Source of the DNA: an uncultured Bacteroidota bacterium
Lineage (GTDB): Bacteria > Bacteroidota > Bacteroidia > Chitinophagales > Chitinophagaceae
NCBI GenBank assembly: GCA_903839875.1
Contig: CAIMDZ010000025.1
Span: forward strand, 1 to 61,875
Length of the DNA stretch: 61,875 nucleotides
Direction of reading: 5' to 3'
A program made the translations under genes and the position numbers. The number at the start of each line of letters is the position of its first letter. Positions within the stretch are counted from its first letter, which is position 1. The notes beneath the pieces were generated by a model. That model saw nothing but the letters and a program-made list of their open reading frames with translations, was not told the origin of the DNA and made no database searches. Below, in pieces: positions 1-61,875 of the stretch.

Positions 1-139
1 GCATTAACGAAACATGGATTTTGCGAGCTTGATAACTACATAATGTGTTTATTAGCAAACAATTATTACTCGTGTCTTTGCGCCTCTGCGCCTTTGCGTG
101 AACCATTTTCTTGCACTGATTTATGCCGCGCGAAGTATA
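1..139. repeat. 139-bp long-distance repeat, copy 1
   Basis: This stretch recurs at 59405-59543 in the same orientation, without gaps and with three mismatches that I count. It contains the GC-rich triplet-like run around 76-102 (TTTGCG, CCTCTGCG, CCTTTGCG) that is common between genes in many bacteria. The copy may extend beyond the left edge of the window. From 140 to 285 I see no gene, only low-complexity intergenic sequence. Confidence 0.93.
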
Positions 140-285
140 GTTGAGAAATGGAACAATACCGGATATTCAACTATCGGCAACTTATGAGGTATGATGTACA
201 ACTAACCCTGCGCAACATGGGCCTCGCTTCATGAGCAACTGCCAATTTGCAAACTGGGAACTGCCAACTGCTATCCACTCACCAA

Positions 286-1092
286 CTACTTTTGACTGAT
301 TTTCTGATTCTTTGCCAGGAACAACTCGAGGGCAGACACCATGGAAGGAGCATTAACGGCAGGAGCCTTTACATGCAGGTTCAATCCGCTGTCTTCAACC
401 GCCTTGGAGGTGGTAGGACCGAATGCACCGATAATGGTGCCATTTTGTTTGAACTCAGGATTGTAATCGAATAAGGTTTGCACGCTGAACGGGCTGAAGA
501 ATACTATCATGTCGTAACCAGCCTGCATTACCGGGGCAATATCATTGGAGACCATACGGTACAATGTACCTTCGGCGTACTTGATGGTGTGTTTGATCAG
601 GTATTGGGCAATATCATTCTTGGCGCTGTCGGTAACCGGCAGAATGTACTTTTCATTCTTATGCTTGCCTATCACATCCAGCAGGCCCTGTGTGCTGCCA
701 TCAGCCGAGAAAAAGACCTTGCGCTTGCGGTACAGAATGAATTTCTGCAGGTATAAAGCCACAGCTTCAGTAATGCAGAAGTACTTCATGTCCTGCGACA
801 CTTTTACCTTCAGTTCTTCGCAGATCCTGAAAAAATGGTCAACGGCATAACGGCTGGTAAATATGATAGCGGTATATTCGCTGATATCAATGCGCTGCTT
901 GCGGAACTCCTTGCCACTAAGGCCTTCCACCCTGATAAAAGCATGGAAATCAAGCTTAATCTCATACTTCTTAGCCAGGTCGAAATAAGGTGACTTTTCT
1001 GTTTCAGGACGGGGTTGGGTTATTAGTATACTACCGACCTTCAGTTCCTTTTTTTCAGCACCCTTCTTTTTTGAACTAACAGCTTTGGCCAT
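286..1092 (-). CDS. hemD: Uroporphyrinogen-III synthase (HemD family)
   Basis: The 268-residue protein matches the HemD fold family, which closes and inverts hydroxymethylbilane to uroporphyrinogen III in haem and sirohaem synthesis in the cytoplasm. Typical patches are the N-terminal 'ILITQPRPE', the 'IIFTSRYAV' strand of the first lobe, 'KYILPVTDSAKNDIAQYL' in the second lobe, and 'MIVFFSPFSVQTLF' plus 'IGAFGPTTSKAVE' near the C-terminus. HemD proteins diverge strongly, so assignment rests on these patches and length. The first 15 residues are a lysine-rich extension. It lies 60 bases downstream of the DUF4271 gene on the same strand, a pairing usual in Bacteroidota, so the two are probably co-transcribed. 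Confidence 0.85.
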   Translation of the reverse strand: MAKAVSSKKKGAEKKELKVGSILITQPRPETEKSPYFDLAKKYEIKLDFHAFIRVEGLSGKEFRKQRIDISEYTAIIFTSRYAVDHFFRICEELKVKVSQDMKYFCITEAVALYLQKFILYRKRKVFFSADGSTQGLLDVIGKHKNEKYILPVTDSAKNDIAQYLIKHTIKYAEGTLYRMVSNDIAPVMQAGYDMIVFFSPFSVQTLFDYNPEFKQNGTIIGAFGPTTSKAVEDSGLNLHVKAPAVNAPSMVSALELFLAKNQKISQK

Positions 1093-1152
1093 ATATAAGG
1101 ATTATCGGAACCTGCTTTCGAACAAAAACAGTATTAACTCCGTGATATTGGT

Positions 1153-2028
1153 TTAGTAAAACATTAACCCTTTGACCAATAACTTGATTAAAACTGCCAG
1201 TGGTAATAATTCCGAGGCGCAAAGGTACATAAAAAAATGAAATTTGCTATACTGGAAAAATGACCCGAATACCTGCCAGGACCTGATATATCTGTTTAAC
1301 AACAATACTCCAGCAACGATAAAAGAAATAATTACAACCTGCTGCGCCCAATCCCTGTCAGCAAATGCAAGGATAATAATAAATGGTATTAGTGTAATTC
1401 CTAATACCTTATTAATAAGAAAAACATTAAATAGATAATGCTCTGTAATACCCTCAACCCTGAATGCCCAGCCGCTGAAACGCACAGCAGCATACTTTGC
1501 CAGGTATATAATGGCAGTGCCGCTAATTAACATAATTATAAGTAATGAAGGCGGTATCACCCCCGACCGGTTAGGGGTAAAGAAACGGACTATATAATAC
1601 ATATAAGATCCTCCGGCAAAAGTGAAAAAAATATTCATCAGCAGGTTGGGCAACCCAGAACCCTGCAACTGCTCTTTTAGCTGCCGGTTGCTTAAAGTGG
1701 GATTGAGAAAAGCACGCCAGAGATTATAAAAGTAGCGGGTGTCCATAAACCTTATCAGGCCCAGCATAAGGCATAAAAACAGCAAGAGGTAAAAATCAGC
1801 CGTTTGTGAAGCCATATTGTGTGGCAATTCTATATCACTTATGATATTGGCACTTGCCATCATAGGCTGCGACGCTACAAAATCATCGGTAGTGGCCAAT
1901 ATCCTCCGCTGTAACGAAGCGCTGTCTATTTCAATGATAATGCCATATTTTGGAAACGAAAGCCTGGCGTGCGCCCCATTGCACATAGAAATTAAGACAA
2001 CAATTAACAGACCCCGGAGAAAACGCAT
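1153..2028 (-). CDS. DUF4271 domain membrane protein
   Basis: The start is taken at the ATG at 2028; the longer reading begins with TTG and adds four residues. The protein opens with a signal-like segment (MRFLRGLLIVV...AHA), then a region of about 70 residues, then five to six hydrophobic segments, with 'YYIVRFFTP' after the second and 'ASELLPLAVLIKLLV' near the end. This is the DUF4271 family, inner-membrane proteins of unknown function restricted to Bacteroidota and commonly next to uroporphyrinogen-III synthase, as here. No catalytic motif is visible. It is the upstream member of a likely two-gene unit with hemD. Confidence 0.8.
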   Translation of the reverse strand: MRFLRGLLIVVLISMCNGAHARLSFPKYGIIIEIDSASLQRRILATTDDFVASQPMMASANIISDIELPHNMASQTADFYLLLFLCLMLGLIRFMDTRYFYNLWRAFLNPTLSNRQLKEQLQGSGLPNLLMNIFFTFAGGSYMYYIVRFFTPNRSGVIPPSLLIIMLISGTAIIYLAKYAAVRFSGWAFRVEGITEHYLFNVFLINKVLGITLIPFIIILAFADRDWAQQVVIISFIVAGVLLLNRYIRSWQVFGSFFQYSKFHFFMYLCASELLPLAVLIKLLVKGLMFY

Positions 2029-2239
2029 AGCAGTCGCCAAAATTAACAGTTAAATCAGTAGGCATGACACAAACTTTATAAGCTGACAATATATTTATCC
2101 ACCATTCAATGTGGTTTTGTTAATAACCTGTAAGTAAGCCTGTACCACAAAGAGCCATAAAAAAACATAACTTCAGTGGTAGTTAAAAATTGCCTGCTCC
2201 TGTTTTCTTCATTACTTTTATACCGTTCTCCATGAAACT

Positions 2240-3433
2240 ATGCTAAGCTATTTATCAAATAAATTTCGCCGGATAACAACCAACCAGTTGTACCTGGCTG
2301 AAATAGATGGTATGCGGTTCCTGTCACTTTCGCTGGTAATCCTGTTTCATATCCGCGGATACTTTCTGGAAAAAACCACTATCCGTTTTACAGATAACCC
2401 GGATAGTTACTACTGGTTAAACCGGTTTTTTATTAATGCCGACAGAAGTGTTCCCTTGTTCTTTGCCATTAGCGGATTTATCCTGGCCGTTCCATTCGCT
2501 CATCATTATATCAATCAAGGTAAAAAGCCCAACCTTAAGCAATATTATTTACGCAGGGTAACACGGCTGGAACCACCCTATTTTATTGTAATGATCCTGA
2601 TTTTCCTTGCCCAGATACTGCTGGGCAACTATACTTTCAGAGGATTATTACCCAGTTTAGGTGCATCTTTGATTTATTCTCATAATTTAATTTTCCACCA
2701 TACCCCGCTGGTAACTGTCGTAGCATGGACACTGGAAGTAGAGATACAGTTTTATTCTGTCGCACCATTTATATTCAGGGTGCTGGCATTGCCTCAATTA
2801 ATACGCAGAAGCCTGATTACAGCCCTGATCATAATGTTTGTCGTTGTACAACATCTATACCCGCCTTCGTTTTTAAGTATCTATGGATCAGCACAGCATT
2901 TCCTGGCCGGCATATTGGTGGCAGACTTCTATGTTTGCGGATTTGCCATAGATTTCTTCAGAAAAAAATGGGCTGGCCCGGTTGCATTAGTACTATTGCT
3001 TACAATGTTTTTAATGCCCAGGTGGGAGGACACAAATGCATCCGGGTTGCTGCCGCTTGCCATCTTATTCCCATTTATGATCGGCACACTTTATTACATT
3101 ATCCTGCGTAATGAATTGGTCAAAAAAGTATTCAGTTATAAATTCATCCCCATCATTGGCGGCATGTGTTATACCATTTATCTCATTCACTATACCGTCA
3201 TTTCCATGATCGGGCGGATAATGGTAAAAGTGCATTTTACCAACTATTATTTACCAAACCTTGCGCTTCAGTTTATTTTAAATATCATCCCTATCCTATT
3301 GATCTCTTCATTATTCTACCTGTACATTGAACGCCCCTTTATGTCGAAAAAATGGCTGGAAAAGCTAATGAAACGCGATAAAAAACAGGAAGAAACAAAT
3401 GTGCTCAGAGAAGAAACCATGCCAATAAAATAA
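2240..3433 (+). CDS. Acyltransferase 3 family membrane protein (OafA-like)
   Basis: The 397-residue protein belongs to the acyltransferase-3 family: integral membrane enzymes that move acetyl or other acyl groups onto surface sugars. Seen are about ten hydrophobic helices, the N-terminal 'EIDGMRFLSLSLVILFH' with the family's conserved histidine in the first helix, 'YYLRRVTRLEPPYF', the 'WTLEVEIQFY' segment and the C-terminal 'IHYTVISMIGR'. The tail after the last helix is charged (KRDKKQEE). It lies 55 bases upstream of a close paralogue on the same strand, so the pair arose by tandem duplication. The substrate cannot be told from sequence. Confidence 0.88.
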   Translation: MLSYLSNKFRRITTNQLYLAEIDGMRFLSLSLVILFHIRGYFLEKTTIRFTDNPDSYYWLNRFFINADRSVPLFFAISGFILAVPFAHHYINQGKKPNLKQYYLRRVTRLEPPYFIVMILIFLAQILLGNYTFRGLLPSLGASLIYSHNLIFHHTPLVTVVAWTLEVEIQFYSVAPFIFRVLALPQLIRRSLITALIIMFVVVQHLYPPSFLSIYGSAQHFLAGILVADFYVCGFAIDFFRKKWAGPVALVLLLTMFLMPRWEDTNASGLLPLAILFPFMIGTLYYIILRNELVKKVFSYKFIPIIGGMCYTIYLIHYTVISMIGRIMVKVHFTNYYLPNLALQFILNIIPILLISSLFYLYIERPFMSKKWLEKLMKRDKKQEETNVLREETMPIK

Positions 3434-3488
3434 CAGCTGTAACAATGAAAAAATCGAATGAACTATTAACAATCTGCAGCCTGCAAAC

Positions 3489-4664
3489 ATGATTAGTAAC
3501 ATTTACAATAAATTTCGCCGGATAACTACGAACCAGTTATATTTTCCGGAGATAGATGGTATTCGGTTTCTGGCAATATTGCTGGTGATACTTTTCCATA
3601 CGCATGGTTATTTTGTACGTAAAACAACCATTCAATTTACCGACCAGGCAGACAATTATAGTTTGATCAATACCTTTCTCACAAACAGTGACCGGGGAGT
3701 TGAAATGTTTTTTGTACTGAGCGGATTTATTCTCTGCCTGCCATTTGCCCATCATTATATAAATAAGGGTAAAAAAGTCTCGTTGAAAAAGTACTATTTA
3801 CGAAGATTGATCAGGTTAGAACCTCCGTATTTTATTGCTATAACCTGTATTTTCATATTAGAGGTACTGACTAAAGTGCATCCGGAAAAGGATCTGTTGC
3901 CCAGTTGGCTTGCTTCATTGTTTTACTCCCATAATCTCATTTTTCACAGGGTACCTTTATTAACTGTTGTTACGTGGTCGCTGGAAATAGAGATACAGTT
4001 TTATATCCTTGCCCCTATACTATTCAGCTTGCTGGCAGGTAATAAATTGATACGCAGATCTGTCTTGATTGCTGCAACTATAGGAATTGTGTGTTTACAA
4101 AGGTTCTACCCACCTGCCTATCTCAGCATTTATGCATTTGCCCAGTATTTTTTTACCGGCATACTATTGGCCGACTTGTATGTAAGCGATTCGTTTCCGC
4201 ATTTTTTTAATCAGAAATGGGTGGCATTTGCTTCTATATTTTGTTTTATTGCCCTGGTCTATCTCCCAATAAAAAGCAAGACAATACCAGCAGACACACT
4301 TTTTTGGGGAAGAATGTTCCTTCCTCTGTTAATTGGCCTTTTTTATTACACCATTTTAAAAAATGAAACGCTTAGCAAGGTTTTTAGTTTTAAGTACATA
4401 CCTATTATCGGTGGCATGTGCTATTCTATATACCTCCTTCACTATACCATCATTTCAGTGACAGGCAGGTACTTACTAAAATTACATATTACGAGCTATT
4501 ATCTGCCGAACCTTTTATTACAGATTGTTTTATTATGCATTCCAATAATTTCAATATCATCTGTGTATTATTACTATATAGAAAGGCCTTTTATGTCCAG
4601 TAAATGGCTGGATTTGCTGATGCGAAAAGAAAAAAATAAAGAAGGCACCAACGCAGTTACCTGA
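3489..4664 (+). CDS. Acyltransferase 3 family membrane protein, tandem paralogue
   Basis: This 391-residue protein is closely similar along its whole length to the gene just upstream: both start with 'NKFRRITTNQLY', share 'EIDGxRFL', 'RRxxRLEPPYF', 'LEVEIQFY/LEIEIQFY' and end with 'YIERPFMS.KWL'. It is a multi-spanning acyltransferase-3 enzyme with the conserved histidine in helix 1 (VILFHTHGYF). The two genes are separated by 55 bases and probably share a transcript. It differs mainly in the middle loop and charged tail, so donor or acceptor specificity could have shifted. O-acetylation of a cell-surface glycan is the family's usual role; the target is unknown. Confidence 0.88.
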   Translation: MISNIYNKFRRITTNQLYFPEIDGIRFLAILLVILFHTHGYFVRKTTIQFTDQADNYSLINTFLTNSDRGVEMFFVLSGFILCLPFAHHYINKGKKVSLKKYYLRRLIRLEPPYFIAITCIFILEVLTKVHPEKDLLPSWLASLFYSHNLIFHRVPLLTVVTWSLEIEIQFYILAPILFSLLAGNKLIRRSVLIAATIGIVCLQRFYPPAYLSIYAFAQYFFTGILLADLYVSDSFPHFFNQKWVAFASIFCFIALVYLPIKSKTIPADTLFWGRMFLPLLIGLFYYTILKNETLSKVFSFKYIPIIGGMCYSIYLLHYTIISVTGRYLLKLHITSYYLPNLLLQIVLLCIPIISISSVYYYYIERPFMSSKWLDLLMRKEKNKEGTNAVT

Positions 4665-4690
4665 CAGCCAATGCCGGCGAATATTTTGCC

Positions 4691-4720
4691 TTTGACTTTC
4701 GATTAACAATCGTATCTTTG
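4691..4720 (+). promoter_or_regulatory. Bacteroidota-type promoter for pyrG
   Basis: TTTG at 4691-4694 and TATCTTTG at 4713-4720 are 18 bases apart and match the Bacteroidota -33/-7 consensus (TTTG, about 19-21, TAnnTTTG). The ATG of pyrG follows at 4796, giving an untranslated leader of roughly 70 bases. Confidence 0.65.
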
Positions 4721-4747
4721 TTTGACCGCAAGAGCTACTCCCAATAA

Positions 4748-6445
<1,698 letters not shown>

Positions 6446-6493
6446 AACAGAGTTCATTCAAAATAAAGACTGCTCTTGTTTCGGTTAGATTCT

Positions 6494-6521
6494 TTATTTA
6501 ACTTTACATAACTATAAATAA
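6494..6521 (+). promoter_or_regulatory. Possible operator/promoter of the toxin-antitoxin pair
   Basis: TTATTTA at 6494-6500 and TAAATAA at 6515-6521 form a 7-bp inverted repeat that brackets a weak -7 box (TAACTTTA, 6499-6506) just before the antitoxin start at 6528. Such dyads often bind the antitoxin, but the region is AT-rich, so chance is possible. Confidence 0.3.
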
Positions 6522-6527
6522 GCCTTT

Positions 6528-6728
6528 ATGGAAGTACAGTATATAACAAACGGCAGCGGCAAAAAAACTGGTATTCAACTAACGTTGAAACAGTGGGAAC
6601 GTGTACAAAAGGACATGAAAAAATTAGAACTATTTGACGAACTGAAGCAGGCATTTAAAGAAATGAGCCAGCATCAAAAAGGTAATCTTAAAACACCATC
6701 AACGAAACAATTACTTGCTCAATTATAG
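6528..6728 (+). CDS. Antitoxin of a type II toxin-antitoxin pair
   Basis: This 66-residue protein sits 15 bases upstream of a RelE-like toxin gene, the normal antitoxin-first order. It starts with 'MEVQYITNGSGKKTGIQLTL' followed by a helical stretch (KQWERVQKDMKKLELFDELKQAFKEM) and a basic tail. The pattern is that of the short antitoxins paired with RelE/ParE-family toxins in Bacteroidota. Binding and neutralising the toxin, and repressing the operon, is inferred from position; no ribbon-helix-helix or HTH motif is obvious by eye. Confidence 0.72.
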   Translation: MEVQYITNGSGKKTGIQLTLKQWERVQKDMKKLELFDELKQAFKEMSQHQKGNLKTPSTKQLLAQL

Positions 6729-6743
6729 CGCACTCATTTATTT

Positions 6744-7076
6744 ATGGATTTTGTTTACCTGCCAGGATTCGTAAAAAAACTAAAGGGATATTCCAAAAAG
6801 TATCCTTCTCTTAAAAAAGATTTTGAACAACTTCTAAGTCAGCTTCAGCAATTTCCTCAAAAAGGCAAACCATTAGGCAGGGATTGTTTTAAAATAAGGT
6901 TAGCCATAAAAAGTAAAGACCGGGGGAAAAGCGGAGGAGCCAGAGTTATTACCTGCGTTAAAATCCAGAAAGACTGCATTTATTTTCTGACTATCTATGA
7001 TAAGGGGGAGCAGGAAACTGTTAGTGATACCGATCTGAAGGTTTTTATTGAGTATCTGCAACAGCATTACAGTTGA
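6744..7076 (+). CDS. RelE/ParE-family toxin
   Basis: The 110-residue basic protein has the layout of RelE-fold toxins: N-terminal helices rich in lysine (FVKKLKGYSKKYPSLKKDFEQLL), 'GKPLGRDCFKIRLAIKSKDRGKSGGARVI' with the core strands and basic residues, and 'IYFLTIYDKGEQETV' as the final strand. Toxins of this fold cleave mRNA at the ribosome or inhibit gyrase. The sequence looks intact, with no stop or frameshift. It is coupled to the antitoxin gene upstream. Which target it hits cannot be decided from sequence. Confidence 0.82.
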   Translation: MDFVYLPGFVKKLKGYSKKYPSLKKDFEQLLSQLQQFPQKGKPLGRDCFKIRLAIKSKDRGKSGGARVITCVKIQKDCIYFLTIYDKGEQETVSDTDLKVFIEYLQQHYS

Positions 7077-7197
7077 TAAACCGGTACACCTCAATCGCAC
7101 CTTTTTTGTTGGCGACAGACTCATAAACGAGATTCATAACTCATTTGCTCGTTTAATAGTTTACAATTCCTTATACTTACTTTATAAAATCCCTTTT

Positions 7198-8498
7198 ATG
7201 AGAAAGCAATTTTACTCGTTTCCGTTGTATTGCTGCAATCACCGGCATTCGCGCAGCTACCTTCCTATCTTCCGGCATCAGGCCTCATAGTCTGGTTTCC
7301 GTTTACGGGTAATGCAGTTGACAGCTCCGGGCACGGGCATGACGGAACGATTCACGGAACAACCAATACCGCAGGGCGTTATGGCGTACCAAACACAGCA
7401 TTTTATTTCAACGGCACCAGTGATTACATATATGTGCCACCGGGAACACCGGGCTACGATATTTCAACAGATATTACTGCCAGCCTTACCATTTCGGCAT
7501 GGGTGAAATCGCAGAATTATTCCTTTACCAGCCAGGAACAGATATACTGGAGAGGTGATGCTACACCTGCACATGATCCGCATATGCTTTATTTTATCGG
7601 GGGTGAAGTTAAGATCAGGAGGGATGTGGATCCCGGAACAATTTCAAATGAAGTAGGCACTTCAGTTGCAACGCTTGATACCAATTACCACATGATGACG
7701 GGCACCTACGATTCTGCAACCAGTGTGATGAACGTATACCTGGACGGCGTGCTGATGAATACGGCAGTGCTGCCCGGTCTTGAAACTTATCCCACATCAA
7801 CTATGTACAACTATATCGGGGCGGTGGATGGCGGCACCTGGCAGTTCTTCTACGGCGCAATGGATGAGCTGGCAATATGGAACCGTGCTTTAACGCCATG
7901 CGAGGTAATGGCGCTCTATCACTCGGTGCCAAATACAATAACGACCCAACCGGCCAACGATACGGTGATCTCGGGCAGTTCGGCTACTTTCGTCATACAT
8001 GATATAGTCCCATCCACCACCTACCAGTGGCAAGAGAACACCGGTTCCGGCTTTGTAAATCTGACTCCAACAGCGCCCTACTCGGGTGTCTTTACCCCTA
8101 CACTGACTATCTCACCGGTAACCACAGCCATGTCAGGCAATCGGTATAGATGTGTGCCGGTTTCGGCCGCATGCCCTTCCGACACTTCTGGCGCAGGTAA
8201 GCTGGTCGTGCAGACTCCGTCCTGTATCCTCCACACCAGGCCTATCAATAATATCGATATTGTTCCGAACCCCAATAAAGGGACCTTCAATATTACCGGC
8301 TCGCTAAGCGATGACGGGGAAGTGACGATAGAGATCACCAGCCTTTTAGGGCAGGCAGTTTATTCTGAAAAAACCACTCCGCAGAACGGATTGCTGAACA
8401 GGCAGATCGATCTGAAAGGCATCAGCAACGGTATGTATTTTCTGAAGATCCGCTCGGAGAAAATGAGTAAGTCTATAAAAGTGCTGATCAGGAATTAG
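7198..8498 (+). CDS. Secreted LamG/Ig-like protein with type IX sorting domain (frameshift near start)
   Basis: From about 7206 the reading frame gives a signal-peptide core (AILLVSVVLLQSPAFAQ), a concanavalin-like LamG domain over about 210 residues ('GLIVWFPFTGNAVDSSGHGHDG', 'DELAIWNRALTPCEV'), an Ig-like domain (TYQWQEN...YRCVPVS) and an 80-residue C-terminal sorting domain beginning 'IVPNPNKGTFNI'. The only ATG, at 7198, is out of frame: ATG AGA AAG CAA. One extra A in the A-run at 7203-7205 would give Met-Arg-Lys joined directly to AILLVS. As it stands only a TTG at 7230, inside the signal peptide, is in frame. Probable cell-surface or secreted adhesin or glycan binder; no catalytic residues seen. 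Confidence 0.82.
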
Positions 8499-9142
8499 GG
8501 GCGCGAAAATCTTTTTCCTCGTGGTCTATTCGAGTCATCCAGTATGCAGTTCAATACCACCAGTTCACTGCTTCTTACATCGTTCTGATATTTAGTTAGT
8601 ATAGTTATTGCAGCGATCACGGGCATGTGATTGAAATTTTCTTCTGCCCAGCTTTGGTGCGGGTTTCGGGTATCCGGGTTTACCTCGGCTTTAAGAACGA
8701 TGAACCGGATGGCACTGTCCTGACCTTGAACCTGGTGGAACAGGAAACGCCGCAGATCGTTCATTTTGTCTTGCAATGTATCTCCTGCTTTCTTCGTTAC
8801 CAGCAGGTTGGTTGTTACATCAATATTGTCCATGTGCTCTGGCATTCCCTCTTCATCCATACCGCCGGATTCATTGATGATACGCTGCTTCAGATACTCG
8901 ATGTATAGCGACAACTTATCTGATTTTTGCGCAACGTCGGTTGCTGCTTTTTCATGGGCCGGCGACCGGTTGGAAATAGCCGTCATTACAGCACCTATCT
9001 TCTTTTCAAGCAGCGCATTTGACCTGTCAATTCCGTTTGTTTGGTGGACAGGCAACTGAGCAATTAACCGCGGACAACAAAGCGCTATCAATAACCCAAT
9101 TGCAGGGATAAGGACGAAGTTCTTTACAGATGATTTAGACAT
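8495..9142 (-). CDS. Stand-alone GldM N-terminal-domain-like secreted protein
   Basis: The start is set at the ATG at 9142, which gives a clean signal peptide (MSKSSVKNFVLIPAIGLLIA...IAQ); 12 residues precede it in the longer reading. The mature part resembles the first domain of the type IX secretion/gliding protein GldM: a helical N-terminal part (ALLEKKIGAVMTAI...YIEYLKQRIINESGG) and the family-typical 'FNHMPVIAAITILTKYQNDV' followed by 'SSELVVLNCIL'. Full GldM is about 500 residues with a membrane helix and several beta domains; here everything after the first domain is missing. It overlaps the tail of the LamG gene by 4 bases on the opposite strand. Role unknown. Confidence 0.68.
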   Translation of the reverse strand: MSKSSVKNFVLIPAIGLLIALCCPRLIAQLPVHQTNGIDRSNALLEKKIGAVMTAISNRSPAHEKAATDVAQKSDKLSLYIEYLKQRIINESGGMDEEGMPEHMDNIDVTTNLLVTKKAGDTLQDKMNDLRRFLFHQVQGQDSAIRFIVLKAEVNPDTRNPHQSWAEENFNHMPVIAAITILTKYQNDVRSSELVVLNCILDDSNRPRGKRFSRP

Positions 9143-9178
9143 TGATATATTGATTGGTGTTTTATGGAATATCAACAC

Positions 9179-10549
9179 CTACTCCACCACTATTTTCGCT
9201 CCTAATCGTTCATTCGCAATCACCGCAGAAATGAAATACATCCCCGGTGGCACATGTAGTAGCACATCTGTTTCCTTATTGGTCTGTACAGTTAGTTCCG
9301 TTACTTTCCTGCCCAGCATATTCGTGATGACAACAGTTGCATCTTCATTTTGTGCAGCAGCAACTTTGATCGTAAATACTCCATGGCAGGGATTCGGAGA
9401 AATGTTGAGTGTGGCAGCAGTATTCATTGTAAGGCTTAATCCCGTGGATGGTGGTAGCAGTTTCATCACAGATGCTTTCTGCCCGCCGGTAAAACCCTGG
9501 TAACATACATAAGGGGTCCCGAGTTTGTCGAGCCCAATGTTGGTGAAATTGGATAGGGTACCCGAGAATCCCGGACTACCGACATTTACCCATGTTGTGC
9601 CATTGAATTTCATCACCGTGGCATAATGATTTACAGTGTTGCCATCGGAATACGCAACAAATGGTGTGCCTGAAGCGTCAACTGCTATCGTGGTATAATC
9701 GGCTATTCCTGCGGAGAATCCCGGAGTGCCAATATTAACCCAGCCACTGCCGTTGTATTTCATTGCGGTCGCTTTCTGGCTGTTGGCATTATCCGTATAG
9801 GTAACACAGGGGGTGTCAACATGCATAGCAATAGAAACACCGGCTACCCCGCCTGCCGAGAAGCCAGGTATGCCCACTGTCACCCAACTACTGCCATTGA
9901 ATTTCACTACTGTAGCTGCCAGGCCACTGGACGAATCGCGGTAAACTACGTAAGGCGTGCGTCCCGATATAGCCAGGTCCAGGGACTGGACACCTGATGT
10001 AAAGCTGGGGCTGCCAACATGAAGCCAGCTGACTCCGTCGAACTTCATAACCGTAAGCGGGCCGGGCCCGAACGGGAAGCTGTCATCCTGGTAGGCAATA
10101 TAGGGCAGACCGCCGGTATCAATTGCAATGCGTGTGTACCCAACAATACCGGGCGAAATACCGGGCGTACCCACCGGTATCCAATTGATGCCATTGTATT
10201 TCATGACCGTAGCCCTCTGAGAATTGGCTCCATCCTGGAAAACCACGTAGGGCGTTCCGCTACGATTTACAGCAATAGAAGTAAAATTGGCAACATCACC
10301 CGAAAAACCTGCTATACCTACAGTTACCCAACTGCTGCCGTTGAATTTTTTTACAGTGGCTTTAAAACTATTGGCATAATCCTGGTAAACCACATAGGGT
10401 GTACCACTGGTGTCCAAGGCCATAGATTCGTAATCAGCCTCTGCCCCGGAAAAACCTAGAATGCCAACAACGCCCCAGCTTTGTGCATGTGCACTAACTG
10501 CTATCAATGCAAAACAAAACAAGAGCAGGCCAGATGTGAAATACCTCAT
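9179..10549 (-). CDS. Seven-repeat propeller-like secreted protein with type IX sorting domain
   Basis: The 456-residue protein has a signal peptide (MRYFTSGLLLFCFALIAVSAHAQ is the first 23 residues), then seven tandem repeats of about 46-51 residues with the pattern 'SWVxVGxPGFSxG...IAxDxxGTPYVxYxD...ATVMKFNGS'. Seven such units suggest a seven-bladed beta-propeller. The last 75 or so residues are a type A sorting domain ('ISPNPCHGVFTIKV', 'VVITNMLGRKV', 'PPGMYFISAV'), so it should be exported by the type IX system. Its start faces a degraded second copy of the sorting domain at 10561-10775. Function beyond surface display is not visible. Confidence 0.85.
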   Translation of the reverse strand: MRYFTSGLLLFCFALIAVSAHAQSWGVVGILGFSGAEADYESMALDTSGTPYVVYQDYANSFKATVKKFNGSSWVTVGIAGFSGDVANFTSIAVNRSGTPYVVFQDGANSQRATVMKYNGINWIPVGTPGISPGIVGYTRIAIDTGGLPYIAYQDDSFPFGPGPLTVMKFDGVSWLHVGSPSFTSGVQSLDLAISGRTPYVVYRDSSSGLAATVVKFNGSSWVTVGIPGFSAGGVAGVSIAMHVDTPCVTYTDNANSQKATAMKYNGSGWVNIGTPGFSAGIADYTTIAVDASGTPFVAYSDGNTVNHYATVMKFNGTTWVNVGSPGFSGTLSNFTNIGLDKLGTPYVCYQGFTGGQKASVMKLLPPSTGLSLTMNTAATLNISPNPCHGVFTIKVAAAQNEDATVVITNMLGRKVTELTVQTNKETDVLLHVPPGMYFISAVIANERLGAKIVVE

Positions 10550-10560
10550 AAATTCGGGCT

Positions 10561-10775
10561 TTAATCTACAACAAGCCTCGAAGTTACAATATTATTTTTC
10601 ATAATAGCTGTTATGAAATATATGCCCGGCGGCATATGAAGTTGCACTTCTGTTTCTTTATTGGAGGGTATTGTCAATTCCTTTACTTTTTGGCCCAGCA
10701 TATTTGTGATGATTATTTGTGCATCTTCATTTGTTGCTGACGAAAAGCAATCTTAAAAGAACCCTTCAGGTGTTC
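10561..10775 (-). pseudogene. Relic of a type IX sorting domain
   Basis: Reading the minus strand and ending at TAA 10561-10563 gives 'SATNEDAQIIITNMLGQKV', then a stretch ending in 'PPGIYFITAIM'. This closely parallels the sorting domain of the neighbouring propeller protein (QNEDATVVITNMLGRKV, PPGMYFISAV). The upstream part 'GSFKIAF' is in another frame, so one base has been lost near 10745. No start codon or gene body remains; it is the 3' tail of a lost paralogue, squeezed between murA and the intact gene. Confidence 0.82.
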
Positions 10776-10780
10776 AGCGG

Positions 10781-12097
10781 TTACGAAAATTTCACCCTTT
10801 TAATATCCGCCCCCAGCGCATTCAGCCGCTCATCAATGCGCTCATACCCGCGGTCTATCTGGTTGATATTTTGAATGATGCTTTTGCCGGTAGCCGAAAG
10901 GGCGGCAATGAGTAGGGCTACACCTGCACGTATATCGGGAGATACCATGTTGATACCTCTTAAAGGTATCTGTTTATCGAGGCCTATCACTACTGCACGG
11001 TGCGGATCGCAGAGTACTATCTGTGCGCCCATTTCTATTAGCTTATCCACGAAGAACAACCTGCTTTCAAACATTTTCTGGTGTACCAGTACTGTACCTT
11101 TTGCCTGCGTAGCAAGCACAAGCACTATGCTCAAAAGATCGGGCGTAAGGCCGGGCCATGGATGATCGTAAACTGTGAGGATTGACCCGTCAATGAATTT
11201 CTGTATCCGGTAATGTTCCTGGGCTGGTATGTAAATATCATCTCCCTGTATTGACAGCTCTATACCCAGATGCTGGAAAGTTTCGGGGATAATGCCGAGT
11301 TGGCCGGCATCTACATTTTTAATGGTGAGTTCACTGGCGGTCATTGCGGCAAGGCCAATGAAAGAACCTACTTCTATCATATCTGCCAGCAGGCGGTGTT
11401 CACAGCCACGGAGTTTGTGAACGCCTTCAATTGTGAGCAGGTTAGTACTGATGCCGGAGATATTTGCACCCATGCTTATCAGCATACGGCAAAGCTGCTG
11501 TATGTAAGGCTCGCAGGCAGCATTATAGATAGTGGTAATTCCTTCACACATCACAGCCGCCATTATCAGATTGGCAGTACCGGTGATGGACGGCTCCTCC
11601 ATCAGAATCCGCACACCCTTCAGCCCTTCTTTTGCATCAAGACTGAACATCTGGTTATCTACGTCATATACAAAGTCCACACCCATTTTCTCAAATCCGC
11701 GAATGTGGGTATCCAGGCGGCGGCGCCCTATTTTATCGCCACCGGGCTGTGGTATGTACGCTTTGCGGAATCGCGCCAGCAAAGGGCCAGCCAGCATCAC
11801 AGTGCCTCGCAGCTTGCCTGACTTCTTCCTGAAAGCATGCGTAGTAAAATAATCAGGATCAATTTTATCTGCCTGGAGTATTATGGTATTTTTTGCCGGG
11901 CGTTCAGTTTTCACACCCATGTCTTCCAGCAATTCAATAAGGGTATTTACATCCACAATATCGGGCACATTACTGAGTGTCACAAGCTCATCAGTAAGCA
12001 GTGCGGCACATAGTACCTGTAATGCTTCGTTCTTTGCCCCCTGCGGTGTAATGGAACCATTTAAAGAATGGCCACCGTGAATTTCAAATGCGTTCAT
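10781..12097 (-). CDS. murA: UDP-N-acetylglucosamine 1-carboxyvinyltransferase
   Basis: MurA transfers enolpyruvate from PEP to UDP-GlcNAc, the first committed step of peptidoglycan synthesis in the cytoplasm. The start is the ATG at 12097 (MNAFEIHGG); a TTG three codons upstream is less likely. Visible are 'LNGSITPQGAKNEALQ' with the conserved Lys-Asn pair, 'LARFRKAYIPQPGGDKIGRR', 'DMIEVGSFIGLAAMT' and 'SPDIRAGVALLIAALSA' with the catalytic-base Asp. In the loop the usual PEP-binding cysteine (PGGCxIG) is aspartate (PGGDKIG, codon 11735-11737). This variant occurs in naturally fosfomycin-insensitive MurA enzymes. It lies downstream of the DUF4290 gene in one probable operon. Confidence 0.96.
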   Translation of the reverse strand: MNAFEIHGGHSLNGSITPQGAKNEALQVLCAALLTDELVTLSNVPDIVDVNTLIELLEDMGVKTERPAKNTIILQADKIDPDYFTTHAFRKKSGKLRGTVMLAGPLLARFRKAYIPQPGGDKIGRRRLDTHIRGFEKMGVDFVYDVDNQMFSLDAKEGLKGVRILMEEPSITGTANLIMAAVMCEGITTIYNAACEPYIQQLCRMLISMGANISGISTNLLTIEGVHKLRGCEHRLLADMIEVGSFIGLAAMTASELTIKNVDAGQLGIIPETFQHLGIELSIQGDDIYIPAQEHYRIQKFIDGSILTVYDHPWPGLTPDLLSIVLVLATQAKGTVLVHQKMFESRLFFVDKLIEMGAQIVLCDPHRAVVIGLDKQIPLRGINMVSPDIRAGVALLIAALSATGKSIIQNINQIDRGYERIDERLNALGADIKRVKFS

Positions 12098-12098
12098 A

Positions 12099-12240
12099 AA
12101 CCCCAAACCCCTAAAGGGGCTTCCCCATATTATCGGAGATCATGTGAAAAAATAATTTTGCTAAATAGAACACCTGGCCCCAAAACCCTGCGACACAGCC
12201 CAATAGCAGGTTCCCTTTAGGGGTCAGGGGTTTTAGGTGG
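12099..12240. repeat. Pair of CCCCTTTAGGGG-type intergenic palindromes
   Basis: Between the DUF4290 gene and murA lie two versions of one palindromic element: CCCCAAACCCCTAAAGGGG (about 12101-12119) and CCCTTTAGGGGTCAGGGG (about 12211-12228), facing each other. Related copies occur at 31377-31402 and 56081-56108. Function unknown; they resemble dispersed short repeats rather than standard terminators. Confidence 0.65.
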
Positions 12241-12243
12241 TTA

Positions 12244-12948
12244 CTACTTCTTCTTAAACTTCCTGTTCTTATTAAAGCTGCCTCCGTAACCACCGCCACC
12301 GCCATTGTTGTCGCGGAAGTTATTATTGCGCTGACCACCGCCGCCGGCGCCCTGGTTGCCTTTGAAATTACGGCCACCACCCGGGCGTTGCTTAAAGGTG
12401 CGGGTATTATCAAAATGAACACGGTATCCACCTGTTTCATATACCAGTTTGCCGCCCGAAATCTCAGCAAGCTCGTTTTTGATCATATCATCATGCACCG
12501 GTTCTTTATGCCAGTTGGCATACGCCAGCTTCATGTAGTAGCCTATGGCCTGTGTAAGACCCTGCTTGGTTTCTTCGTTTGTTTCGTTCATCGCCCTGTT
12601 CAGCAGTTCCTGTATATTCTTACCCAGGTGGCGATGCTTGAAATTCTCCTGTGGATACGGAAGCACTTCCGGCTTTTTATAAATCATCTCCGGTGTGGGA
12701 CACGGATAAGGTGCATCCACATCGAGATTAAAATCCGTCATCTGGAACAGGTGGTCCCACAACTTGTGTTTATAATCCTCAATGGTTTTGAGGTGCGGGT
12801 TCAGGGTACCCATCAGTTCAATAATAACCTCTGCCTGGCGGAGCCTTTTTTCACGGTCGTCCACGGTTACGAGGTATTCTATCATTTTTTGCACGTTACG
12901 CCCATATTCTGGCATGAGCAGTTTAGTGCGCGTAGTATTGTATTCCAT
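12244..12948 (-). CDS. DUF4290 domain-containing protein
   Basis: The start is the ATG at 12948; the codon before it is TTG. Residues 1-170 match DUF4290, a Bacteroidota-specific family of unknown function ('EYNTTRTKLLMPEYGRNVQ', 'GTLNPHLKTIEDYKHKLWDH', 'LAYANWHKEPVHDD'). The last 60 residues are glycine-, asparagine- and arginine-rich and end in 'KNRKFKKK', a disordered tail of RNA-binding appearance. The gene is followed by murA on the same strand, an arrangement conserved in the phylum. A good promoter lies at 13044-13075. Confidence 0.85.
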   Translation of the reverse strand: MEYNTTRTKLLMPEYGRNVQKMIEYLVTVDDREKRLRQAEVIIELMGTLNPHLKTIEDYKHKLWDHLFQMTDFNLDVDAPYPCPTPEMIYKKPEVLPYPQENFKHRHLGKNIQELLNRAMNETNEETKQGLTQAIGYYMKLAYANWHKEPVHDDMIKNELAEISGGKLVYETGGYRVHFDNTRTFKQRPGGGRNFKGNQGAGGGGQRNNNFRDNNGGGGGYGGSFNKNRKFKKK

Positions 12949-13043
12949 CAAAATTGAAAAAAATTGTAAGCTAAAGAAAAGATATTGATAAAAAGGAACT
13001 TATAAAAACCGGACCGGGAAGGCCAAACGGGTATAAGCGAAGG

Positions 13044-13075
13044 CAAATATAGGGAATTTGTACAAAAACCGCAAA
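13044..13075 (-). promoter_or_regulatory. Promoter for the DUF4290-murA unit
   Basis: On the minus strand TTTG (plus 13072-13075) is followed after 20 bases by TATATTTG (plus 13044-13051), matching the Bacteroidota consensus. The predicted leader before the ATG at 12948 is about 90 bases. The remaining intergenic stretch up to 13245 shows no gene. Confidence 0.65.
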
Positions 13076-13245
13076 TCAGTAAATCGGCCGAAATAGTATT
13101 TACGTTTCGAACGTGTTACATTCCCAATAGCCCCGGCCTTTGCGCTACCGCTAAAGCTAAGGCAGTATGCGGTAAGCAGGAGCTACAGGAGAAAAGCAAA
13201 GTTTGCCACTGACGACACCGCGGCAATATTCAGGCCAGCATCGGC

Positions 13246-14175
13246 TCAACCCCTGCCCCGCCCATTCTGGAACAATTGCAATTCACACTCGCTTACGCCT
13301 ACAACAATCTTCTTCTGATCCCACACTTTATTGGCGTCATCATGAAGTTGCACGAAGTAAACGCCTTTGGGGTCTTTACGGGGATCAAATGATACCTGGA
13401 CCGTAAAACCAATTTTATCTATGATCTGGTCGGCTTCGATTTCCCGGTACAACTCTCCGTTTTCCCTGAATATTGAAAGCCGCATACGCCTGTAGCCATC
13501 TTCGGCGCCCCAATGCATGGTCACTATCACCTTTTCCCTGTCGGGCACCAGTACCAACTGTCCCGGCCGGTCATTCAGTTCATTTTCCACAAAATAATCC
13601 GGCATCCGGTTGTTTCTTAATGAGGCAATAAATTTCACAAGACTCTCCGACATCCGCGGATCCAGCGAAGAGTAAACAGTATTGATACATTTAAAATTGG
13701 TAAACACCCATACAGAGCACTGGGCAAGGTGCATCGAAATATTGTTTGCCTTCACAAAAGTCAGTGTTTTGATCAGCCCGCTATCACCCTGCCTCCAGAA
13801 CTTGTAGTGCAATCCGGCAAATGGGCCCTTTGCATAACTCTTACCACAGAAAGTTTGCAGGCTGAATTCCTTACACGAATTAGGAGTAAGCGCAATGGTT
13901 TCATTACCAAGCAGCACCAGGTTTTGATAGGTAGTATCTTCAGGAACGAAGATCAATGCGGGGTCTACATCCAGCTCCAGCTCAGTCTTAGTGTTATTTG
14001 CGAGTTCCAGTTTGATGCATTTGCCACAGGCGCCGCCGTTGCCCACTGCGTTAACAGAAACAAGTTTCGACGACATTGCTTTCTTCAATGTCATATGATT
14101 TGCGGATGCGCTGTACGAAATAATAACAGCACAACATGCAAGCATCATTGATTTCATGAATTGCAAACTGTACAT
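13246..14175 (-). CDS. Secreted hypothetical protein
   Basis: I do not recognise a named family. The 309-residue protein has an N-terminal signal peptide (from the internal Met at 14157: KSMMLACCAVIISYSASA), a cysteine-containing beta-rich first half ('GGACGKCIKLELANNT', 'ALTPNSCKEFSLQTFCGKS') and a second half that looks like a fibronectin- or sorting-domain-like fold ('LVLVPDREKVIVTMHW', 'RLSIFRENGELYREIEA', 'DPKGVYFVQLHD'). Either ATG (14175 or 14157) could be used. It lies about 150 bases from the left end of the transposon but outside it. Likely periplasmic or surface-exposed. Confidence 0.62.
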   Translation of the reverse strand: MYSLQFMKSMMLACCAVIISYSASANHMTLKKAMSSKLVSVNAVGNGGACGKCIKLELANNTKTELELDVDPALIFVPEDTTYQNLVLLGNETIALTPNSCKEFSLQTFCGKSYAKGPFAGLHYKFWRQGDSGLIKTLTFVKANNISMHLAQCSVWVFTNFKCINTVYSSLDPRMSESLVKFIASLRNNRMPDYFVENELNDRPGQLVLVPDREKVIVTMHWGAEDGYRRMRLSIFRENGELYREIEADQIIDKIGFTVQVSFDPRKDPKGVYFVQLHDDANKVWDQKKIVVGVSECELQLFQNGRGRG

Positions 14176-14313
14176 AGACGATGTATTTAATAATATTACG
14201 TAATTTACAAAGCATTATTGCATAATAGACTCACACGTTCGTTGTATTTATGTTAAGAAACAAAGACTACCAATGCGAATATATTACATTTATGTGTAGA
14301 AAGTGAATGGATG

Positions 14314-14321
14314 GTAAAATT
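14314..14321. repeat. Target-site duplication, left copy
   Basis: GTAAAATT directly abuts the left terminal inverted repeat at 14322 and is repeated exactly at 19585-19592 after the right end. An 8-bp duplication fits transposition by an IS1/IS1595-type DDE enzyme. Confidence 0.93.
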
Positions 14322-14367
14322 GGTAGTGTCTCAGTTTGAAAGTTAAAGTTTTTTAACAAATGGATTA
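14322..14367 (+). repeat. Left terminal inverted repeat (46 bp) of the transposon
   Basis: Starts GGTAGTGTCTCAGTTTGAAA and runs to ...ATGGATTA at 14367. The reverse complement is present without a mismatch at 19539-19584. Confidence 0.96.
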
Positions 14368-14379
14368 GAGTTGCCATAA

Positions 14380-14979
14380 TCAATTAGACAAAACAGCCAC
14401 AACGTTTACCACTACATCAATCGCGCTGTATGTAGATGGGTTTCTCATACCTAAATATAAGGTGGTACTTCTACTTGCATCTATGTCTAAATAGTTATTT
14501 ATGCCACCTCTGCGCCCTGCCAAGGTATATCTGGAATCATCAATCATCCAGTTACTTTCGGGCTGTTTATTAAGGAAATTATTCGCTCCATTTACATCAA
14601 CCATAAAAAACACATCAACTATATCCGTGCCGCTCGGAATAGTAATATGGTCTAAAACCTCTGACAATAATATGCCATCAGGAGTGCGGCTCTGACGCGC
14701 AATTTCAGAAGCGATGTACTTTGCAAGATTTAAACCCATGCTTGGGTCATAGCCTTTGCTACTTCTTACAGTCACAAACATACCTATTGTATTGCTTGGG
14801 TAAGTTAATGTCAATACTACTCTGCTTTTCCCGCCTTCAAGAAGAGAATTGGAGCCTGAATGTATGGTAAACGACTTATTTTGATATAGCGGTAAATATC
14901 TGTACTGTGCATTACACGTAAAGCAGGAAAGAATAAGAGTTACTAACGCTATTGCGCGGATTGTTTTTATCAGTTTCAT
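14380..14979 (-). CDS. Transposon passenger: secreted hypothetical protein
   Basis: The 199-residue protein starts with a signal peptide (MKLIKTIRAIALVTLILSC...CNAQ). The mature part is predicted beta-rich ('FTIHSGSNSLLEGGKSRVVL', 'LDHITIPSGTDIVDVFFMVD', 'YLDIDASRSTTLYLGMRNP') with no catalytic signature that I recognise. The stop lies 13 bases inside the left inverted repeat, so the gene fills the element's left edge. It may be cell-surface or periplasmic. No relation to the transposase is visible. Confidence 0.62.
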   Translation of the reverse strand: MKLIKTIRAIALVTLILSCFTCNAQYRYLPLYQNKSFTIHSGSNSLLEGGKSRVVLTLTYPSNTIGMFVTVRSSKGYDPSMGLNLAKYIASEIARQSRTPDGILLSEVLDHITIPSGTDIVDVFFMVDVNGANNFLNKQPESNWMIDDSRYTLAGRRGGINNYLDIDASRSTTLYLGMRNPSTYSAIDVVVNVVAVLSN

Positions 14980-15019
14980 TGTTGGATTGTTTAATTGACA
15001 ATGAAAGTAATATTATTTT

Positions 15020-15400
15020 CTAACTATGCTCTGGAACCATTTCCGCCGAACCTAAGTTTTTCTGAAATACATCATTTTTATATATGTCAAAGTATGTTGT
15101 TTTATCTTCGTCATGTATTCTCAAAGACCATACTCCGCGACCGAATTCGCCAACAACTTGGTATAAGAGAGGTAGGGCTGGATATGCAGGGTTTGGTCTG
15201 CTTGCTGCCTTTATAACCGAGTTATTATCGTTCCCTGTTATCATTCTGGCGTATCCATTAGTAGTGCCACCAAATGTGTAAGCTACATTACCTTCATCTA
15301 TAGAGAATGAAGGTGCAACATTGCGCCTGTACAAGTATATTGCTGTTGGTATAGCTATTAAAGCCCCGACAGCTATGGCAATTTTGCCTGTATTATCCAT
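15020..15400 (-). CDS. Transposon passenger: small single-helix membrane protein
   Basis: The 126-residue protein begins with a hydrophobic segment (KIAIAVGALIAIPTAIYLYRR) that would anchor it in the inner membrane, followed by a globular part ('SFSIDEGNVAYTFGG', 'GVWSLRIHDEDKTTYFDIYK'). It is the upstream neighbour, by 40 bases, of the secreted protein at 14380-14979 on the same strand, so they are probably expressed together. I do not recognise the family. Confidence 0.55.
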   Translation of the reverse strand: MDNTGKIAIAVGALIAIPTAIYLYRRNVAPSFSIDEGNVAYTFGGTTNGYARMITGNDNNSVIKAASRPNPAYPALPLLYQVVGEFGRGVWSLRIHDEDKTTYFDIYKNDVFQKNLGSAEMVPEHS

Positions 15401-15525
15401 AAGAATAATTTTTGTTTGAAAAATAAAGTAACTTTGTCCTGCTATGAGAGTGGAATTTTATAGCAAGATATTGGGTAGTTCAACGCTACCCATTTTCATT
15501 TTTACAAATATACAAAATGTATCCG

Positions 15526-15553
15526 ATTAAAAAAGGCTGCGATTGCAGCCTTT
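15526..15553 (-). terminator. Rho-independent terminator of the transposase gene
   Basis: A perfect 9-bp stem (AAAGGCTGC / GCAGCCTTT, 15532-15540 and 15545-15553, loop GATT on the plus strand) is followed on the minus strand by a run of T. It begins 3 bases after the transposase stop codon. Confidence 0.85.
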
Positions 15554-15555
15554 AA

Positions 15556-16302
15556 TCATTTACTCCCATACCGTCTTGCAAGACGCTTATTTTCCTGCTC
15601 TATTTCATCAGCATAAGCCAGCGTAACAATATCTTCAAGGCTGTATGGTCTGGTGGTTAATTTTGCCTCCATAGCAGGTGTAACACGCAGGGTCTTATGA
15701 ACCTTTACGAAGTTGTAATAAACGAAATGCAGGGCTATTGCATGGCAGTGATTTTCCATCTTCTTAGAGAAACCATTGGTAAGCCTTGTAAACCTACGCA
15801 TGTGCATACGCATGGTAAGGTTTTGACGCTCTATGTAGCTGGTAGAAATCAATGATTCGTCAGGGTCTCCAGATACCCATGTCTTTTTAATTCCTGTAAT
15901 CGTTGCCGGACTATATCTCTTTTCGTCCCCAGAGCCTTCTGGCGTACCGTAGGTCTTTACCAGTTGTGCAAAGTCTATTTCATCCTCAAAGGCATCTTCT
16001 ACGGCTTGCAGGTATAATTTCAATCCATCGGTAGTTAATTGCACTCTGTTCCTTAATCTACTGGCAACATCACGCATAAAGTCATTTGCTGAATAAGCAT
16101 CCCTGTAACCTACGAGCCACGAAACAATTAGCTTAGAGTCAGCATCAATACCAACCCACGTCCATGCGTCACCAATGGTTTCATCGTTGGGTTTTATAGT
16201 GAATGGAACATTCTTTTGTTTGGAATACACAAACGACCAGATTTCGTCACATTCAATACGATTTGACGGAACATGTACTACTGTATCGTTGTGGAATTTC
16301 AA
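15556..16302 (-). CDS. IS1-type DDE transposase (5' end unclear)
   Basis: The 248-residue reading holds the whole catalytic domain of transposases annotated as IS1 family: 'RIECDEIWSF' (Asp19), 'VQLTTDGLKLY' (Asp92) and 'STSYIERQNLTMRM' (Glu158), plus 'MRRFTRLTNGFSKK' and 'YYNFVKVHKTLRVTPAM'. It should cut and join the 46-bp ends. The first codon is TTG; similarity continues upstream in frame ('IWLEKVGYAC') to a TAA at 16360-16362, and beyond that 'IRKNFWIYKNYLLLKEI' is open. The normal N-terminal DNA-binding part of about 60 residues is therefore interrupted or encoded differently, so activity is uncertain. A terminator follows at 15526-15553. Confidence 0.85.
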   Translation of the reverse strand: MKFHNDTVVHVPSNRIECDEIWSFVYSKQKNVPFTIKPNDETIGDAWTWVGIDADSKLIVSWLVGYRDAYSANDFMRDVASRLRNRVQLTTDGLKLYLQAVEDAFEDEIDFAQLVKTYGTPEGSGDEKRYSPATITGIKKTWVSGDPDESLISTSYIERQNLTMRMHMRRFTRLTNGFSKKMENHCHAIALHFVYYNFVKVHKTLRVTPAMEAKLTTRPYSLEDIVTLAYADEIEQENKRLARRYGSK

Positions 16303-16425
16303 GCAGGCGTAGCCTACTTTTTCAAGCCAGATTTGCGGATTATCTCCAGATTTTTGGTTTTAAATTTCTTTTAACAGCAAATAGTTTTTGTAAATCCAAA
16401 AGTTCTTTCTAATTTTATCATATAG

Positions 16426-16498
16426 TACGCCCGTTCGGAGTCGAACCGAAATTTAAAGATTAGCAGTCATCTGTTCTGTCCACTTGAACTACAGGCGC
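16426..16498 (-). tRNA. tRNA-Asn-like gene with anticodon GCT
   Basis: On the minus strand a 73-nt cloverleaf can be drawn by hand: acceptor GCGCCTG/CGGGCGT (7 bp, two wobbles), D arm GTTC/GAAC, anticodon arm GATGA-CTGCTAA-TCTTT (one T-T mismatch), 4-nt variable loop, perfect T arm TTCGG-TTCGACT-CCGAA, discriminator A, no encoded CCA. The anticodon is GCT, which reads serine AGC/AGU codons, but the short variable loop is not that of a serine tRNA. The body (CTGTAGTTCA...GAAC...GACTG.TAATC) resembles bacterial tRNA-Asn, whose anticodon is GTT. It may be a recoded, cryptic or decayed tRNA carried by the transposon. Confidence 0.7.
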
Positions 16499-16510
16499 GT
16501 AAAGAGGTTA

Positions 16511-16538
16511 AACCATCTGTTAGAGCAGGTGGTTTTTT
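16511..16538 (+). terminator. Strong hairpin terminator inside the transposon
   Basis: AACCATCTG and CAGGTGGTT form a 9-bp stem (one G-T pair, loop TTAGAG), followed by T residues to 16538. It sits just beyond the 5' side of the tRNA-like gene and would stop plus-strand transcription arriving from the transposase region. Confidence 0.75.
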
Positions 16539-16626
16539 CTTTGTGGCAAGTTGCTCTTATGAGGTATCTATTTTCATTACAGTCGGTTTTTATGATGTGA
16601 GGATAAATACCTACCTTTACACCTGA

Positions 16627-16707
16627 ATGATTGAGGCTTGTCCTACGAACGATAGTTTCTCAACCATTCAAAATGTCAAGGCTATTTGCCCACTCCGATA
16701 CAAATGA
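16627..16707 (+). CDS. Possible 26-residue peptide ORF between two terminators
   Basis: ATG 16627 to TGA 16705-16707 encodes a 26-residue peptide containing 'ACPTNDSFSTIQNVKAICPL'. A weak -7 box (TACCTTTA, 16612-16619) lies 8 bases before it and a terminator follows at 16731-16759, so this 190-base gap looks like a small transcription unit. Whether the product is the peptide or a non-coding RNA cannot be decided from sequence alone. Confidence 0.3.
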   Translation: MIEACPTNDSFSTIQNVKAICPLRYK

Positions 16708-16730
16708 AGTCAAGCAAATATTTTCAAAAG

Positions 16731-16759
16731 AAGCCTGCCTAACGGTGGGCTTTTTTATT
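16731..16759 (+). terminator. Second plus-strand terminator inside the transposon
   Basis: AAGCCTGCC (16731-16739) pairs with GGTGGGCTT (16744-16752, two G-T pairs), loop TAAC, followed by TTTTATTT. No annotated plus-strand gene ends here, which argues for a short transcript in 16620-16750. Confidence 0.75.
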
Positions 16760-16806
16760 TAGAACACGAAGGTTGGATATGTATTTAGCACTTAGGGAAA
16801 ATTATG

Positions 16807-16986
16807 AGTAAAGGGGCAGAAGGGCAGAGTAAAGGGGCAGAAATCCTATTTTAGCTTAGTATTTAAGCCATCTACAAATTCATGTAACTCCTTGCCAGTA
16901 CTCATTCGTAGTTTTCTATTACGTTGTATAAGCCGAATATAATTTTTAAATTGCCCCTTTACTCCAAAATTAGTAAAGGGGCAGAA
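16807..16986 (+). repeat. AGTAAAGGGGCAGAA short repeat, three copies plus an inverted one
   Basis: Exact 15-base copies lie at 16807-16821, 16828-16842 and 16972-16986. An inverted, shortened copy at 16953-16963 (GCCCCTTTACT) pairs with the third copy to make an 11-bp stem. The array spans the 3' end of the gene at 16846-17853, so part of it is coding. Confidence 0.88.
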
Positions 16987-17853
16987 ATTATCCTCAATAT
17001 ATTGTTGATAATTTCTGTCGTAATTTAGTTTGATGTACTTTTTTCTGTGTAGTAAAAAAATCAGATAACATACGGCTGGCTTATTACTTTCTGTTACTTT
17101 GACTTTCGAGCCGTCATTTTCTCCAATAAGGAAATCAACAAAATCATTTGGCTTATTCACATATTCGTTAAGCTCTAAAAATGCTATTAGCTTTTTGTGC
17201 TGCACATCTGTAATAATCCTTCTGAACTTTTGCTTTGGAATAACATCTGGTTCTTTATGTGTAATTAATTGCTTTCGGGATGCTTTAGAAAGATTCTCTT
17301 TTTCAGGCTCCTTTGACTGGATAGTTGATGGTAATTCAATATCACTGTTTGTATCTGTATGCGATATAACAGGCTGTGTAGGGGTTACTTTATTCTGTGA
17401 TAAAATAGATATGACACTTTTCTTTATTTGGTCTAATAATGGCTCGATAATTTTATTTAATTCTGGGTCATTATCAATTAAGAGTTGGTCTGTAAGATGC
17501 TCTTCTATAAATGAATGTGAATAAACCACATTTTCTGTATCAATAGCTGATTTTAATTCTATCAATTGGAAGGCTTTCATGTAAGCCATTAATTTTTCTT
17601 TATAGTATTCAATCTTGTCTTCGGAAATATCCGCCAACCAATTACTTAGGTTATCAGTAGCTACCTTAGTGGCATCTTCAAGTAAGATTACTTTTTTGTG
17701 GTAAGGCGCTTTTGAAAACTCGTCAGCAGTAATATTTCTGCCAGAAATAGACAGCTCTAACAGTAGTTGCCTAAACGTATATTCTTCAGGTGGAATTGAT
17801 GCCATTTTAAAGGCAACTTCAACGTATTCTAATATGTCCACTAAATTAGGCAT
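16846..17853 (-). CDS. Transposon passenger: hypothetical protein, 335 aa
   Basis: I do not recognise the family. The protein has an N-terminal helical region (MPNLVDILEYVEVAFKM...), a middle section around residues 150-205 rich in Thr, Ser, Pro and Lys that looks like a flexible linker, and a C-terminal basic domain from about residue 210 ('QKFRRIITDVQHKKLIAFLE', 'KPAVCYLIFLLHRKKYIKL', 'NYIRLIQRNRKLRM') that could bind nucleic acid. The 3' end runs into the 15-base repeat array. It is the largest passenger gene. A role in the element's regulation or mobility is possible but only suggested by position. Confidence 0.6.
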   Translation of the reverse strand: MPNLVDILEYVEVAFKMASIPPEEYTFRQLLLELSISGRNITADEFSKAPYHKKVILLEDATKVATDNLSNWLADISEDKIEYYKEKLMAYMKAFQLIELKSAIDTENVVYSHSFIEEHLTDQLLIDNDPELNKIIEPLLDQIKKSVISILSQNKVTPTQPVISHTDTNSDIELPSTIQSKEPEKENLSKASRKQLITHKEPDVIPKQKFRRIITDVQHKKLIAFLELNEYVNKPNDFVDFLIGENDGSKVKVTESNKPAVCYLIFLLHRKKYIKLNYDRNYQQYIEDNFCPFTNFGVKGQFKNYIRLIQRNRKLRMSTGKELHEFVDGLNTKLK

Positions 17854-18031
17854 TGCATTATTTAAAATTTTAAGTCTTTTACCCGTAACTACATATTACT
17901 AAACTGATTACTTTTGTATTATTAGCTTCAAAGCTAATTAACAGAGTTGATTTTACATAAAACAAACAAGCTATGATTATATAAAAAAAAGGAAAATACT
18001 ACATACAGATTTTGTATTGTACCATTTAGTT

Positions 18032-18141
18032 GCTGCTCTAAATCTCGAAAATTTAAAACATCTCGCAACAAATGACTACGGTACGCCACATGGCGTAACT
18101 GTGTCTTTTGCGAGAAAGGGCTTTCGAGAGCCTTGAGCAGC
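18032..18141 (+). ncRNA. Nested-helix structured RNA / 5' leader
   Basis: Four perfectly complementary pairs are nested like shells: GCTGCTC 18032-18038 with GAGCAGC 18135-18141; TCTCGAAA 18043-18050 with TTTCGAGA 18122-18129; TCTCGCAA 18061-18068 with TTGCGAGA 18108-18115; TACGCC 18082-18087 with GGCGTA 18092-18097 closing loop ACAT. Together they make one long interrupted hairpin of 29 bp in 110 bases, 55 bases before the ATG at 18197. It could be a leader controlling the lipoprotein gene, a transposon-encoded small RNA, or a remnant of a retro-element RNA. I recognise no known class. The rest of 17854-18196 is AT-rich without a gene. Confidence 0.65.
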
Positions 18142-18196
18142 GGGAGAATTTCGGTTACGCTATTTTATTGCTCACAATCATAAAAAACAATCAAAA

Positions 18197-18775
18197 ATGA
18201 AACAGACAATCAAAATGACAGCATTATTTGTAATGCTAATTGCATCTTTAGGAAGCTGCACAAAAGGCGACAAAGGTGATACTGGAACAAATGGAGCACC
18301 CGGAACAAATGGAACCAACGGTCAAGATGGAACAAATGGAACTAATGGCGTAAATGGAATTAATGGGAACGCGAATGTTCACACAGACCAATTTGCTGTA
18401 ACAGCAGCTAATTGGGGATGGGTAGGCAGTCCGACATATGGTAATTATGTTACCCTGAACGCAACCAAAGTAACTCAACATGTTTTAGACTATGGAGTGG
18501 TATCCGTGTTTTATAGTAATGGCTCTGGTGGATGGGTAGCAATTCCATTTACAAATTATTTTGGCACAAATTTATCTTATACATTAGATGCCGTAAGTAG
18601 CCTTAGTACGGTAACTTTATGGTTGTTCCGCTCCGACTATGTACAAAATTCCGCTCCATATACTACCTCAACCTTTAAAGTAGTCGCTATTGATGGGTCT
18701 CTAAAGCAGTCGCACCCACACACTAATTGGAAAAACTACGACGAAGTGGAGAGTGTAATAAATGAAATTAATTAA
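18197..18775 (+). CDS. Transposon passenger: collagen-like lipoprotein
   Basis: The 192-residue protein has a lipoprotein-type signal ending in 'LIASLGSC', so the cysteine is probably lipidated. Immediately after comes a collagen-like stretch of glycine-X-Y triplets ('GDKGDTGTNGAPGTNG' and onward, about 12 triplets, rich in Asn and Thr), then a globular C-terminal domain of about 120 residues ('AANWGWVGSPTYGNYVTL', 'VTLWLFRSDYV'). Such lipoproteins are common in Bacteroidota and probably sit on the outer membrane. The gene follows the structured RNA at 18032-18141 and leads a row of three plus-strand genes. Confidence 0.72.
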   Translation: MKQTIKMTALFVMLIASLGSCTKGDKGDTGTNGAPGTNGTNGQDGTNGTNGVNGINGNANVHTDQFAVTAANWGWVGSPTYGNYVTLNATKVTQHVLDYGVVSVFYSNGSGGWVAIPFTNYFGTNLSYTLDAVSSLSTVTLWLFRSDYVQNSAPYTTSTFKVVAIDGSLKQSHPHTNWKNYDEVESVINEIN

Positions 18776-18796
18776 ATATACACTAAACTCATAGAA

Positions 18797-19177
18797 ATGA
18801 AAAAAGCTCAGGCGCAAATAAAAAAGAAAACAACGGCTAATCCTAAGCCAGTAAAACATGAAAAAGATTATGCTGAAACATTAGCCTTAAAAACCACTAA
18901 GGATACAATTGCTATAATCAAACAATGGGTAGAGAAATATTCAGTAGTTGGTATTATAGATTATACGAATTGGTTTATTGGGGTTTCGGATAAAGAAGTA
19001 ACCACAAAAGGTTTAAACCACTTGCTTAGTCGTTACGCCGAAAGTAAACACATCTCATTGGCAATAGAAAAATATTTTCATGATAAAGGTATGGGAATAG
19101 AAGATTTCAAAGGTAGCCTTTCAGAAAAATCAGCTTACGTTTATATTCACAAAATACATAAAGGTTTATTAGAATGA
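18797..19177 (+). CDS. Transposon passenger: hypothetical protein, 126 aa
   Basis: A basic N-terminal segment (KKAQAQIKKKTTANPKPVKHEK) is followed by a helical domain ('LKTTKDTIAIIKQWVEKYSV', 'LNHLLSRYAESKHISLAIEK', 'DKGMGIEDFKGSLSEKSAY'). No membrane segment or known motif. It lies 21 bases after the lipoprotein gene and overlaps the next ORF by four bases (ATGA), so it is translated as part of a small operon. Unknown function. Confidence 0.5.
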   Translation: MKKAQAQIKKKTTANPKPVKHEKDYAETLALKTTKDTIAIIKQWVEKYSVVGIIDYTNWFIGVSDKEVTTKGLNHLLSRYAESKHISLAIEKYFHDKGMGIEDFKGSLSEKSAYVYIHKIHKGLLE

Positions 19178-19374
19178 AAAAGACGCAACACATAGCAAAA
19201 CCGAATTATTTTATGAATTACGGAGAGTTAATCCCTGCGACACCTGAAATGTTTGTATCTATTGAAGAATTCAGTAGGAGTATACGGGTTTACGAAGGTA
19301 CAGCGCGGATAAAGGCACAGAATAGCATCTTGCGTTATAAGGGGTTTGCTCAACGGAAACAAAATGCTTCTTAA
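19174..19374 (+). CDS. Transposon passenger: hypothetical protein, 66 aa
   Basis: A short basic protein containing 'NYGELIPATPEMFVSIEEFS' and 'GTARIKAQNSILRYKGF'. Its ATG overlaps the upstream stop codon, indicating translational coupling. I do not recognise it. Confidence 0.45.
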   Translation: MKKTQHIAKPNYFMNYGELIPATPEMFVSIEEFSRSIRVYEGTARIKAQNSILRYKGFAQRKQNAS

Positions 19375-19377
19375 TTT

Positions 19378-19524
19378 TTACAAGGTTCTTTTCTTTTTAC
19401 CAGAATGAGGTTTCGCCTGTGTCGTAATTGGCTCTTCCGTAACTTCACCTGTGGATATGTCAGCTATTAGTTTTGCCAGCTTGTTTATATCTTTGGGACG
19501 GGATGGATTACCTTTCTTTGCCAT
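19378..19524 (-). CDS. Transposon passenger: small lysine-rich protein, 48 aa
   Basis: ATG on the minus strand at 19524 and TAA at 19378-19380 enclose a 48-residue protein beginning 'MAKKGNPSRPKDINKLAKLI' and ending 'HSGKKKRTL'. The N-terminal 'RPKDINxLAxxIxDISTGE' pattern occurs in a group of small basic proteins of bacterial mobile and accessory DNA, of unknown function. It starts 15 bases inside the right inverted repeat and converges on the gene at 19174-19374. Confidence 0.5.
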   Translation of the reverse strand: MAKKGNPSRPKDINKLAKLIADISTGEVTEEPITTQAKPHSGKKKRTL

Positions 19525-19538
19525 GCCACAAAGTTAGG

Positions 19539-19584
19539 TAATCCATTTGTTAAAAAACTTTAACTTTCAAACTGAGACACTACC
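19539..19584 (-). repeat. Right terminal inverted repeat (46 bp) of the transposon
   Basis: Exact reverse complement of 14322-14367, ending ...GAGACACTACC at 19584. Confidence 0.96.
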
Positions 19585-19592
19585 GTAAAATT
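19585..19592. repeat. Target-site duplication, right copy
   Basis: GTAAAATT, identical to 14314-14321, directly follows the right inverted repeat, 45 bases before the mfd start codon. Confidence 0.93.
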
Positions 19593-19637
19593 CATTTGAG
19601 GTTACAAATTCCCAATTTCCCTTAACTTCGCCCCCCG

Positions 19638-22600
19638 ATGAACCTGGAAGTGCTGCAGGGCTTGTACCAAAATGACATCCGCATAAAACAAATTGCGGCG
19701 GGGATCACTTTGCCCGGCCATAAGTTAAGGGTCTATTTAGACAATCTCCGGGGCTCTTCCATCAACTTTATTGCAACTGCACTTTGGCAAAATACGGACG
19801 TTAACCATGTCTTCATTCTGAATGACAAAGAAGAAGCCGCCTATTTTCATAACGACATTGAACACCTGACTAAAGGTCTGGACATTTTCTTTTTTCCCGA
19901 TTCTTTTAAACGGACCGGTTATTTCAACGAACTGAACAGCAGCCATGTGATGCTGCGCACCGAGGCGCTTACAAAGTTCACCGGCAAAAAAGTAAATAAA
20001 AAAGTACTCGTCACTTATCCTGAAGCCCTGTTTGAGCAGGTGGTGAATCCCACATCGCTCACCAGGAATATGATCAGCATTAAGGTAGGCGAAACACTGG
20101 ATGTGGATGATTTACTGGAACGGTTTGTTTCTCTGGGTTTCAGGCGGGAAGATTTTGTTTATGAACCCGGCCAGTTTGCCATGCGCGGCGGCATACTGGA
20201 TATTTACTCATTCGGAAATGAACATCCGTACCGTATTGAATTGTTTGATACAGAAGTTGACAGCATACGCATTTTCAATCCTGAGACCCAGCTCTCTGAG
20301 CGCAAACTGCTCCAGGTTTCAATACTCCCCAACATAGAAACAAAATTTGAAACCCAGGAAAAAATATCACTCCTCGATTACCTTCCGGAGAATACAATCA
20401 TCTGGGCTAAAGACCTTGCATTCACTTTAGGCCGCCTTTCAAAAATGGCAGGAGATCTCCCGGAGAAAATGGAGATAGGCCAGGTGGCTATTGACCATGA
20501 GGAGGAAATGCTGAAAGAGATATCCAAAGCGGATTTTGAAACCGGAAATGACTGGCAGGAAAAAATCAAGAACAGGCACCTTATTGAATGGTATAACCAT
20601 TCACTGGCCAAAATAACCGGCGATGAGATTGATGCTACCTTTCTGTTTGCAACCGACGAACAACCGGTTTTCAACAGGCAGTTCAATATGCTGATCAGTG
20701 ATCTGCAAAAAAAGACTACGGAAAAATATGTGGCCTATATTTTTGCTGAAAACCCTAAACAACTGGAAAGGCTGCGCAGCATATTTGATGATGTAAATGC
20801 CAACATTAATTTCGTACCCATACCCACCGCAATAAGCAAGGGTTTTATAGACCATGAGAAAAAGGTGATCTGCTATACCGACCACCAGATCTTTCAGCGG
20901 TATCATAAATTTAATGTAAAACAGGCCTATTCCAAAGGTAAGGCGCTAACACTGCGGGCGTTGCGGGAATTAACTCCCGGTGATTTTGTAACGCACATAG
21001 ACCATGGTGTAGGCGTATACAGCGGTCTGCAGAAGATAGAAGTGAATGGCAGCATGCAGGAAGCCATACGCATATTGTACAAAGACAATGACGTACTGTA
21101 TGTGAACATCAACTCGCTGCATAAAATCAGCAAGTACACCGGTAAGGAAGGCACTTCGCCGCGTGTAAATAAGCTGGGAAGTGACGCATGGCAAAAGCTG
21201 AAAAACAAGACCAAAAAGCATGTTAAGGATATAGCCGCTGACCTTATTAAACTCTACGCTACCCGTAAAGCATCACAGGGGTTTGCGTTTTCTCCCGATA
21301 GTTACCTGCAGACAGAGCTGGAAGCATCCTTCTTTTATGAAGATACTCCGGACCAGGGCAAGGCTACAGCCGATGTCAAAAGAGATATGGAATCACCGGC
21401 GCCTATGGATCGTTTGATCTGCGGCGATGTAGGTTTTGGTAAAACAGAAATTGCAGTACGTGCTGCATTCAAAGCCGTGGCCGACAGCAAACAGGCTGCA
21501 ATACTGGTTCCTACAACCATTCTTGCCTTCCAGCACTACAATACATTCATGGAACGCCTGATAGATTTTCCATGTAATGTAGATTATATCAACAGGTTCA
21601 GATCGGCAAAGGAAAAAAAGGAGATACTGAAAAAGCTGGAGGAAGGGAAGATAGACATCATCATAGGTACCCACGGACTGCTCGGCAAGGATGTGAAGTT
21701 CAAAGATCTCGGGATACTGATAATTGATGAGGAACAGAAATTCGGTGTTACGTCAAAAGAAAAATTAAGAACACTGAAGGCGAGTGTGGATACGCTCACG
21801 CTCACAGCGACACCTATTCCGCGCACATTGCAATTCTCGCTCATGAACGCGCGCGACCTCAGCATCATCAACACCCCGCCACCAAACCGGCAACCGGTGC
21901 AGACAGAAGTTCTGGCGTTTGATGAATACATAATACGCGATGCCATCTACTATGAAGCGGAAAGAGGCGGGCAGGTTTTCTTTGTCCACAACCGTGTTCA
22001 GAGCCTGCCTGAAATGGTAACGCTGTTGCGCAACCTTTGCCCCGACCTGCGTATAGGCATGGCACACGGACAAATGGAAGGCCACCTTCTGGAAGAAGCG
22101 CTGTATAAGTTTATCGAAAAAGAGTATGACGTTTTGTGCTGTACCAACATCGTAGAAAGCGGTGTGGACATAGCAAACGCAAATACCATCATCATCAACA
22201 ATGCCCACCAGTTCGGGCTCAGCGACCTGCACCAGTTGCGCGGCCGGGTTGGCCGAAGCAACAAAAAAGCATTTTGTTACCTCATCGCCCCCCCTATGAG
22301 CCTGCTCCCGGCCGATAGCCGTAAGCGGTTACAAACACTTGAACAGTTCAATGAACTGGGCAGCGGTTTCCAGATAGCTATGCGCGACCTGGATATTCGC
22401 GGAGCAGGAAACCTGCTGGGCGGCGAACAGAGCGGGTTTATTGCCGAGATAGGATTTGAGATGTATCAAAAGATACTGGGCGAAGCAATGCGTGAATTGA
22501 AAACAACCGATTTTAAAGACGTATTTAAAGAGGAACTGGAACGTAAGAAAGATTTTGTAAACGACTGCACCATAGATACCGACCTGGAAATACTGATCCC

Positions 22601-23024
22601 CGATACCTATGTAGAAAATATCACGGAACGCTTATCACTATATACGCAGCTCGATGACCTGGAAACAGAGGAAGAACTGAATAAATTTGCCATAGAACTT
22701 ACCGACCGTTTCGGGCCCATTCCACCACAAGTACAGGAATTATTTACAACTGTCAGGTGCCGTACAATCGCCTGTGAGCTTGGTTTTGAGAAACTCATAC
22801 TCAAAAACAAACAGATGCGCCTGTACTTTGTCAGCAATCCCGAATCACCTTATTTCGAGTCAGAAACCTTTAACCACATCCTCAAATACATTCAAACCCA
22901 GACCCGCAACGCCCGCCTCAAACAGGTAGGGAAGAACTTCATGCTGGTGGTGGAGAATATCAGGAAGATGAAGGATGTACTAAATTTCCTCGAAGGAATG
23001 GTAATTACTGAGAAATCGGCATAA
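19638..23024 (+). CDS. mfd: Transcription-repair coupling factor
   Basis: Mfd removes RNA polymerase stalled at DNA damage and recruits UvrA to start excision repair. At 1,128 residues it is full length. In order: a UvrB-like region (about residues 1-340), the RNA-polymerase-binding CarD-like domain ('LTPGDFVTHIDHGVGVYSGL', about 444-520), the helicase core with Walker A 'CGDVGFGKTEIA' (about 594), 'IIDEEQKFG' (about 695), 'TLTATPIPRTLQFS' and 'NANTIIINNAHQFGLSDLHQLRGRVGRS', and the C-terminal TRCF domain. The transposon's right end lies 45 bases before the ATG; a weak -7-like TAACTTCG (19623-19630) suggests a near-leaderless start, so the promoter may be disturbed by the insertion. Confidence 0.98.
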   Translation: MNLEVLQGLYQNDIRIKQIAAGITLPGHKLRVYLDNLRGSSINFIATALWQNTDVNHVFILNDKEEAAYFHNDIEHLTKGLDIFFFPDSFKRTGYFNELNSSHVMLRTEALTKFTGKKVNKKVLVTYPEALFEQVVNPTSLTRNMISIKVGETLDVDDLLERFVSLGFRREDFVYEPGQFAMRGGILDIYSFGNEHPYRIELFDTEVDSIRIFNPETQLSERKLLQVSILPNIETKFETQEKISLLDYLPENTIIWAKDLAFTLGRLSKMAGDLPEKMEIGQVAIDHEEEMLKEISKADFETGNDWQEKIKNRHLIEWYNHSLAKITGDEIDATFLFATDEQPVFNRQFNMLISDLQKKTTEKYVAYIFAENPKQLERLRSIFDDVNANINFVPIPTAISKGFIDHEKKVICYTDHQIFQRYHKFNVKQAYSKGKALTLRALRELTPGDFVTHIDHGVGVYSGLQKIEVNGSMQEAIRILYKDNDVLYVNINSLHKISKYTGKEGTSPRVNKLGSDAWQKLKNKTKKHVKDIAADLIKLYATRKASQGFAFSPDSYLQTELEASFFYEDTPDQGKATADVKRDMESPAPMDRLICGDVGFGKTEIAVRAAFKAVADSKQAAILVPTTILAFQHYNTFMERLIDFPCNVDYINRFRSAKEKKEILKKLEEGKIDIIIGTHGLLGKDVKFKDLGILIIDEEQKFGVTSKEKLRTLKASVDTLTLTATPIPRTLQFSLMNARDLSIINTPPPNRQPVQTEVLAFDEYIIRDAIYYEAERGGQVFFVHNRVQSLPEMVTLLRNLCPDLRIGMAHGQMEGHLLEEALYKFIEKEYDVLCCTNIVESGVDIANANTIIINNAHQFGLSDLHQLRGRVGRSNKKAFCYLIAPPMSLLPADSRKRLQTLEQFNELGSGFQIAMRDLDIRGAGNLLGGEQSGFIAEIGFEMYQKILGEAMRELKTTDFKDVFKEELERKKDFVNDCTIDTDLEILIPDTYVENITERLSLYTQLDDLETEEELNKFAIELTDRFGPIPPQVQELFTTVRCRTIACELGFEKLILKNKQMRLYFVSNPESPYFESETFNHILKYIQTQTRNARLKQVGKNFMLVVENIRKMKDVLNFLEGMVITEKSA

Positions 23025-23044
23025 TTTTTGCTGTTTTTATTACA

Positions 23045-23074
23045 TTGCACTTATCTCATATTGCCTTAAATTTG
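23045..23074 (+). promoter_or_regulatory. Leaderless-type promoter
   Basis: TTG at 23045-23047 and TAAATTTG at 23067-23074, 19 bases apart, match the Bacteroidota consensus exactly. The ATG at 23082 is only 7 bases beyond the -7 box, so the transcript would start at or within a base or two of the start codon. Confidence 0.7.
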
Positions 23075-23081
23075 CAGTTAT

Positions 23082-23525
23082 ATGAAGCAATCTATTCTCT
23101 TATTATTGATAGCCATATGGTTTGCACCTCCGGCAAATGGACAACAACTGACCATTAAGCGCAACGCTCATGGAGAACATACGGTCGAATACTCTTCCGG
23201 GCACCTAAGGCCGGATAGAGCACCGTTCTGCCTTAGCCAGGAAACCAAGGTAGGAATCGGCATATCCGGTGGTGGCATTCTTATTGGCTGCGCCGGAATT
23301 GGATTGTATAATACCTATTACGGAAGGACAGATTATAAAAACAACCAGCAAAGCGTACAAATGAGTGTTGGCATATGGCTGGTAGGAGGTGTATTAGGCA
23401 TTTTAGGCAGTGCCTTCGCTATAGATGGCAGCATCCGCGATTATCACAGGTATTGCCGGCAGGAATATTTCAGTGTTATCAGTAACAACCCGAATGAAGT
23501 TGGTTTTGCCTTTAATTTTAAATGA
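23082..23525 (+). CDS. Membrane hypothetical protein (paralogue of next gene)
   Basis: 147 residues: signal peptide (MKQSILLLLIAIWFAPPANG), a short polar region, two hydrophobic helices ('VGIGISGGGILIGCAGIGLY' and 'VGIWLVGGVLGILGSAFAI') and a C-terminus ending 'NPNEVGFAFNFK'. The terminal strand resembles the last strand of outer-membrane beta-proteins. The next gene has the same design and overlaps it by four bases. Expressed from a promoter at 23045-23074. Function unknown. Confidence 0.6.
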   Translation: MKQSILLLLIAIWFAPPANGQQLTIKRNAHGEHTVEYSSGHLRPDRAPFCLSQETKVGIGISGGGILIGCAGIGLYNTYYGRTDYKNNQQSVQMSVGIWLVGGVLGILGSAFAIDGSIRDYHRYCRQEYFSVISNNPNEVGFAFNFK

Positions 23526-23959
23526 TCCCATATTTAGACCATCAAATGAAACTGATCACACTTCTTGCAATCGTCCTGTTTTGCACACCTGCTTTTGGGC
23601 AGATTGTTGCTTATCAAAGTCCAACCCTGGGTTCATTTTCTCAAAATAGCCTCACAGCATTGTCTTCGGATACCCACCATAAGCCTCAAAAAAATAAAAT
23701 AGCAACTGGTGGCATTATGACCCTTTGTGGCGGTGTAATTACCTATTGGGGCATTAAGCTAGTCCAATCGAACAGACAGAACCCAGACGTAAACCATCAA
23801 TCTGCGGGCGTGGCACTTACCGTCTTTGGTGGCGCTATGGCTGTTACGGGTATAGTAATCGCGATTATCGGCATCAATGAGCGTAGCCACAGGAAATATG
23901 CGATTCAGATGATCGCCCCTAAGGATAATGAAATAGGTGTGGCTTACAATTTCAGGTGA
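23522..23959 (+). CDS. Membrane hypothetical protein (paralogue of previous gene)
   Basis: The ATG at 23522 overlaps the upstream stop (ATGA), but an internal ATG at 23546 (MKLITLLAIVLFCTPAFGQ) gives a better signal peptide. It shares the plan of its neighbour: two hydrophobic helices ('GGIMTLCGGVITYWGIKLV', 'GVALTVFGGAMAVTGIVIAI') and the terminal 'DNEIGVAYNFR'. The two arose by duplication and are probably translated together. No function can be assigned. Confidence 0.6.
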   Translation: MIPYLDHQMKLITLLAIVLFCTPAFGQIVAYQSPTLGSFSQNSLTALSSDTHHKPQKNKIATGGIMTLCGGVITYWGIKLVQSNRQNPDVNHQSAGVALTVFGGAMAVTGIVIAIIGINERSHRKYAIQMIAPKDNEIGVAYNFR

Positions 23960-24032
23960 ACAATTGAGTCATTGAGCAATTAAGCCATTTCGTAATTGAG
24001 TCATTGAGCAAATCAGCCATTGAGCCATTAAA
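23960..24032. repeat. Short direct repeats downstream of rpoN
   Basis: TTGAGTCATTGAGCAA occurs at about 23964 and again about 33 bases later, with further decayed units (GCCATTGAGCCATT). Low-complexity spacer between convergent genes. Confidence 0.6.
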
Positions 24033-25532
24033 TCAAAGCTCTTTCCTCAGCCTCGCCACCGGTATGTTCAGTTGTTCCCTGTATTTGGCAACTGTACGAC
24101 GGGCTATATTATAACCTTTTTCCATCAACATATCGGTAAGATGTTCATCTGAAAAAGGTTTATGCTTGTTTTCTCCGGTGATAAATTCATGCAGAATTGT
24201 CTTTACCTCCCGCGTAGATACTTCCTCCCCGCTTTCCGTTTGCAATGCTTCCGAGAAAAAGAACTTCAATTTGTACGTGCCGTACTCGGTTTGTACAAAT
24301 TTGCTGTTTGCTACCCGTGATACAGTAGAAACGTCGAGGCTGGTCATGGTAGCAATGTCCTTAAGGATCATTGGTTTCAGGGAGGTATCATCACCGGTAA
24401 TAAAGAATTCCTTCTGGAAAGTCATGATCGCCTGCATAGTATGCAATAAGGTATGTTGCCGTTGCTTTATTGCGTCAATGAACCATTTGGCACTGTCCAG
24501 CTTCTGCTTGATAAACAATACCGCTTCTTTTTGCTGCTTGTTCTTTTTCTCACCACGGTCATACGCCTTTATCATTTCCCGGTAACCTTCAGAAATCCGC
24601 AGTTCCGGAGCGTTCTTTGAATTGAGCGATAGTTCGGGAATACCATTATTATTAAACACAAAAAAGTCAGGGATAATATAGTTCTCCGCTTTGTTAACAA
24701 CCGCAAATGCAGCTCCGGGCTTGGGATTAAGCTTGATAATTATGTTGATTACACTTTTGAAATCATCATCATTCAGATTAAGATGCCTTTGTATCTTATC
24801 ATAATGTTTTTTGATGAACGATTCAAAATGTTTATCAAGAATTTCTATGGCATTCCTTACTGGCTTTGAATCAGGCATCCTCCTCAGTTGCAGAACAAGG
24901 CAGTCCTGCAAGGTCACGGTACATATTCCCGGAGGGTCAAATTGCTGTATTTGCGCTACAAGCGATGCAATCTCCTCCGCATTTGTTTCAATATTCTGGC
25001 CAAAAGCCAGGTCATCTACAATGGATGTCACTTCCCTGCGCAGGTAACCATCCTCATCGAGGCTGCCTATTATCTGCTCTGCTATTCTCTGGTTTCTGTC
25101 ATCCAGTTCCAGCATACCAAGCTGGTCAAGTACGTAATCATGAAAACTGGTTTCAACCCTTGCCGGTGAAACCTGCATCTCAGTTTCCCCGCCTCCGTAA
25201 TAGTCATCACCGCTGTCATACCCACCGCCATCATCATCTTCTCTCCTTAAAAAATCATCAAGGTCCACTTTTTCAGCAGTATCATTGCTCAGCTCCACTT
25301 CATCTCCGGTAGATTCCCCATCCTCACCATCTCCGGTATTGTCGCCGAGTTCGTAATTATCCTGGTCGGAATTGTTATTTTCCAGTTCAAACTCAAGAGC
25401 GGGATTCTCCTCCAGTTCCTCCTTTATCCGTTCTTCCAGATTTGCAGTAGGTATCTGCAGCAGTTTCATTAGCTGAATCTGCTGGGGTGATAATTTTTGT
25501 AATAGCCTTTGCTGGTTCGATTGTCTAAGCAT
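24033..25532 (-). CDS. rpoN: RNA polymerase sigma-54 factor
   Basis: Sigma-54 directs RNA polymerase to -24/-12 promoters that need an enhancer-binding ATPase. The protein starts 'MLRQSNQQRLLQKLSPQQIQ' at 25532, with the glutamine/leucine-rich region I; the longer reading to 25577 contains a -7-like box (TATTTTTG, minus strand, plus 25556-25563) and is unlikely to be coding. Region II is acidic (residues 50-110). The core-binding domain and the HTH ('LKDIATMTSLDVSTVSRVAN') follow, and the RpoN box 'ARRTVAKYRE' is near the C-terminus. About 499 residues, the normal size. Confidence 0.96.
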   Translation of the reverse strand: MLRQSNQQRLLQKLSPQQIQLMKLLQIPTANLEERIKEELEENPALEFELENNNSDQDNYELGDNTGDGEDGESTGDEVELSNDTAEKVDLDDFLRREDDDGGGYDSGDDYYGGGETEMQVSPARVETSFHDYVLDQLGMLELDDRNQRIAEQIIGSLDEDGYLRREVTSIVDDLAFGQNIETNAEEIASLVAQIQQFDPPGICTVTLQDCLVLQLRRMPDSKPVRNAIEILDKHFESFIKKHYDKIQRHLNLNDDDFKSVINIIIKLNPKPGAAFAVVNKAENYIIPDFFVFNNNGIPELSLNSKNAPELRISEGYREMIKAYDRGEKKNKQQKEAVLFIKQKLDSAKWFIDAIKQRQHTLLHTMQAIMTFQKEFFITGDDTSLKPMILKDIATMTSLDVSTVSRVANSKFVQTEYGTYKLKFFFSEALQTESGEEVSTREVKTILHEFITGENKHKPFSDEHLTDMLMEKGYNIARRTVAKYREQLNIPVARLRKEL

Positions 25533-25699
25533 ACATGTCTCTTCAGAGCCTGATGCAAAAATAAAATTTAATGCCACAAAACACCATGATTCACAGATTA
25601 AACTGAACTTATCTCAAATTAAATGCTCCATTTGTTAAAATCCTTTTTTTATACCAACAAATACTGTATATTGTCGTTACAATCGTAGTTGTGGCAGGC

Positions 25700-26911
25700 A
25701 TGAGCAAAAAACCATACATTTCTCCATCTTTTTCATACGTTCCTTTAGAAGAGACTTTACAGATAGCTCCTAAAAAGAAGCAATTATTCATAGGTATCCC
25801 CAAAGAAACATCCTTCCAGGAAAACAGGGTGGCGCTGACGCCGGAAGCCGTATCTGTATTGGTAAATGACGGGCACGATGTGGCAGTAGAACATTGCGCA
25901 GGCGACGGGTCTTTTTACTTCGATAACGATTACAGCGATGCAGGCGCACATATTGTTTATGACAAGGCTGAATTATTCAAGGCAACAACCATCATAAAAT
26001 CAGCGCCCATTTCCGATGAAGAAGCGGGATTACTGCAACCAAACCAGGTAGTATTCTCGCCCATTCACATGCCCATGCTCAAATCACAGATACTGGAGCA
26101 GCTTATTTCAAAAAAGATCATAGCCATTGCATTTGAATCCATAAAGGACGAGGCCGACACCTACCCTATTGTCAGGTCTATGAGCGAGATTGCCGGCAAT
26201 TATGCTATACTTATTGCCGCACGATACCTTGCAAATACAGATAACGGAAAGGGCGTATTATTGGGCGGTATTTCCGGTGTGCCGCCTGCAAGAGTGCTGA
26301 TCATTGGCGCCGGTGTTGTTGGGGAGTTTGCTGCGCGCGCGGCCTTCGGCCTTGGCGCATCTGTGAAAATATTCGACAATTCGATCTACAGGCTGATGCG
26401 ATTGCAGAATAATATCGGCAGGCGATGTTTTACATCAGTAATTGAACCGGTAACGCTTGCCGAAGAGCTCATGAATGCAGATGTGGCAGTTGGGGCGTTA
26501 AAACCAATAAACGGTGTAACACCTGTGGTGGTAACAGAACAAATGGTAAGCAATATGAAAGCCGGTTCTGTGATCATTGATGTAAGCATGGACAGGGGTG
26601 GTTGTTTCGAAACCTCCCGTTTAACTTCGCATGAAAAGCCAACCTTTAAAAAATACGACGTAATCCATTATTGCGTACCAAATATTGCTTCCGCCGTTTC
26701 CAGAACTGCATCACGGGCTATAAGCAATGTGTTGATGCCTATCATGCAGCAAAGTGCGGATATGGGAGGAATGGAAGATGTGATCATTGCCAAAGCCGGG
26801 ATACGCAGAGGAGTGTACATGTATAAAGGATGCGTTACAAATGCTCCTATTGCTAAACGGTTCAACTTTAAATATACCGACCTCGATCTGCTGCTTGCAA
26901 TGCAAGGTTAG
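25700..26911 (+). CDS. ald: Alanine dehydrogenase
   Basis: This NAD-dependent enzyme interconverts alanine and pyruvate plus ammonia. The start is the ATG at 25700; a GTG three codons earlier is in frame. After a 25-residue extension comes the family signature 'IGIPKETSFQENRVALTPEAV' region with the substrate-binding Arg and Lys, then 'GKGVLLGGISGVPPARVLIIGAGVVGE' with the Rossmann GxGxxG, and 'VIIDVSMDRGGCFETSR' typical of alanine dehydrogenase/transhydrogenase. A pntA-type transhydrogenase is the main alternative, but the single chain with the alanine dehydrogenase C-terminus favours Ald. Confidence 0.88.
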   Translation: MSKKPYISPSFSYVPLEETLQIAPKKKQLFIGIPKETSFQENRVALTPEAVSVLVNDGHDVAVEHCAGDGSFYFDNDYSDAGAHIVYDKAELFKATTIIKSAPISDEEAGLLQPNQVVFSPIHMPMLKSQILEQLISKKIIAIAFESIKDEADTYPIVRSMSEIAGNYAILIAARYLANTDNGKGVLLGGISGVPPARVLIIGAGVVGEFAARAAFGLGASVKIFDNSIYRLMRLQNNIGRRCFTSVIEPVTLAEELMNADVAVGALKPINGVTPVVVTEQMVSNMKAGSVIIDVSMDRGGCFETSRLTSHEKPTFKKYDVIHYCVPNIASAVSRTASRAISNVLMPIMQQSADMGGMEDVIIAKAGIRRGVYMYKGCVTNAPIAKRFNFKYTDLDLLLAMQG

Positions 26912-27048
26912 GTATTCTATACCAGATTGTTATTGTATTTAATATCCCTATGTGCAGCGACTAAAACTAAACCAGTTGTTAATGTTGCATTTTAGTTCTA
27001 ATTCCCCGATTAATTTTCCAATCTTCGTCAAATAATTTCACAGAAACG

Positions 27049-27405
27049 ATGCCTAACCACAGGTTGAATAAGGCGATTGCAGGGTATCATTTATTGATGA
27101 TATTGTCTGCTGTTGATTTCAGGATCAATGCTGCGGCTGATATGGTGATACGTGAATACCTGGTACATGAATTCCCGTTCAATGTAAACCTGGATAAGCA
27201 AATGGAAGGGATCAGCAGGTTACGGCCCGACGAATGGGAAGGCCATTATCTGAAAGTAATGGATGACTTTTATGATGATGCCACAGATGCTGAAAGAAAG
27301 AACCTGATCAACTTCGCCATAGTGCTCACCAAGGCCGATAATGTGATCACTGAGCGCGAGAATCATTATCTTAATCTGCTCTTTGATCATTGGGAGGCGG
27401 CGTAG
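27049..27405 (+). CDS. TerB-like protein
   Basis: A 118-residue all-helical cytoplasmic protein. It has the acidic/hydrophobic spacing of the TerB/DjlA-like fold ('YHLLMILSAVDFRINAAADM', 'DERKNLINFAIVLTKADNVI' type pattern with 'TKADNVITERENHYL'). TerB-fold proteins bind metal and often associate with tellurite-resistance or stress complexes, but no ter genes are nearby. It lies just before the nuclease-transposase gene on the other strand. Confidence 0.65.
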   Translation: MPNHRLNKAIAGYHLLMILSAVDFRINAAADMVIREYLVHEFPFNVNLDKQMEGISRLRPDEWEGHYLKVMDDFYDDATDAERKNLINFAIVLTKADNVITERENHYLNLLFDHWEAA

Positions 27406-27436
27406 ATAATATTACCGACTATGTGTATTTAATCTT

Positions 27437-30112
27437 TTAGAGTGTTATTTTTTTCTTAGAAAATTCAGAAAGGCTTGTTTCTCGTGACCTAAGAAAATTA
27501 AAGTAACTAATCCCTCTGTATTTACAGGTTTGTTGAATACTTAGCAAAACAAGATATTCTTGAATCGCTTTAGGAGTTGGCAATCCATCAACATCTCTTC
27601 TATACAAGGCTACAGCCTTTATTGCAGCCTCAGCGTTGTTATTATTCCAGGGAACACCATCATAATTCATGAATGTAAATAATTCATTTTGGTAAGAAAG
27701 AAATCTCTTTTTCCACTTTTCGCAAATCTCTGTTTCAAATTCTATTTCTTTAAGCCGTTTGAAAAATAAATTGACTTCCTTAAAATGTTTTTTAAGATAC
27801 CTTTTTTTGAGGCCAAACCTATTAACTGTCAATATTATTTCGTTAAGTAATTTTGAAAAATTATTTACCATGACTAGATATTCATTATTCAATTGATTTT
27901 TGACTAAATCATCATTAAGATCACGGATTAGATGAATCAAACATTTTTGTTTTGGACAGTCCAATGAATCATATCCTGCATAAAAATCACTAATCAATAC
28001 ACCTTTGAAATCATAAAGTAATTGCTCTAAAAACTCTGCCTCCCTAGTTGGTCTAAAAAGGTAATATACTGTATTAATATTCGTAAATACCCAAACATAA
28101 GCTACTTCCCTTCCAATATGAAAAATGGTTTCGTCAACATGGATTAGAGAACTATTTCTTATTCGGTCAAGTAGTTCATTATAAGTACTCACATAAAGTA
28201 ATGCAAAGTTTTTCCTTATCAGACAACTAATTTTAGAGAAGTCAATATCAAATGTTTCTTTTAATAGCAATACTACCTTTTTAAAGCTAATTCTGTATTG
28301 AACAATTTGATTTATTATCCAACACTGTAAATTCCAACCATATTTAGAATGAATTTTAATATGATTTTCCGGATTACGAATGCATTTACAATTAACACAC
28401 TGAAACCTGTCGTTGTGGTATAATATAATTTGTCTTTTGATACCTGTTTTCGTAATTTTCAAATCAATTACGATACGTTTTTGTTTATCGTGTTTAAGAA
28501 ATTTATTTCCATTACAGTTACGGCAAATGATAGGGCATTCTGCTTCTATTACCTTATTTGGTTTAATCTTTTTTGATGATTTCTTTCTATTAATCGTTTG
28601 TTCTTGTTTTCTAATTTCAGGATATGTTTTAATATAAACTTTATTTCTCTGGTAATTAAAAGAGGCGAAATTATTAATGTTTGTGAGTTCCTTAATAAGA
28701 AAATTAGCTTTGCCCCATTTCTTTATTGAATCAATCTTTATTTCTTCAACTTTTTTACAGTTTTCATTTATATTTTTCGGGATTGATGCGACCCAGTCTT
28801 TAACTATCATTAATGCTTTACAATCTTCGATATTGTACGTGATTAGCCGGTTTTTAAAATCATGATTTCCTGTGCTTTCCCATTTATATCTCCACACTAC
28901 ACTTTGCAAACCAGATGCATCTTGCTCCGTCCAATTAAACGATAAATACCTTGCAATGTCTTTTAAACTATTTGTATAGGTAGGGGGATATACATTTTGA
29001 GTAAAAATATTTAGAAAATTAAATGAATTGCTAATAGCCGTTTTTATTATTCCTTGATATTTCTCTGGTAGCTTTTTTGAAATCCTTTTTAATACCTGTA
29101 TTTCGTATGAGCCATAATGGTAAATGACATAATCGTCTATCTTCTCAATGAGGTCCAATAAATCAATAAATATTTTTGTTTCATCATGGTCATTATTCGC
29201 CCAAAATGAATATATTCTTTCTTCATTATTGGATCTAATAATTAAACCAATCAAATAATTAAAAGCTCTGTCAGTCAACCCTTCAAAATCCAAAAATAAT
29301 TCATTATTAACTTGCTTAAAAACAGGAAGTTCTTGAATAAATGTTTTATTCTCCTTTATTGCATAGGCTTTGAGCTCAGGCATGAACTTTCTTTTTCTGA
29401 AAATATTCTTTTTGGGTCTGAAAGTAAATGATAGTTGTTTTACAGAAAATATTCCTCTATTATTTTTCTGTTGAATTTCTTTCACTTTCATCCCAGCCAA
29501 AAGACTCAAATCATCCCTCTCACGAAGTTTTTCAAGACAACTATTTTGATATTCACATACCTGGCAATGCACATTCTTATAGAAAACAGGGGGTGTAGGA
29601 TTTGATAAAACTCTATTTAGATCAATAAGACTTTTCTTGATAATTTTTATGAATGAGGATAGTTTGAATCTTGTTTGTTTTTGACTTTTTCCAAAAATGA
29701 TTTTGCAGCTTTCTGTTTGAAGATTACATTCGTTTTGTACCAATGTTGCTTTAATAGCAAGATATAGTTTATCAGCTTTAGTAACCTTTTCTAAAGGTAA
29801 AATTAGGGTGGGAATAATTTTCTTGTTCTCTATGAATTCTACAACGTCAATGGCTATATTGAGTTTATCTGTTTTAAATTGAAGATTGGTGTAGATGGCA
29901 TTTTTTGAAATTAATTTTTCAAAAGTTTTGTTATCTCCTTCGTAGTTGGTTAGTTCTTTAATAGATTTTGTAATAGTATCTGTTTGAGTTTTCTTTAGTT
30001 GATTGAATAGGATTTGATATTCTGTTTCAAATCCTTTTTGACCGTTGCTTTTTAAATAACCCTTGTAAGGGCAGTTGATAAAAGCTAATAGTATTTCATC
30101 TGTTAGTTGCAT
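27437..30112 (-). CDS. RecB/RNase H-like nuclease fused to an IS66-like transposase
   Basis: One uninterrupted 891-residue ORF, clearly AT-richer than its neighbours. Residues 1-225 look like the TM0106-type RecB/Cas4-like nuclease, including the cluster 'CQVCEYQNSC' (about 180) and the following 'RDDLSLLAGM'. Residues about 265-460 form a DEDD/RNase H-like exonuclease ('ELFLDFEGLT', 'VIYHYGSYEIQVL', 'ITYNIEDCKAL'). A zinc ribbon ('CRNCNGNKF...RFQCVNCKC', about 530-590) leads into an IS66-type DDE domain: 'SLIHVDETIF' (about 658), 'GVLISDFYAGYDSL', 'CLIHLIRDL' and 'WNNNNAEAAIKAVALYRRDV'. It should be a mobile gene. Clear terminal repeats were not found; a 12-bp inverted repeat (27444-27455, 30119-30130) is A/T-rich and unconvincing. 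Confidence 0.85.
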   Translation of the reverse strand: MQLTDEILLAFINCPYKGYLKSNGQKGFETEYQILFNQLKKTQTDTITKSIKELTNYEGDNKTFEKLISKNAIYTNLQFKTDKLNIAIDVVEFIENKKIIPTLILPLEKVTKADKLYLAIKATLVQNECNLQTESCKIIFGKSQKQTRFKLSSFIKIIKKSLIDLNRVLSNPTPPVFYKNVHCQVCEYQNSCLEKLRERDDLSLLAGMKVKEIQQKNNRGIFSVKQLSFTFRPKKNIFRKRKFMPELKAYAIKENKTFIQELPVFKQVNNELFLDFEGLTDRAFNYLIGLIIRSNNEERIYSFWANNDHDETKIFIDLLDLIEKIDDYVIYHYGSYEIQVLKRISKKLPEKYQGIIKTAISNSFNFLNIFTQNVYPPTYTNSLKDIARYLSFNWTEQDASGLQSVVWRYKWESTGNHDFKNRLITYNIEDCKALMIVKDWVASIPKNINENCKKVEEIKIDSIKKWGKANFLIKELTNINNFASFNYQRNKVYIKTYPEIRKQEQTINRKKSSKKIKPNKVIEAECPIICRNCNGNKFLKHDKQKRIVIDLKITKTGIKRQIILYHNDRFQCVNCKCIRNPENHIKIHSKYGWNLQCWIINQIVQYRISFKKVVLLLKETFDIDFSKISCLIRKNFALLYVSTYNELLDRIRNSSLIHVDETIFHIGREVAYVWVFTNINTVYYLFRPTREAEFLEQLLYDFKGVLISDFYAGYDSLDCPKQKCLIHLIRDLNDDLVKNQLNNEYLVMVNNFSKLLNEIILTVNRFGLKKRYLKKHFKEVNLFFKRLKEIEFETEICEKWKKRFLSYQNELFTFMNYDGVPWNNNNAEAAIKAVALYRRDVDGLPTPKAIQEYLVLLSIQQTCKYRGISYFNFLRSRETSLSEFSKKKITL

Positions 30113-30310
30113 AGAATGAAAAAAATAACTGATGCGGTTCGTTAATTCATTAATAATATCTTACACCATTTCCTATTCTTTTTTTATATTACTGCTCAAT
30201 GTAAAAGTGCGGTTTTTTTATGGATATACATATTTTATTCCATCTAACCATTGGACTATTTAACCTATCAGCTTAATTTTAATGATACTTTTATAACAAA
30301 ACACAAATCC

Positions 30311-30706
30311 ATGGGCAACTTAACTAATGAAACAAAACCAGATCCGGGCATCTACAATATCAACCTCAAAACACAATTCAAACACCTGGAAGTCATAGAC
30401 ATCCCTTCTGTGGTTGGGAAGTGTACCGAAAAGTGGCAGAACTTTACACTCACACAAGTGAATGACAGCGTGGTAAGGATCGCTGTTGTGGAAGGGGAGT
30501 TTCACTGGCATAAACATGATAATGACGATGAGTTCTTCTTTGTGCTCGAAGGGCAATTGCTCATTGACCTTGAAGACAAAACCATAGAACTCAACCCCAA
30601 CCAGGGAACAACCATAACCAAAGGCGTTATGCACCGCCCGCGTGCACCAAAGAAAACTGTAATGCTGATGGTGGAAACTGCAGCAATCGTTCCGACAGGA
30701 GATTAA
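30311..30706 (+). CDS. Cupin-domain protein
   Basis: The start is set at the ATG at 30311 (MGNLTNETKPDPG); 20 residues upstream in the same frame do not look like protein. The double-stranded beta-helix has the two cupin motifs: 'GEFHWHKHDNDDEFFFVLEG' with the His-His-Glu metal ligands, and 'GTTITKGVMHRPRAPKKTVM' with the last His. About 131 residues, a small single-domain cupin, cytoplasmic. Substrate unknown. The HD hydrolase gene follows after 4 bases, so they are probably co-expressed. Confidence 0.82.
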   Translation: MGNLTNETKPDPGIYNINLKTQFKHLEVIDIPSVVGKCTEKWQNFTLTQVNDSVVRIAVVEGEFHWHKHDNDDEFFFVLEGQLLIDLEDKTIELNPNQGTTITKGVMHRPRAPKKTVMLMVETAAIVPTGD

Positions 30707-30710
30707 CGTT

Positions 30711-31325
30711 GTGCTCAAACAAACTTTCATAAACCTCATTAATAACTATACGGGCAATAGCCGGATAGCGGAAGAACTTTGGAATGAAGTATATAAAGCC
30801 TATACCCATAAAAAACGTCACTACCATACCCTTACCCACCTGGAAAACCTAATCACCGAACTTGCAGAATACAAGCCACACATCACAGATTGGGACACCT
30901 TACTTTTCGCCGTTTTCTACCACGACATTGTCTATAATGTGCTCAAACAAAACAATGAAGAAGAAAGTGCAGAATTGGCCGTAAAACGTATGACCGCAAT
31001 ACGTGTCCCCGCGGACAAAATCAATAAATGCAAGGCAATGACACTTGCCACAAAAGCCCACCAGCTAACCAACGACACAGACACCGACCTCTTCACTGAT
31101 GCGGACCTCGCCATTCTGGGCCAGCCCTGGAACACCTACGAAAACTATACCCGCCAGGTAAGAGCAGAATACTCCGTCTATCCCGACCTTATGTACAAAC
31201 CCGGCAGGAAAAAGGTACTCGCTCACTTCCTCTCTATGACCTGTATCTATAAAACCGAACAGTTCTTTACCAGGTATGAACTATCCGCAAGAGAAAATAT
31301 GAAAAGAGAATTAGCCATGCTCTGA
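30711..31325 (+). CDS. HD-domain metal-dependent phosphohydrolase
   Basis: The 204-residue protein starts with GTG at 30711. It carries the HD-superfamily metal ligands: 'KRHYHTLTHLENL' (first His), 'LLFAVFYHDIVYN' (His-Asp pair) and 'LFTDADLAILGQPW' (last Asp). These proteins hydrolyse phosphate esters, often of nucleotides; the exact substrate is unknown. Cytoplasmic; follows the cupin gene directly and converges on uppP. Confidence 0.85.
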   Translation: MLKQTFINLINNYTGNSRIAEELWNEVYKAYTHKKRHYHTLTHLENLITELAEYKPHITDWDTLLFAVFYHDIVYNVLKQNNEEESAELAVKRMTAIRVPADKINKCKAMTLATKAHQLTNDTDTDLFTDADLAILGQPWNTYENYTRQVRAEYSVYPDLMYKPGRKKVLAHFLSMTCIYKTEQFFTRYELSARENMKRELAML

Positions 31326-31333
31326 CCACACCC

Positions 31334-32218
31334 CTATTGTTTCCCCGACACAACAACACTTACCTGCGCTGTAGAAGCCCCTTCAGGGGTTTGGGGTTTT
31401 TGTTCTTTCTTTATCACCCCCTGGAACATAAGCAAAAATATGGCTGCGGCGGCAATAATACGGTACACCCCGAACGCCCGTAGGGTATGTCTCTGCACGT
31501 AATGAATGAACGTCTTTATGGCTATCATGGCAACAATGAAGGCGATGACATTTCCGGCCAGTAATAACATGATATTATGATGAGTAAACAATGACTCGGC
31601 AGCAGGCCTTACTTTATCGTGCTTGTATGCCTCCAGCAGTTTGTATCCGGTAGCGGCAAACATAGTGGGTACGCCCAGGAAGAAGGAGAACTCTGCAGCG
31701 AACCTTCTGGTCAGCTTTTGCGACATGCCACCAACAATTGTTGCGGCGCTGCGGCTGGTACCCGGTATAAGCGCCAGTATCTGCCACAAACCTACGCCAA
31801 GGCCTTTTACATAACTAAGGTTGCGCTCATGGTCTATTTTCGGTTTACTGAATAAACTATCAACAAACAGTAATACAATACCTCCCACCAGTAGTGTAAT
31901 CCCCACAGTCGTAGGACTTTCCAGCCATTTGTCAATTTTCTTTGCCATCAGCAAACCGACAATAAGTACCGGGGCAGCCGATAAAATAAGTTTCAGGTAG
32001 AATTCGATCCTGCTGAAATCAAAGAATTTCTTGTAATACAGCACAACCACCGAAAGGATGGCGCCCAGTTGCACAACTATCTCAAACAGCTTGGTAAAAC
32101 TATCATTACTGATGCCCAGTATGGAACTGGCTATGACCATATGGCCCGTAGATGAAATGGGAAGGAATTCCGTGATCCCTTCTACTATGCTTAAGATAAT
32201 AGTTTCTGACCAGGTCAT
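31334..32218 (-). CDS. uppP: Undecaprenyl-diphosphatase
   Basis: UppP (BacA) dephosphorylates undecaprenyl diphosphate at the inner membrane, recycling the lipid carrier used for peptidoglycan and surface polysaccharides. The two family signatures are intact: 'EGITEFLPISSTGHM' and 'LIPGTSRSAATIVGGM', with about eight membrane helices. The C-terminal tail (EQKPQTPEGASTAQV) is unusual: it is encoded by a copy of the dispersed CCCCTTCAGGGG-type palindrome (31377-31402) that has entered the gene end. It starts three bases after the queE stop, so the two are one operon. Confidence 0.95.
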   Translation of the reverse strand: MTWSETIILSIVEGITEFLPISSTGHMVIASSILGISNDSFTKLFEIVVQLGAILSVVVLYYKKFFDFSRIEFYLKLILSAAPVLIVGLLMAKKIDKWLESPTTVGITLLVGGIVLLFVDSLFSKPKIDHERNLSYVKGLGVGLWQILALIPGTSRSAATIVGGMSQKLTRRFAAEFSFFLGVPTMFAATGYKLLEAYKHDKVRPAAESLFTHHNIMLLLAGNVIAFIVAMIAIKTFIHYVQRHTLRAFGVYRIIAAAAIFLLMFQGVIKKEQKPQTPEGASTAQVSVVVSGKQ

Positions 32219-32220
32219 AA

Positions 32221-32841
32221 TTATGGAATATTAATGTACTTGTGAGATTGTAAAGATAATTGCCACTTCGGATATTTCTTAATGTAGTCAATAATTAACG
32301 GAGTGATCATTTCCCGCTTGCTCCACTCCGGCTGCAGGAATAATGCGCAACCATAGGTTACATTGGCAGCATGCTGCTCCGCCCATTCAAGATCAGCAAT
32401 ATTAAAGACCACCACTTTCAGTTCGTCGGCCTGGCGCATGCACTCCTCAACCGGAGCTTTAAACTTCTTGGGCGACAGTGTTACCCAATCTATATCACCC
32501 GCAATCGGGTAAGCCCCCGAGGTTTCAATATGCACCCTGAACCCCGCTTCATGCAGCGCATCGCTCAGCGCTGTAAGATCATACATAGCAGGCTCACCAC
32601 CGGTCACCACCGCTATCCTCGACTCATACTGCGCCGCTGCTGCAACCAGCTCATCCGCAGTCATTAATGGATGCTTTGCAGCATCCCAGCTATCCTTTAC
32701 ATCGCACCACACACATCCCACATCGCACCCGCCCAGCCTTATGAAATAGGCTGCCTTACCCGTATACACCCCCTCACCCTGCAGGGTGTAGAAGTGTTCC
32801 ATTACGGGGTATGAGGTTATATGTTGAATAGTAGCGCTCAT
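32221..32841 (-). CDS. queE: 7-carboxy-7-deazaguanine synthase
   Basis: QueE is the radical-SAM enzyme that makes 7-carboxy-7-deazaguanine for queuosine biosynthesis. The start is set at 32841 (MSATIQHITSYPVMEHFYTL); a -7 box TAAATTTG (minus, plus 32856-32863) lies 14 bases before it, inside the longer reading that begins at 32922. The iron-sulfur cluster motif CxxxCxxC is present as 'GGCDVGCVWCDVK', followed by 'VVTGGEPAMYDL' for SAM binding and 'HIETSGAYPI'. About 206 residues, normal. No other queuosine genes are in the window. uppP follows immediately. Confidence 0.93.
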   Translation of the reverse strand: MSATIQHITSYPVMEHFYTLQGEGVYTGKAAYFIRLGGCDVGCVWCDVKDSWDAAKHPLMTADELVAAAAQYESRIAVVTGGEPAMYDLTALSDALHEAGFRVHIETSGAYPIAGDIDWVTLSPKKFKAPVEECMRQADELKVVVFNIADLEWAEQHAANVTYGCALFLQPEWSKREMITPLIIDYIKKYPKWQLSLQSHKYINIP

Positions 32842-32911
32842 TGAATAGATAGTTACAAATTTAAGGGGGGCAAAAAATAGTGAAATATTTCTGAAGTGAT
32901 ATGCGTTACTC

Positions 32912-32945
32912 AGATTTGACAACTTTCCAAAAAGTTGTCAAATCT
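32912..32945. repeat. GATTTGACAACTTT palindrome, copy 1
   Basis: A perfect 15-bp inverted repeat (32912-32926 and 32931-32945, loop CCAA). A second copy with one mismatch is at 41037-41069. The following 32955-33010 is an array of an eight-base unit like TCAACCAG, up to the folD stop. Confidence 0.85.
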
Positions 32946-33005
32946 ACCCCACGTGAACTTATCAACCAGTCAACCTTTCAACCAATCAACCAGTCAACCT
33001 ATCAA

Positions 33006-33896
33006 CTACTCAACCGCCACCCCCGCTTTCTGCTTTGCGGCCAGCAAAGTGTTCTTCATCAGCCCGCAAAGGGTCATCAGCCCTACGCCTTTGGGAACCG
33101 GAGTAATATAGCTGCACAGCGGCGCCACATTATCAAAGTCCACATCGCCAACCAGGCGCGAACCGCTTTTCTTTGTCGGGTCGTCTATGCGGTTGATACC
33201 TACGTCAATGATGATGCAGCCCGGCTTCACCATATCAGCGGTCACAAACCGTGGCTTGCCGATAGCGGCAATAATGATATCTGCATTCAGGCAAAACTCC
33301 TTCATGTTTTTGGTCTTCGAATGGCACATGGTCACCGTAGCATTGCCGGGTACGGTATTGCGGCTCATCAGCAGCGTCATAGGCGTGCCCACTATATTGC
33401 TCCGGCCTATTACCACGCAATTCATACCGGAGGTATTGATCTTGTAATACTCCAGCATCAGCATAATACCATATGGGGTAGCCGGCAAAAAAGTTGGCTG
33501 TCCCAATACCATTTTACCTATTGAAATAGGATGAAAGCCATCCACATCCTTCGCCGGACTAATAGCGTTGATCACAGAATCGCCCGATATATGGGCAGGC
33601 AACGGCAGTTGCACCAGGATGCCATCTACACTGTCATCATTATTCATGCGCTCCACTTCACTAATCAGTTCATGCTCAGATATTTCTGAACCGAAACGCA
33701 GCAGAGTAGAATCAAAACCCAATTCTTCACAATGTTTCACTTTCGAACCTACATAGGCTTCACTTGCAGGATTATTACCTACCAATATTGCAGCCAGGTG
33801 CGGTTTCTTCCCGCCTTTAGCCTGCCAGTCTATAACTTCCTGTTTTATTTGCTCTTTAATATGAGCTGATACGAGTACTCCGTCCAGTAATTGCAT
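33006..33896 (-). CDS. folD: Bifunctional methylenetetrahydrofolate dehydrogenase/cyclohydrolase
   Basis: FolD converts 5,10-methylene-THF to 10-formyl-THF in two steps, using NADP, in the cytoplasm. The start is the ATG at 33896 (MQLLDGVLV); the promoter -7 box ends only 4 bases before it, which rules out the longer reading to 33911. Conserved are 'YVGSKVKHCEELGF' with the catalytic Tyr/Lys, 'DGILVQLPLPAHI', 'VVIGRSNIVGTPM' of the cofactor site and 'DVDFDNVAPLCSYITPVPKG'. Length 296 residues, normal. It stands alone. Confidence 0.96.
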   Translation of the reverse strand: MQLLDGVLVSAHIKEQIKQEVIDWQAKGGKKPHLAAILVGNNPASEAYVGSKVKHCEELGFDSTLLRFGSEISEHELISEVERMNNDDSVDGILVQLPLPAHISGDSVINAISPAKDVDGFHPISIGKMVLGQPTFLPATPYGIMLMLEYYKINTSGMNCVVIGRSNIVGTPMTLLMSRNTVPGNATVTMCHSKTKNMKEFCLNADIIIAAIGKPRFVTADMVKPGCIIIDVGINRIDDPTKKSGSRLVGDVDFDNVAPLCSYITPVPKGVGLMTLCGLMKNTLLAAKQKAGVAVE

Positions 33897-33900
33897 GCCG

Positions 33901-33931
33901 CAAAGGTACATTTAATGTGTTAATTGGTCAA
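33901..33931 (-). promoter_or_regulatory. Leaderless-type promoter of folD
   Basis: Minus-strand TTG (plus 33929-33931), 20 bases, then TACCTTTG (plus 33901-33908), with the ATG 4 bases further. The spacing implies a transcript that begins at the start codon. Confidence 0.72.
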
Positions 33932-33947
33932 GCTCATAACTAACCTG

Positions 33948-34316
33948 TTAAGCCCGAAGTTGTGGAGAGGGTAAAAATATCTCTGCCGGCAAATGAAAGA
34001 AATCTTTCAATTTTTGCGCCATTTTCAGCGTTATTTCCCTGCGGCCTGAAAGCACAGAAGATACGTGCCCTTTGCTACCAATCAATGGTTCCAGATCCTT
34101 AGATTTAAGGCCTCTTTCCTCCATTTTCAACTTAATTACATCTATTATATCAACTTCAGGAAGATGAACGTGTTTTGCTTCATAATCCTGAACCAAAAGC
34201 AAAAGGACAGCTAACTCATCAGCTTCGGGCGTACCTTCTTCTGCATGGAAAATCTCCAAAGTACGCATGATCGCTTTTTGATATTCGTTTTCAGTCTTTA
34301 ATACATTCCATGTCAT
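33948..34316 (-). CDS. higA: HigA-type antitoxin
   Basis: The 122-residue protein ends in a HigA/Xre helix-turn-helix: 'IIDVIKLKMEERGLKSKDLE', 'LIGSKGHVSSVLSGRREITL', 'LKDFFHLPAEIFLP'. The first 60 residues form a helical toxin-binding part. It overlaps the upstream toxin gene by four bases (ATGA), the toxin-first order typical of hig loci. It should neutralise the toxin and repress the operon through the palindrome at 34662-34690. Confidence 0.88.
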   Translation of the reverse strand: MTWNVLKTENEYQKAIMRTLEIFHAEEGTPEADELAVLLLLVQDYEAKHVHLPEVDIIDVIKLKMEERGLKSKDLEPLIGSKGHVSSVLSGRREITLKMAQKLKDFFHLPAEIFLPSPQLRA

Positions 34317-34648
34317 TTTTCGTTCGATTTATATTTTAATATAGCTGTGTCAAATGCAACCGAAGCCGCGTTGATCTTGTCGTATTCTTTATGTGTGCCG
34401 AACCAGATTATATATGCTGCCATCTGGTTAAAGTTCACAGAAACAATCAGCCTGAAGTCATTGCCTTTGATATTAAAAATCACTCTGTTGTTGGCAACAA
34501 TACTTGCATTGCCATATACTGCTTTCAGCTCATTGAAACTATGAAATTCCTGTCGTAAAAATTCATTGTACCACGTTAATAAAGGCGTTTTGGCCAGTGG
34601 ATATTTATCCACGTAAAACAATACTGCCCGTTTAACGATAATATTCAC
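34313..34648 (-). CDS. higB: HigB-type mRNA-interferase toxin
   Basis: A 111-residue RelE-fold toxin of the HigB family: 'YPLAKTPLLTWYNEFLRQEF', 'ASIVANNRVIFNIKGNDFRL' and 'AAYIIWFGTHKEYDKINAAS'. HigB enzymes cleave mRNA on the ribosome. The sequence is intact. The ATG is 4 bases after a -7 box (TAATTTTG, minus, plus 34653-34660), so translation should be near-leaderless. Confidence 0.88.
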   Translation of the reverse strand: MNIIVKRAVLFYVDKYPLAKTPLLTWYNEFLRQEFHSFNELKAVYGNASIVANNRVIFNIKGNDFRLIVSVNFNQMAAYIIWFGTHKEYDKINAASVAFDTAILKYKSNEK

Positions 34649-34652
34649 GAAG

Positions 34653-34690
34653 CAAAATTATGAAATAGTTTTCATTTTGAAAACTATTTC
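34653..34690 (-). promoter_or_regulatory. higBA promoter with perfect operator palindrome
   Basis: A 12-bp perfect inverted repeat, GAAATAGTTTTC (34662-34673) and GAAAACTATTTC (34679-34690), loop ATTTT, lies directly upstream of the -7 box TAATTTTG (plus 34653-34660, minus strand). It covers the -33 area, so antitoxin binding would block transcription of higBA. Confidence 0.78.
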
Positions 34691-35768
34691 TATGATGATT
34701 GCCAGAGCAAAAATTTATTTGTAAAAGTTTTTAGCAAATATTTTTTTGTCAAATCCCTCTCTGATGCCTCTTTTTCATTGTCGCATTTTATTGTTTTTTT
34801 GAGCAACTTGGTATTGAAAATCAATCGTTTGTTCTGAAACATTGTCGCATTATTGTCGTATGGTTTTTGGAGAGTTGCGTGTGGTTTGGCACGCTCCCGC
34901 TTTGTCATGGTGACGCAGGAACCATCTATACTCGTTCCAGGCCTGCTTGCGTTTGTCCTACCACCAAATAGGTGGGATTGCGGGCAATAAATTTATATAT
35001 AATATTATTTTATTCATAACTGTAGTGCATATTTTAAAACTGCGGGATTGAAAAATTGTGTGCAGTTTTTTGATTTTTATTGATTATTAATGAGTTGCGT
35101 TTCAGGATACTTCTGGATTTCTTCCGGTTGCTTCCGGAAGCAGAAGTACGTCCGGAAGATGAGTTATATATACCATAAAGTGACTTTACAGGAGAATAGA
35201 TCATAGACACGATATCTATTCCCAAATGTATTATATATAGATATTATACCATAAGACCCATTTAACTCCAGAAAAAAGCTGGCAAAGCTAAGAAATATAA
35301 TTGACATTACAAATTTATTCATTTATGATAGCCTGAAATCTGTGGTATGACAGACTGAAATACGGGGTATGATAAAAACTTGTTCTGGGGTTAAGTGGGT
35401 GGTTTTTATTTGATTATGGTTTAGGAAGTGCGCGGAATTGAAAGTGGTTTTTTTTGAAAGTATAGGTGGGGCGAGAGTTCGATGAAATTAGGGTGTTTTT
35501 TAATGGGTGGAATTTCGATAGTCGAAGGAACGAAATGGTGACCGGCATTGATGTCTCCGGTGAGTCTATCAAGGCAGAGGCTGTGTGCAGGGCGAGGACT
35601 CGCCGGGATCAGGGAACTGGAGCCAGGTAATAGTGTAGTATCCGAAGATATCAACTTCAGTACCCTGACCTGCCGCCGGGTACTGCAGAAAACGCGGAGA
35701 TCCGGCGGGGACGGGAAGTTATTATTCGTCTAAGATCGAAATTCTAAAATAGGGTCTGCTGAAATATT
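34691..35768. other. Gene-poor 1.1-kb stretch
   Basis: I see no convincing gene here. Notable items are a CTTCCGG-rich block (about 35116-35160), an imperfect inverted repeat (ACCCATTTAACTCCAGAA near 35260 against the complement of TTCTGGGGTTAAGTGGGT near 35385), and a more GC-rich segment at about 35480-35720 with short open frames on both strands but no protein-like composition. It looks like decayed accessory DNA between higBA and the damaged ATPase locus. Confidence 0.5.
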
Positions 35769-36806
35769 CTAAGATGCAGTAAATACGGGATAATTCACGA
35801 TATTAGTGTGAACTAAGTGCAAAGGAATATGGCAAAAGCGCTCAAAAACCGTGCATCTAAACAACAATACTATATCCACTGACCAGTCGTTAATAAAAAG
35901 TTCAGGAAAATCATTTTTTATATCAACAAAATATCTACTGAAAATTAGCTCTTCGTACTTATAAATATCTATTTCTTCTTCAGTCATTTGCTCTAAGTCA
36001 CCTTTTAAATCCTCGGGCAACTCATATTTTCCAGTTATGAGTGTAATTGGTAAGTAATTTTCGATTCCTCGTTTATATAACATGTGCCACCAACATTTAT
36101 CAACTGGTTCGCAAACACAATTCGCAAAAGTTTGAATTGCTTGATTATCCTTTAGTTCACGAATGATTTTCTTTTGTTCACTTTGCTCTTTTTTTAATTC
36201 AAGACTATCAGAATCTCGATCACTATCGAATATAATAAAGGCTTTATACTTAAAAATGTTTTTATAGTCTCTATTTTCTAAATTCTCCTTACGATGAAGT
36301 ATGTTTCCGATCCCGCCAGCATTCTCATCAATCAACTGATTTGTCGCTATTGCCTGCTCAATTAATTTATAAATATTTCTCCTAGCCTTTCGGTTGCGAT
36401 ACTTTTTTAGTACTCCTTTTAGAAATTTGAAGTCATTAATTCCGTTTTCAAATATTAGAACAGATTTATTTTCCAACATGGCAACCGCAACAGCAGGATG
36501 TATTTCGTTTTCATTTAGGCCAATAACTATTTTCGTAAGGTATGTATTATGTAATTCAGTTTGGTAGGCTGCCAATCCCAATATCTGCTGAACTCTTTCA
36601 AGTATAGTTTCTTGCTCATATTTAGACAAGAAATTCTTATAAAAAACAGTTTCCTCGATGCTCCTTTCACTGAAAAATATTTGATCAATATTATTGACGT
36701 CCCAAATGAATTTGTTTTCAAAAAAGCTATCAATGACTTTTGATATTTTGATCTGAACCTCATCAGCATTAACATCAAATAGTTCGGGTTTAATTGACAC
36801 TATCAT
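35769..36806 (-). CDS. TOPRIM-like partner protein of an ATPase pair
   Basis: The 345-residue protein is not a family I can name. Its centre has a TOPRIM-like arrangement: an acidic strand-end 'KSVLIFENGINDFKFLKGVL' (about residue 130, the Glu position) and 'YKAFIIFDSDRDSDSLELKK' (about residue 190, the Asp-x-Asp position). The rest is helical and charged. It follows a truncated AAA-ATPase gene by one base. TOPRIM nucleases next to SMC-like ATPases occur in OLD, Gabija and PARIS anti-phage systems, so a defence role is inferred. With the ATPase broken it is probably non-functional as a pair. Confidence 0.62.
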   Translation of the reverse strand: MIVSIKPELFDVNADEVQIKISKVIDSFFENKFIWDVNNIDQIFFSERSIEETVFYKNFLSKYEQETILERVQQILGLAAYQTELHNTYLTKIVIGLNENEIHPAVAVAMLENKSVLIFENGINDFKFLKGVLKKYRNRKARRNIYKLIEQAIATNQLIDENAGGIGNILHRKENLENRDYKNIFKYKAFIIFDSDRDSDSLELKKEQSEQKKIIRELKDNQAIQTFANCVCEPVDKCWWHMLYKRGIENYLPITLITGKYELPEDLKGDLEQMTEEEIDIYKYEELIFSRYFVDIKNDFPELFINDWSVDIVLLFRCTVFERFCHIPLHLVHTNIVNYPVFTAS

Positions 36807-36807
36807 C

Positions 36808-37527
36808 TTAGGATTCTTTATTTTTTAATACCTTTCTCAGTTCAGTTATTTCAGTTATATTTTCCGTGAAAACGCCCTGTGGCCAATCGCTCAAAACACC
36901 TTTGTCATCAATCGTTATCTCTTGTATCTCTCCATCATTTATCCAATAAATGACTACATCATCGCAGGTAAAGCCATATTGGTTCAAAACAACCAAACGC
37001 CTAATCCTTAATAGTATATTTTCGGAGTGAGTTTCAATTAGAAATCTTTGTTTATTTTCTTTTGCCGATTTAACAAACAATTCAGCCAAATCACCATGTG
37101 CCGCAGGGTGAAGATGAAGTTCAGGCTGTTCGTAAATAATCAAAGATTTAGGCCTGCTAACAAATGAACAAACAACGATGGGAAGAGCTTGATTCATGCC
37201 TTGACCCACGTCAACAAGATTTACTAAACTATCACTTTTCTTCAACTTTATTTCGATATAGGGCTTTAATTTGTCAACAACTTCTAGACGCCAACCGTCA
37301 AAATATTTTTCATACCAATTACCAACATTTTTGTGTAAATCATCACCAATTAATTTGCTTACTGCCAGCATACCATATGCGTGCTCTCCCAAAACGCCGG
37401 TCTTTTCATAATTTATGCGCCCGGAAAGTGTGAAGGCTCGCTCAGGAAGTACTCTAAATGGACCAATATAGTCGACGTCAAATTCAAGATCGTCCAAATC
37501 CAAAAGACTATCGTCGCCAAAATCTTT
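36808..37527 (-). pseudogene. 5'-truncated AAA ATPase (DUF3696 type)
   Basis: Only the C-terminal half of an SMC/OLD-like ATPase remains: 'VDVGQGMNQALPIVV' (signature-like), 'KSLIIYEQPELHLHPAAHG' (Walker B with catalytic acid), 'FLIETHSENILLRIRRLV' (H-loop), and the DUF3696 tail 'SDWPQGVFTENITEIT'. The N-terminal Walker A half is absent: the frame runs into TGA at 37528-37530, and no ATG precedes the coding part. The sequence then switches to the glycosyltransferase region. Deletion at the polysaccharide locus border probably removed the 5' end. Confidence 0.75.
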
Positions 37528-37615
37528 TCAGGGTATTTTGTAAATAGTCTACTTTTACACCACATTCTTATGGCCCGTCTTTTTAAATTTTCTTGTACAC
37601 AATACTGTAATTCAT

Positions 37616-38899
37616 TTGTCAGACAATAATATTTCATACAACCTCGTTCACATAGTTGGTGGTGGCGAACATAAGACACCATTAGTTGCCAGCCAGGTCT
37701 TTGACCGGGCACAGGAGCAGGCTGCCACTCCCGGGTCGGGTAAGCCATCATCGGTTTCGGTATGGATATTCGTGCCGATGAGGATGGCTTTTGAAAAAGA
37801 AAGTAAGGAGATAATTTCAGGACTTAGGGAAAGATGCCCGGATGTGAAAATAAGAGCTATACCGGGTATTAACAGGCTAAACCAATGGCCGTCTCATACA
37901 ATTCTAAAAAGGCTAAGGAACAAACTTAACGGCAAAGTAGTTTACCATTGCCGTAGCGAAATGTTCATTGACCGTATTCTGCCGTTGAAAAAAGAATTTT
38001 CCGGCGATGCGCTGGTGCTGGATATAAGAGGGTTTTTTCCGCTGGAGCGGTTTATTAATGATCATAGCATCAATAGTGTTGCTGATATGTCGGATCACCA
38101 GAAAGGGCTTTATAACAAAGACCTGGTGAGGCTGAAACATGCGACGGATAATTCAGAGGTTGTATGTACGGTGAGTGAGCCTTTAAGAGACTACCTGATA
38201 AAACAAGTAAATGCAGATACTGATACTGTTGTAATACCTTGCTGTGTAAAGAATACGGTGACCGATACAAAAAGAGATAAAATAAGGCAGGAACTAAAAA
38301 TAGAAGACAAGACCGCGATACTTTACCTGGGCGGGGTACATAAAAATCAATACTTAGAGGAACTGGGCATACCATTCATAAAAACGGCGCTGGCCCTGTC
38401 TGATAAATATGCTGGTGTATTCATCACCCAGAATAAGGATAAAATGATGGCGATGCTCGCGAAGTTTAATGTGGAGTGGGATAATATTAGGGTGATCAGC
38501 GTGCCGCAAAATGAAGTGGGCGACTACCTGACCGGTATGGACCTGGGCTTGCTGCTGCGTGCGCCAAGTGTGCAGAATAATTTTTCGCAGCCGGTGAAAT
38601 TTGGCGAATATCTAAGTGCAGGTATTCCGGTGGTGCTGGAGGAAGGCACGGGTAAGATATCGGAACTGCTGAAGCAGAATGGTATTGGTTGTGTGGTGAA
38701 ATTGTGGGGCAAGGATAATCAGAAAGAGTTTGAGGGCGAAGTGCGGAAGGCACTGGATTGGTTTGAGACCAACCGCACAACAGTGCGGAATAACGCGCGG
38801 AAATTTGTGGATGATTGCTATACCTGGAAAGCCAATGTGCAGAAGGAACGGGAGATGTATGTGAAGGCATTATGGAAAGTCGTAAGAAAAACGTCTTAA
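37616..38899 (+). CDS. Glycosyltransferase, group 4 type
   Basis: The 427-residue protein starts with TTG at 37616 (no in-frame ATG nearby). It has a GT-B layout: N-terminal 'YNLVHIVGGGEHKTPLVASQ', then a linker, 'KTAILYLGGVHKNQYLEEL' opening the donor-binding domain, and 'KFGEYLSAGIPVVLEEGTGK' with the Glu of the family motif. It probably transfers a sugar from an NDP donor during surface polysaccharide assembly in the cytoplasm. It is the first gene of the polysaccharide locus, next to the truncated ATPase. Confidence 0.75.
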   Translation: MSDNNISYNLVHIVGGGEHKTPLVASQVFDRAQEQAATPGSGKPSSVSVWIFVPMRMAFEKESKEIISGLRERCPDVKIRAIPGINRLNQWPSHTILKRLRNKLNGKVVYHCRSEMFIDRILPLKKEFSGDALVLDIRGFFPLERFINDHSINSVADMSDHQKGLYNKDLVRLKHATDNSEVVCTVSEPLRDYLIKQVNADTDTVVIPCCVKNTVTDTKRDKIRQELKIEDKTAILYLGGVHKNQYLEELGIPFIKTALALSDKYAGVFITQNKDKMMAMLAKFNVEWDNIRVISVPQNEVGDYLTGMDLGLLLRAPSVQNNFSQPVKFGEYLSAGIPVVLEEGTGKISELLKQNGIGCVVKLWGKDNQKEFEGEVRKALDWFETNRTTVRNNARKFVDDCYTWKANVQKEREMYVKALWKVVRKTS

Positions 38900-38918
38900 T
38901 AATCCCAAAACTGATGTT

Positions 38919-39359
38919 ATGAAATTCCGGAAGTGCCAATTATCAATAGTTTTCATTCTACTTACAACCACGGTGTTCATTAATTGCAATACCAAAAATG
39001 GACGGCATGATGGAAAATATTACACTCGAAAAACAGAGCCTTCTTTTACAATTTACGGATGGCATGAAGAAAGTACAGGTAGCCTGGATATTGTAATGGA
39101 TAATAGCGGAACTGTCATCGTTCCCTCAGATTTAAAAATATTCTTTGGAGATACATTAAAACAGTTTGATTTGATTCTGGCTGGCAACTACCCATATTAT
39201 ATCACAGATGTCAATAGTTGGTTCCACTCATCCGGGATATATAAATATACCGGCAAAATAATTGATACGCAGGCAACACCATACGGCGACCACATGATTT
39301 CACCCGTTTTTTACGTTGAAAAATGCTCAAAATTTAGGAAGCAGCGGTTTAATAACTGA
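38919..39359 (+). CDS. Lipoprotein, hypothetical
   Basis: 146 residues with a signal ending in a cysteine ('LLTTTVFINC'), so a lipoprotein or secreted protein. The mature part is short and probably beta-rich ('PSFTIYGWHEESTGSLDIVM', 'SGIYKYTGKIIDTQ'). Not recognised. It lies 20 bases after the glycosyltransferase gene and may share its transcript, but its composition gives no link to sugar metabolism. Confidence 0.55.
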   Translation: MKFRKCQLSIVFILLTTTVFINCNTKNGRHDGKYYTRKTEPSFTIYGWHEESTGSLDIVMDNSGTVIVPSDLKIFFGDTLKQFDLILAGNYPYYITDVNSWFHSSGIYKYTGKIIDTQATPYGDHMISPVFYVEKCSKFRKQRFNN

Positions 39360-39400
39360 AATTCTACCAATTCAATTTCTATTGTACTTTTACATAGACT

Positions 39401-40345
39401 ATGAAGAACTTTGCGATGATAGGCGTTGCCGGTTATATTGCGCCACGGCATTTAATGGCGATCAGGGACACTCATAATGACCTGCTTGCTGCCCTGGACC
39501 CGTTCGACAGCGTGGGCATATTAGACAGTTATTTTCCGCATGCGCATTTTTTTACTGAGTTCGAGCGCTTCGACCGGCATGTGGATAAACTGAGAAGGAA
39601 GGGCACCAAGATTGATTACGTGAGCATCTGCACTCCCAACTACCTGCACGACTCTCACATCCGATTTGCACTGCGCAACCGTGCTGATGCTATTTGCGAA
39701 AAACCACTGGTGCTGAATCCCTGGAACCTGGAAGCGCTGAAAGTGATAGAGGCCGAAACAGGTAGCAAGGTGTACAACATTCTTCAGCTACGCCTTCACC
39801 CAAGTATCATTGCGCTCAAAGAAAAAATTGCAGCAGGCGATAAAGACAAAATATATGATGTGGACCTTACCTATCTCACATCGCGCGGCAACTGGTATTT
39901 CAATAGCTGGAAGGGCGACCAGAATAAGTCGGGAGGGATTGCTACCAACATTGGGATACATTTCTTTGATATGCTGGTTTGGATTTTTGGTGGGGTGAAA
40001 GAAAATATTGTACATGCTTTGCAACCTGACCTGGCGGCGGGCTTTCTGCACCTTGAAAAAGCGCGCGTGAAATGGTTCCTTAGTGTGAATTATGATTACA
40101 TACCTGATGCTGAAAAAAAGCTTGGCAAAAGAACTTACAGGCATATTACCGTTGATGGCGAAGAAATAGAATTCAGTGAGGGCTTTGGCAACCTGCATAC
40201 ACGCAGCTATGAGGAGATACTGAAGGGCAATGGTTTCGGGCTTAACCAGGCGCTGCCGAGTATTAATATTGTGCATGATATTCGGGTGGCGAAGGTAATT
40301 GGACAACATGGCGACTACCATCCGTTACTAAAATCTGTTCACTAA
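39401..40345 (+). CDS. Gfo/Idh/MocA oxidoreductase, WlbA/WbpB-like
   Basis: The 314-residue protein resembles WlbA/WbpB, which oxidises C3 of UDP-GlcNAc-uronic acid with NAD during synthesis of UDP-2,3-diacetamido-2,3-dideoxy uronic acids. Seen are the Rossmann start 'NFAMIGVAGYIAPRHLMAI', 'YVSICTPNYLHDSHIRFAL', the signature 'ADAICEKPLVLNPWNLEAL' with the catalytic Lys, and 'ATNIGIHFFDMLVWIFGG' with the conserved Asp/His. The next gene encodes the matching acetyltransferase, which supports this pathway. The matching aminotransferase (WlbC/WbpE) is not clearly identified in the window. Confidence 0.85.
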   Translation: MKNFAMIGVAGYIAPRHLMAIRDTHNDLLAALDPFDSVGILDSYFPHAHFFTEFERFDRHVDKLRRKGTKIDYVSICTPNYLHDSHIRFALRNRADAICEKPLVLNPWNLEALKVIEAETGSKVYNILQLRLHPSIIALKEKIAAGDKDKIYDVDLTYLTSRGNWYFNSWKGDQNKSGGIATNIGIHFFDMLVWIFGGVKENIVHALQPDLAAGFLHLEKARVKWFLSVNYDYIPDAEKKLGKRTYRHITVDGEEIEFSEGFGNLHTRSYEEILKGNGFGLNQALPSINIVHDIRVAKVIGQHGDYHPLLKSVH

Positions 40346-40468
40346 AGCACAATAGAAATACTGCCATGGTGAGCCGCGCCGAACCATGACATGCTGAATT
40401 AGTTGATCAGCATCATAGTATTTACAGCCGGCAATTTTTACTTTTTTACCTTTTAACTTTTTAACCAA

Positions 40469-41038
40469 ATGGATTATTTTGTTCACCCGACGGCGGTTGT
40501 TGATGAAGGTTGTGAGATCAGCGCAAATGTGAAGATCTGGCACTTCTGCCATATTATGCCGGGTTGTAAGATAGGAGAGGGCTGCAATATCGGGCAAAAC
40601 TGCGTTATCTTCCCGGAGGTGGTGCTGGGTAAGAATGTGAAGATACAGAACAACGTATCTGTGTACACCGGTGTAACATGTGACGACGATGTATTCCTCG
40701 GACCTTCGTGTGTATTTACTAATGTTACCAATCCCCGCAGTGCGGTGAACCGAAGGGGACAATATAGCCGGACTCATGTTGGGAAGGGCGCGACCATTGG
40801 GGCTAATGCAACGATAGTTTGCGGGCACAAAATCGGCGCATATGCATTCATTGGCGCAGGTGCGGTAGTAACCAAAGATGTTCCAGCTTATGCATTGGTA
40901 GTTGGCAACCCTGCTAAGCAGACAGGCTGGATGAGTGAGCATGGGCATAGGCTTGTGTTTAAGGATAGTATTGCTAAATGCCCGGAGAGTGGGTGGGAGT
41001 ATAGATTGGAGGAGGGGAAAGTAACGCGCGTTGGTTAG
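40469..41038 (+). CDS. Hexapeptide acetyltransferase, WlbB/WbpD-like
   Basis: A 189-residue left-handed beta-helix enzyme with repeated hexapeptide units ('[20 protein letters not shown]', '[13 protein letters not shown]', '[19 protein letters not shown]'). The family adds an acetyl group from acetyl-CoA to the 3-amino group of UDP-2-acetamido-3-amino-uronic acid (WlbB/WbpD). '[18 protein letters not shown]' is characteristic of this subfamily. It follows the WlbA-like gene by 123 bases on the same strand. Confidence 0.85.
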
Positions 41039-41069
41039 ATTTGACAACTTTTTAAAAGTTGACAAATCT
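41037..41069. repeat. GATTTGACAACTTT palindrome, copy 2
   Basis: AGATTTGACAACTTT and AAAGTTGACAAATCT form a 14-of-15-bp inverted repeat between two convergent genes; it starts inside the stop codon of the acetyltransferase gene. Same element as 32912-32945. It could act as a two-way terminator. Confidence 0.82.
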
Positions 41070-41078
41070 TGTACGAAA

Positions 41079-42002
41079 TCACTTCCCCCAAGCCTTCAAA
41101 ATATTCCCGATCCCAACGCGAATATCAGTCAGATCTCTTTTTAACACTGAGCGCATCTTAGAGATGTCGGGTTGGCGACGGGTCATGTCGCCTTCTTTCA
41201 GGGGCGGCAGATGGCTGATAGCGGATTTTGAGTTGGTGATATCTATGATTATTTCAGCCAGTTCTTTTACTGTTGTCAACTGGTCGTTGCCTACGTTTAC
41301 CACGTCGTTGAGGAAATGGTTGTTTTTAAAAATGTCAATGGTGAATTCTATGTTATCCTGTATGTAGCAGAAGGTGCGTGTTTGAGAGCCATCACCATAT
41401 ATTGGTATTGGTTCATTCCTGAGTGCAAAATTCAGGAATTTAGACATTACAAAATCTGCGCTTTGCTTGGGGCCGTAGGTGTTGAAGAAACGGAGGATAG
41501 TATAATCCAGTCCGTATTCCTGCTTATAGGAGCGGCAAAAACACTCACCCAGATTTTTGATAACTGCGTAAGGCAGTTTAGAATTTAGCGGTGTTTCGTG
41601 TTCATGCTGTGGCAGATGCACTGGCTCTCCATACACTTCCGATGACGAGGAGAAGAAAATCCTTTTCACACCGGTATTCTTCGACAGCATAAATACATTC
41701 TCCATGCCCCACACATCATCCAGCACCATCTTTGGGTTGTTGATAGTTCTTAACACACCAACTACGGCGGCATAGTGGAACACATAGTCAAATCCATACC
41801 GCTCCATAACCGAAGAAATATCGCGATAGTTATTCACATCGCACTTGATGAATTTGCAATTCTCTGACTTTGGAATATGATATTCATACCCGGTAAGCAG
41901 GTTATCTACCAGTACAACGAAATTATCCTTGTCTTTCAGAAGGCTATCCGCTAAAGAACTGCCCACAAAACCGGCGCCGCCGGTAATCAGTATTTTTGTC
42001 AT
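41079..42002 (-). CDS. NAD-dependent nucleotide-sugar epimerase/dehydratase
   Basis: The 307-residue extended short-chain dehydrogenase starts 'KILITGGAGFVGSSLADSL' (GxxGxxG) and has 'YGFDYVFHYAAV', the catalytic 'IFFSSSSEVYGE' Ser/Thr site and 'LPYAVIKNLGE' (YxxxK). The C-terminus 'DMTRRQPDISKMRSVL' resembles UDP-glucuronate decarboxylases and UDP-glucose 4-epimerases. It prepares an NDP-sugar for the surface polysaccharide; which reaction it carries out is not certain. Confidence 0.85.
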   Translation of the reverse strand: MTKILITGGAGFVGSSLADSLLKDKDNFVVLVDNLLTGYEYHIPKSENCKFIKCDVNNYRDISSVMERYGFDYVFHYAAVVGVLRTINNPKMVLDDVWGMENVFMLSKNTGVKRIFFSSSSEVYGEPVHLPQHEHETPLNSKLPYAVIKNLGECFCRSYKQEYGLDYTILRFFNTYGPKQSADFVMSKFLNFALRNEPIPIYGDGSQTRTFCYIQDNIEFTIDIFKNNHFLNDVVNVGNDQLTTVKELAEIIIDITNSKSAISHLPPLKEGDMTRRQPDISKMRSVLKRDLTDIRVGIGNILKAWGK

Positions 42003-42094
42003 GAAGTATTAGATTAAATGTTGCAGGGTCAATAGATAATAAGAGTGGTAAAAATAGGGATTTTTTAGCCAGATGTGCTACACCTTTTGCAGGT

Positions 42095-42127
42095 AGATGT
42101 GCCACACCTCAGAGGTGTGGCACATCT
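42095..42127. repeat. GTGCCACACCT palindrome, copy 1
   Basis: AGATGTGCCACACCT / AGGTGTGGCACATCT, a perfect 15-bp stem with loop CAG, begins at the stop codon of the glycosyltransferase gene. A decayed half copy precedes it (about 42071-42084). A second copy is at 57549-57579. Confidence 0.88.
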
Positions 42128-43365
42128 TATGCCTTCAAAGCCTCCTCAAACTTATTATACAGCACCTTAGCATTATCAGCGAAGTTACCCCATTTGGTAA
42201 CAGTATATTCCCGTGCGGCCACACCAAGAGTAACTCTTAATTCCTCATCATTTATCAATTCCAGCAGTTTCTCTGCTAACAAGGCAGGTTGCTGCGTAGG
42301 CACCAATATGCCGTTCACACCTGATTCTATTATTTCAGGATGACCGCCAACTGTGGTAGTAACCACAGCCAGTCCACTAGACATGCCTTCTATTACCACA
42401 TTAGCCATACCCTCGGCATGCGATGGCAGGCAGAAAATATCAGCAAGATTGTACAGTTTGCAGACGGTGGCCGGCGGCTGATCATGCAGCATCAGCAGGT
42501 TTTCCGTAAGTCCACGTTGTTCTGCTTCGTACTTATAGTCTACATCCTGTGCGCCTGCAAAAACAGCTACAAGGAGAAAATTGCTATTAGTCTTCTTTAC
42601 TTCGGTGAGTGCATCAAAAAGATCAAGCCAGCCTTTTCTTATGCTGGCGGTGCCAACGTTTAGGAACACAACTTTATTATCAGGGATTTTGTATTGTGCA
42701 CGCAAGGTCTTTTTCTCCGCAGCCGTTGCCGGTTTGAAAAGGTCATAATCCACACCCCACCCTACCATTGTAAAGGGCAGGTCTTTACCGACGAGTTTGT
42801 TAGATTGCCGGCCTAGATAGCGGGCGCATGCAAAACGCAGATCGGCTTCTTCAAAAACCTGTTTGAATTGCTGCAGGTTGCCTTCACTGCTGTGCGGCCA
42901 AACGGCCACGTCATCGCCGATGGAAAGTATTGCCGATTTTACCCCTAGCTTATGTGCCGCCTGTTGCACTAACGCAGAGCCAGGCAACCACTGCGAATAA
43001 AAAATATCGTTCTTTGGATCCAGTGTGATCCGTTTGTCTTTAAAAAACTTTACAACACAATCCACAAAACGTTCGGCATAGGTCTTCTTCACAAAGCGGC
43101 TGGGCTTCCTGTTCGCTATCCTGGGGTGATACACGGTTACTCCGTCATACTCCCGCTGAAGGGGGTAACCCATTTGCGCAAAATTCTTCCACTCTTTATG
43201 CAGCATGGAGAAAGGATATGGCGGACTCCACGGCACAGGTACGATAACCTTCAATTCCGCCCCGTTTTGAATCAGTCCTTTATACTGCCGGTGCGCGAAA
43301 ATACCGGCATTCGTAAGTCCCGGGAAATTATATGGATAAAATGAGGGGAACGCCCATACTCTCAT
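42127..43365 (-). CDS. Glycosyltransferase family 4
   Basis: The start is the ATG at 43365 (MRVWAFPSFYPYN); the longer reading begins with GTG and lacks similarity. A GT-B enzyme of about 412 residues: 'GIFAHRQYKGLIQNGAELKV' and 'FYSQWLPGSALVQQAAHKLG' in the acceptor half, 'VFLNVGTASIRKGWLDLFDA' at the start of the donor half, and 'LPSHAEGMANVVIEGMSSGL' with the E-x7-E motif. It adds a sugar from an NDP donor to the growing glycan at the cytoplasmic face of the membrane. Confidence 0.9.
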   Translation of the reverse strand: MRVWAFPSFYPYNFPGLTNAGIFAHRQYKGLIQNGAELKVIVPVPWSPPYPFSMLHKEWKNFAQMGYPLQREYDGVTVYHPRIANRKPSRFVKKTYAERFVDCVVKFFKDKRITLDPKNDIFYSQWLPGSALVQQAAHKLGVKSAILSIGDDVAVWPHSSEGNLQQFKQVFEEADLRFACARYLGRQSNKLVGKDLPFTMVGWGVDYDLFKPATAAEKKTLRAQYKIPDNKVVFLNVGTASIRKGWLDLFDALTEVKKTNSNFLLVAVFAGAQDVDYKYEAEQRGLTENLLMLHDQPPATVCKLYNLADIFCLPSHAEGMANVVIEGMSSGLAVVTTTVGGHPEIIESGVNGILVPTQQPALLAEKLLELINDEELRVTLGVAAREYTVTKWGNFADNAKVLYNKFEEALKA

Positions 43366-43449
43366 GGCTGTAAAAATACAAAATTGCACATAACCACTGA
43401 AGGTTCATTTTTTGTACCTTTATCCATTATCAATTGCATATTCCAATAA

Positions 43450-44442
43450 ATGAGCATACTGTCAAAGATCGGTACGGCAAGAAAACTAGTTAAAAATAAC
43501 CTGATCGAGAAAGGTATCTACTCAAAAAGCACAAATAAGAAATTAATTGTGGCCATGTATCATGGCATTGACAAACATGAAAATACCAAATTCAACCAGC
43601 GTTTCTTCAGCAAAAGCAATTTTGAAAAACAACTCATTTCATTCAGGGAGCATTTCCATATCCTGAACTTTAATGACCTGGTGAATAACAATTATTCAAA
43701 AAAGAAACCCAACCTCGTACTCACTTTCGACGACGGCTATGCAAATAATTATCATTACGCCCTGCCCCTGCTCGACAAATTCAATATCCACGCCTTTTAT
43801 TTTATTACCGGCCTCAACACTGTTGAGCAGAAAATCCTATGGGCTGATGCCGTTGATATTATTGCACACTATGCAAAAGAAAAAAGCAAGGTAACATTAG
43901 GCGGAATGGATTTCATGCTTCATAGCCATGAATTTGTTAATGAAGAACATCAGATAACCTTACCAGCCTACATCAGGCGCAGCAACAAAAAAGGATTTAC
44001 GGAAAAAGAGGATTTAGTAAGTCAACTACTTTCCATATATGACTTCCGCCGCAATACGGAGCTATACGACCTCTGGCAACTGATGACGGATGAAGAGATA
44101 AAAAAAGCTTCGTTAAGCCCTAATGTTACTATTGGCTCTCACGGATTTTATCACAATAATTTAGGCTCACTATCCAACCAGGATGCCGTAGATGAGGTGA
44201 TAATGTCAAGGACCTACCTCGAAGGCATTATTCAGAAACCTGTTACCACCATTGGTTTTCCAGATGGTTCTTATACCGAACAACTGAATGATTCGCTTTT
44301 ACAAGAGGGATGGAATAAACAATTTGTTGTTGACTACCGGTATGACGATGAAGGGAAAAGAGATTCTATTTACGAAAGATTTGGTTTGTATCCCAACATG
44401 GGCAACACCCATAAAATTGTGTACAAAATCCTGCACCAATGA
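43450..44442 (+). CDS. Polysaccharide deacetylase (CE4/NodB-like)
   Basis: The 330-residue protein has the NodB motifs: 'PNLVLTFDDGYANNY' (metal-binding Asp pair) and 'VTIGSHGFYHNNLGSL' (HxxxH-like metal ligands), later 'TTIGFPDGSYTEQL'. CE4 enzymes remove N- or O-acetyl groups from sugars. There is no signal peptide, so it may act in the cytoplasm on a nucleotide-linked or lipid-linked sugar. Its stop overlaps the start of the formyltransferase gene (ATGA), suggesting that one removes the acetyl group that the other replaces with formyl. Confidence 0.82.
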   Translation: MSILSKIGTARKLVKNNLIEKGIYSKSTNKKLIVAMYHGIDKHENTKFNQRFFSKSNFEKQLISFREHFHILNFNDLVNNNYSKKKPNLVLTFDDGYANNYHYALPLLDKFNIHAFYFITGLNTVEQKILWADAVDIIAHYAKEKSKVTLGGMDFMLHSHEFVNEEHQITLPAYIRRSNKKGFTEKEDLVSQLLSIYDFRRNTELYDLWQLMTDEEIKKASLSPNVTIGSHGFYHNNLGSLSNQDAVDEVIMSRTYLEGIIQKPVTTIGFPDGSYTEQLNDSLLQEGWNKQFVVDYRYDDEGKRDSIYERFGLYPNMGNTHKIVYKILHQ

Positions 44443-45248
44443 ATATTTGCTTTTATACCGTTGATCAGCCTTCTGCAACGAGTATGCTGAATATGCACCA
44501 TGTTATTACGCAGAGGCCGGAACACAACTACAGCTTTCTGAAAGTAAGAACACCAATGCAACCCAAACCGGGATTGAAAGACAGCCTTAGGAAATTTTAT
44601 GGTGAATGGCGGTTCAACGACGGGCGGTTTGACTTTGGCAGGGATCTGATTGCTTTAGATAAAAGACTGAAAAAAGAAATACAGCAGGTTGACCATGAAA
44701 AATTCAAGACAGGTTATGCCAACGCGGTTAACGATGTGCCGAGCGAGCTATTTCTGGCAGAAGTGAAACCAGACATAATAATACAGGCAGGCGCGGGTAT
44801 TCTGAAACAAAACATTTTCAGTATTGCGACCAAAGCAACTATCAATTTGCATCATGGCATTGCACCCCAGATACGCGGCATAGAATCAACATTCTGGTGC
44901 ATGTATTACGGCATGAGAGAGAAAATAGGCGTTACATGCCATTTCATTGATGCCACGCTGGACACAGGCGTTATTATTGCGCAACAGGCGCTCAACAGTT
45001 CGGCTGTGCCATTTGTTGACGTACAATTTGAAAACATCATGCTTGGCCGGGAAGTACTGTTGAAGAGCATTGATATTCTTGATAAGGGCGGCTATCGTGT
45101 CGTGTCGAAAGGAGAAGTTGCGTCTTACTATTTCGGGCTTCCGGGCTCCGCTCCTTACTCTGAACTTAAGAAAAATAACTTTGCACCTGTAAAAGACATA
45201 CAAGGCAAAACATTTAAGATGAAGGAGAAAAAGTATATTGAATTTTAG
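44439..45248 (+). CDS. Sugar N-formyltransferase-like protein
   Basis: The 269-residue protein belongs to the methionyl-tRNA/sugar formyltransferase fold: 'PDIIIQAGAGILKQNIF', 'ATINLHHGIAPQIRGIEST' with the catalytic Asn and His, and 'FIDATLDTGVIIAQQ' with the catalytic Asp. It lacks the C-terminal tRNA-binding domain, so a sugar-amine acceptor with N10-formyl-THF as donor is more likely. It is translated together with the deacetylase upstream. A 4-amino-4,6-dideoxy sugar made by the VioA-like aminotransferase at 48636 is a plausible acceptor. Confidence 0.8.
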   Translation: MNICFYTVDQPSATSMLNMHHVITQRPEHNYSFLKVRTPMQPKPGLKDSLRKFYGEWRFNDGRFDFGRDLIALDKRLKKEIQQVDHEKFKTGYANAVNDVPSELFLAEVKPDIIIQAGAGILKQNIFSIATKATINLHHGIAPQIRGIESTFWCMYYGMREKIGVTCHFIDATLDTGVIIAQQALNSSAVPFVDVQFENIMLGREVLLKSIDILDKGGYRVVSKGEVASYYFGLPGSAPYSELKKNNFAPVKDIQGKTFKMKEKKYIEF

Positions 45249-46201
45249 GCCACGTCCGGCTTTTTCATTTTCTTCAACAAAGACGGAAAAAACAAAACCA
45301 TATGGTAATACACCAACTCCTTCAGGTTCAGCCCTTTTGAATACCTGAAATAATTGGGCATAGTTTTGAAATAGTGTTTTACTTTCTTCATCCCATGCTT
45401 CTCCCTGGCGCCGTATATGAGCCGCGTCTTGGTCATCTCAAACAGCCGTTGCCTGATGAGTTTATCGTACTTGAAGTTGAAGTACTTATTTACGGTAATG
45501 TAAAAATGAAAGATATTATTGTAGGTCTTTTCAATCTGCGCGGGGCTCTTGGTAAGGCCTCCCTCGTGATTCCTGTATACGGCCGTTTTGTAACTGAAAT
45601 ATTTAGCCTTGCCTTTGTCGGCGAGAAATAGATGCAGGAACAGATCGCCGGAAAATGTGTGATAATAAAAATCAGGGAAAGGGTTGGGCAGAATATTCCT
45701 GAAGAACATGGTAGCAGTGGGAATCAGGCTCACATCAGAAAGTATGATATCTTCCATGGTGATAGTATCCTTTTCAATTTTCGGAAAATATTTTTCATCC
45801 GGAAGGTTCCAGCCCATTTCATCCACAACCTTCACATCAGAAAAGCAAATGGTGTAGTCTGGATTTGCATCCAGGAAATCCACCTGTTTCTGCAGTTTGT
45901 CATTATCTATCCAGTAATCATCGCCTTCGCACAATGCTATATAACTGCCCTTGCAGGCATACAGGGTGCGGATAGTATTACCCATGGGGCCATAGTTCTT
46001 GTCGGATGGAAGCAGGTTAATAACCCCGGGGTAGCGTGCAGCAAACTGTTCACAAATGTTGCGCGTGTGATCCTTGCTGCAATCCTCGCCTATTACCAAT
46101 TCAAAATCAAAATTCACTTTTTGGGAAACAATGCTTTCAATAGCCGTAGCAATATACTTTTCGTGGTTGTACGCTATCATAAAAACACTTACTTTCTTCA
46201 T
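45245..46201 (-). CDS. Glycosyltransferase family 2
   Basis: The 318-residue GT-A enzyme has the family core: 'VSVFMIAYNHEKYIATAIES', 'FELVIGEDCSKDHTRNICE' (DxS-like) and 'GSYIALCEGDDYWIDNDKLQ' with the acidic metal-binding pair. It transfers a sugar from an NDP donor. The C-terminal 100 residues are basic and helical. Its 3' end overlaps the 3' end of the formyltransferase gene by four bases on the opposite strand. It starts the run of minus-strand polysaccharide genes. Confidence 0.9.
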   Translation of the reverse strand: MKKVSVFMIAYNHEKYIATAIESIVSQKVNFDFELVIGEDCSKDHTRNICEQFAARYPGVINLLPSDKNYGPMGNTIRTLYACKGSYIALCEGDDYWIDNDKLQKQVDFLDANPDYTICFSDVKVVDEMGWNLPDEKYFPKIEKDTITMEDIILSDVSLIPTATMFFRNILPNPFPDFYYHTFSGDLFLHLFLADKGKAKYFSYKTAVYRNHEGGLTKSPAQIEKTYNNIFHFYITVNKYFNFKYDKLIRQRLFEMTKTRLIYGAREKHGMKKVKHYFKTMPNYFRYSKGLNLKELVYYHMVLFFPSLLKKMKKPDVA

Positions 46202-46204
46202 CTC

Positions 46205-47146
46205 TTACAGTATATTAGCCAATGTTTTTATCACGTGATACATATCGTCCGGGGTATACCGGTGATCTACAGGTAAGGGTAACAGATATTCGGTTATCCG
46301 TTTTTCAGTATCAAATCCGTCCGGCAAACGCCCCAGTACCTCATTCCAGAAAACAGGTACAAAAATATTTTGTTCCGCTAACTTCCGTCTGTCTACTTTC
46401 TTATCCAGCAGCAATGGATAGCACATGGGAACATCCTGATCGGAGCAAGATTCTTCAAAGATGTTAATGCCTTTAAACGCATCTCTCAAAATGCAATAAT
46501 TCAAGCGCCTTCTTTCCGCCACATTATCGTAATCTACCCCTGACAGCAATTGCTTACTAAACGTTGACATTCCAACAATATCACAATCCATCATCTCTTC
46601 ATTCTTCTGAAAAAAAGAATAGCCTTCCTGGGTAAAACCATTAAATCTCTTCAGCAAGTGCTCAGTGAGGTACTTTTCATTTTTGGTCGCAGTAACAGAC
46701 ATCTCAATACCAGTTGGCACATACAAATAAGCCCCATCCCTGCACGAATTGAATAACCAGGATACCCCATTACCATTCATAAAAAATGCTTGCGTGGCAT
46801 CAATGATTAGTTTGTCCTCATATTTCGCTGATAAATTGGCAGTAATTGCTTCCTTAACCCCAAAATAGTTCACATGCAAAAAGTATTCACCAGCTTTAAG
46901 TTCGGGTAACTCTTCAGGTTCAAATTTTTCACTAATTTCATAAAAACGATAAGCAACATTCGCCACTGCAAATGGCTCAAGCATAGAATCGCAGGTATAG
47001 TACGGAACATAGACAAGCAAAGGCTTAATAAATGCTAGTATGGAATGAAGTGCGGCTCTGCCGTTTTTCATTTTGTAAGGAGTATCGTGGTAATGATGTT
47101 CCCTGTTGTGCAACTCCAGCTCAAAATATCCGCCTATCCCTTTCAT
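46205..47146 (-). CDS. DegT-family PLP protein lacking the PLP-binding lysine
   Basis: The 313-residue protein is recognisably of the DegT/DnrJ aminotransferase fold group ('IGGYFELELHNREHHYHDTP', 'IIDATQAFFMNGNGV', 'PMCYPLLLDKK', 'LPLPVDHRYTPDDM'). In its relatives the cofactor lysine sits in a segment like SCRKFFGVPDGAYL. Here the text reads 'NSCRDGAYLY': six residues including the lysine are missing at 46738/46739, with the reading frame intact. It may be a structural or binding protein, or an inactive deletion mutant. It lies 3 bases from the WbqC gene and shares its operon. Confidence 0.75.
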   Translation of the reverse strand: MKGIGGYFELELHNREHHYHDTPYKMKNGRAALHSILAFIKPLLVYVPYYTCDSMLEPFAVANVAYRFYEISEKFEPEELPELKAGEYFLHVNYFGVKEAITANLSAKYEDKLIIDATQAFFMNGNGVSWLFNSCRDGAYLYVPTGIEMSVTATKNEKYLTEHLLKRFNGFTQEGYSFFQKNEEMMDCDIVGMSTFSKQLLSGVDYDNVAERRRLNYCILRDAFKGINIFEESCSDQDVPMCYPLLLDKKVDRRKLAEQNIFVPVFWNEVLGRLPDGFDTEKRITEYLLPLPVDHRYTPDDMYHVIKTLANIL

Positions 47147-47149
47147 AAT

Positions 47150-47854
47150 TTATTCCAGGTCGTATTCGTTAAAAAGAGTTCTGATTTCTTCGGCTGAATT
47201 GAACATCAGCACATCAATCATAGACAGCCAAGGCACAAAAGTAGGCTTTAACTGACGATATACTATACTATGCGGCTTCAGGAACTTCAGCTCAAGCCCG
47301 GCATTGTTAAAATCTTCTTTCGAATACATATCTTTCCCACCTGCTGCATTAATGTAGGTATCCGCTTTTTCCCGTTTGCAAATATCAATTACCCGCTCCT
47401 TCGCTTTCAGATCATTGTTATGATAGGCTGTGGCTGTTAAAACAAATTCAGTTTTGACTCCCAAAAATTTGCATGTCTCCAGTATACTACCTACAGCAAG
47501 TTCACTAATTGTTTCGTAATTGCTGTTAAAAACCGACATTATCAGTTCCACCGATTCTTTGTAATAAGGCGCCTTACTATATGCCAGTGTCAAGGTCTTC
47601 TCAAATCTATACCGCCAGACTTTGTAAAGGTCCGTGTTGATCAAGGTATCTGCGATGGTCGTAAACGAACTGGCATTTTTCAATGGCAACGTGAACAGAT
47701 GCGCCGCACCGTTCAGCAATATTTTGTTCCTGTTTATCCACCCTTGTTTTATGAACGTTACATCATCATACACTACAAACCTGTCCACAGCTTTTATCAG
47801 CTGGAAATACCCGATGTAGGGAAAAATATATGGCTGCATAATGCCCAGCTTCAT
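47150..47854 (-). CDS. WbqC family protein
   Basis: The start is the ATG at 47854 (MKLGIMQPYIFPYIG). The 234-residue protein matches WbqC, a family found in O-antigen and capsule loci: 'QPYIFPYIGYFQLIKAVDRF', 'VVYDDVTFIKQGWINRNKIL', 'YINAAGGKDMY' and 'LKPHSIVYRQLK'. The biochemical role is not settled in the family; it is usually next to aminotransferase or NDP-sugar genes, as here with DegT-type proteins. Cytoplasmic, no signal peptide. Confidence 0.92.
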   Translation of the reverse strand: MKLGIMQPYIFPYIGYFQLIKAVDRFVVYDDVTFIKQGWINRNKILLNGAAHLFTLPLKNASSFTTIADTLINTDLYKVWRYRFEKTLTLAYSKAPYYKESVELIMSVFNSNYETISELAVGSILETCKFLGVKTEFVLTATAYHNNDLKAKERVIDICKREKADTYINAAGGKDMYSKEDFNNAGLELKFLKPHSIVYRQLKPTFVPWLSMIDVLMFNSAEEIRTLFNEYDLE

Positions 47855-47891
47855 AACCAATTATTTGCACAGCTAAAATATACCATGATTT

Positions 47892-48626
47892 TTACTTACT
47901 GATAATTATATCCATTCTATAATCCGATACCGGCAATTCCTGGTTGCGGATTATGCATTGCAAATTTAACTTCATACAAACCTCCCTGATATCATCAGGC
48001 TGCCACCAGGTCCCCAGGCCATCATTTGTCAGGTCGCCTTTAGCAATCAGGTTTGCATAAAACTCTTTCCGATCGGGTGTGTTATAGTAGTTCCACTTAA
48101 GCTCATCATTGGGTACACCCCTTACCAGAAACCTGAAATCACCGGATATACCTATTATCGCCGAGAGCACATTTTCAAGATCGGCAGCTGAAAAATAAGC
48201 CAGCGAATCATTCATCAGGTACTTGTTGGGTCTTATACCCGGCCATGTGGCAGCAAACGATCTCATATATTCCACTACACCCCCAAGGCAATAAGTAATA
48301 TTTGCAGCTGGCCTGAATTTATTCGCGGTGTCTATTATGCTTTGTGAAAAATCTATCCCAATTATTTGTTTTACTTGGTCTTTAAGTTCGTAAGTAAACA
48401 ATCCATTACCACAGCAAAAGTCTACCAATACATCTTCTTGCGAAAGAGCCAGGTCTTGTATGATACCATCAATTATAGCATCAAATACTTCTTTGGCAAC
48501 TGGCTTCCTGTTCACTGTCCTCGCTACCTGGAAATACAGGTCGTCTTCACTCTTCACTTCCTCCTTGCCATATCGGTTCAGAAGAAAATTATCCCAGTAT
48601 TCCTGCCAGTTTTCGTATTGCGCCAT
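47892..48626 (-). CDS. Class I SAM-dependent methyltransferase
   Basis: The 244-residue protein has a Rossmann methyltransferase core: 'DVLVDFCCGNGLFTYELKD' (motif I), 'QIIGIDFSQSIIDTA' (acidic end of strand 2) and 'NKYLMNDSLAYFSAADLENV'. It probably methylates a sugar or a biosynthetic intermediate of the surface glycan. It lies between the WbqC gene and the VioA-like aminotransferase gene (10-base gap). Acceptor unknown. Confidence 0.82.
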   Translation of the reverse strand: MAQYENWQEYWDNFLLNRYGKEEVKSEDDLYFQVARTVNRKPVAKEVFDAIIDGIIQDLALSQEDVLVDFCCGNGLFTYELKDQVKQIIGIDFSQSIIDTANKFRPAANITYCLGGVVEYMRSFAATWPGIRPNKYLMNDSLAYFSAADLENVLSAIIGISGDFRFLVRGVPNDELKWNYYNTPDRKEFYANLIAKGDLTNDGLGTWWQPDDIREVCMKLNLQCIIRNQELPVSDYRMDIIISK

Positions 48627-48635
48627 GGTTGTTTG

Positions 48636-49715
48636 CTAGTTGTTTTGGACCCTCAGCAATATTCTGCTGATAAAAGCAATCTCCTCATCCTTCAATGAAT
48701 GATACATAGGCAGGCACAATATGCGGCTTGCTATGTCATCAGAAACAGGTGTGCTGTATTTTTTCACATAACTCACGCCAGACAGGCTCGGATAGAAATA
48801 CCTTCTCGGATAGATCCAGTTATCATTCAGCGATGCAATACTGCTTAGCGCCATTTCCTCCGTTTCAAAAACAACAGGATAATAGGAATTATTGTGTTCT
48901 GTGTCCGGTGTTAGTTTTTGCTTCCTTACCCTCAGTTCTTTCAGTTCCCTGTCATATATTTTCGCCTGCTCTTTTCGTGAAGCAAGGATGTCGTCAATAC
49001 TCTTCAGATTAACAAGGCCCATGGCAGCATGGAATTCGGAGTTCTTCCCGTTAATACCTACTGAGGCAAACGACTCAAAAGATTCAAATCCGAAGTTCCG
49101 CATATATACCATCTTCTTCAGCAACTCAGCATCGTTGGTCACTACTGCGCCGCCTTCTATAGTGTGGTACAGCTTGGTGGCATGAAAGCTCGCAGTACTT
49201 ATATCGCCATAATTAAAAACATGCCTGCCCTTATATTTAGTACCAAAGCAATGCGCCGCATCATAAATCACTTTCAGGTTATGCTTCTCAGCTATCTTCT
49301 GTATTGCTTCTATATCGCAGGGATTACCAAATACATGTGTTGCGAGTATAGCTGTTGTTTTGCCTGTTATCGCCTGCTCTATCAACTTCGGGTCAATATT
49401 AAACGTATCCTTGTCTATATCCACAAAAACCGGCTCGCAACCTTCCCATACTATAGATGATGTAGTGGCAACAAACGAAAAAGGTGTAGTAATTATTTCA
49501 CCCTTCAGGTCAAGTGCTTTGATGGCTATCTGCAATGCTATAGTGCCATTGCCCATGTAGAGCATATGCTTTGCATCCAGGTATTCTTTCAGCTTCAGTT
49601 CCAGGCTGTTTACCAGAGGACCGTTATTGGTCAGCCAGTTTCTTTCCCAAATACCTCTAATAAATTCGATGTATTCCTCAATATCCGGCATGAATGGTTT
49701 TGTAACGTTTATCAT
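48636..49715 (-). CDS. DegT/DnrJ/EryC1 sugar aminotransferase, VioA-like
   Basis: This 359-residue PLP enzyme turns a keto-sugar nucleotide into an amino sugar. The cofactor lysine is present in 'ASFHATKLYHTIEGGAVVTN', with 'YDAAHCFGTKYKGRH' before it and 'IITTPFSFVATTSSIVWEG' earlier. The start 'NVTKPFMPDIEEYIEFIRGI' and 'WLTNNGPLVNSLE' resemble dTDP-4-amino-4,6-dideoxyglucose transaminases (VioA). With the formyltransferase at 44439 this suggests an N-formylated 4-amino-4,6-dideoxy sugar. It overlaps the next gene upstream by four bases. Confidence 0.88.
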   Translation of the reverse strand: MINVTKPFMPDIEEYIEFIRGIWERNWLTNNGPLVNSLELKLKEYLDAKHMLYMGNGTIALQIAIKALDLKGEIITTPFSFVATTSSIVWEGCEPVFVDIDKDTFNIDPKLIEQAITGKTTAILATHVFGNPCDIEAIQKIAEKHNLKVIYDAAHCFGTKYKGRHVFNYGDISTASFHATKLYHTIEGGAVVTNDAELLKKMVYMRNFGFESFESFASVGINGKNSEFHAAMGLVNLKSIDDILASRKEQAKIYDRELKELRVRKQKLTPDTEHNNSYYPVVFETEEMALSSIASLNDNWIYPRRYFYPSLSGVSYVKKYSTPVSDDIASRILCLPMYHSLKDEEIAFISRILLRVQNN

Positions 49716-50539
49716 AATTTTTCAACAATATATAAAATTGACCTTGGATGAATTCCGTGTTTTTCAAATTTTTCGGCACCGAAATAATCAACGCCTAAGA
49801 GGTTCACTTTAAAGCCTGCCCCTTCAAGCCTTTGCACAAATCCACTTCGGTTATAGTACCTCACATGATCTCCCTGCCCGTAAAATCGCCATCTTTCCGC
49901 CTCCGAAGTTATGGGAAGATCTTCAATTATATGCTCCTGGTAAGCAAGTATTGGCACCATTGCAATCCCCCATCCTCCCGGTTTCATTATCCTGAATAAT
50001 TCACTCATTGCCCTCCTGTCATCATCTATATGTTCCAGAACATGCGAGCACAGGAAAATATCAATGGTGTCATTTTTATAAATCGCCATGTCCCTTATGT
50101 CCACTTTGTCATCCACCCCTTCTATAAACAGGTCGGCCGACCTGTAATTGAGGAACGGAAATTTCTTATAAAAAAAACTCACTTCAGATGGCGCAAAATC
50201 TTTAAAATTCAGTTTCCTGATTGGATCTGTCCCCTTGGTCCTTTCCAAAAAATACATGGCATACAATCTGTCCCTGTCACTGGCCCTGCATGCAGGGCAG
50301 CTATATTGCAGCATGTTGAATGTCTCATCATGAAACAACGAATAGTTGTATTCATACTTATCCAGCAGGGCCAGGTAATCATTATCAACAGGCAGAAAAA
50401 AGGCAAGGTTGGTTTCACATACTGGACATAGGTATCGGTCGCCGTAATATGCTGGTTTTACCTGCACCGATTCAGGAGCCATTTGTTCAGTAACAGCGGT
50501 CTCCTCTTTTTTCGGCCTCAAAAAATTGAACTTGAACAT
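49712..50539 (-). CDS. Methyltransferase with N-terminal zinc-ribbon-like part
   Basis: The 275-residue protein has an N-terminal part with two cysteine pairs ('RYLCPVCETNL' and 'QYSCPACRASDRDRLYAM') that look like a zinc site, then a methyltransferase domain ('YRSADLFIEGVDDKVDIRD', 'IFLCSHVLEHIDDDRRAMS', 'LFRIMKPGGWGIAMVP'). This is a SAM-dependent methyltransferase of polysaccharide loci; the acceptor is unknown. It overlaps the aminotransferase gene by four bases and starts four bases after the ABC ATPase gene, so they are one operon. Confidence 0.82.
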   Translation of the reverse strand: MFKFNFLRPKKEETAVTEQMAPESVQVKPAYYGDRYLCPVCETNLAFFLPVDNDYLALLDKYEYNYSLFHDETFNMLQYSCPACRASDRDRLYAMYFLERTKGTDPIRKLNFKDFAPSEVSFFYKKFPFLNYRSADLFIEGVDDKVDIRDMAIYKNDTIDIFLCSHVLEHIDDDRRAMSELFRIMKPGGWGIAMVPILAYQEHIIEDLPITSEAERWRFYGQGDHVRYYNRSGFVQRLEGAGFKVNLLGVDYFGAEKFEKHGIHPRSILYIVEKL

Positions 50540-50543
50540 AGCA

Positions 50544-51800
50544 TCAGGTTAAAGAAAATTCAAGATCGGGCCGCACTGCACCCAACCACTTTCCATACCA
50601 GTTCCCCTCCCTGGCTTCGTCCGTTACTTCAAATGTGAGCAGGTCTTCCGCCAGGTACAATATCTGGCTTGTATCCTTTACAAAAAGCAAGTTGATGGTA
50701 TACATATCATCATTCAAAAGCTTGCCCGGTATTTTCAGGGTGCTGTAATGAATGCCTTGCTTAAGCGGTTTTGATGCTGTGGCAACATTAAAAATACAAT
50801 TCCCCGATGCAGTGTATAGTAACAGGCTCAGGTTTACTTCCATCTCCTTTTCCAGGTAAAATTTGAAACTGACATCAATAGCGGTTGAAACCATTATGGC
50901 ATCTGTTTCATTATTCAGTTGCGGCAGAATCTCTGCACTCAGCAATTTCACTGCATCATTACCGGGCGCATCCTGCTCAGTATAAATCTTTGAAAGGCAA
51001 TTTTTCACTTCCCTGGTCAGATAGTTGTTGATCACTTTATCTGTCCGTCCCATGTCGGCCATGGTACCCTGCTTCAGGTAAATTGCGCTCTTGCAGAGGC
51101 TTTGCACTGCCTGCATATTATGGCTCACAAAAATAATGGTGCGGCCATCGTTGGCTACATCCCCCATTTTTCCCAGGCATTTTTTCTGAAAATCGGCATC
51201 ACCTACCGCCAGCACCTCATCAACGATGAGTATCTCCGGCTCCAGGTGGGCGGCCACAGCAAATGCCAGCCGCACATACATTCCGGAAGAATATCGTTTT
51301 ACAGGGGTGTCAATATACATTTCCACACCGGCAAAATCTACAATTTCATCAAACTTTCTGCTGATCTCTTTTGTAGTCATTCCCAGTATGGCCCCATTCA
51401 TGTACACATTTTCCTTGCCTGTCAGCTCCGGATGAAAGCCCGTTCCCACTTCCAGTAATGACGCGATTCTTCCTTTTATCTTTATATCACCTTTGGTAGG
51501 CGCAGTAACCCTTGAAAGTATTTTTAATAACGTTGATTTACCGGCTCCGTTCTTACCGATAATGCCTAATGTATCGCCCTGCTCTACTTCAAAACTTATA
51601 TCTTTCAGCGCCCACGCATAATCGCTGTCACCCTTTTTTGTCCGGTCATTCTCTATACCAATCTTCATGTATGGGTCCTCCCTGCCTCTTGTAAGCGCCC
51701 ACCATCTTTTCAGATCGTGGCTAAGAGTTCCGGTGCCTACCTGGCCCAGCCTGTACAACTTAGAAATATTTTCAGACCTGATTACTACCGGTTTGCTCAT
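50544..51800 (-). CDS. Polysaccharide ABC-transporter ATPase (Wzt-like)
   Basis: The 418-residue protein has a full ABC ATPase ('LGIIGKNGAGKSTLLKIL' Walker A, 'VKRYSSGMYVRLAFAVAAHL' signature, 'EILIVDEVLAVGDADFQKKC' Walker B) followed by a C-terminal domain of about 160 residues ('EMEVNLSLLLYTASGNCIFN', 'LYLAEDLLTFEVTDEAREGN') like the glycan-binding domain of Wzt. It should drive export of a lipid-linked polysaccharide across the inner membrane. The permease (Wzm) normally encoded next to it is absent from the window. It is the first gene of the minus-strand run down to 45245. Confidence 0.92.
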   Translation of the reverse strand: MSKPVVIRSENISKLYRLGQVGTGTLSHDLKRWWALTRGREDPYMKIGIENDRTKKGDSDYAWALKDISFEVEQGDTLGIIGKNGAGKSTLLKILSRVTAPTKGDIKIKGRIASLLEVGTGFHPELTGKENVYMNGAILGMTTKEISRKFDEIVDFAGVEMYIDTPVKRYSSGMYVRLAFAVAAHLEPEILIVDEVLAVGDADFQKKCLGKMGDVANDGRTIIFVSHNMQAVQSLCKSAIYLKQGTMADMGRTDKVINNYLTREVKNCLSKIYTEQDAPGNDAVKLLSAEILPQLNNETDAIMVSTAIDVSFKFYLEKEMEVNLSLLLYTASGNCIFNVATASKPLKQGIHYSTLKIPGKLLNDDMYTINLLFVKDTSQILYLAEDLLTFEVTDEAREGNWYGKWLGAVRPDLEFSLT

Positions 51801-52007
51801 TATTTAAATGCTACATGATATACCAAAATACCCGGCAAACCAGGCCAATCTTGCTTTTGATATTTATTACCCACAGCCTCTTTAAAGGATGCTAAAAATA
51901 TTGGTTGAAATTAACACCTGTCTTATATAACAACTCCCGCCACTTGTCCCGATTTCCGTTGGGAAGGTCGGGGCTCCTTAGATTACGAAGGTACAAAATT
52001 ACAATAA

Positions 52008-52036
52008 AGAAAAGGCCGGCATCATCAGCCGGCCTC
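52008..52036 (-). terminator. Terminator of the exbB-tonB operon
   Basis: AGGCCGGC (52013-52020) pairs with GCCGGCCT (52028-52035), loop of seven; on the minus strand it is followed by TTTTCTTTATT. It lies 26 bases after the tonB stop codon. The rest of 51801-52061 shows no gene. Confidence 0.85.
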
Positions 52037-52061
52037 TTTCAAAAAAATATTAAAAACGTTG

Positions 52062-52853
52062 TTATTGCAACTTAAATACAATAGGCAATGTAAAGTAAAC
52101 CTTAACCGGTTTCCCGTTTTGCTTGCCGGCTTTCCATTTCGGGAAGGTGGCTACCACGCGTTTTGCTTCATTATCCAGTGTTGGGTCCTGGCTACGTGCT
52201 ATTGTCACATCCGAAATCGAGCCATCCTCATTCACCACAAACTTTACGATTACCCTGCCTTCTATGCCTCCTTCGCGTGCCGCGTCAGGGTATACTATAT
52301 GCTTATTCAGGTAATCCTGGTAATCATATCCTGCCGTTGGCATCTGCTCCACATAAGTGAATATCGCAGGGGGTGCCGGCGCGGCAACCACACCGGTGCC
52401 CGATGACTTTTCCTCAATTCCCGGATTAATTGCATTCGGATCACCATCATGTGTTGTCTTACCCACGTTTATGATCTCTTTCTGTGGCGGAGGAACTTCT
52501 TCCTCCTTAACTTCCTGGTCTTTCTTAATTACCGGGGGTGTAAACTTCACCGTTGGTTTTACCGGTGGTGGTGGTGGCGGTGGTGGTGGTGGTGGTGGTC
52601 TGCGCGCGTCAATTGGCGGTGGCTCGGCAAGTACAACCTCCCTTTTTATGATTTTAGGCTTATCTGATAATTTAATGTTCATGTTAATGATAGCATAAAT
52701 AGCAAGAACGACAGCTATTCCTAACAATACGAGCAATGCCATCCCCACCCTTTTGGGGTAGTTTTTACGCAACTCATAGCCTCCGTACTTTTTATTACGG
52801 CCTTCAAAGACAAGGTCTATGTAGTCGGCATTTAATATTTTACTGATATCCAT
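52062..52853 (-). CDS. tonB: Energy transducer TonB
   Basis: The 263-residue protein carries energy from the ExbB/ExbD proton channel to outer-membrane TonB-dependent receptors. The N-terminus has 'GRNKKYGGYELRKNYPKRVG' then one membrane helix (MALLVLLGIAVVLAIYAI), a proline run of twelve within residues 83-104, a charged spacer and the C-terminal TonB domain ('YPDAAREGGIEGRVIVKFVV', 'FPKWKAGKQNGKPVKVYFTL'). Last gene of the operon from 55164. Confidence 0.95.
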   Translation of the reverse strand: MDISKILNADYIDLVFEGRNKKYGGYELRKNYPKRVGMALLVLLGIAVVLAIYAIINMNIKLSDKPKIIKREVVLAEPPPIDARRPPPPPPPPPPPPVKPTVKFTPPVIKKDQEVKEEEVPPPQKEIINVGKTTHDGDPNAINPGIEEKSSGTGVVAAPAPPAIFTYVEQMPTAGYDYQDYLNKHIVYPDAAREGGIEGRVIVKFVVNEDGSISDVTIARSQDPTLDNEAKRVVATFPKWKAGKQNGKPVKVYFTLPIVFKLQ

Positions 52854-52940
52854 TTTTTTCCTTTTTAGCCTCAGTTCATTTAAAACTTCCGGCTTTTACT
52901 AATAATATAGATGCTGGAAAATAAATTTTCCATAACAATA

Positions 52941-53534
52941 CTAATTTCCAGGGTTGGCAGCTTCAGTTTGCTTGATCCAGTCCTGTTCCAGTTCAGTAAT
53001 ATCTACAATCGCATATACTCTGATGTCGTTGATGTTCATCTCATCCAGCATGTTTACAAGGTCTTTATAATTGCTGGTAGAATCAGGTTTGATGAGCACA
53101 GTGGTCTCATCTTTGGGGCCAAGTGTTCCCGCGCGTTTCATATCATTCACCATCTTCTTCTTGGCAATCAATACATCCCTTATCCCTTTTTTATCAGTGA
53201 AATAGGTAACTTTAATATCCGGGGCTTTGTTGGGGTCGCTGCCTATTCCTTCATAATAATATACCCTGTCTTTCTTACTCAAAAGAACGGTAATTGCCGC
53301 ACTTTCTTTTACCTTATTCAGTTCCTCAATTTTCATATTCGGATCCTTATAAGGCATGTTTATTTCCATGGTCTTAGGCTTGGCCATCGTTGTTGTATAC
53401 ATAAAAAATGTGATCAACAGGAAACCAAGATCCACCATTGGTGTAAGATCTATACGTGTACTTAATTTTTTACCTTTTTTGACGCCGGGGCCCTTTTTAT
53501 GCCCCCCGCTACTCGAGGTATCCATTTCTGCCAT
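52941..53534 (-). CDS. exbD: ExbD-type proton-channel subunit
   Basis: The 197-residue protein has a glycine/lysine-rich N-terminus, one membrane helix with the essential aspartate ('STRIDLTPMVDLGFLLITFF') and a periplasmic domain ('YEGIGSDPNKAPDIKVTYF', 'IVDITELEQDW'). It is the second ExbD copy of the operon, the usual arrangement in Bacteroidota, and works with ExbB and TonB. Confidence 0.92.
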   Translation of the reverse strand: MAEMDTSSSGGHKKGPGVKKGKKLSTRIDLTPMVDLGFLLITFFMYTTTMAKPKTMEINMPYKDPNMKIEELNKVKESAAITVLLSKKDRVYYYEGIGSDPNKAPDIKVTYFTDKKGIRDVLIAKKKMVNDMKRAGTLGPKDETTVLIKPDSTSNYKDLVNMLDEMNINDIRVYAIVDITELEQDWIKQTEAANPGN

Positions 53535-53566
53535 AACAAATCAGTTTTATACTTCTTTATTAAATT

Positions 53567-54241
53567 TTATTTTTTTCCACTCTTCTCTTCCGGGTGCGCA
53601 TCAAAATAAGCCTGCGGCAGCCCTTCCAGGCTCGTGATCAGGTTAAATCTGTATATTTTCAATCCTTCAAGTGTTCTGATGATCTTATGCACATTAGGAT
53701 AAGAGGTTCCCTTATCGGCTTTTATACAGATACGCAACTTAGGATTCACATTCCTGGCGCTCCTTATCCATTCTGCCAGCTCGTTATTCGGATTGTCTAC
53801 AGCAGTATCTACAGGTATACCCGGTGCGTTTTCCACCATAATTTTCTGGTCAGCCTGCGACGCGCTAAGGAATGATTTCAACTGGTTAAATGGAATCCCT
53901 ATTGATGGCCCAATCTCAAAAGCTTTCTCTTCAACATCGGTGATTTGCAGCCGCTTATGCACATTTACTGAATCTATCAGCGATTTACGTGCAGGATGTC
54001 CGTCAATGATCGTATCATCTATCGCAAAGAATATCCTCCCCTGCGGATCCAGTGTTATTAACATGATATTGCGGTCTGGCAAAACAATATCAGAAATAGA
54101 CTTTGGCGTTTCCACCACTACCGGTTCATCAGGTTTGAACTTGGTAGCCAGCATGAAGAACGTAAGTAGCAGAAATGCCACGTCACACATCGCTGTCATG
54201 TCAATGTGGGTACTTTTACGTGGGAGTTTTGCGTGAGGCAT
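53567..54241 (-). CDS. exbD: ExbD-type proton-channel subunit
   Basis: The 224-residue protein has the N-terminal helix with the proton-path aspartate ('HIDMTAMCDVAFLLLTFFML') and 'ATKFKPDEPVVVETPKS' leading into a larger periplasmic domain. This is the first of two ExbD genes; the two have diverged, so they may form mixed channels. It lies between exbB (83 bases upstream) and the second exbD (32 bases downstream). Confidence 0.92.
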   Translation of the reverse strand: MPHAKLPRKSTHIDMTAMCDVAFLLLTFFMLATKFKPDEPVVVETPKSISDIVLPDRNIMLITLDPQGRIFFAIDDTIIDGHPARKSLIDSVNVHKRLQITDVEEKAFEIGPSIGIPFNQLKSFLSASQADQKIMVENAPGIPVDTAVDNPNNELAEWIRSARNVNPKLRICIKADKGTSYPNVHKIIRTLEGLKIYRFNLITSLEGLPQAYFDAHPEEKSGKK

Positions 54242-54324
54242 TTTATATTTCTTATACAGTTAAAGTAATAAGACCCGGGAAAAACAAAAATCCACAGGAC
54301 TTTGTCGTATATTTTTTTCACCTA

Positions 54325-55164
54325 TTATTTATAGGTAGCCGCAAAACTCTGTGTAAGTGTAAATCCACTTTCATCAATGCCATAAGTAATACCATCAATA
54401 ATAGTGGTAAAAAAGTTATATGCAATAATTGCAACGAAAGAGGTACTGATACCAAGTGCGGTATTAATAAGCGCTTCCGATATACCGCCTGCAAGGGCAG
54501 TAGCATCACCGGCGCCACCGGTACTTGACATAGCCGCGAATGAACGGATCATACCCATTACCGTTCCAAAAAGGCCCAGAAGGGTGGCGCACGATGCAAT
54601 GGTGGAAAGAAACACCAGGTTCTTTTCCAGCATAGGCAATTCCAGTGCAGTAGCTTCTTCTATTTCTTTTTGTATGCTCAGTACTTTCTGGTCGGTATCA
54701 AGGTCATGATTGTTGGTCATTTCACGATACTTAACCAGGCCGGAACGCATAACGTTTCCTACTGAACCGCTCTGCTTGTCGCATTCTGCTATTGCAGCAT
54801 CAACATTCTTATTGGCCAGGTTGTATTGCACTTTACGAACAAATTCACCTGCATCCATTTTACCTTTTGCCTTCAGGATAGTGAGCGCACGCTCAACGAT
54901 GAAACACAGCAGCGTAAGCAATGTAGCCATAAGTATAGGTACCACAAAACCACCCATATACATCTGTCCCATAAAATCTTTCGACTTCTCTCTTTTGGCT
55001 CCGTCCACAAAATGGGAGGCATCGCCAAGCACGAAATTATACACTACAATACCTACAACTATACAAGCAACCACAACAATAAGATTTGTCAAAAAGTTGC
55101 TCGAGTTTTTTGGTTTCCCGGCGCGGTTTCCCTGGGAAGCTGCGGCCGTTTTTACATCTGCCAT
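54325..55164 (-). CDS. exbB: MotA/TolQ/ExbB proton-channel protein
   Basis: The 279-residue protein has three or four membrane helices and the ExbB/TolQ signature ('FLSTIASCATLLGLFGTVMG', 'GGISEALINTALGISTSFVA'). It forms the channel that uses the proton gradient to energise TonB. It is the first gene of exbB-exbD-exbD-tonB and has its own promoter at 55227-55256. Confidence 0.94.
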   Translation of the reverse strand: MADVKTAAASQGNRAGKPKNSSNFLTNLIVVVACIVVGIVVYNFVLGDASHFVDGAKREKSKDFMGQMYMGGFVVPILMATLLTLLCFIVERALTILKAKGKMDAGEFVRKVQYNLANKNVDAAIAECDKQSGSVGNVMRSGLVKYREMTNNHDLDTDQKVLSIQKEIEEATALELPMLEKNLVFLSTIASCATLLGLFGTVMGMIRSFAAMSSTGGAGDATALAGGISEALINTALGISTSFVAIIAYNFFTTIIDGITYGIDESGFTLTQSFAATYK

Positions 55165-55226
55165 AATTTTGTTTTGTTTTTGTGTTTTCTGAATATAAAT
55201 TAATAAAAATTTTTTTTCTGAGTTTG

Positions 55227-55256
55227 CAAAGATATAAGTAGCGCCCTAAAAAACAA
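55227..55256 (-). promoter_or_regulatory. Promoter of the exbB-exbD-exbD-tonB operon
   Basis: Minus-strand TTG (plus 55254-55256), 19 bases, then TATCTTTG (plus 55227-55234) match the Bacteroidota consensus. The leader before the ATG at 55164 is about 55 bases and A-rich. The stretch from 55257 to 55572 is AT-rich, with no gene; TAGTTTTG near 55457 could be a -7 box for the next gene. Confidence 0.7.
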
Positions 55257-55572
55257 TTTAGTGACTAAAAATATTTTCAAATATACTTGTTTAATAGTAC
55301 GGGTACCACAGCGGCTTGTTATCTTTTTGTTTAATTACCAGGCTTTAACGATTGCATTAAGAATTTATTGTTTAAAAAAAGTTTTAAATGTGTGGCATAT
55401 GCAAACTGGTTTTAAGACCTTATTCTTACATAGACGTAATTCTGACCCCATTCCTTTGTAGTTTTGTAAAAATATTTACCGCTTTGACAAACTTTTAACT
55501 ATTCAATATTAATAACATAGATAGAAGTGTAACTAATTGATTTTTTTTGATACTTTTTATAAAATACGCCAT

Positions 55573-55950
55573 ATGAATTTTAACTTAACTACAATAACCG
55601 GCTTGCTAATATTGGGTCTGGTGGCAGGTATCCTGAGCAGCATGGTTGGCATTGGAGGCGGAATCCTTATCGTTCCGGTATTGGTTACCGTTTTTGCCCT
55701 TAGTCAAAAGGTAGCCCAGGGCACATCACTTGTCATGCTGTTACCGCCTATTGGCCTGCTCGCTGTGATCAACTATCATAAAGCTGGTTTCGTAGACTAC
55801 AAGGCCGCAGCTATTCTTATTGTAGCTTTTGTTGCCGGCAGTTTTTTTGGTAGCAAAGCAGCCATAAAACTTGATGAAGCTGTATTAAAGAAGATTTTCG
55901 GTGTTCTTTTATTGGTGTTGTCTATTAAATACCTCTTTTTCAGCAAATAG
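55573..55950 (+). CDS. TauE/SafE-type half transporter
   Basis: The start is the ATG at 55573 (MNFNLTTITGLLILG); 12 residues upstream are not typical. The 125-residue protein has four membrane helices and the family signature 'GLVAGILSSMVGIGGGILIVP', and ends 'KKIFGVLLLVLSIKYLFF'. Full TauE/SafE exporters have two such halves; this single-repeat form probably works as a dimer. These transporters move sulfite, sulfonates or other anions; the substrate is unknown. Confidence 0.85.
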   Translation: MNFNLTTITGLLILGLVAGILSSMVGIGGGILIVPVLVTVFALSQKVAQGTSLVMLLPPIGLLAVINYHKAGFVDYKAAAILIVAFVAGSFFGSKAAIKLDEAVLKKIFGVLLLVLSIKYLFFSK

Positions 55951-56080
55951 TTCACCGGGAATCAAAAAAAAATCCACCAAAAATTTCCTAACCCTTAATT
56001 TCGCAACCGTTAGCTCCATGTTTACTCATTTCAAGTAAATTGTTTAAGCATGGACCCGAAGCTAAATGTTTATTGATAGC

Positions 56081-56108
56081 AACTCCCCTTTAGGGGTGGG
56101 GGGTTTTA
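56081..56108. repeat. CCCCTTTAGGGG-type palindrome before asnS
   Basis: AACTCCCCTTTAGGGGTGGG and the following GGGTTTTAG, ending about 8 bases before the asnS ATG. Same element as at 12211-12236 and 31377-31402. It would occupy the asnS leader. Confidence 0.7.
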
Positions 56109-56115
56109 GGTTTTT

Positions 56116-57546
56116 ATGAAACGTACAAAGATCAAAGACATTTTACAAAGCGATAAAAGCGATTACAAGATGAACGTTAAAGGATGGGTGCGCTCATTCC
56201 GCAACAACCAGTTTATTGCCCTCAACGATGGCTCGTGCATGGGCAACATCCAGGTGGTGATAACACTGGATACAGACGAAGCCATCGTAAAAAAGATCAA
56301 TAACGGCGCATCTTTGAGCGTGGATGGCACTGTTATACCTTCGCTGGGTAAAGGCCAGAAGTATGAGATAAAGGCTGACTCAATTACTATTCTTGGCGAA
56401 TGTGATCCTGAACAATTCCCATTGCAACTAAAGAACAGACCAAGCCTTGAATACCTGCGCGAGATAGCCCATTTGCGTTTCCGTACCAATACATTTGGCG
56501 CGGTGTTCCGCATACGCCATACGCTTGCCTATGCTGTTCATAAATTCTACAACGATCGGGGTTTTGTATACCTGCATACACCTATTGTTACTGCATCTGA
56601 TGCCGAGGGTGCCGGAGAAATGTTTTCTGTAACAACCCTGCCACTTGGTAAGCCACCGCTGAATGAAGATGGCAGCATCAACTTCAAAGAAGACTTTTTC
56701 GGCCGTGCCACCAATCTCACCGTTAGCGGCCAGCTCGAAGCCGAACTGGGTGCTATGGCGCTGAGCGAGGTGTATACTTTCGGCCCCACTTTCCGTGCCG
56801 AAAATTCAAATACCGCACGCCACCTTGCCGAGTTCTGGATGATAGAACCCGAAGTTGCCTTCAACGATATCAATGACAACATGGACCTCGCCGAAGACTT
56901 TATTAAGTATGTCGTCAGCTATGTACTGGAGCATAATCGCGAAGACCTCGAATTCCTGGCGCAAAGGTTGGCAGATGAAGAGAAGCAAAAACCAATGAAT
57001 GAGCGTAGTGACATCGCCCTCATTGATAAACTGGAATTTGTGGTAAAAAACGAATTTGAACGCATCAACTACACACAGGCCATTGAGATACTCATAGATT
57101 CACCCGCCTACAAAAAGAAGAAATTCACTTACGATGTGAAATGGGGCATTGATATGCAAAGTGAGCATGAGCGCTACCTGGTAGAAAAACACTTTAAGAA
57201 ACCAGTAATAGTTACCGGCTACCCCAGGGACATAAAAGCCTTCTATATGCGCCAGAATGACGACGGCAAAACCGTTGCCGCAATGGACATACTCGTTCCC
57301 GGCATCGGCGAACTGGTCGGTGGCTCACAAAGGGAAGAAAGGCTGGATAAGCTCACTCAGCGCATGAAAGAAATGCACATACCCGCTGAAGAAATGTACT
57401 GGTACCTCGATACCCGCCGCTTCGGTACTGTACCTCACGCAGGTTTCGGCCTCGGCTTCGAGCGCCTTGTACTATTCGTCACGGGCATGACCAACATCCG
57501 CGATGTGATACCATTCCCAAGGACGCCGAAGAATGCGGAGTTTTAG
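56116..57546 (+). CDS. asnS: Asparaginyl-tRNA synthetase
   Basis: This class II synthetase charges tRNA-Asn with asparagine. The 476-residue protein has the N-terminal OB-fold anticodon domain ('[20 protein letters not shown]'), then motif 2 ('[21 protein letters not shown]') and motif 3 ('[16 protein letters not shown]'), with '[17 protein letters not shown]' at the end, characteristic of AsnRS rather than AspRS. Full length. Its presence means the cell charges tRNA-Asn directly. Confidence 0.97.
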
Positions 57547-57548
57547 TT

Positions 57549-57579
57549 GGTGTGCCACACCTCAGAGGTGTGGCACACC
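57549..57579. repeat. GTGCCACACCT palindrome, copy 2
   Basis: GGTGTGCCACACCT / AGGTGTGGCACACC, a 14-bp perfect stem with loop CAG, starting two bases after the asnS stop. Same core as 42095-42127. Confidence 0.88.
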
Positions 57580-57611
57580 TAACACAAGCATGAGCATCCG
57601 CGATGTAAAAT

Positions 57612-58184
57612 TTATTTTGCCTTGGCTACTTCAGTTATCTTTTGCAGAAAATACTTTGCGCCGTTGCAGTTAGGATGTTGAGCGGCACGCTGAATTGAGA
57701 AATTACTACGGATCATTAGCTGGGCTAATATTGGTTTACTACCAATCCCCCGGTCGTTTTTCTCCATTCGTATTGCACGGATTTCATCAAAAGAACTCAG
57801 AACACCCTCCGGATTTTGATAGGTAAAATCAGGGGCTTTGAGAAAGCTACACATCGCCTTCGTGTCAGAAAGAAACCAGGCCTCAATTGCCTTTGTGCTT
57901 ACTGTTACAATTTGATGAGGAAGAGGATCAATTCTCTCTTTGGTATGTGTGATACATTCATCCTCATCCAGGTCTGTCAAAATAAAAATAACAGTAGCTC
58001 CTTTATCTTCCAATGTCTGAGTATGCGGTACAATGTTATGCGGCAGTAAATTACTATTTCCGTTTGCATCAATAACTTCTGGTACGTAAGCGACATTCAA
58101 TGAATCCATGTACAAAAAGAAATCTGACTTCTCCAGGATAATTTTCTCTGTATCCCCTTCAACAATGAAACCTAATTTCACCAT
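57612..58184 (-). CDS. DUF4276 (TOPRIM-like) protein
   Basis: The 190-residue protein matches DUF4276, a family with a TOPRIM-like fold: 'LGFIVEGDTEKIIL' (Glu) and 'TVIFILTDLDEDECIT' (Asp-x-Asp), then 'AIEAWFLSDTKAM'. It overlaps the ATPase gene upstream by seven bases. DUF4276 proteins regularly accompany SMC-like AAA ATPases in accessory and defence regions; nuclease activity on phage or plasmid nucleic acid is inferred, not seen. This pair is intact, unlike the related one at 35769-37527. Confidence 0.85.
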   Translation of the reverse strand: MVKLGFIVEGDTEKIILEKSDFFLYMDSLNVAYVPEVIDANGNSNLLPHNIVPHTQTLEDKGATVIFILTDLDEDECITHTKERIDPLPHQIVTVSTKAIEAWFLSDTKAMCSFLKAPDFTYQNPEGVLSSFDEIRAIRMEKNDRGIGSKPILAQLMIRSNFSIQRAAQHPNCNGAKYFLQKITEVAKAK

Positions 58185-59119
58185 GGTATACCTCCTCCCA
58201 ATGCATTGGTAAGTAATGCTTCGTCCATCTTCATACCATGCAGGTCAAATCCCTTTACCTGCTTTGTTTGCGTAAGTCCATTAACTTTATAAACAAGAAT
58301 AATTTCATCCGGCGTTAATTCAGAAACCAATGTCTGTGAATGGGTATTGAGCCAGATGTAGTGTCCTTTTTCCTTGCACTTATCCCGGAATAAAGAAACT
58401 AATTGTTTGACAACTTTAGGATTTAGCCCGTTCTCGGGTTCTTCTATGCAGAGGAATTGCGGTGTTTCGCTTTGGTAAATGGCTGTTATTAAAGCAAGAA
58501 TATTGTAGGTGCCATCTGAAATCAATCGCTTTGTCATCGGCTTTTTTAGGGCATCTTCATAAACGACTAAGTTATCGGAGCCGCTTAGTTCTTCTGTTCT
58601 GATTTCGACATTGGAAAAACCGGGGATAAGTAACTGAAGTATTTCTATTATTTCTACCCTGTTTTTTTCATCTTTCAATATTCTTTTTAGAACTTTTTCA
58701 AGATTATCAGCATCTGATGCCAGACTTAAATCGTCTTGTAAATTTCTTTTCACTTTATCTTTGGGTTCCCTTATGAATATTCTTGAAAAATTCCTAAATT
58801 CCTTAACATTACTACCTTCTATCTTTTTGTCATTTGTACGACTGATTGACAAATTAGTTTTTTTGTCGCCCAAATCTATATAGATAAATATCGGATTTGA
58901 TTCATTGATTTGGTTAAATATCTCGTCAAAAGTTCCAAACAGTCTAATTGTTACATCAGGATCCATTAAGCTGTGCAAACTTATTAACTCCAGCGCCTCA
59001 AAAATATTCGATTTCCCCGCGCCATTCGGCCCTACAAATACACTAAAAGGGTTAGGATCTACCAGCTTTATTTCGCCAATAGACTTAAACCCTTCAATTT
59101 TGAGTTCATGTATTTTCAT
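58178..59119 (-). CDS. AAA-family (OLD/SMC-like) ATPase
   Basis: The 313-residue ATPase starts 'IHELKIEGFKSIGEIKL' and has Walker A 'FVGPNGAGKSNIFEALE', the signature-like 'MTKRLISDGTYNILALI', Walker B 'FLCIEEPENGLNP' and the H-loop 'IWLNTHSQTLVSEL'. All ATPase motifs are intact. It is short for the family, without a long coiled coil or its own nuclease domain; the nuclease-like part is in the overlapping DUF4276 gene. Likely a two-gene anti-phage or stress module. Confidence 0.85.
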   Translation of the reverse strand: MKIHELKIEGFKSIGEIKLVDPNPFSVFVGPNGAGKSNIFEALELISLHSLMDPDVTIRLFGTFDEIFNQINESNPIFIYIDLGDKKTNLSISRTNDKKIEGSNVKEFRNFSRIFIREPKDKVKRNLQDDLSLASDADNLEKVLKRILKDEKNRVEIIEILQLLIPGFSNVEIRTEELSGSDNLVVYEDALKKPMTKRLISDGTYNILALITAIYQSETPQFLCIEEPENGLNPKVVKQLVSLFRDKCKEKGHYIWLNTHSQTLVSELTPDEIILVYKVNGLTQTKQVKGFDLHGMKMDEALLTNALGGGIPW

Positions 59120-59404
59120 GATGTAAATCTAATCATTCAATTTGTAACACAAAAAACAGCATCATTACCCCGTACAACAATATGTCCAATCAGCATTGTA
59201 ATTATACTGTAAAGGGAAGTGAAACGCATTACCAGTATTTCTGCTTCCACCAGAAATTCTCCAGCGATGATATTGATAAAATATGGCTTGTAATGGGTGA
59301 TGATCAGATATTCAGCCTGCTGTACGACAACAACGAATAGTATTAACATTAACAATCTGTGATCCGGTTCGTTATGCTTTATACTGCAAACGGGATAGAA
59401 TAGT

Positions 59405-59543
59405 GCATTAACGAAACATGGATTTTGCGAGCTTGACAACTACATAATGTGTTTATTAGCATGCAATTATTACTCGTGTCTTTGCGCCTCTGCGCCTTTG
59501 CGTGAACCATTTTCTTGCACTGATTTATGCCGCGCGAAGTATA
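59405..59543. repeat. 139-bp long-distance repeat, copy 2
   Basis: Matches 1-139 in the same orientation with three mismatches. Its last bases (GAAGTATA) join the following ACTTTG to make the -7 box TAACTTTG (59542-59549), four bases before the ytxJ ATG. The rest of 59120-59404 shows no convincing gene. Confidence 0.93.
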
Positions 59544-59553
59544 ACTTTGCATA

Positions 59554-59907
59554 ATGAACTGGATTTTTTTTACAGAAGAAACACAATTAGCTCAAATTAA
59601 CGAACAAAGCAATACTCAGCCGGTAGTCATTTTCAAATACAGCAACCGCTGCGGCACCTGCGATATTGCCAAAAGAAGGCTGGAACAAGTACCCCAACCG
59701 CCAAATACATTATTCTACTTCCTCGACCTCCTTCGCTACCGTTCCATCTCCAATAAAATAGCAGAAGATTACCACGTCCGCCATGAATCTCCCCAGATAT
59801 TGCTTATTAAAAACGGGGAATGCATTTATGAAGACAGCCACACCGGCATCAATATGCAGGATATTATCGCGGAGATTTCCCACGTTCATATATTAGAGAA
59901 GTTGTGA
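59554..59907 (+). CDS. ytxJ: YtxJ-type bacillithiol redox protein
   Basis: A 117-residue thioredoxin-fold protein of the YtxJ family ('PVVIFKYSNRCGTCDIAKRR', 'RSISNKIAEDYHVRHESPQI', 'LLIKNGECIYEDSHTGIN'). Family members are proposed to reduce protein-bacillithiol mixed disulfides. This copy has CGTC, a two-cysteine site, where many relatives have a single active cysteine. Its promoter -7 box is formed at the junction with the 139-bp repeat, and the start looks leaderless. Confidence 0.85.
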   Translation: MNWIFFTEETQLAQINEQSNTQPVVIFKYSNRCGTCDIAKRRLEQVPQPPNTLFYFLDLLRYRSISNKIAEDYHVRHESPQILLIKNGECIYEDSHTGINMQDIIAEISHVHILEKL

Positions 59908-60023
59908 AATATGATCTGATAAATAACGGCATTACCGTGAACAAGCAGGCGGAACTGAGATTCATCAATGACCATCCTATGCCGGATAGATATACAGATA
60001 TTGAGCAGCTAATTGAATATTGA
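59904..60023 (+). CDS. Possible 39-residue ORF after ytxJ
   Basis: A GTG at 59904, overlapping the ytxJ stop, opens a 39-residue frame ('YDLINNGITVNKQAELRFIN' to 'DIEQLIEY') ending at TGA 60021-60023. The composition is protein-like, so it is either a small coupled gene or the 3' remnant of a lost one. Confidence 0.4.
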   Translation: MKYDLINNGITVNKQAELRFINDHPMPDRYTDIEQLIEY

Positions 60024-60082
60024 TTTGCGCCTTAGTTTGGATTATTGAGCGAGAAACATTAGCTTTATTTAAAATCACTTTT

Positions 60083-60877
60083 ATGAGCAAAGCTAATTTT
60101 TTAAAATTTGGCGTTCTTGCGATAGCGATAATTGTCGGTAATATTGCTTCGGCACAGTACTACCGGATACCACCGGACCGGCCTGCACACATACCTTATC
60201 CGGAGACGGCTGCTGATATAAATAAACTAACTCCCGAAGACAGCTATGCACTGCCCTGGGCTCTTATAATGGAAGAAAACCTGGCATGGAAAAAGCGGGT
60301 GTGGCGCACCATTGATGCGAACCAGGCTGGCAACGAGGTTTTCGGTAATAATGCGGAAGTGCCACGCGAACATAGCCTGGCCAAGATTCTGATCAGTGGT
60401 TTCTTTAATGGAAAGTTCAAGGCTTACAGTGCGGTTGACGACCGTTTTACTTCCCAATTGTCAAAGGAGGATTTTATTAAGCTTTTAGCTTCAGGCCCTA
60501 ATAATACGCCGGGCATTAATACTGATAAGGTAACTAAATTCAGGATCAAAGAAGACTGGCTGTACCTGGACACGCAGCAAATAGTAGTGGTACGCATTGT
60601 GGGTATTGCACCGGTGATACAGGTGACCATGCCTGACGGAACAATTGCCGACAAACCCGTGGTTTGGTTTTACTATCCCGATGTGCGTAATGAGCTGGCG
60701 GCCCATAAGGTTGTTGATGGAAAGAGCAGCAAGGATATGAACTGGGATCAGCTATTTGAAGGACGGAAATTTAATGGAACGATTGACAAAATGTCGCCAA
60801 ATTATCCAATTGCGCCCCAAAATATAATTGATGAACACAGAAGACGTATGCAAGAATACAGAGCGAAACAACGTTAG
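60083..60877 (+). CDS. gldN: Gliding motility / type IX secretion protein GldN-like
   Basis: The start is the ATG at 60083 (MSKANFLKFGVLAIAIIVG, a signal peptide ending ASAQ). The mature protein matches GldN: 'KKRVWRTIDANQAGNEVF', 'EHSLAKILISGFFNGKFKAY', 'KFRIKEDWLYLDTQQIVVVR', 'KPVVWFYYPDVRNELA'. GldN forms a periplasmic ring with GldK under the outer membrane in the type IX secretion machine. Here it is 264 residues, and gldK, gldL and gldM are not next to it. A close paralogue follows after 21 bases. Confidence 0.9.
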   Translation: MSKANFLKFGVLAIAIIVGNIASAQYYRIPPDRPAHIPYPETAADINKLTPEDSYALPWALIMEENLAWKKRVWRTIDANQAGNEVFGNNAEVPREHSLAKILISGFFNGKFKAYSAVDDRFTSQLSKEDFIKLLASGPNNTPGINTDKVTKFRIKEDWLYLDTQQIVVVRIVGIAPVIQVTMPDGTIADKPVVWFYYPDVRNELAAHKVVDGKSSKDMNWDQLFEGRKFNGTIDKMSPNYPIAPQNIIDEHRRRMQEYRAKQR

Positions 60878-60898
60878 AGTCACATAAAAGCTGATTTT

Positions 60899-61651
60899 AT
60901 GACAAGAACTTATTTCAAACCGATTTCTGTTGCCTCATTACTATTGATCAGCAATGCAACGTTTGCGCAATACTTTACTGAATACACACCACAAAGGCAA
61001 ACGGTTGCAATAGGGTCGGGTGCTTCAATTACCTATTCATCTGTGCCACTCCAGGCTGTGCCATGGCATTACACTTCAAATGAAGAAATACTATGGTCAA
61101 AAACTATCTTGAGGGATGTGGATGCCACTGAAAAGGCAAATGCGCCTTTCATCAATAATTCAGAAAAACCAGGCCAGACAACTTTGGCATCCATATTATT
61201 AGATGGAATATTCAAGGGCGTTTGTAATGTCTATAATGGTGATGATGATAAATTTACCACTGCGTTAAGTAAGAAGGAATTGATAGCATTACTGTTCAGC
61301 CAGGGTAGTATAGGTTTTAATTCTGAACAGGTGACCAAATACAGAATCCGGGAAGAATGGCGGTTTGTGAAGAGTGAAAATGCAATGACTGTGAGGATCA
61401 CCGGTATTGCCCCGCTGACAGAAGTAAACGAGGATGGAGTAACATTTGAACAGCCCCTTTTCTGGGTTTCATATCCTGAAGTTAAACAGCACTTAGCGGG
61501 CTACAAGGCTTTAATTCCGGGGAACGAAAGAACTTATAATTGGGGCCAATATCTGGATAGCCGCCTGTTTTCAAGCAAGATCATAAAGGTGGATGACAAA
61601 GATGAACAGGGCAATCATTTGAAGGATATAGAGGCTCCTAAAACAAAGTAA
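60899..61651 (+). CDS. GldN/GldO-like paralogue
   Basis: 250 residues with a signal peptide (FKPISVASLLLISNATFAQ) and the GldN pattern: 'ILWSKTILRDVDATEKANAP', 'TTLASILLDGIFKGVCNVYN', 'KYRIREEWRFVKSENAMTVR', 'QPLFWVSYPEVKQHLAGY'. It is diverged from the gene just upstream but collinear with it. In some gliding bacteria gldN and gldO are such a tandem pair with overlapping roles. Confidence 0.85.
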   Translation: MTRTYFKPISVASLLLISNATFAQYFTEYTPQRQTVAIGSGASITYSSVPLQAVPWHYTSNEEILWSKTILRDVDATEKANAPFINNSEKPGQTTLASILLDGIFKGVCNVYNGDDDKFTTALSKKELIALLFSQGSIGFNSEQVTKYRIREEWRFVKSENAMTVRITGIAPLTEVNEDGVTFEQPLFWVSYPEVKQHLAGYKALIPGNERTYNWGQYLDSRLFSSKIIKVDDKDEQGNHLKDIEAPKTK

Positions 61652-61791
61652 TACCAATACCTAAGTTAAATTAGTCCAAAAATATAAGGATTGCTAATAG
61701 CACCTCCCTTAGGGCTACCGTTAGGACACAAATGTTGCCTGGGTGCCTATTACCGAAGCAGGCAATTTAACCAAGCCCAGCGGGCTTTCCC

Positions 61792-61869
61792 GTGAATAGC
61801 CGTGGGTGCAACCCACGGGAAAAAGTCAACAGGGGCCAACCCTGAAAGGGTTTTCCGTGGTGTGGGATA
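61792..61869. repeat. CCGTGGGTGCAACCCACGG-type palindromic repeat
   Basis: CCCGTGAATAGCCGTGGGTGCAACCCACGGG and, further on, CAACCCTGAAAGGGTT: two short palindromes in tandem. This arrangement is common as a dispersed intergenic repeat in Bacteroidota. From 61652 to the window end I see no gene. Confidence 0.75.
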
Positions 61870-61875
61870 TGCTGA

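Follow-up and report, generated by a model that had tools for sequence, protein, structure and literature searches.

The 5,263-bp element described here is a genuine transposon of the IS1-like, cargo-carrying kind and, judging from sequence comparison, probably carries a portable attenuator-like leader RNA that would control expression of its cargo by choosing between two folds. It lies within a window of 61,875 nucleotides (contig CAIMDZ010000025.1, the whole stretch of DNA analyzed) from an uncultured member of the Chitinophagaceae (Bacteroidota), where it is sited in the gap before mfd. Its boundaries are as follows.

14314-14321, no strand: left copy of the 8-bp target duplication, GTAAAATT, matching the right copy at 8/8 positions
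14322-14367, plus strand: left 46-bp terminal inverted repeat, 100% complementary to 19539-19584
19539-19584, minus strand: right 46-bp terminal inverted repeat, 100% complementary to 14322-14367
19585-19592, no strand: right copy of the target duplication, GTAAAATT, matching the left copy at 8/8 positions

An inverted repeat search found the ends complementary at all 46 positions, the runner-up in 14000-20000 being 23 nt long at 74%, and the G+C content of the element is 36.7% vs 45.2% and 40.9% in the 10-kb flanks. These results bear out the sequence-only reading of a transposon with exact 46-bp terminal inverted repeats, an exact 8-bp duplication on both sides, and mostly unknown cargo. Its proposed check of whether relatives have mfd without the insertion also gave examples: in 4 of 29 mfd loci of relatives (about 1.5 kb or less upstream of mfd covered), a homologue of the window's left gene is divergent from mfd and the element is absent. 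The gaps there measure 165, 169, 169, and 670 bp, and the corresponding gap in the window would be 191 bp without the element. Its proposed search for further copies of the 46-bp end found none with up to 3 mismatches in the element's own genome or in the other 59 of the 60 genomes searched. The recent insertion that it proposed is plausible from the perfect ends and the duplication, but this copy can hardly move alone now.

The genes of the element other than the leader RNA are the following.

14380-14979, minus strand: 199-aa ORF with a signal-peptide-like N-terminus (by eye), no family in profile searches
15020-15400, minus strand: 126-aa ORF with a hydrophobic N-terminus (by eye), no family above cut-off in profile searches
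15556-16302, minus strand: IS1-like DDE transposase, N-terminal HTH missing (Pfam DDE_Tnp_IS1 28.3 bits, cut-off 24.1)
16425-16498, minus strand: tRNA-like gene, anticodon GCU, short variable arm (ARAGORN and Rfam tRNA)
16846-17853, minus strand: 335-aa orphan ORF, without family in profile searches
18197-18775, plus strand: 192-aa collagen-like lipoprotein, lipobox LGSC, RNA just upstream (ORF and profile match)
18797-19177, plus strand: 126-aa ORF, no family above cut-off (ORF list, profile search)
19174-19374, plus strand: 66-aa ORF (ORF list)
19378-19524, minus strand: shortened 48-aa version of the hallmark end gene (RPxDxNxLAKxIxDIxTGE; lacks the C-terminal GGLKGGKARA part), from tblastn with relatives

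The single IS1-type DDE transposase and the passenger ORFs reported from the sequence alone are indeed present, the latter seven in number (48-335 aa), but the transposase ORF is incomplete. It is 51-67% identical to six relatives (L003-L008). Its match begins at profile position 40 vs position 1 in the 8 other genus matches that reach the N-terminus, and on this basis the window copy, which lacks the complete transposase of an autonomous transposon, appears hardly able to move by itself now. An HTH encoded in another frame was considered and rejected: tblastn of the first 60 residues of four relatives against the element returned, at E below 1, residues 40-60 of two only, plus two matches at chance level. 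With the HTH lost, the copy would depend on a transposase supplied from elsewhere. All seven proteins tested (window and six relatives) reach the Pfam cut-off for DDE_Tnp_IS1 and all seven miss the NCBIfam IS1 cut-off of 100 (window 35.8, relatives 62.8-82.1); IS1 is the best NCBIfam match throughout, with matches starting at profile position 43-44.

The cargo of the window copy is mostly orphan. The 199-aa, 126-aa (15020-15400), and 335-aa ORFs have no homologue among the relatives' loci retrieved, and across the 34 other genomes of the genus the 335-aa ORF has just one match, a partial one (27%, residues 209-326) in a single genome. In the collagen-like protein, the collagen repeats alone match solved structures convincingly in a sequence search, and homologues stand behind the same RNA in L003, L145, and L227. 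The predicted tRNA-like gene is confirmed by two programs, ARAGORN and Rfam tRNA (56.2 bits, gathering score 29). tRNA-Ser has a long variable arm (class II), and a true tRNA-Ser was rejected for this gene, which is 74 nt long and fits the tRNA model without such an arm. A tRNA-like gene lies ahead of the transposase in 8 of 91 loci; relaxed ARAGORN thresholds (80%, 65%) were uninformative, with almost as many matches in downstream control slices (17 vs 10 and 112 vs 97).

Far from standing alone, the element is one of a wide group of compact IS1-like cargo transposons. Similar ends and a target duplication delimit 34 other elements with a median length of 3.0 kb, and 32 of 35 elements, the window counted, carry a small hallmark gene inside one of their ends. 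The short form in the window has tblastn relatives, among them one in L135 (69% over 26 aa), and an HMM of this gene was built with the window sequence included. Among the loci compared, L080 duplicates L047 and was left out. The simple IS1 used as a yardstick by the sequence-only reading is the wrong one, since cargo-bearing relatives are common. That reading also overlooked the hallmark gene inside the right-hand end, the recurrence of tRNA-like genes ahead of the transposase, and the presence of the structured RNA in other kinds of mobile element. The cargo of the relatives includes HTH-IrrE toxin-antitoxin/anti-phage genes, with IrrE/M78 in 11 of 77 proteins and RmrA (10) and PD-Lambda-2_B (9) as best models; no HTH-IrrE antitoxin gene was matched by Pfam or NCBIfam in the window cargo. 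The group ties compact IS1-like elements to anti-phage toxin-antitoxin cargo in several phyla and viral contigs and would constitute a route for moving defense genes. We found no description of it among the titles and abstract openings that made up the literature searched.

The structured RNA seen by the sequence-only reading is borne out by very strong covariation and by a folding z of -4.99 in the window copy, which keeps every helix. The components of the RNA are the following.

18012-18171, plus strand: structured leader RNA (covariation, folding)
18032-18038/18135-18141, plus strand: leader RNA helix H1
18043-18050/18122-18129, plus strand: leader RNA helix H2
18061-18068/18108-18115, plus strand: leader RNA helix H3
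18082-18087/18092-18097, plus strand: leader RNA helix H4
18093-18101/18152-18160, plus strand: leader RNA helix H5
18119-18122/18129-18132, plus strand: leader RNA helix H6

An alignment of 8 copies has 94.7% of cells paired and both-side changes at 22 of 32 pairs (0/500 shuffles), and in an alignment of 36 copies the corresponding values for H1-H4 are 96.5% and 24 of 29 pairs (0/500 shuffles; slid controls 29-41%). The alignments were fitted to H1-H4. H5 is paired in 97.5% of cells with both-side changes at 5 of 9 pairs, a number reached by 3 of 500 shuffles (slid controls 17-48%), and H6 in 93.7% with changes at 2 of 4 pairs (12/500 shuffles; slid controls up to 68%), such that support decreases from H1-H3 to H5 to H6. 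H4 and H5 share a strand, and both are formable (at least 5/6 pairs for H4 and at least 7/9 for H5) in 56 of 59 copies; one pairing fails in the remaining three (L233, L235, L237), all weak matches. In the three copies in which the shared strand reads GGUGUA (L109, L152, L231), the H5 partner is UACAC in every case, and the H4 partner is changed in two and forms a wobble in one. Two mutually exclusive pairings, as characterize attenuators and riboswitches, are therefore present in the sense that both are conserved.

Of the 35 genomes of the genus, 17 contain the RNA, as do 19 of 117 in the family, and it recurs in different element classes: IS1-like, IS1595, or integrase genes lie near it in 30 of 59 contexts, and the other 29 contain no recognized transposase or integrase within 6 kb. 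Of 36 copies, 34 have a gene downstream on the same strand, the two exceptions being L156, at a contig edge, and L147, with no ORF by the rule used. The start codon lies a median of 22 nt past the RNA (25 nt for the lipoprotein gene in the window) and falls within 14-43 nt in 31 of 34 cases. A hydrophobic N-terminus is encoded by 28 of these 34 downstream genes vs 49 of 118 other ORFs, and is lacking in 6 of the 34 and in 3 of 13 strong family-level ones. By eye, some of the downstream genes without a hydrophobic N-terminus resemble response regulators or winged-helix proteins. The weak RNA matches L232-L241 (43-54 bits) have no consistent gene after them and may represent a distant class or partly chance; L248 (45 bits, resembling coding sequence) and L156 (cut at the contig edge) were left out of one of the analyses.

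We propose that the element is a tIS-like cargo transposon whose 46-bp ends would be recognized and moved by an IS1-like DDE transposase, with a chemistry that we infer, and that its cargo includes a portable gene-control module composed of the ~160-nt leader RNA and the collagen-like surface lipoprotein gene. Fold A would be the long hairpin H1-H4 and fold B would consist of H5 plus H6, with H5 taking the strand shared with H4 and H6 taking the 3' strand of H2. A U-rich stretch comes right after H5, giving fold B the look of an intrinsic terminator and fold A that of an antiterminator. A U-run of at least 5 occurs within the last 22 nt in 24 of 36 copies and is shorter in 12, two of them cut off; the run in the window is broken (UAUUUUAUU). 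Mean enforced energies over 36 copies are -54.0 kcal/mol for fold A and -46.2 kcal/mol for fold B (-54.8 and -50.0 kcal/mol in the window), favoring fold A by about 8 kcal/mol on average. Through transcription attenuation, or through blocked translation, which the narrow start-codon spacing fits equally well, the RNA would keep cargo expression at a low or conditional level until some signal favored fold A. Any function of the cargo and benefit from its control we likewise infer. It is the conservation of both exclusive pairings that leads us to read the RNA as a portable attenuator-like leader of mobile cargo, which different mobile elements of the family would carry before different envelope or secreted proteins. 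We lean, if only slightly, toward the broader view that this uncatalogued two-state class serves the mobilome of one Bacteroidota family as a portable unit of expression control, through which newly arrived cargo is silenced or released in response to a shared host signal. Cargo that reaches a new host has to be expressed there without doing damage, and a control RNA common to different mobile elements would, if this view is true, be a general answer to that problem; the prevalence of surface or secreted proteins behind the RNA would also provide a testable handle on the roles of orphan cargo genes.

H5 could form together with H1-H3 as a pseudoknot, and an unlikely alternative is that the RNA is a constitutive, non-switching 5'-UTR pseudoknot that stabilizes the messenger or presents the start site, such that cargo is expressed in any host. 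The narrow start-codon spacing and the pairing of H5 beside H1-H3 agree with this; however, conservation extends to H4, which has five bases in common with H5, and the H1-H5 link of only 10 nt in the window (18142-18151) is, in our judgment of the geometry, short for three stacked helices. That the RNA works in trans as a free small RNA, with the downstream gene a mere neighbor, we consider very improbable: an RNA so structured could act alone and a terminator-like stem ends fold B, but the same-strand gene in 34 of 36 copies, its narrow spacing, and its biased type count against it.

That the stretch accompanies different genes in contexts with IS1-like, IS1595, or integrase genes might instead reflect an attC-like recombination or cassette-exchange site through which cargo genes hop between elements, and the H5 strands GCGTAAC/GTTACGC recall the attC R''/R' boxes. 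This is very improbable given that the bases between the H5 strands have their partners in upstream strands, whereas in an attC hairpin such bases pair with one another, and that in 34 of 36 copies the stretch is on the coding strand, ahead of a start codon. Scarcely credible is an ordinary transposon with decaying cargo, in which the RNA and the tRNA-like gene are hitchhikers without present function; the lost transposase HTH, the short end gene, and the mostly orphan cargo point that way, but the window RNA retains every helix and the lipoprotein reading frame is uninterrupted, with homologues that also follow this RNA.

The element and its leader RNA have several close counterparts among known systems. 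The IS1 family, whose target duplications are 8-9 bp long, shares with the group the DDE_Tnp_IS1 domain above the Pfam cut-off, IS1 as best NCBIfam match, and 8-bp duplications (exact in the window and in 33 other elements, 7 of 8 positions in one more). IS1 transposases are encoded by two ORFs joined by a frameshift and have an N-terminal zinc finger; unlike these, the group transposase is a single ORF below the NCBIfam cut-off, with matches starting at 43-44, and the group has cargo and, in the window, 46-bp ends. Some copies of the RNA adjoin IS1595 transposases (Pfam PF12762), whereas the window transposase is IS1-like, with no IS1595 match in Pfam or NCBIfam. Transporter IS (tIS) are IS derivatives with passenger genes (PMC9330008) and share one transposase, inverted ends, and a target duplication with the element, in which IS ends and a transposase likewise enclose passenger genes; what sets the group apart from tIS is an architecture that recurs, with the small hallmark gene located at one end, relatives that carry toxin-antitoxin cargo, and a tRNA-like gene and leader RNA in some. 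Genes similar to the RosmerTA and PD-lambda-2 modules, which have been described as anti-phage toxin-antitoxin systems (PMC10440598, PMC9519451), occur in the relatives' cargo and are absent from the window copy by Pfam and NCBIfam. In Rfam, only the tRNA matched in the window at the gathering score, nothing overlapped 18012-18171 at E up to 5, and the RNA stretches of L003 and L005 had no match at E up to 2. The leader RNA may therefore be new in the sense of uncatalogued in Rfam; a published description outside that catalog is possible, the 2010 list of candidate RNAs entering here in part, and the transposase-resistance motif of that list, compared by its table row only, where it has no Rfam number, links transposases and cargo in its name. 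The RNA resembles riboswitch and attenuator leaders in its 5' leader position and in having two exclusive pairings, of which one finishes with a stem ahead of a U-rich stretch, but unlike the known ones it lacks an Rfam match, precedes varied genes, and travels with mobile elements.

The element belongs to an IS1-like group of cargo transposons of the transporter IS (tIS) type, a term used in PMC9330008 for IS derivatives with passenger genes. The sequence-only reading had placed it exactly: its 46-bp ends lie at 14322-14367 and 19539-19584 and are complementary at 46/46 positions, and the 8-bp duplication claimed there, GTAAAATT, is present on both flanks. The features concerned are as follows.

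13246-14175, minus strand: gene to the left of the element
14322-19584: element, 5,263 bp
15556-16302, minus strand: transposase
16425-16498, minus strand: tRNA-like gene
18012-18171, plus strand: leader RNA
18197-18775, plus strand: collagen-like lipoprotein
19378-19524, minus strand: small end gene
19638: start of mfd

Such 46-bp ends have no second site in the genome of the window (GCA_903839875.1) and, among 60 genomes searched including this one, occur in the window only. The element sits between the left gene and mfd, whose start was matched in 33/35 genomes of the genus; 29 other mfd loci were then examined. In the proposed comparison with relatives having mfd without the insertion, at 4 of the 29 loci a homolog of the left gene lies divergent from mfd and the element is absent, the gap being 165 bp (L178), 169 bp (L168 and L173), or 670 bp (L169), and 191 bp in the window if the element is removed. 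The left-gene homolog was not seen in the other 25 loci within the stretch examined. The four loci are empty sites in arrangement but do not present an identical target. An imperfect inverted repeat at 19503-19546 (18-nt arms, 89%) links the right repeat, at its inner edge, with the start of the small end gene, and could be an operator.

Scanning named genomes with the window transposase returned nine relatives, whose titles comprise uncultured Bacteroidetes, Mucilaginibacter, and MAGs of Nitrospinota, Proteobacteria, and Patescibacteria; further relatives occur at no fewer than 78 loci (at least) in viral contigs, in 10/395 genomes of the phylum (E 1e-40, own genome included), and in plasmids (five at E 1e-30). 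Among 91 loci examined, 35, the window included, combine GGTAGTGnnTCAGTTTG-like ends (at most 3 mismatches; L080 dropped as a duplicate) with a target duplication, which is an exact 8 bp in 34 and 7/8 in one; the remaining loci have no such end pair or no duplication, several of them truncated at contig edges. Of 14 alternative end pairings, none gave an 8/8 duplication. The 34 other elements span 1.9-5.3 kb (median 3.0 kb). In 32/35 elements (four of these matches being seeds of the HMM used), one end is separated from the transposase by a small gene on the transposase strand, with the pattern KRPxDxNQLAKxIVDIATGE ... GGLKGGKARA ... EIAKKAAxRW; the window version is a 48-aa short form, and none of three tested had a Pfam match.

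The window transposase is IS1-like, with a match to Pfam DDE_Tnp_IS1. The transposases of relatives open with a helix-turn-helix-like stretch, MNKL...LLVEGxSLRxxSRIADVSINTVTKLLVDVG, which gave weak HTH_38 or HTH_Tnp_IS1 matches, below cut-off, in three of six tested. A scan of the genus yielded 10 matches in 7/35 genomes, eight of which cover the profile from position 1 on; the match of the window copy begins at 40, and the missing N-terminal part is encoded in no frame of the window. We infer that this copy moved before the N-terminal loss or was moved in trans, and the element is now probably not self-mobile. A second IS1-like transposase of the group survives as a C-terminal remnant (profile 227-284) on contig C99 of the same genome, at 21677-21850.

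The tRNA-like gene, directly upstream of the transposase on the same strand, is recurrent. ARAGORN at default settings called a tRNA within 450 nt upstream of the transposase, same strand, in 6/91 loci and in 0/91 downstream control slices, and the Rfam tRNA model adds L006 (37.2 bits) and L066 (48.0 bits), giving 8/91; in L090 an ARAGORN tRNA lies farther out. Rfam was run on the window, nine other loci, and 50 viral records, the last of which gave no match within an element (coordinates compared by hand). The L066 gene (6841-6939), within a duplication-verified element, has 32 nt replacing the anticodon loop; anticodons, where called, are unusual (GCU, ACU, UUA, ACA), and by eye the anticodon stem has a mismatch in the window and L005. 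Stretches in L079, L086, and L100 resemble, by eye, related tRNA-like genes. Since short inverted repeats seen by eye around the tRNA-like genes of L005 (3055-3150) and L078 (6646-6738) would extend the acceptor stem, they argue against ordinary tRNA processing. In L086, a viral contig, a YrlA-like RNA (2779-2910; 40.4 bits, below the gathering score of 69) lies near a tRNA-like stretch (3376-3448) upstream of a distant IS1-like transposase.

The 34 other elements hold 110 passenger ORFs of at least 70 aa, of which we scanned 72, picked by length and position, plus five of the window. Of these 77 proteins, 11 have an IrrE/M78 peptidase domain; PADLOC matches, which overlap and represent the best 25 of 208 families, are led by the best single RmrA model (10), PD-Lambda-2_B (9), capP (8), and capH (4), and NCBIfam matches (best 25 of 49) include the spr1629-type antitoxin (9), SocA (1), and PtuA (1). 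RosmerTA, in which varied toxins accompany an ImmA-type antitoxin, and PD-lambda-2 are described as anti-phage toxin-antitoxin systems in PMC9519451 and PMC10440598. Part of the group thus ferries toxin-antitoxin or defense modules. The window cargo gave no match besides collagen repeats, at 26.9 bits just under the Pfam cut-off of 27.2.

L003 and L005 also contain the ~160-nt stretch that lies ahead of the collagen-like gene, there preceding a collagen-like and an unrelated gene; a search with a covariance model added two copies in the genome of the window, L107 7697-7858 and L108 2327-2489 (contigs C154 and C11). With the own genome counted throughout, the genus has 33 copies in 17/35 genomes (L003 and L005 among these); the RNA is present in 19/117 genomes of the family and 6/395 of the phylum (second model), and 2/295 of the class (first model). 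It matches no Rfam family. Five weak matches in one genome (L232-L236, G803; 49-54 bits) are alike among themselves and perhaps form a separate subclass.

Both of its alternative pairings, fold A (helices H1-H4) and fold B (H5 and H6), are conserved. In an 8-copy alignment 94.7% of cells are paired and 22/32 pairs show both-side changes, a result reached in 0/500 shuffles, and slid versions pair at 31-39%. In a 36-copy alignment H1-H4 are 96.5% paired, with both-side changes in 24/29 pairs (0/500 shuffles), H5 97.5% (5/9 pairs; 3/500), and H6 93.7% (2/4 pairs; 12/500), the alignments being fitted to H1-H4 and so biased toward those helices, with H5 and H6 outside the model. Because H4 and H5 share GCGUA, they are mutually exclusive; H6 overlaps the 3' strand of H2. 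Both H4 (at least 5/6 pairs) and H5 (at least 7/9) can form in 56/59 copies with letters on both sides, the three failing (L233, L235, L237) all being weak matches. Where the shared strand is GGUGUA (three copies), the H5 partner is UACAC in 3/3 and the H4 partner is changed in two and wobbles in one; in the distant copy L246 (53 bits), by our own reading, H4 is GCGUCC/GGACGC and H5 ends in GCGUCC, with seven U immediately after it. The mean enforced energy is -54.0 kcal/mol for fold A and -46.2 for fold B (-54.8 and -50.0 in the window). With a U-run of at least five within the last 22 nt in 24/36 copies, fold B is a fair but not universal terminator candidate.

The next start codon follows the model end by a median of 22 nt (14-43 nt in 31/34). 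By an ad hoc hydropathy rule, 28/34 next genes have a hydrophobic N-terminus versus 49/118 other nearby ORFs, and a lipobox-like motif occurs in 11/34 versus 12/118; exceptions include proteins that, by eye, are response-regulator-like (L135, L144) or winged-helix-like (L107, L136). Strong family copies precede a hydrophobic gene in 10/13 cases, including an acyltransferase and a GDSL lipase. A mobile marker lies within 6 kb in 30/59 contexts (IS1-like 7, IS1595 17, integrase/excisionase 6), and within 1.5 kb in 17/59 versus 0/29 mfd loci, a soft control, mfd being a housekeeping gene. Four copies sit in elements whose ends match and which show an 8-bp duplication: those of the window and L135 are IS1-like, and those of L133 and L148 have other ends and an IS1595 transposase. 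L034 has IS1-like ends and no duplication. Of the L107 and L108 copies, one adjoins an IS1595 transposase and the other a tyrosine integrase as well as an excisionase-like gene. L142 3933-6169, on the reverse strand of its locus, is a 2.2-kb stretch whose inverted ends are near-perfect and which has a 7-bp duplication. It carries the leader RNA together with a 75-aa membrane protein; no transposase turned up in it in the marker search, and it may be a non-autonomous carrier.

On the best-supported reading, the leader RNA regulates mobile surface-protein genes by adopting two states, which would involve switching, termination, and a signal; for the collagen-like protein we favor a putative role in envelope change or exclusion. 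Titles and abstract openings, which cover the relevant papers in part, yielded no description of the RNA or the transposon group. A 2010 list in PMC2864571 includes, without an Rfam number, a candidate RNA called the Transposase-resistance motif.
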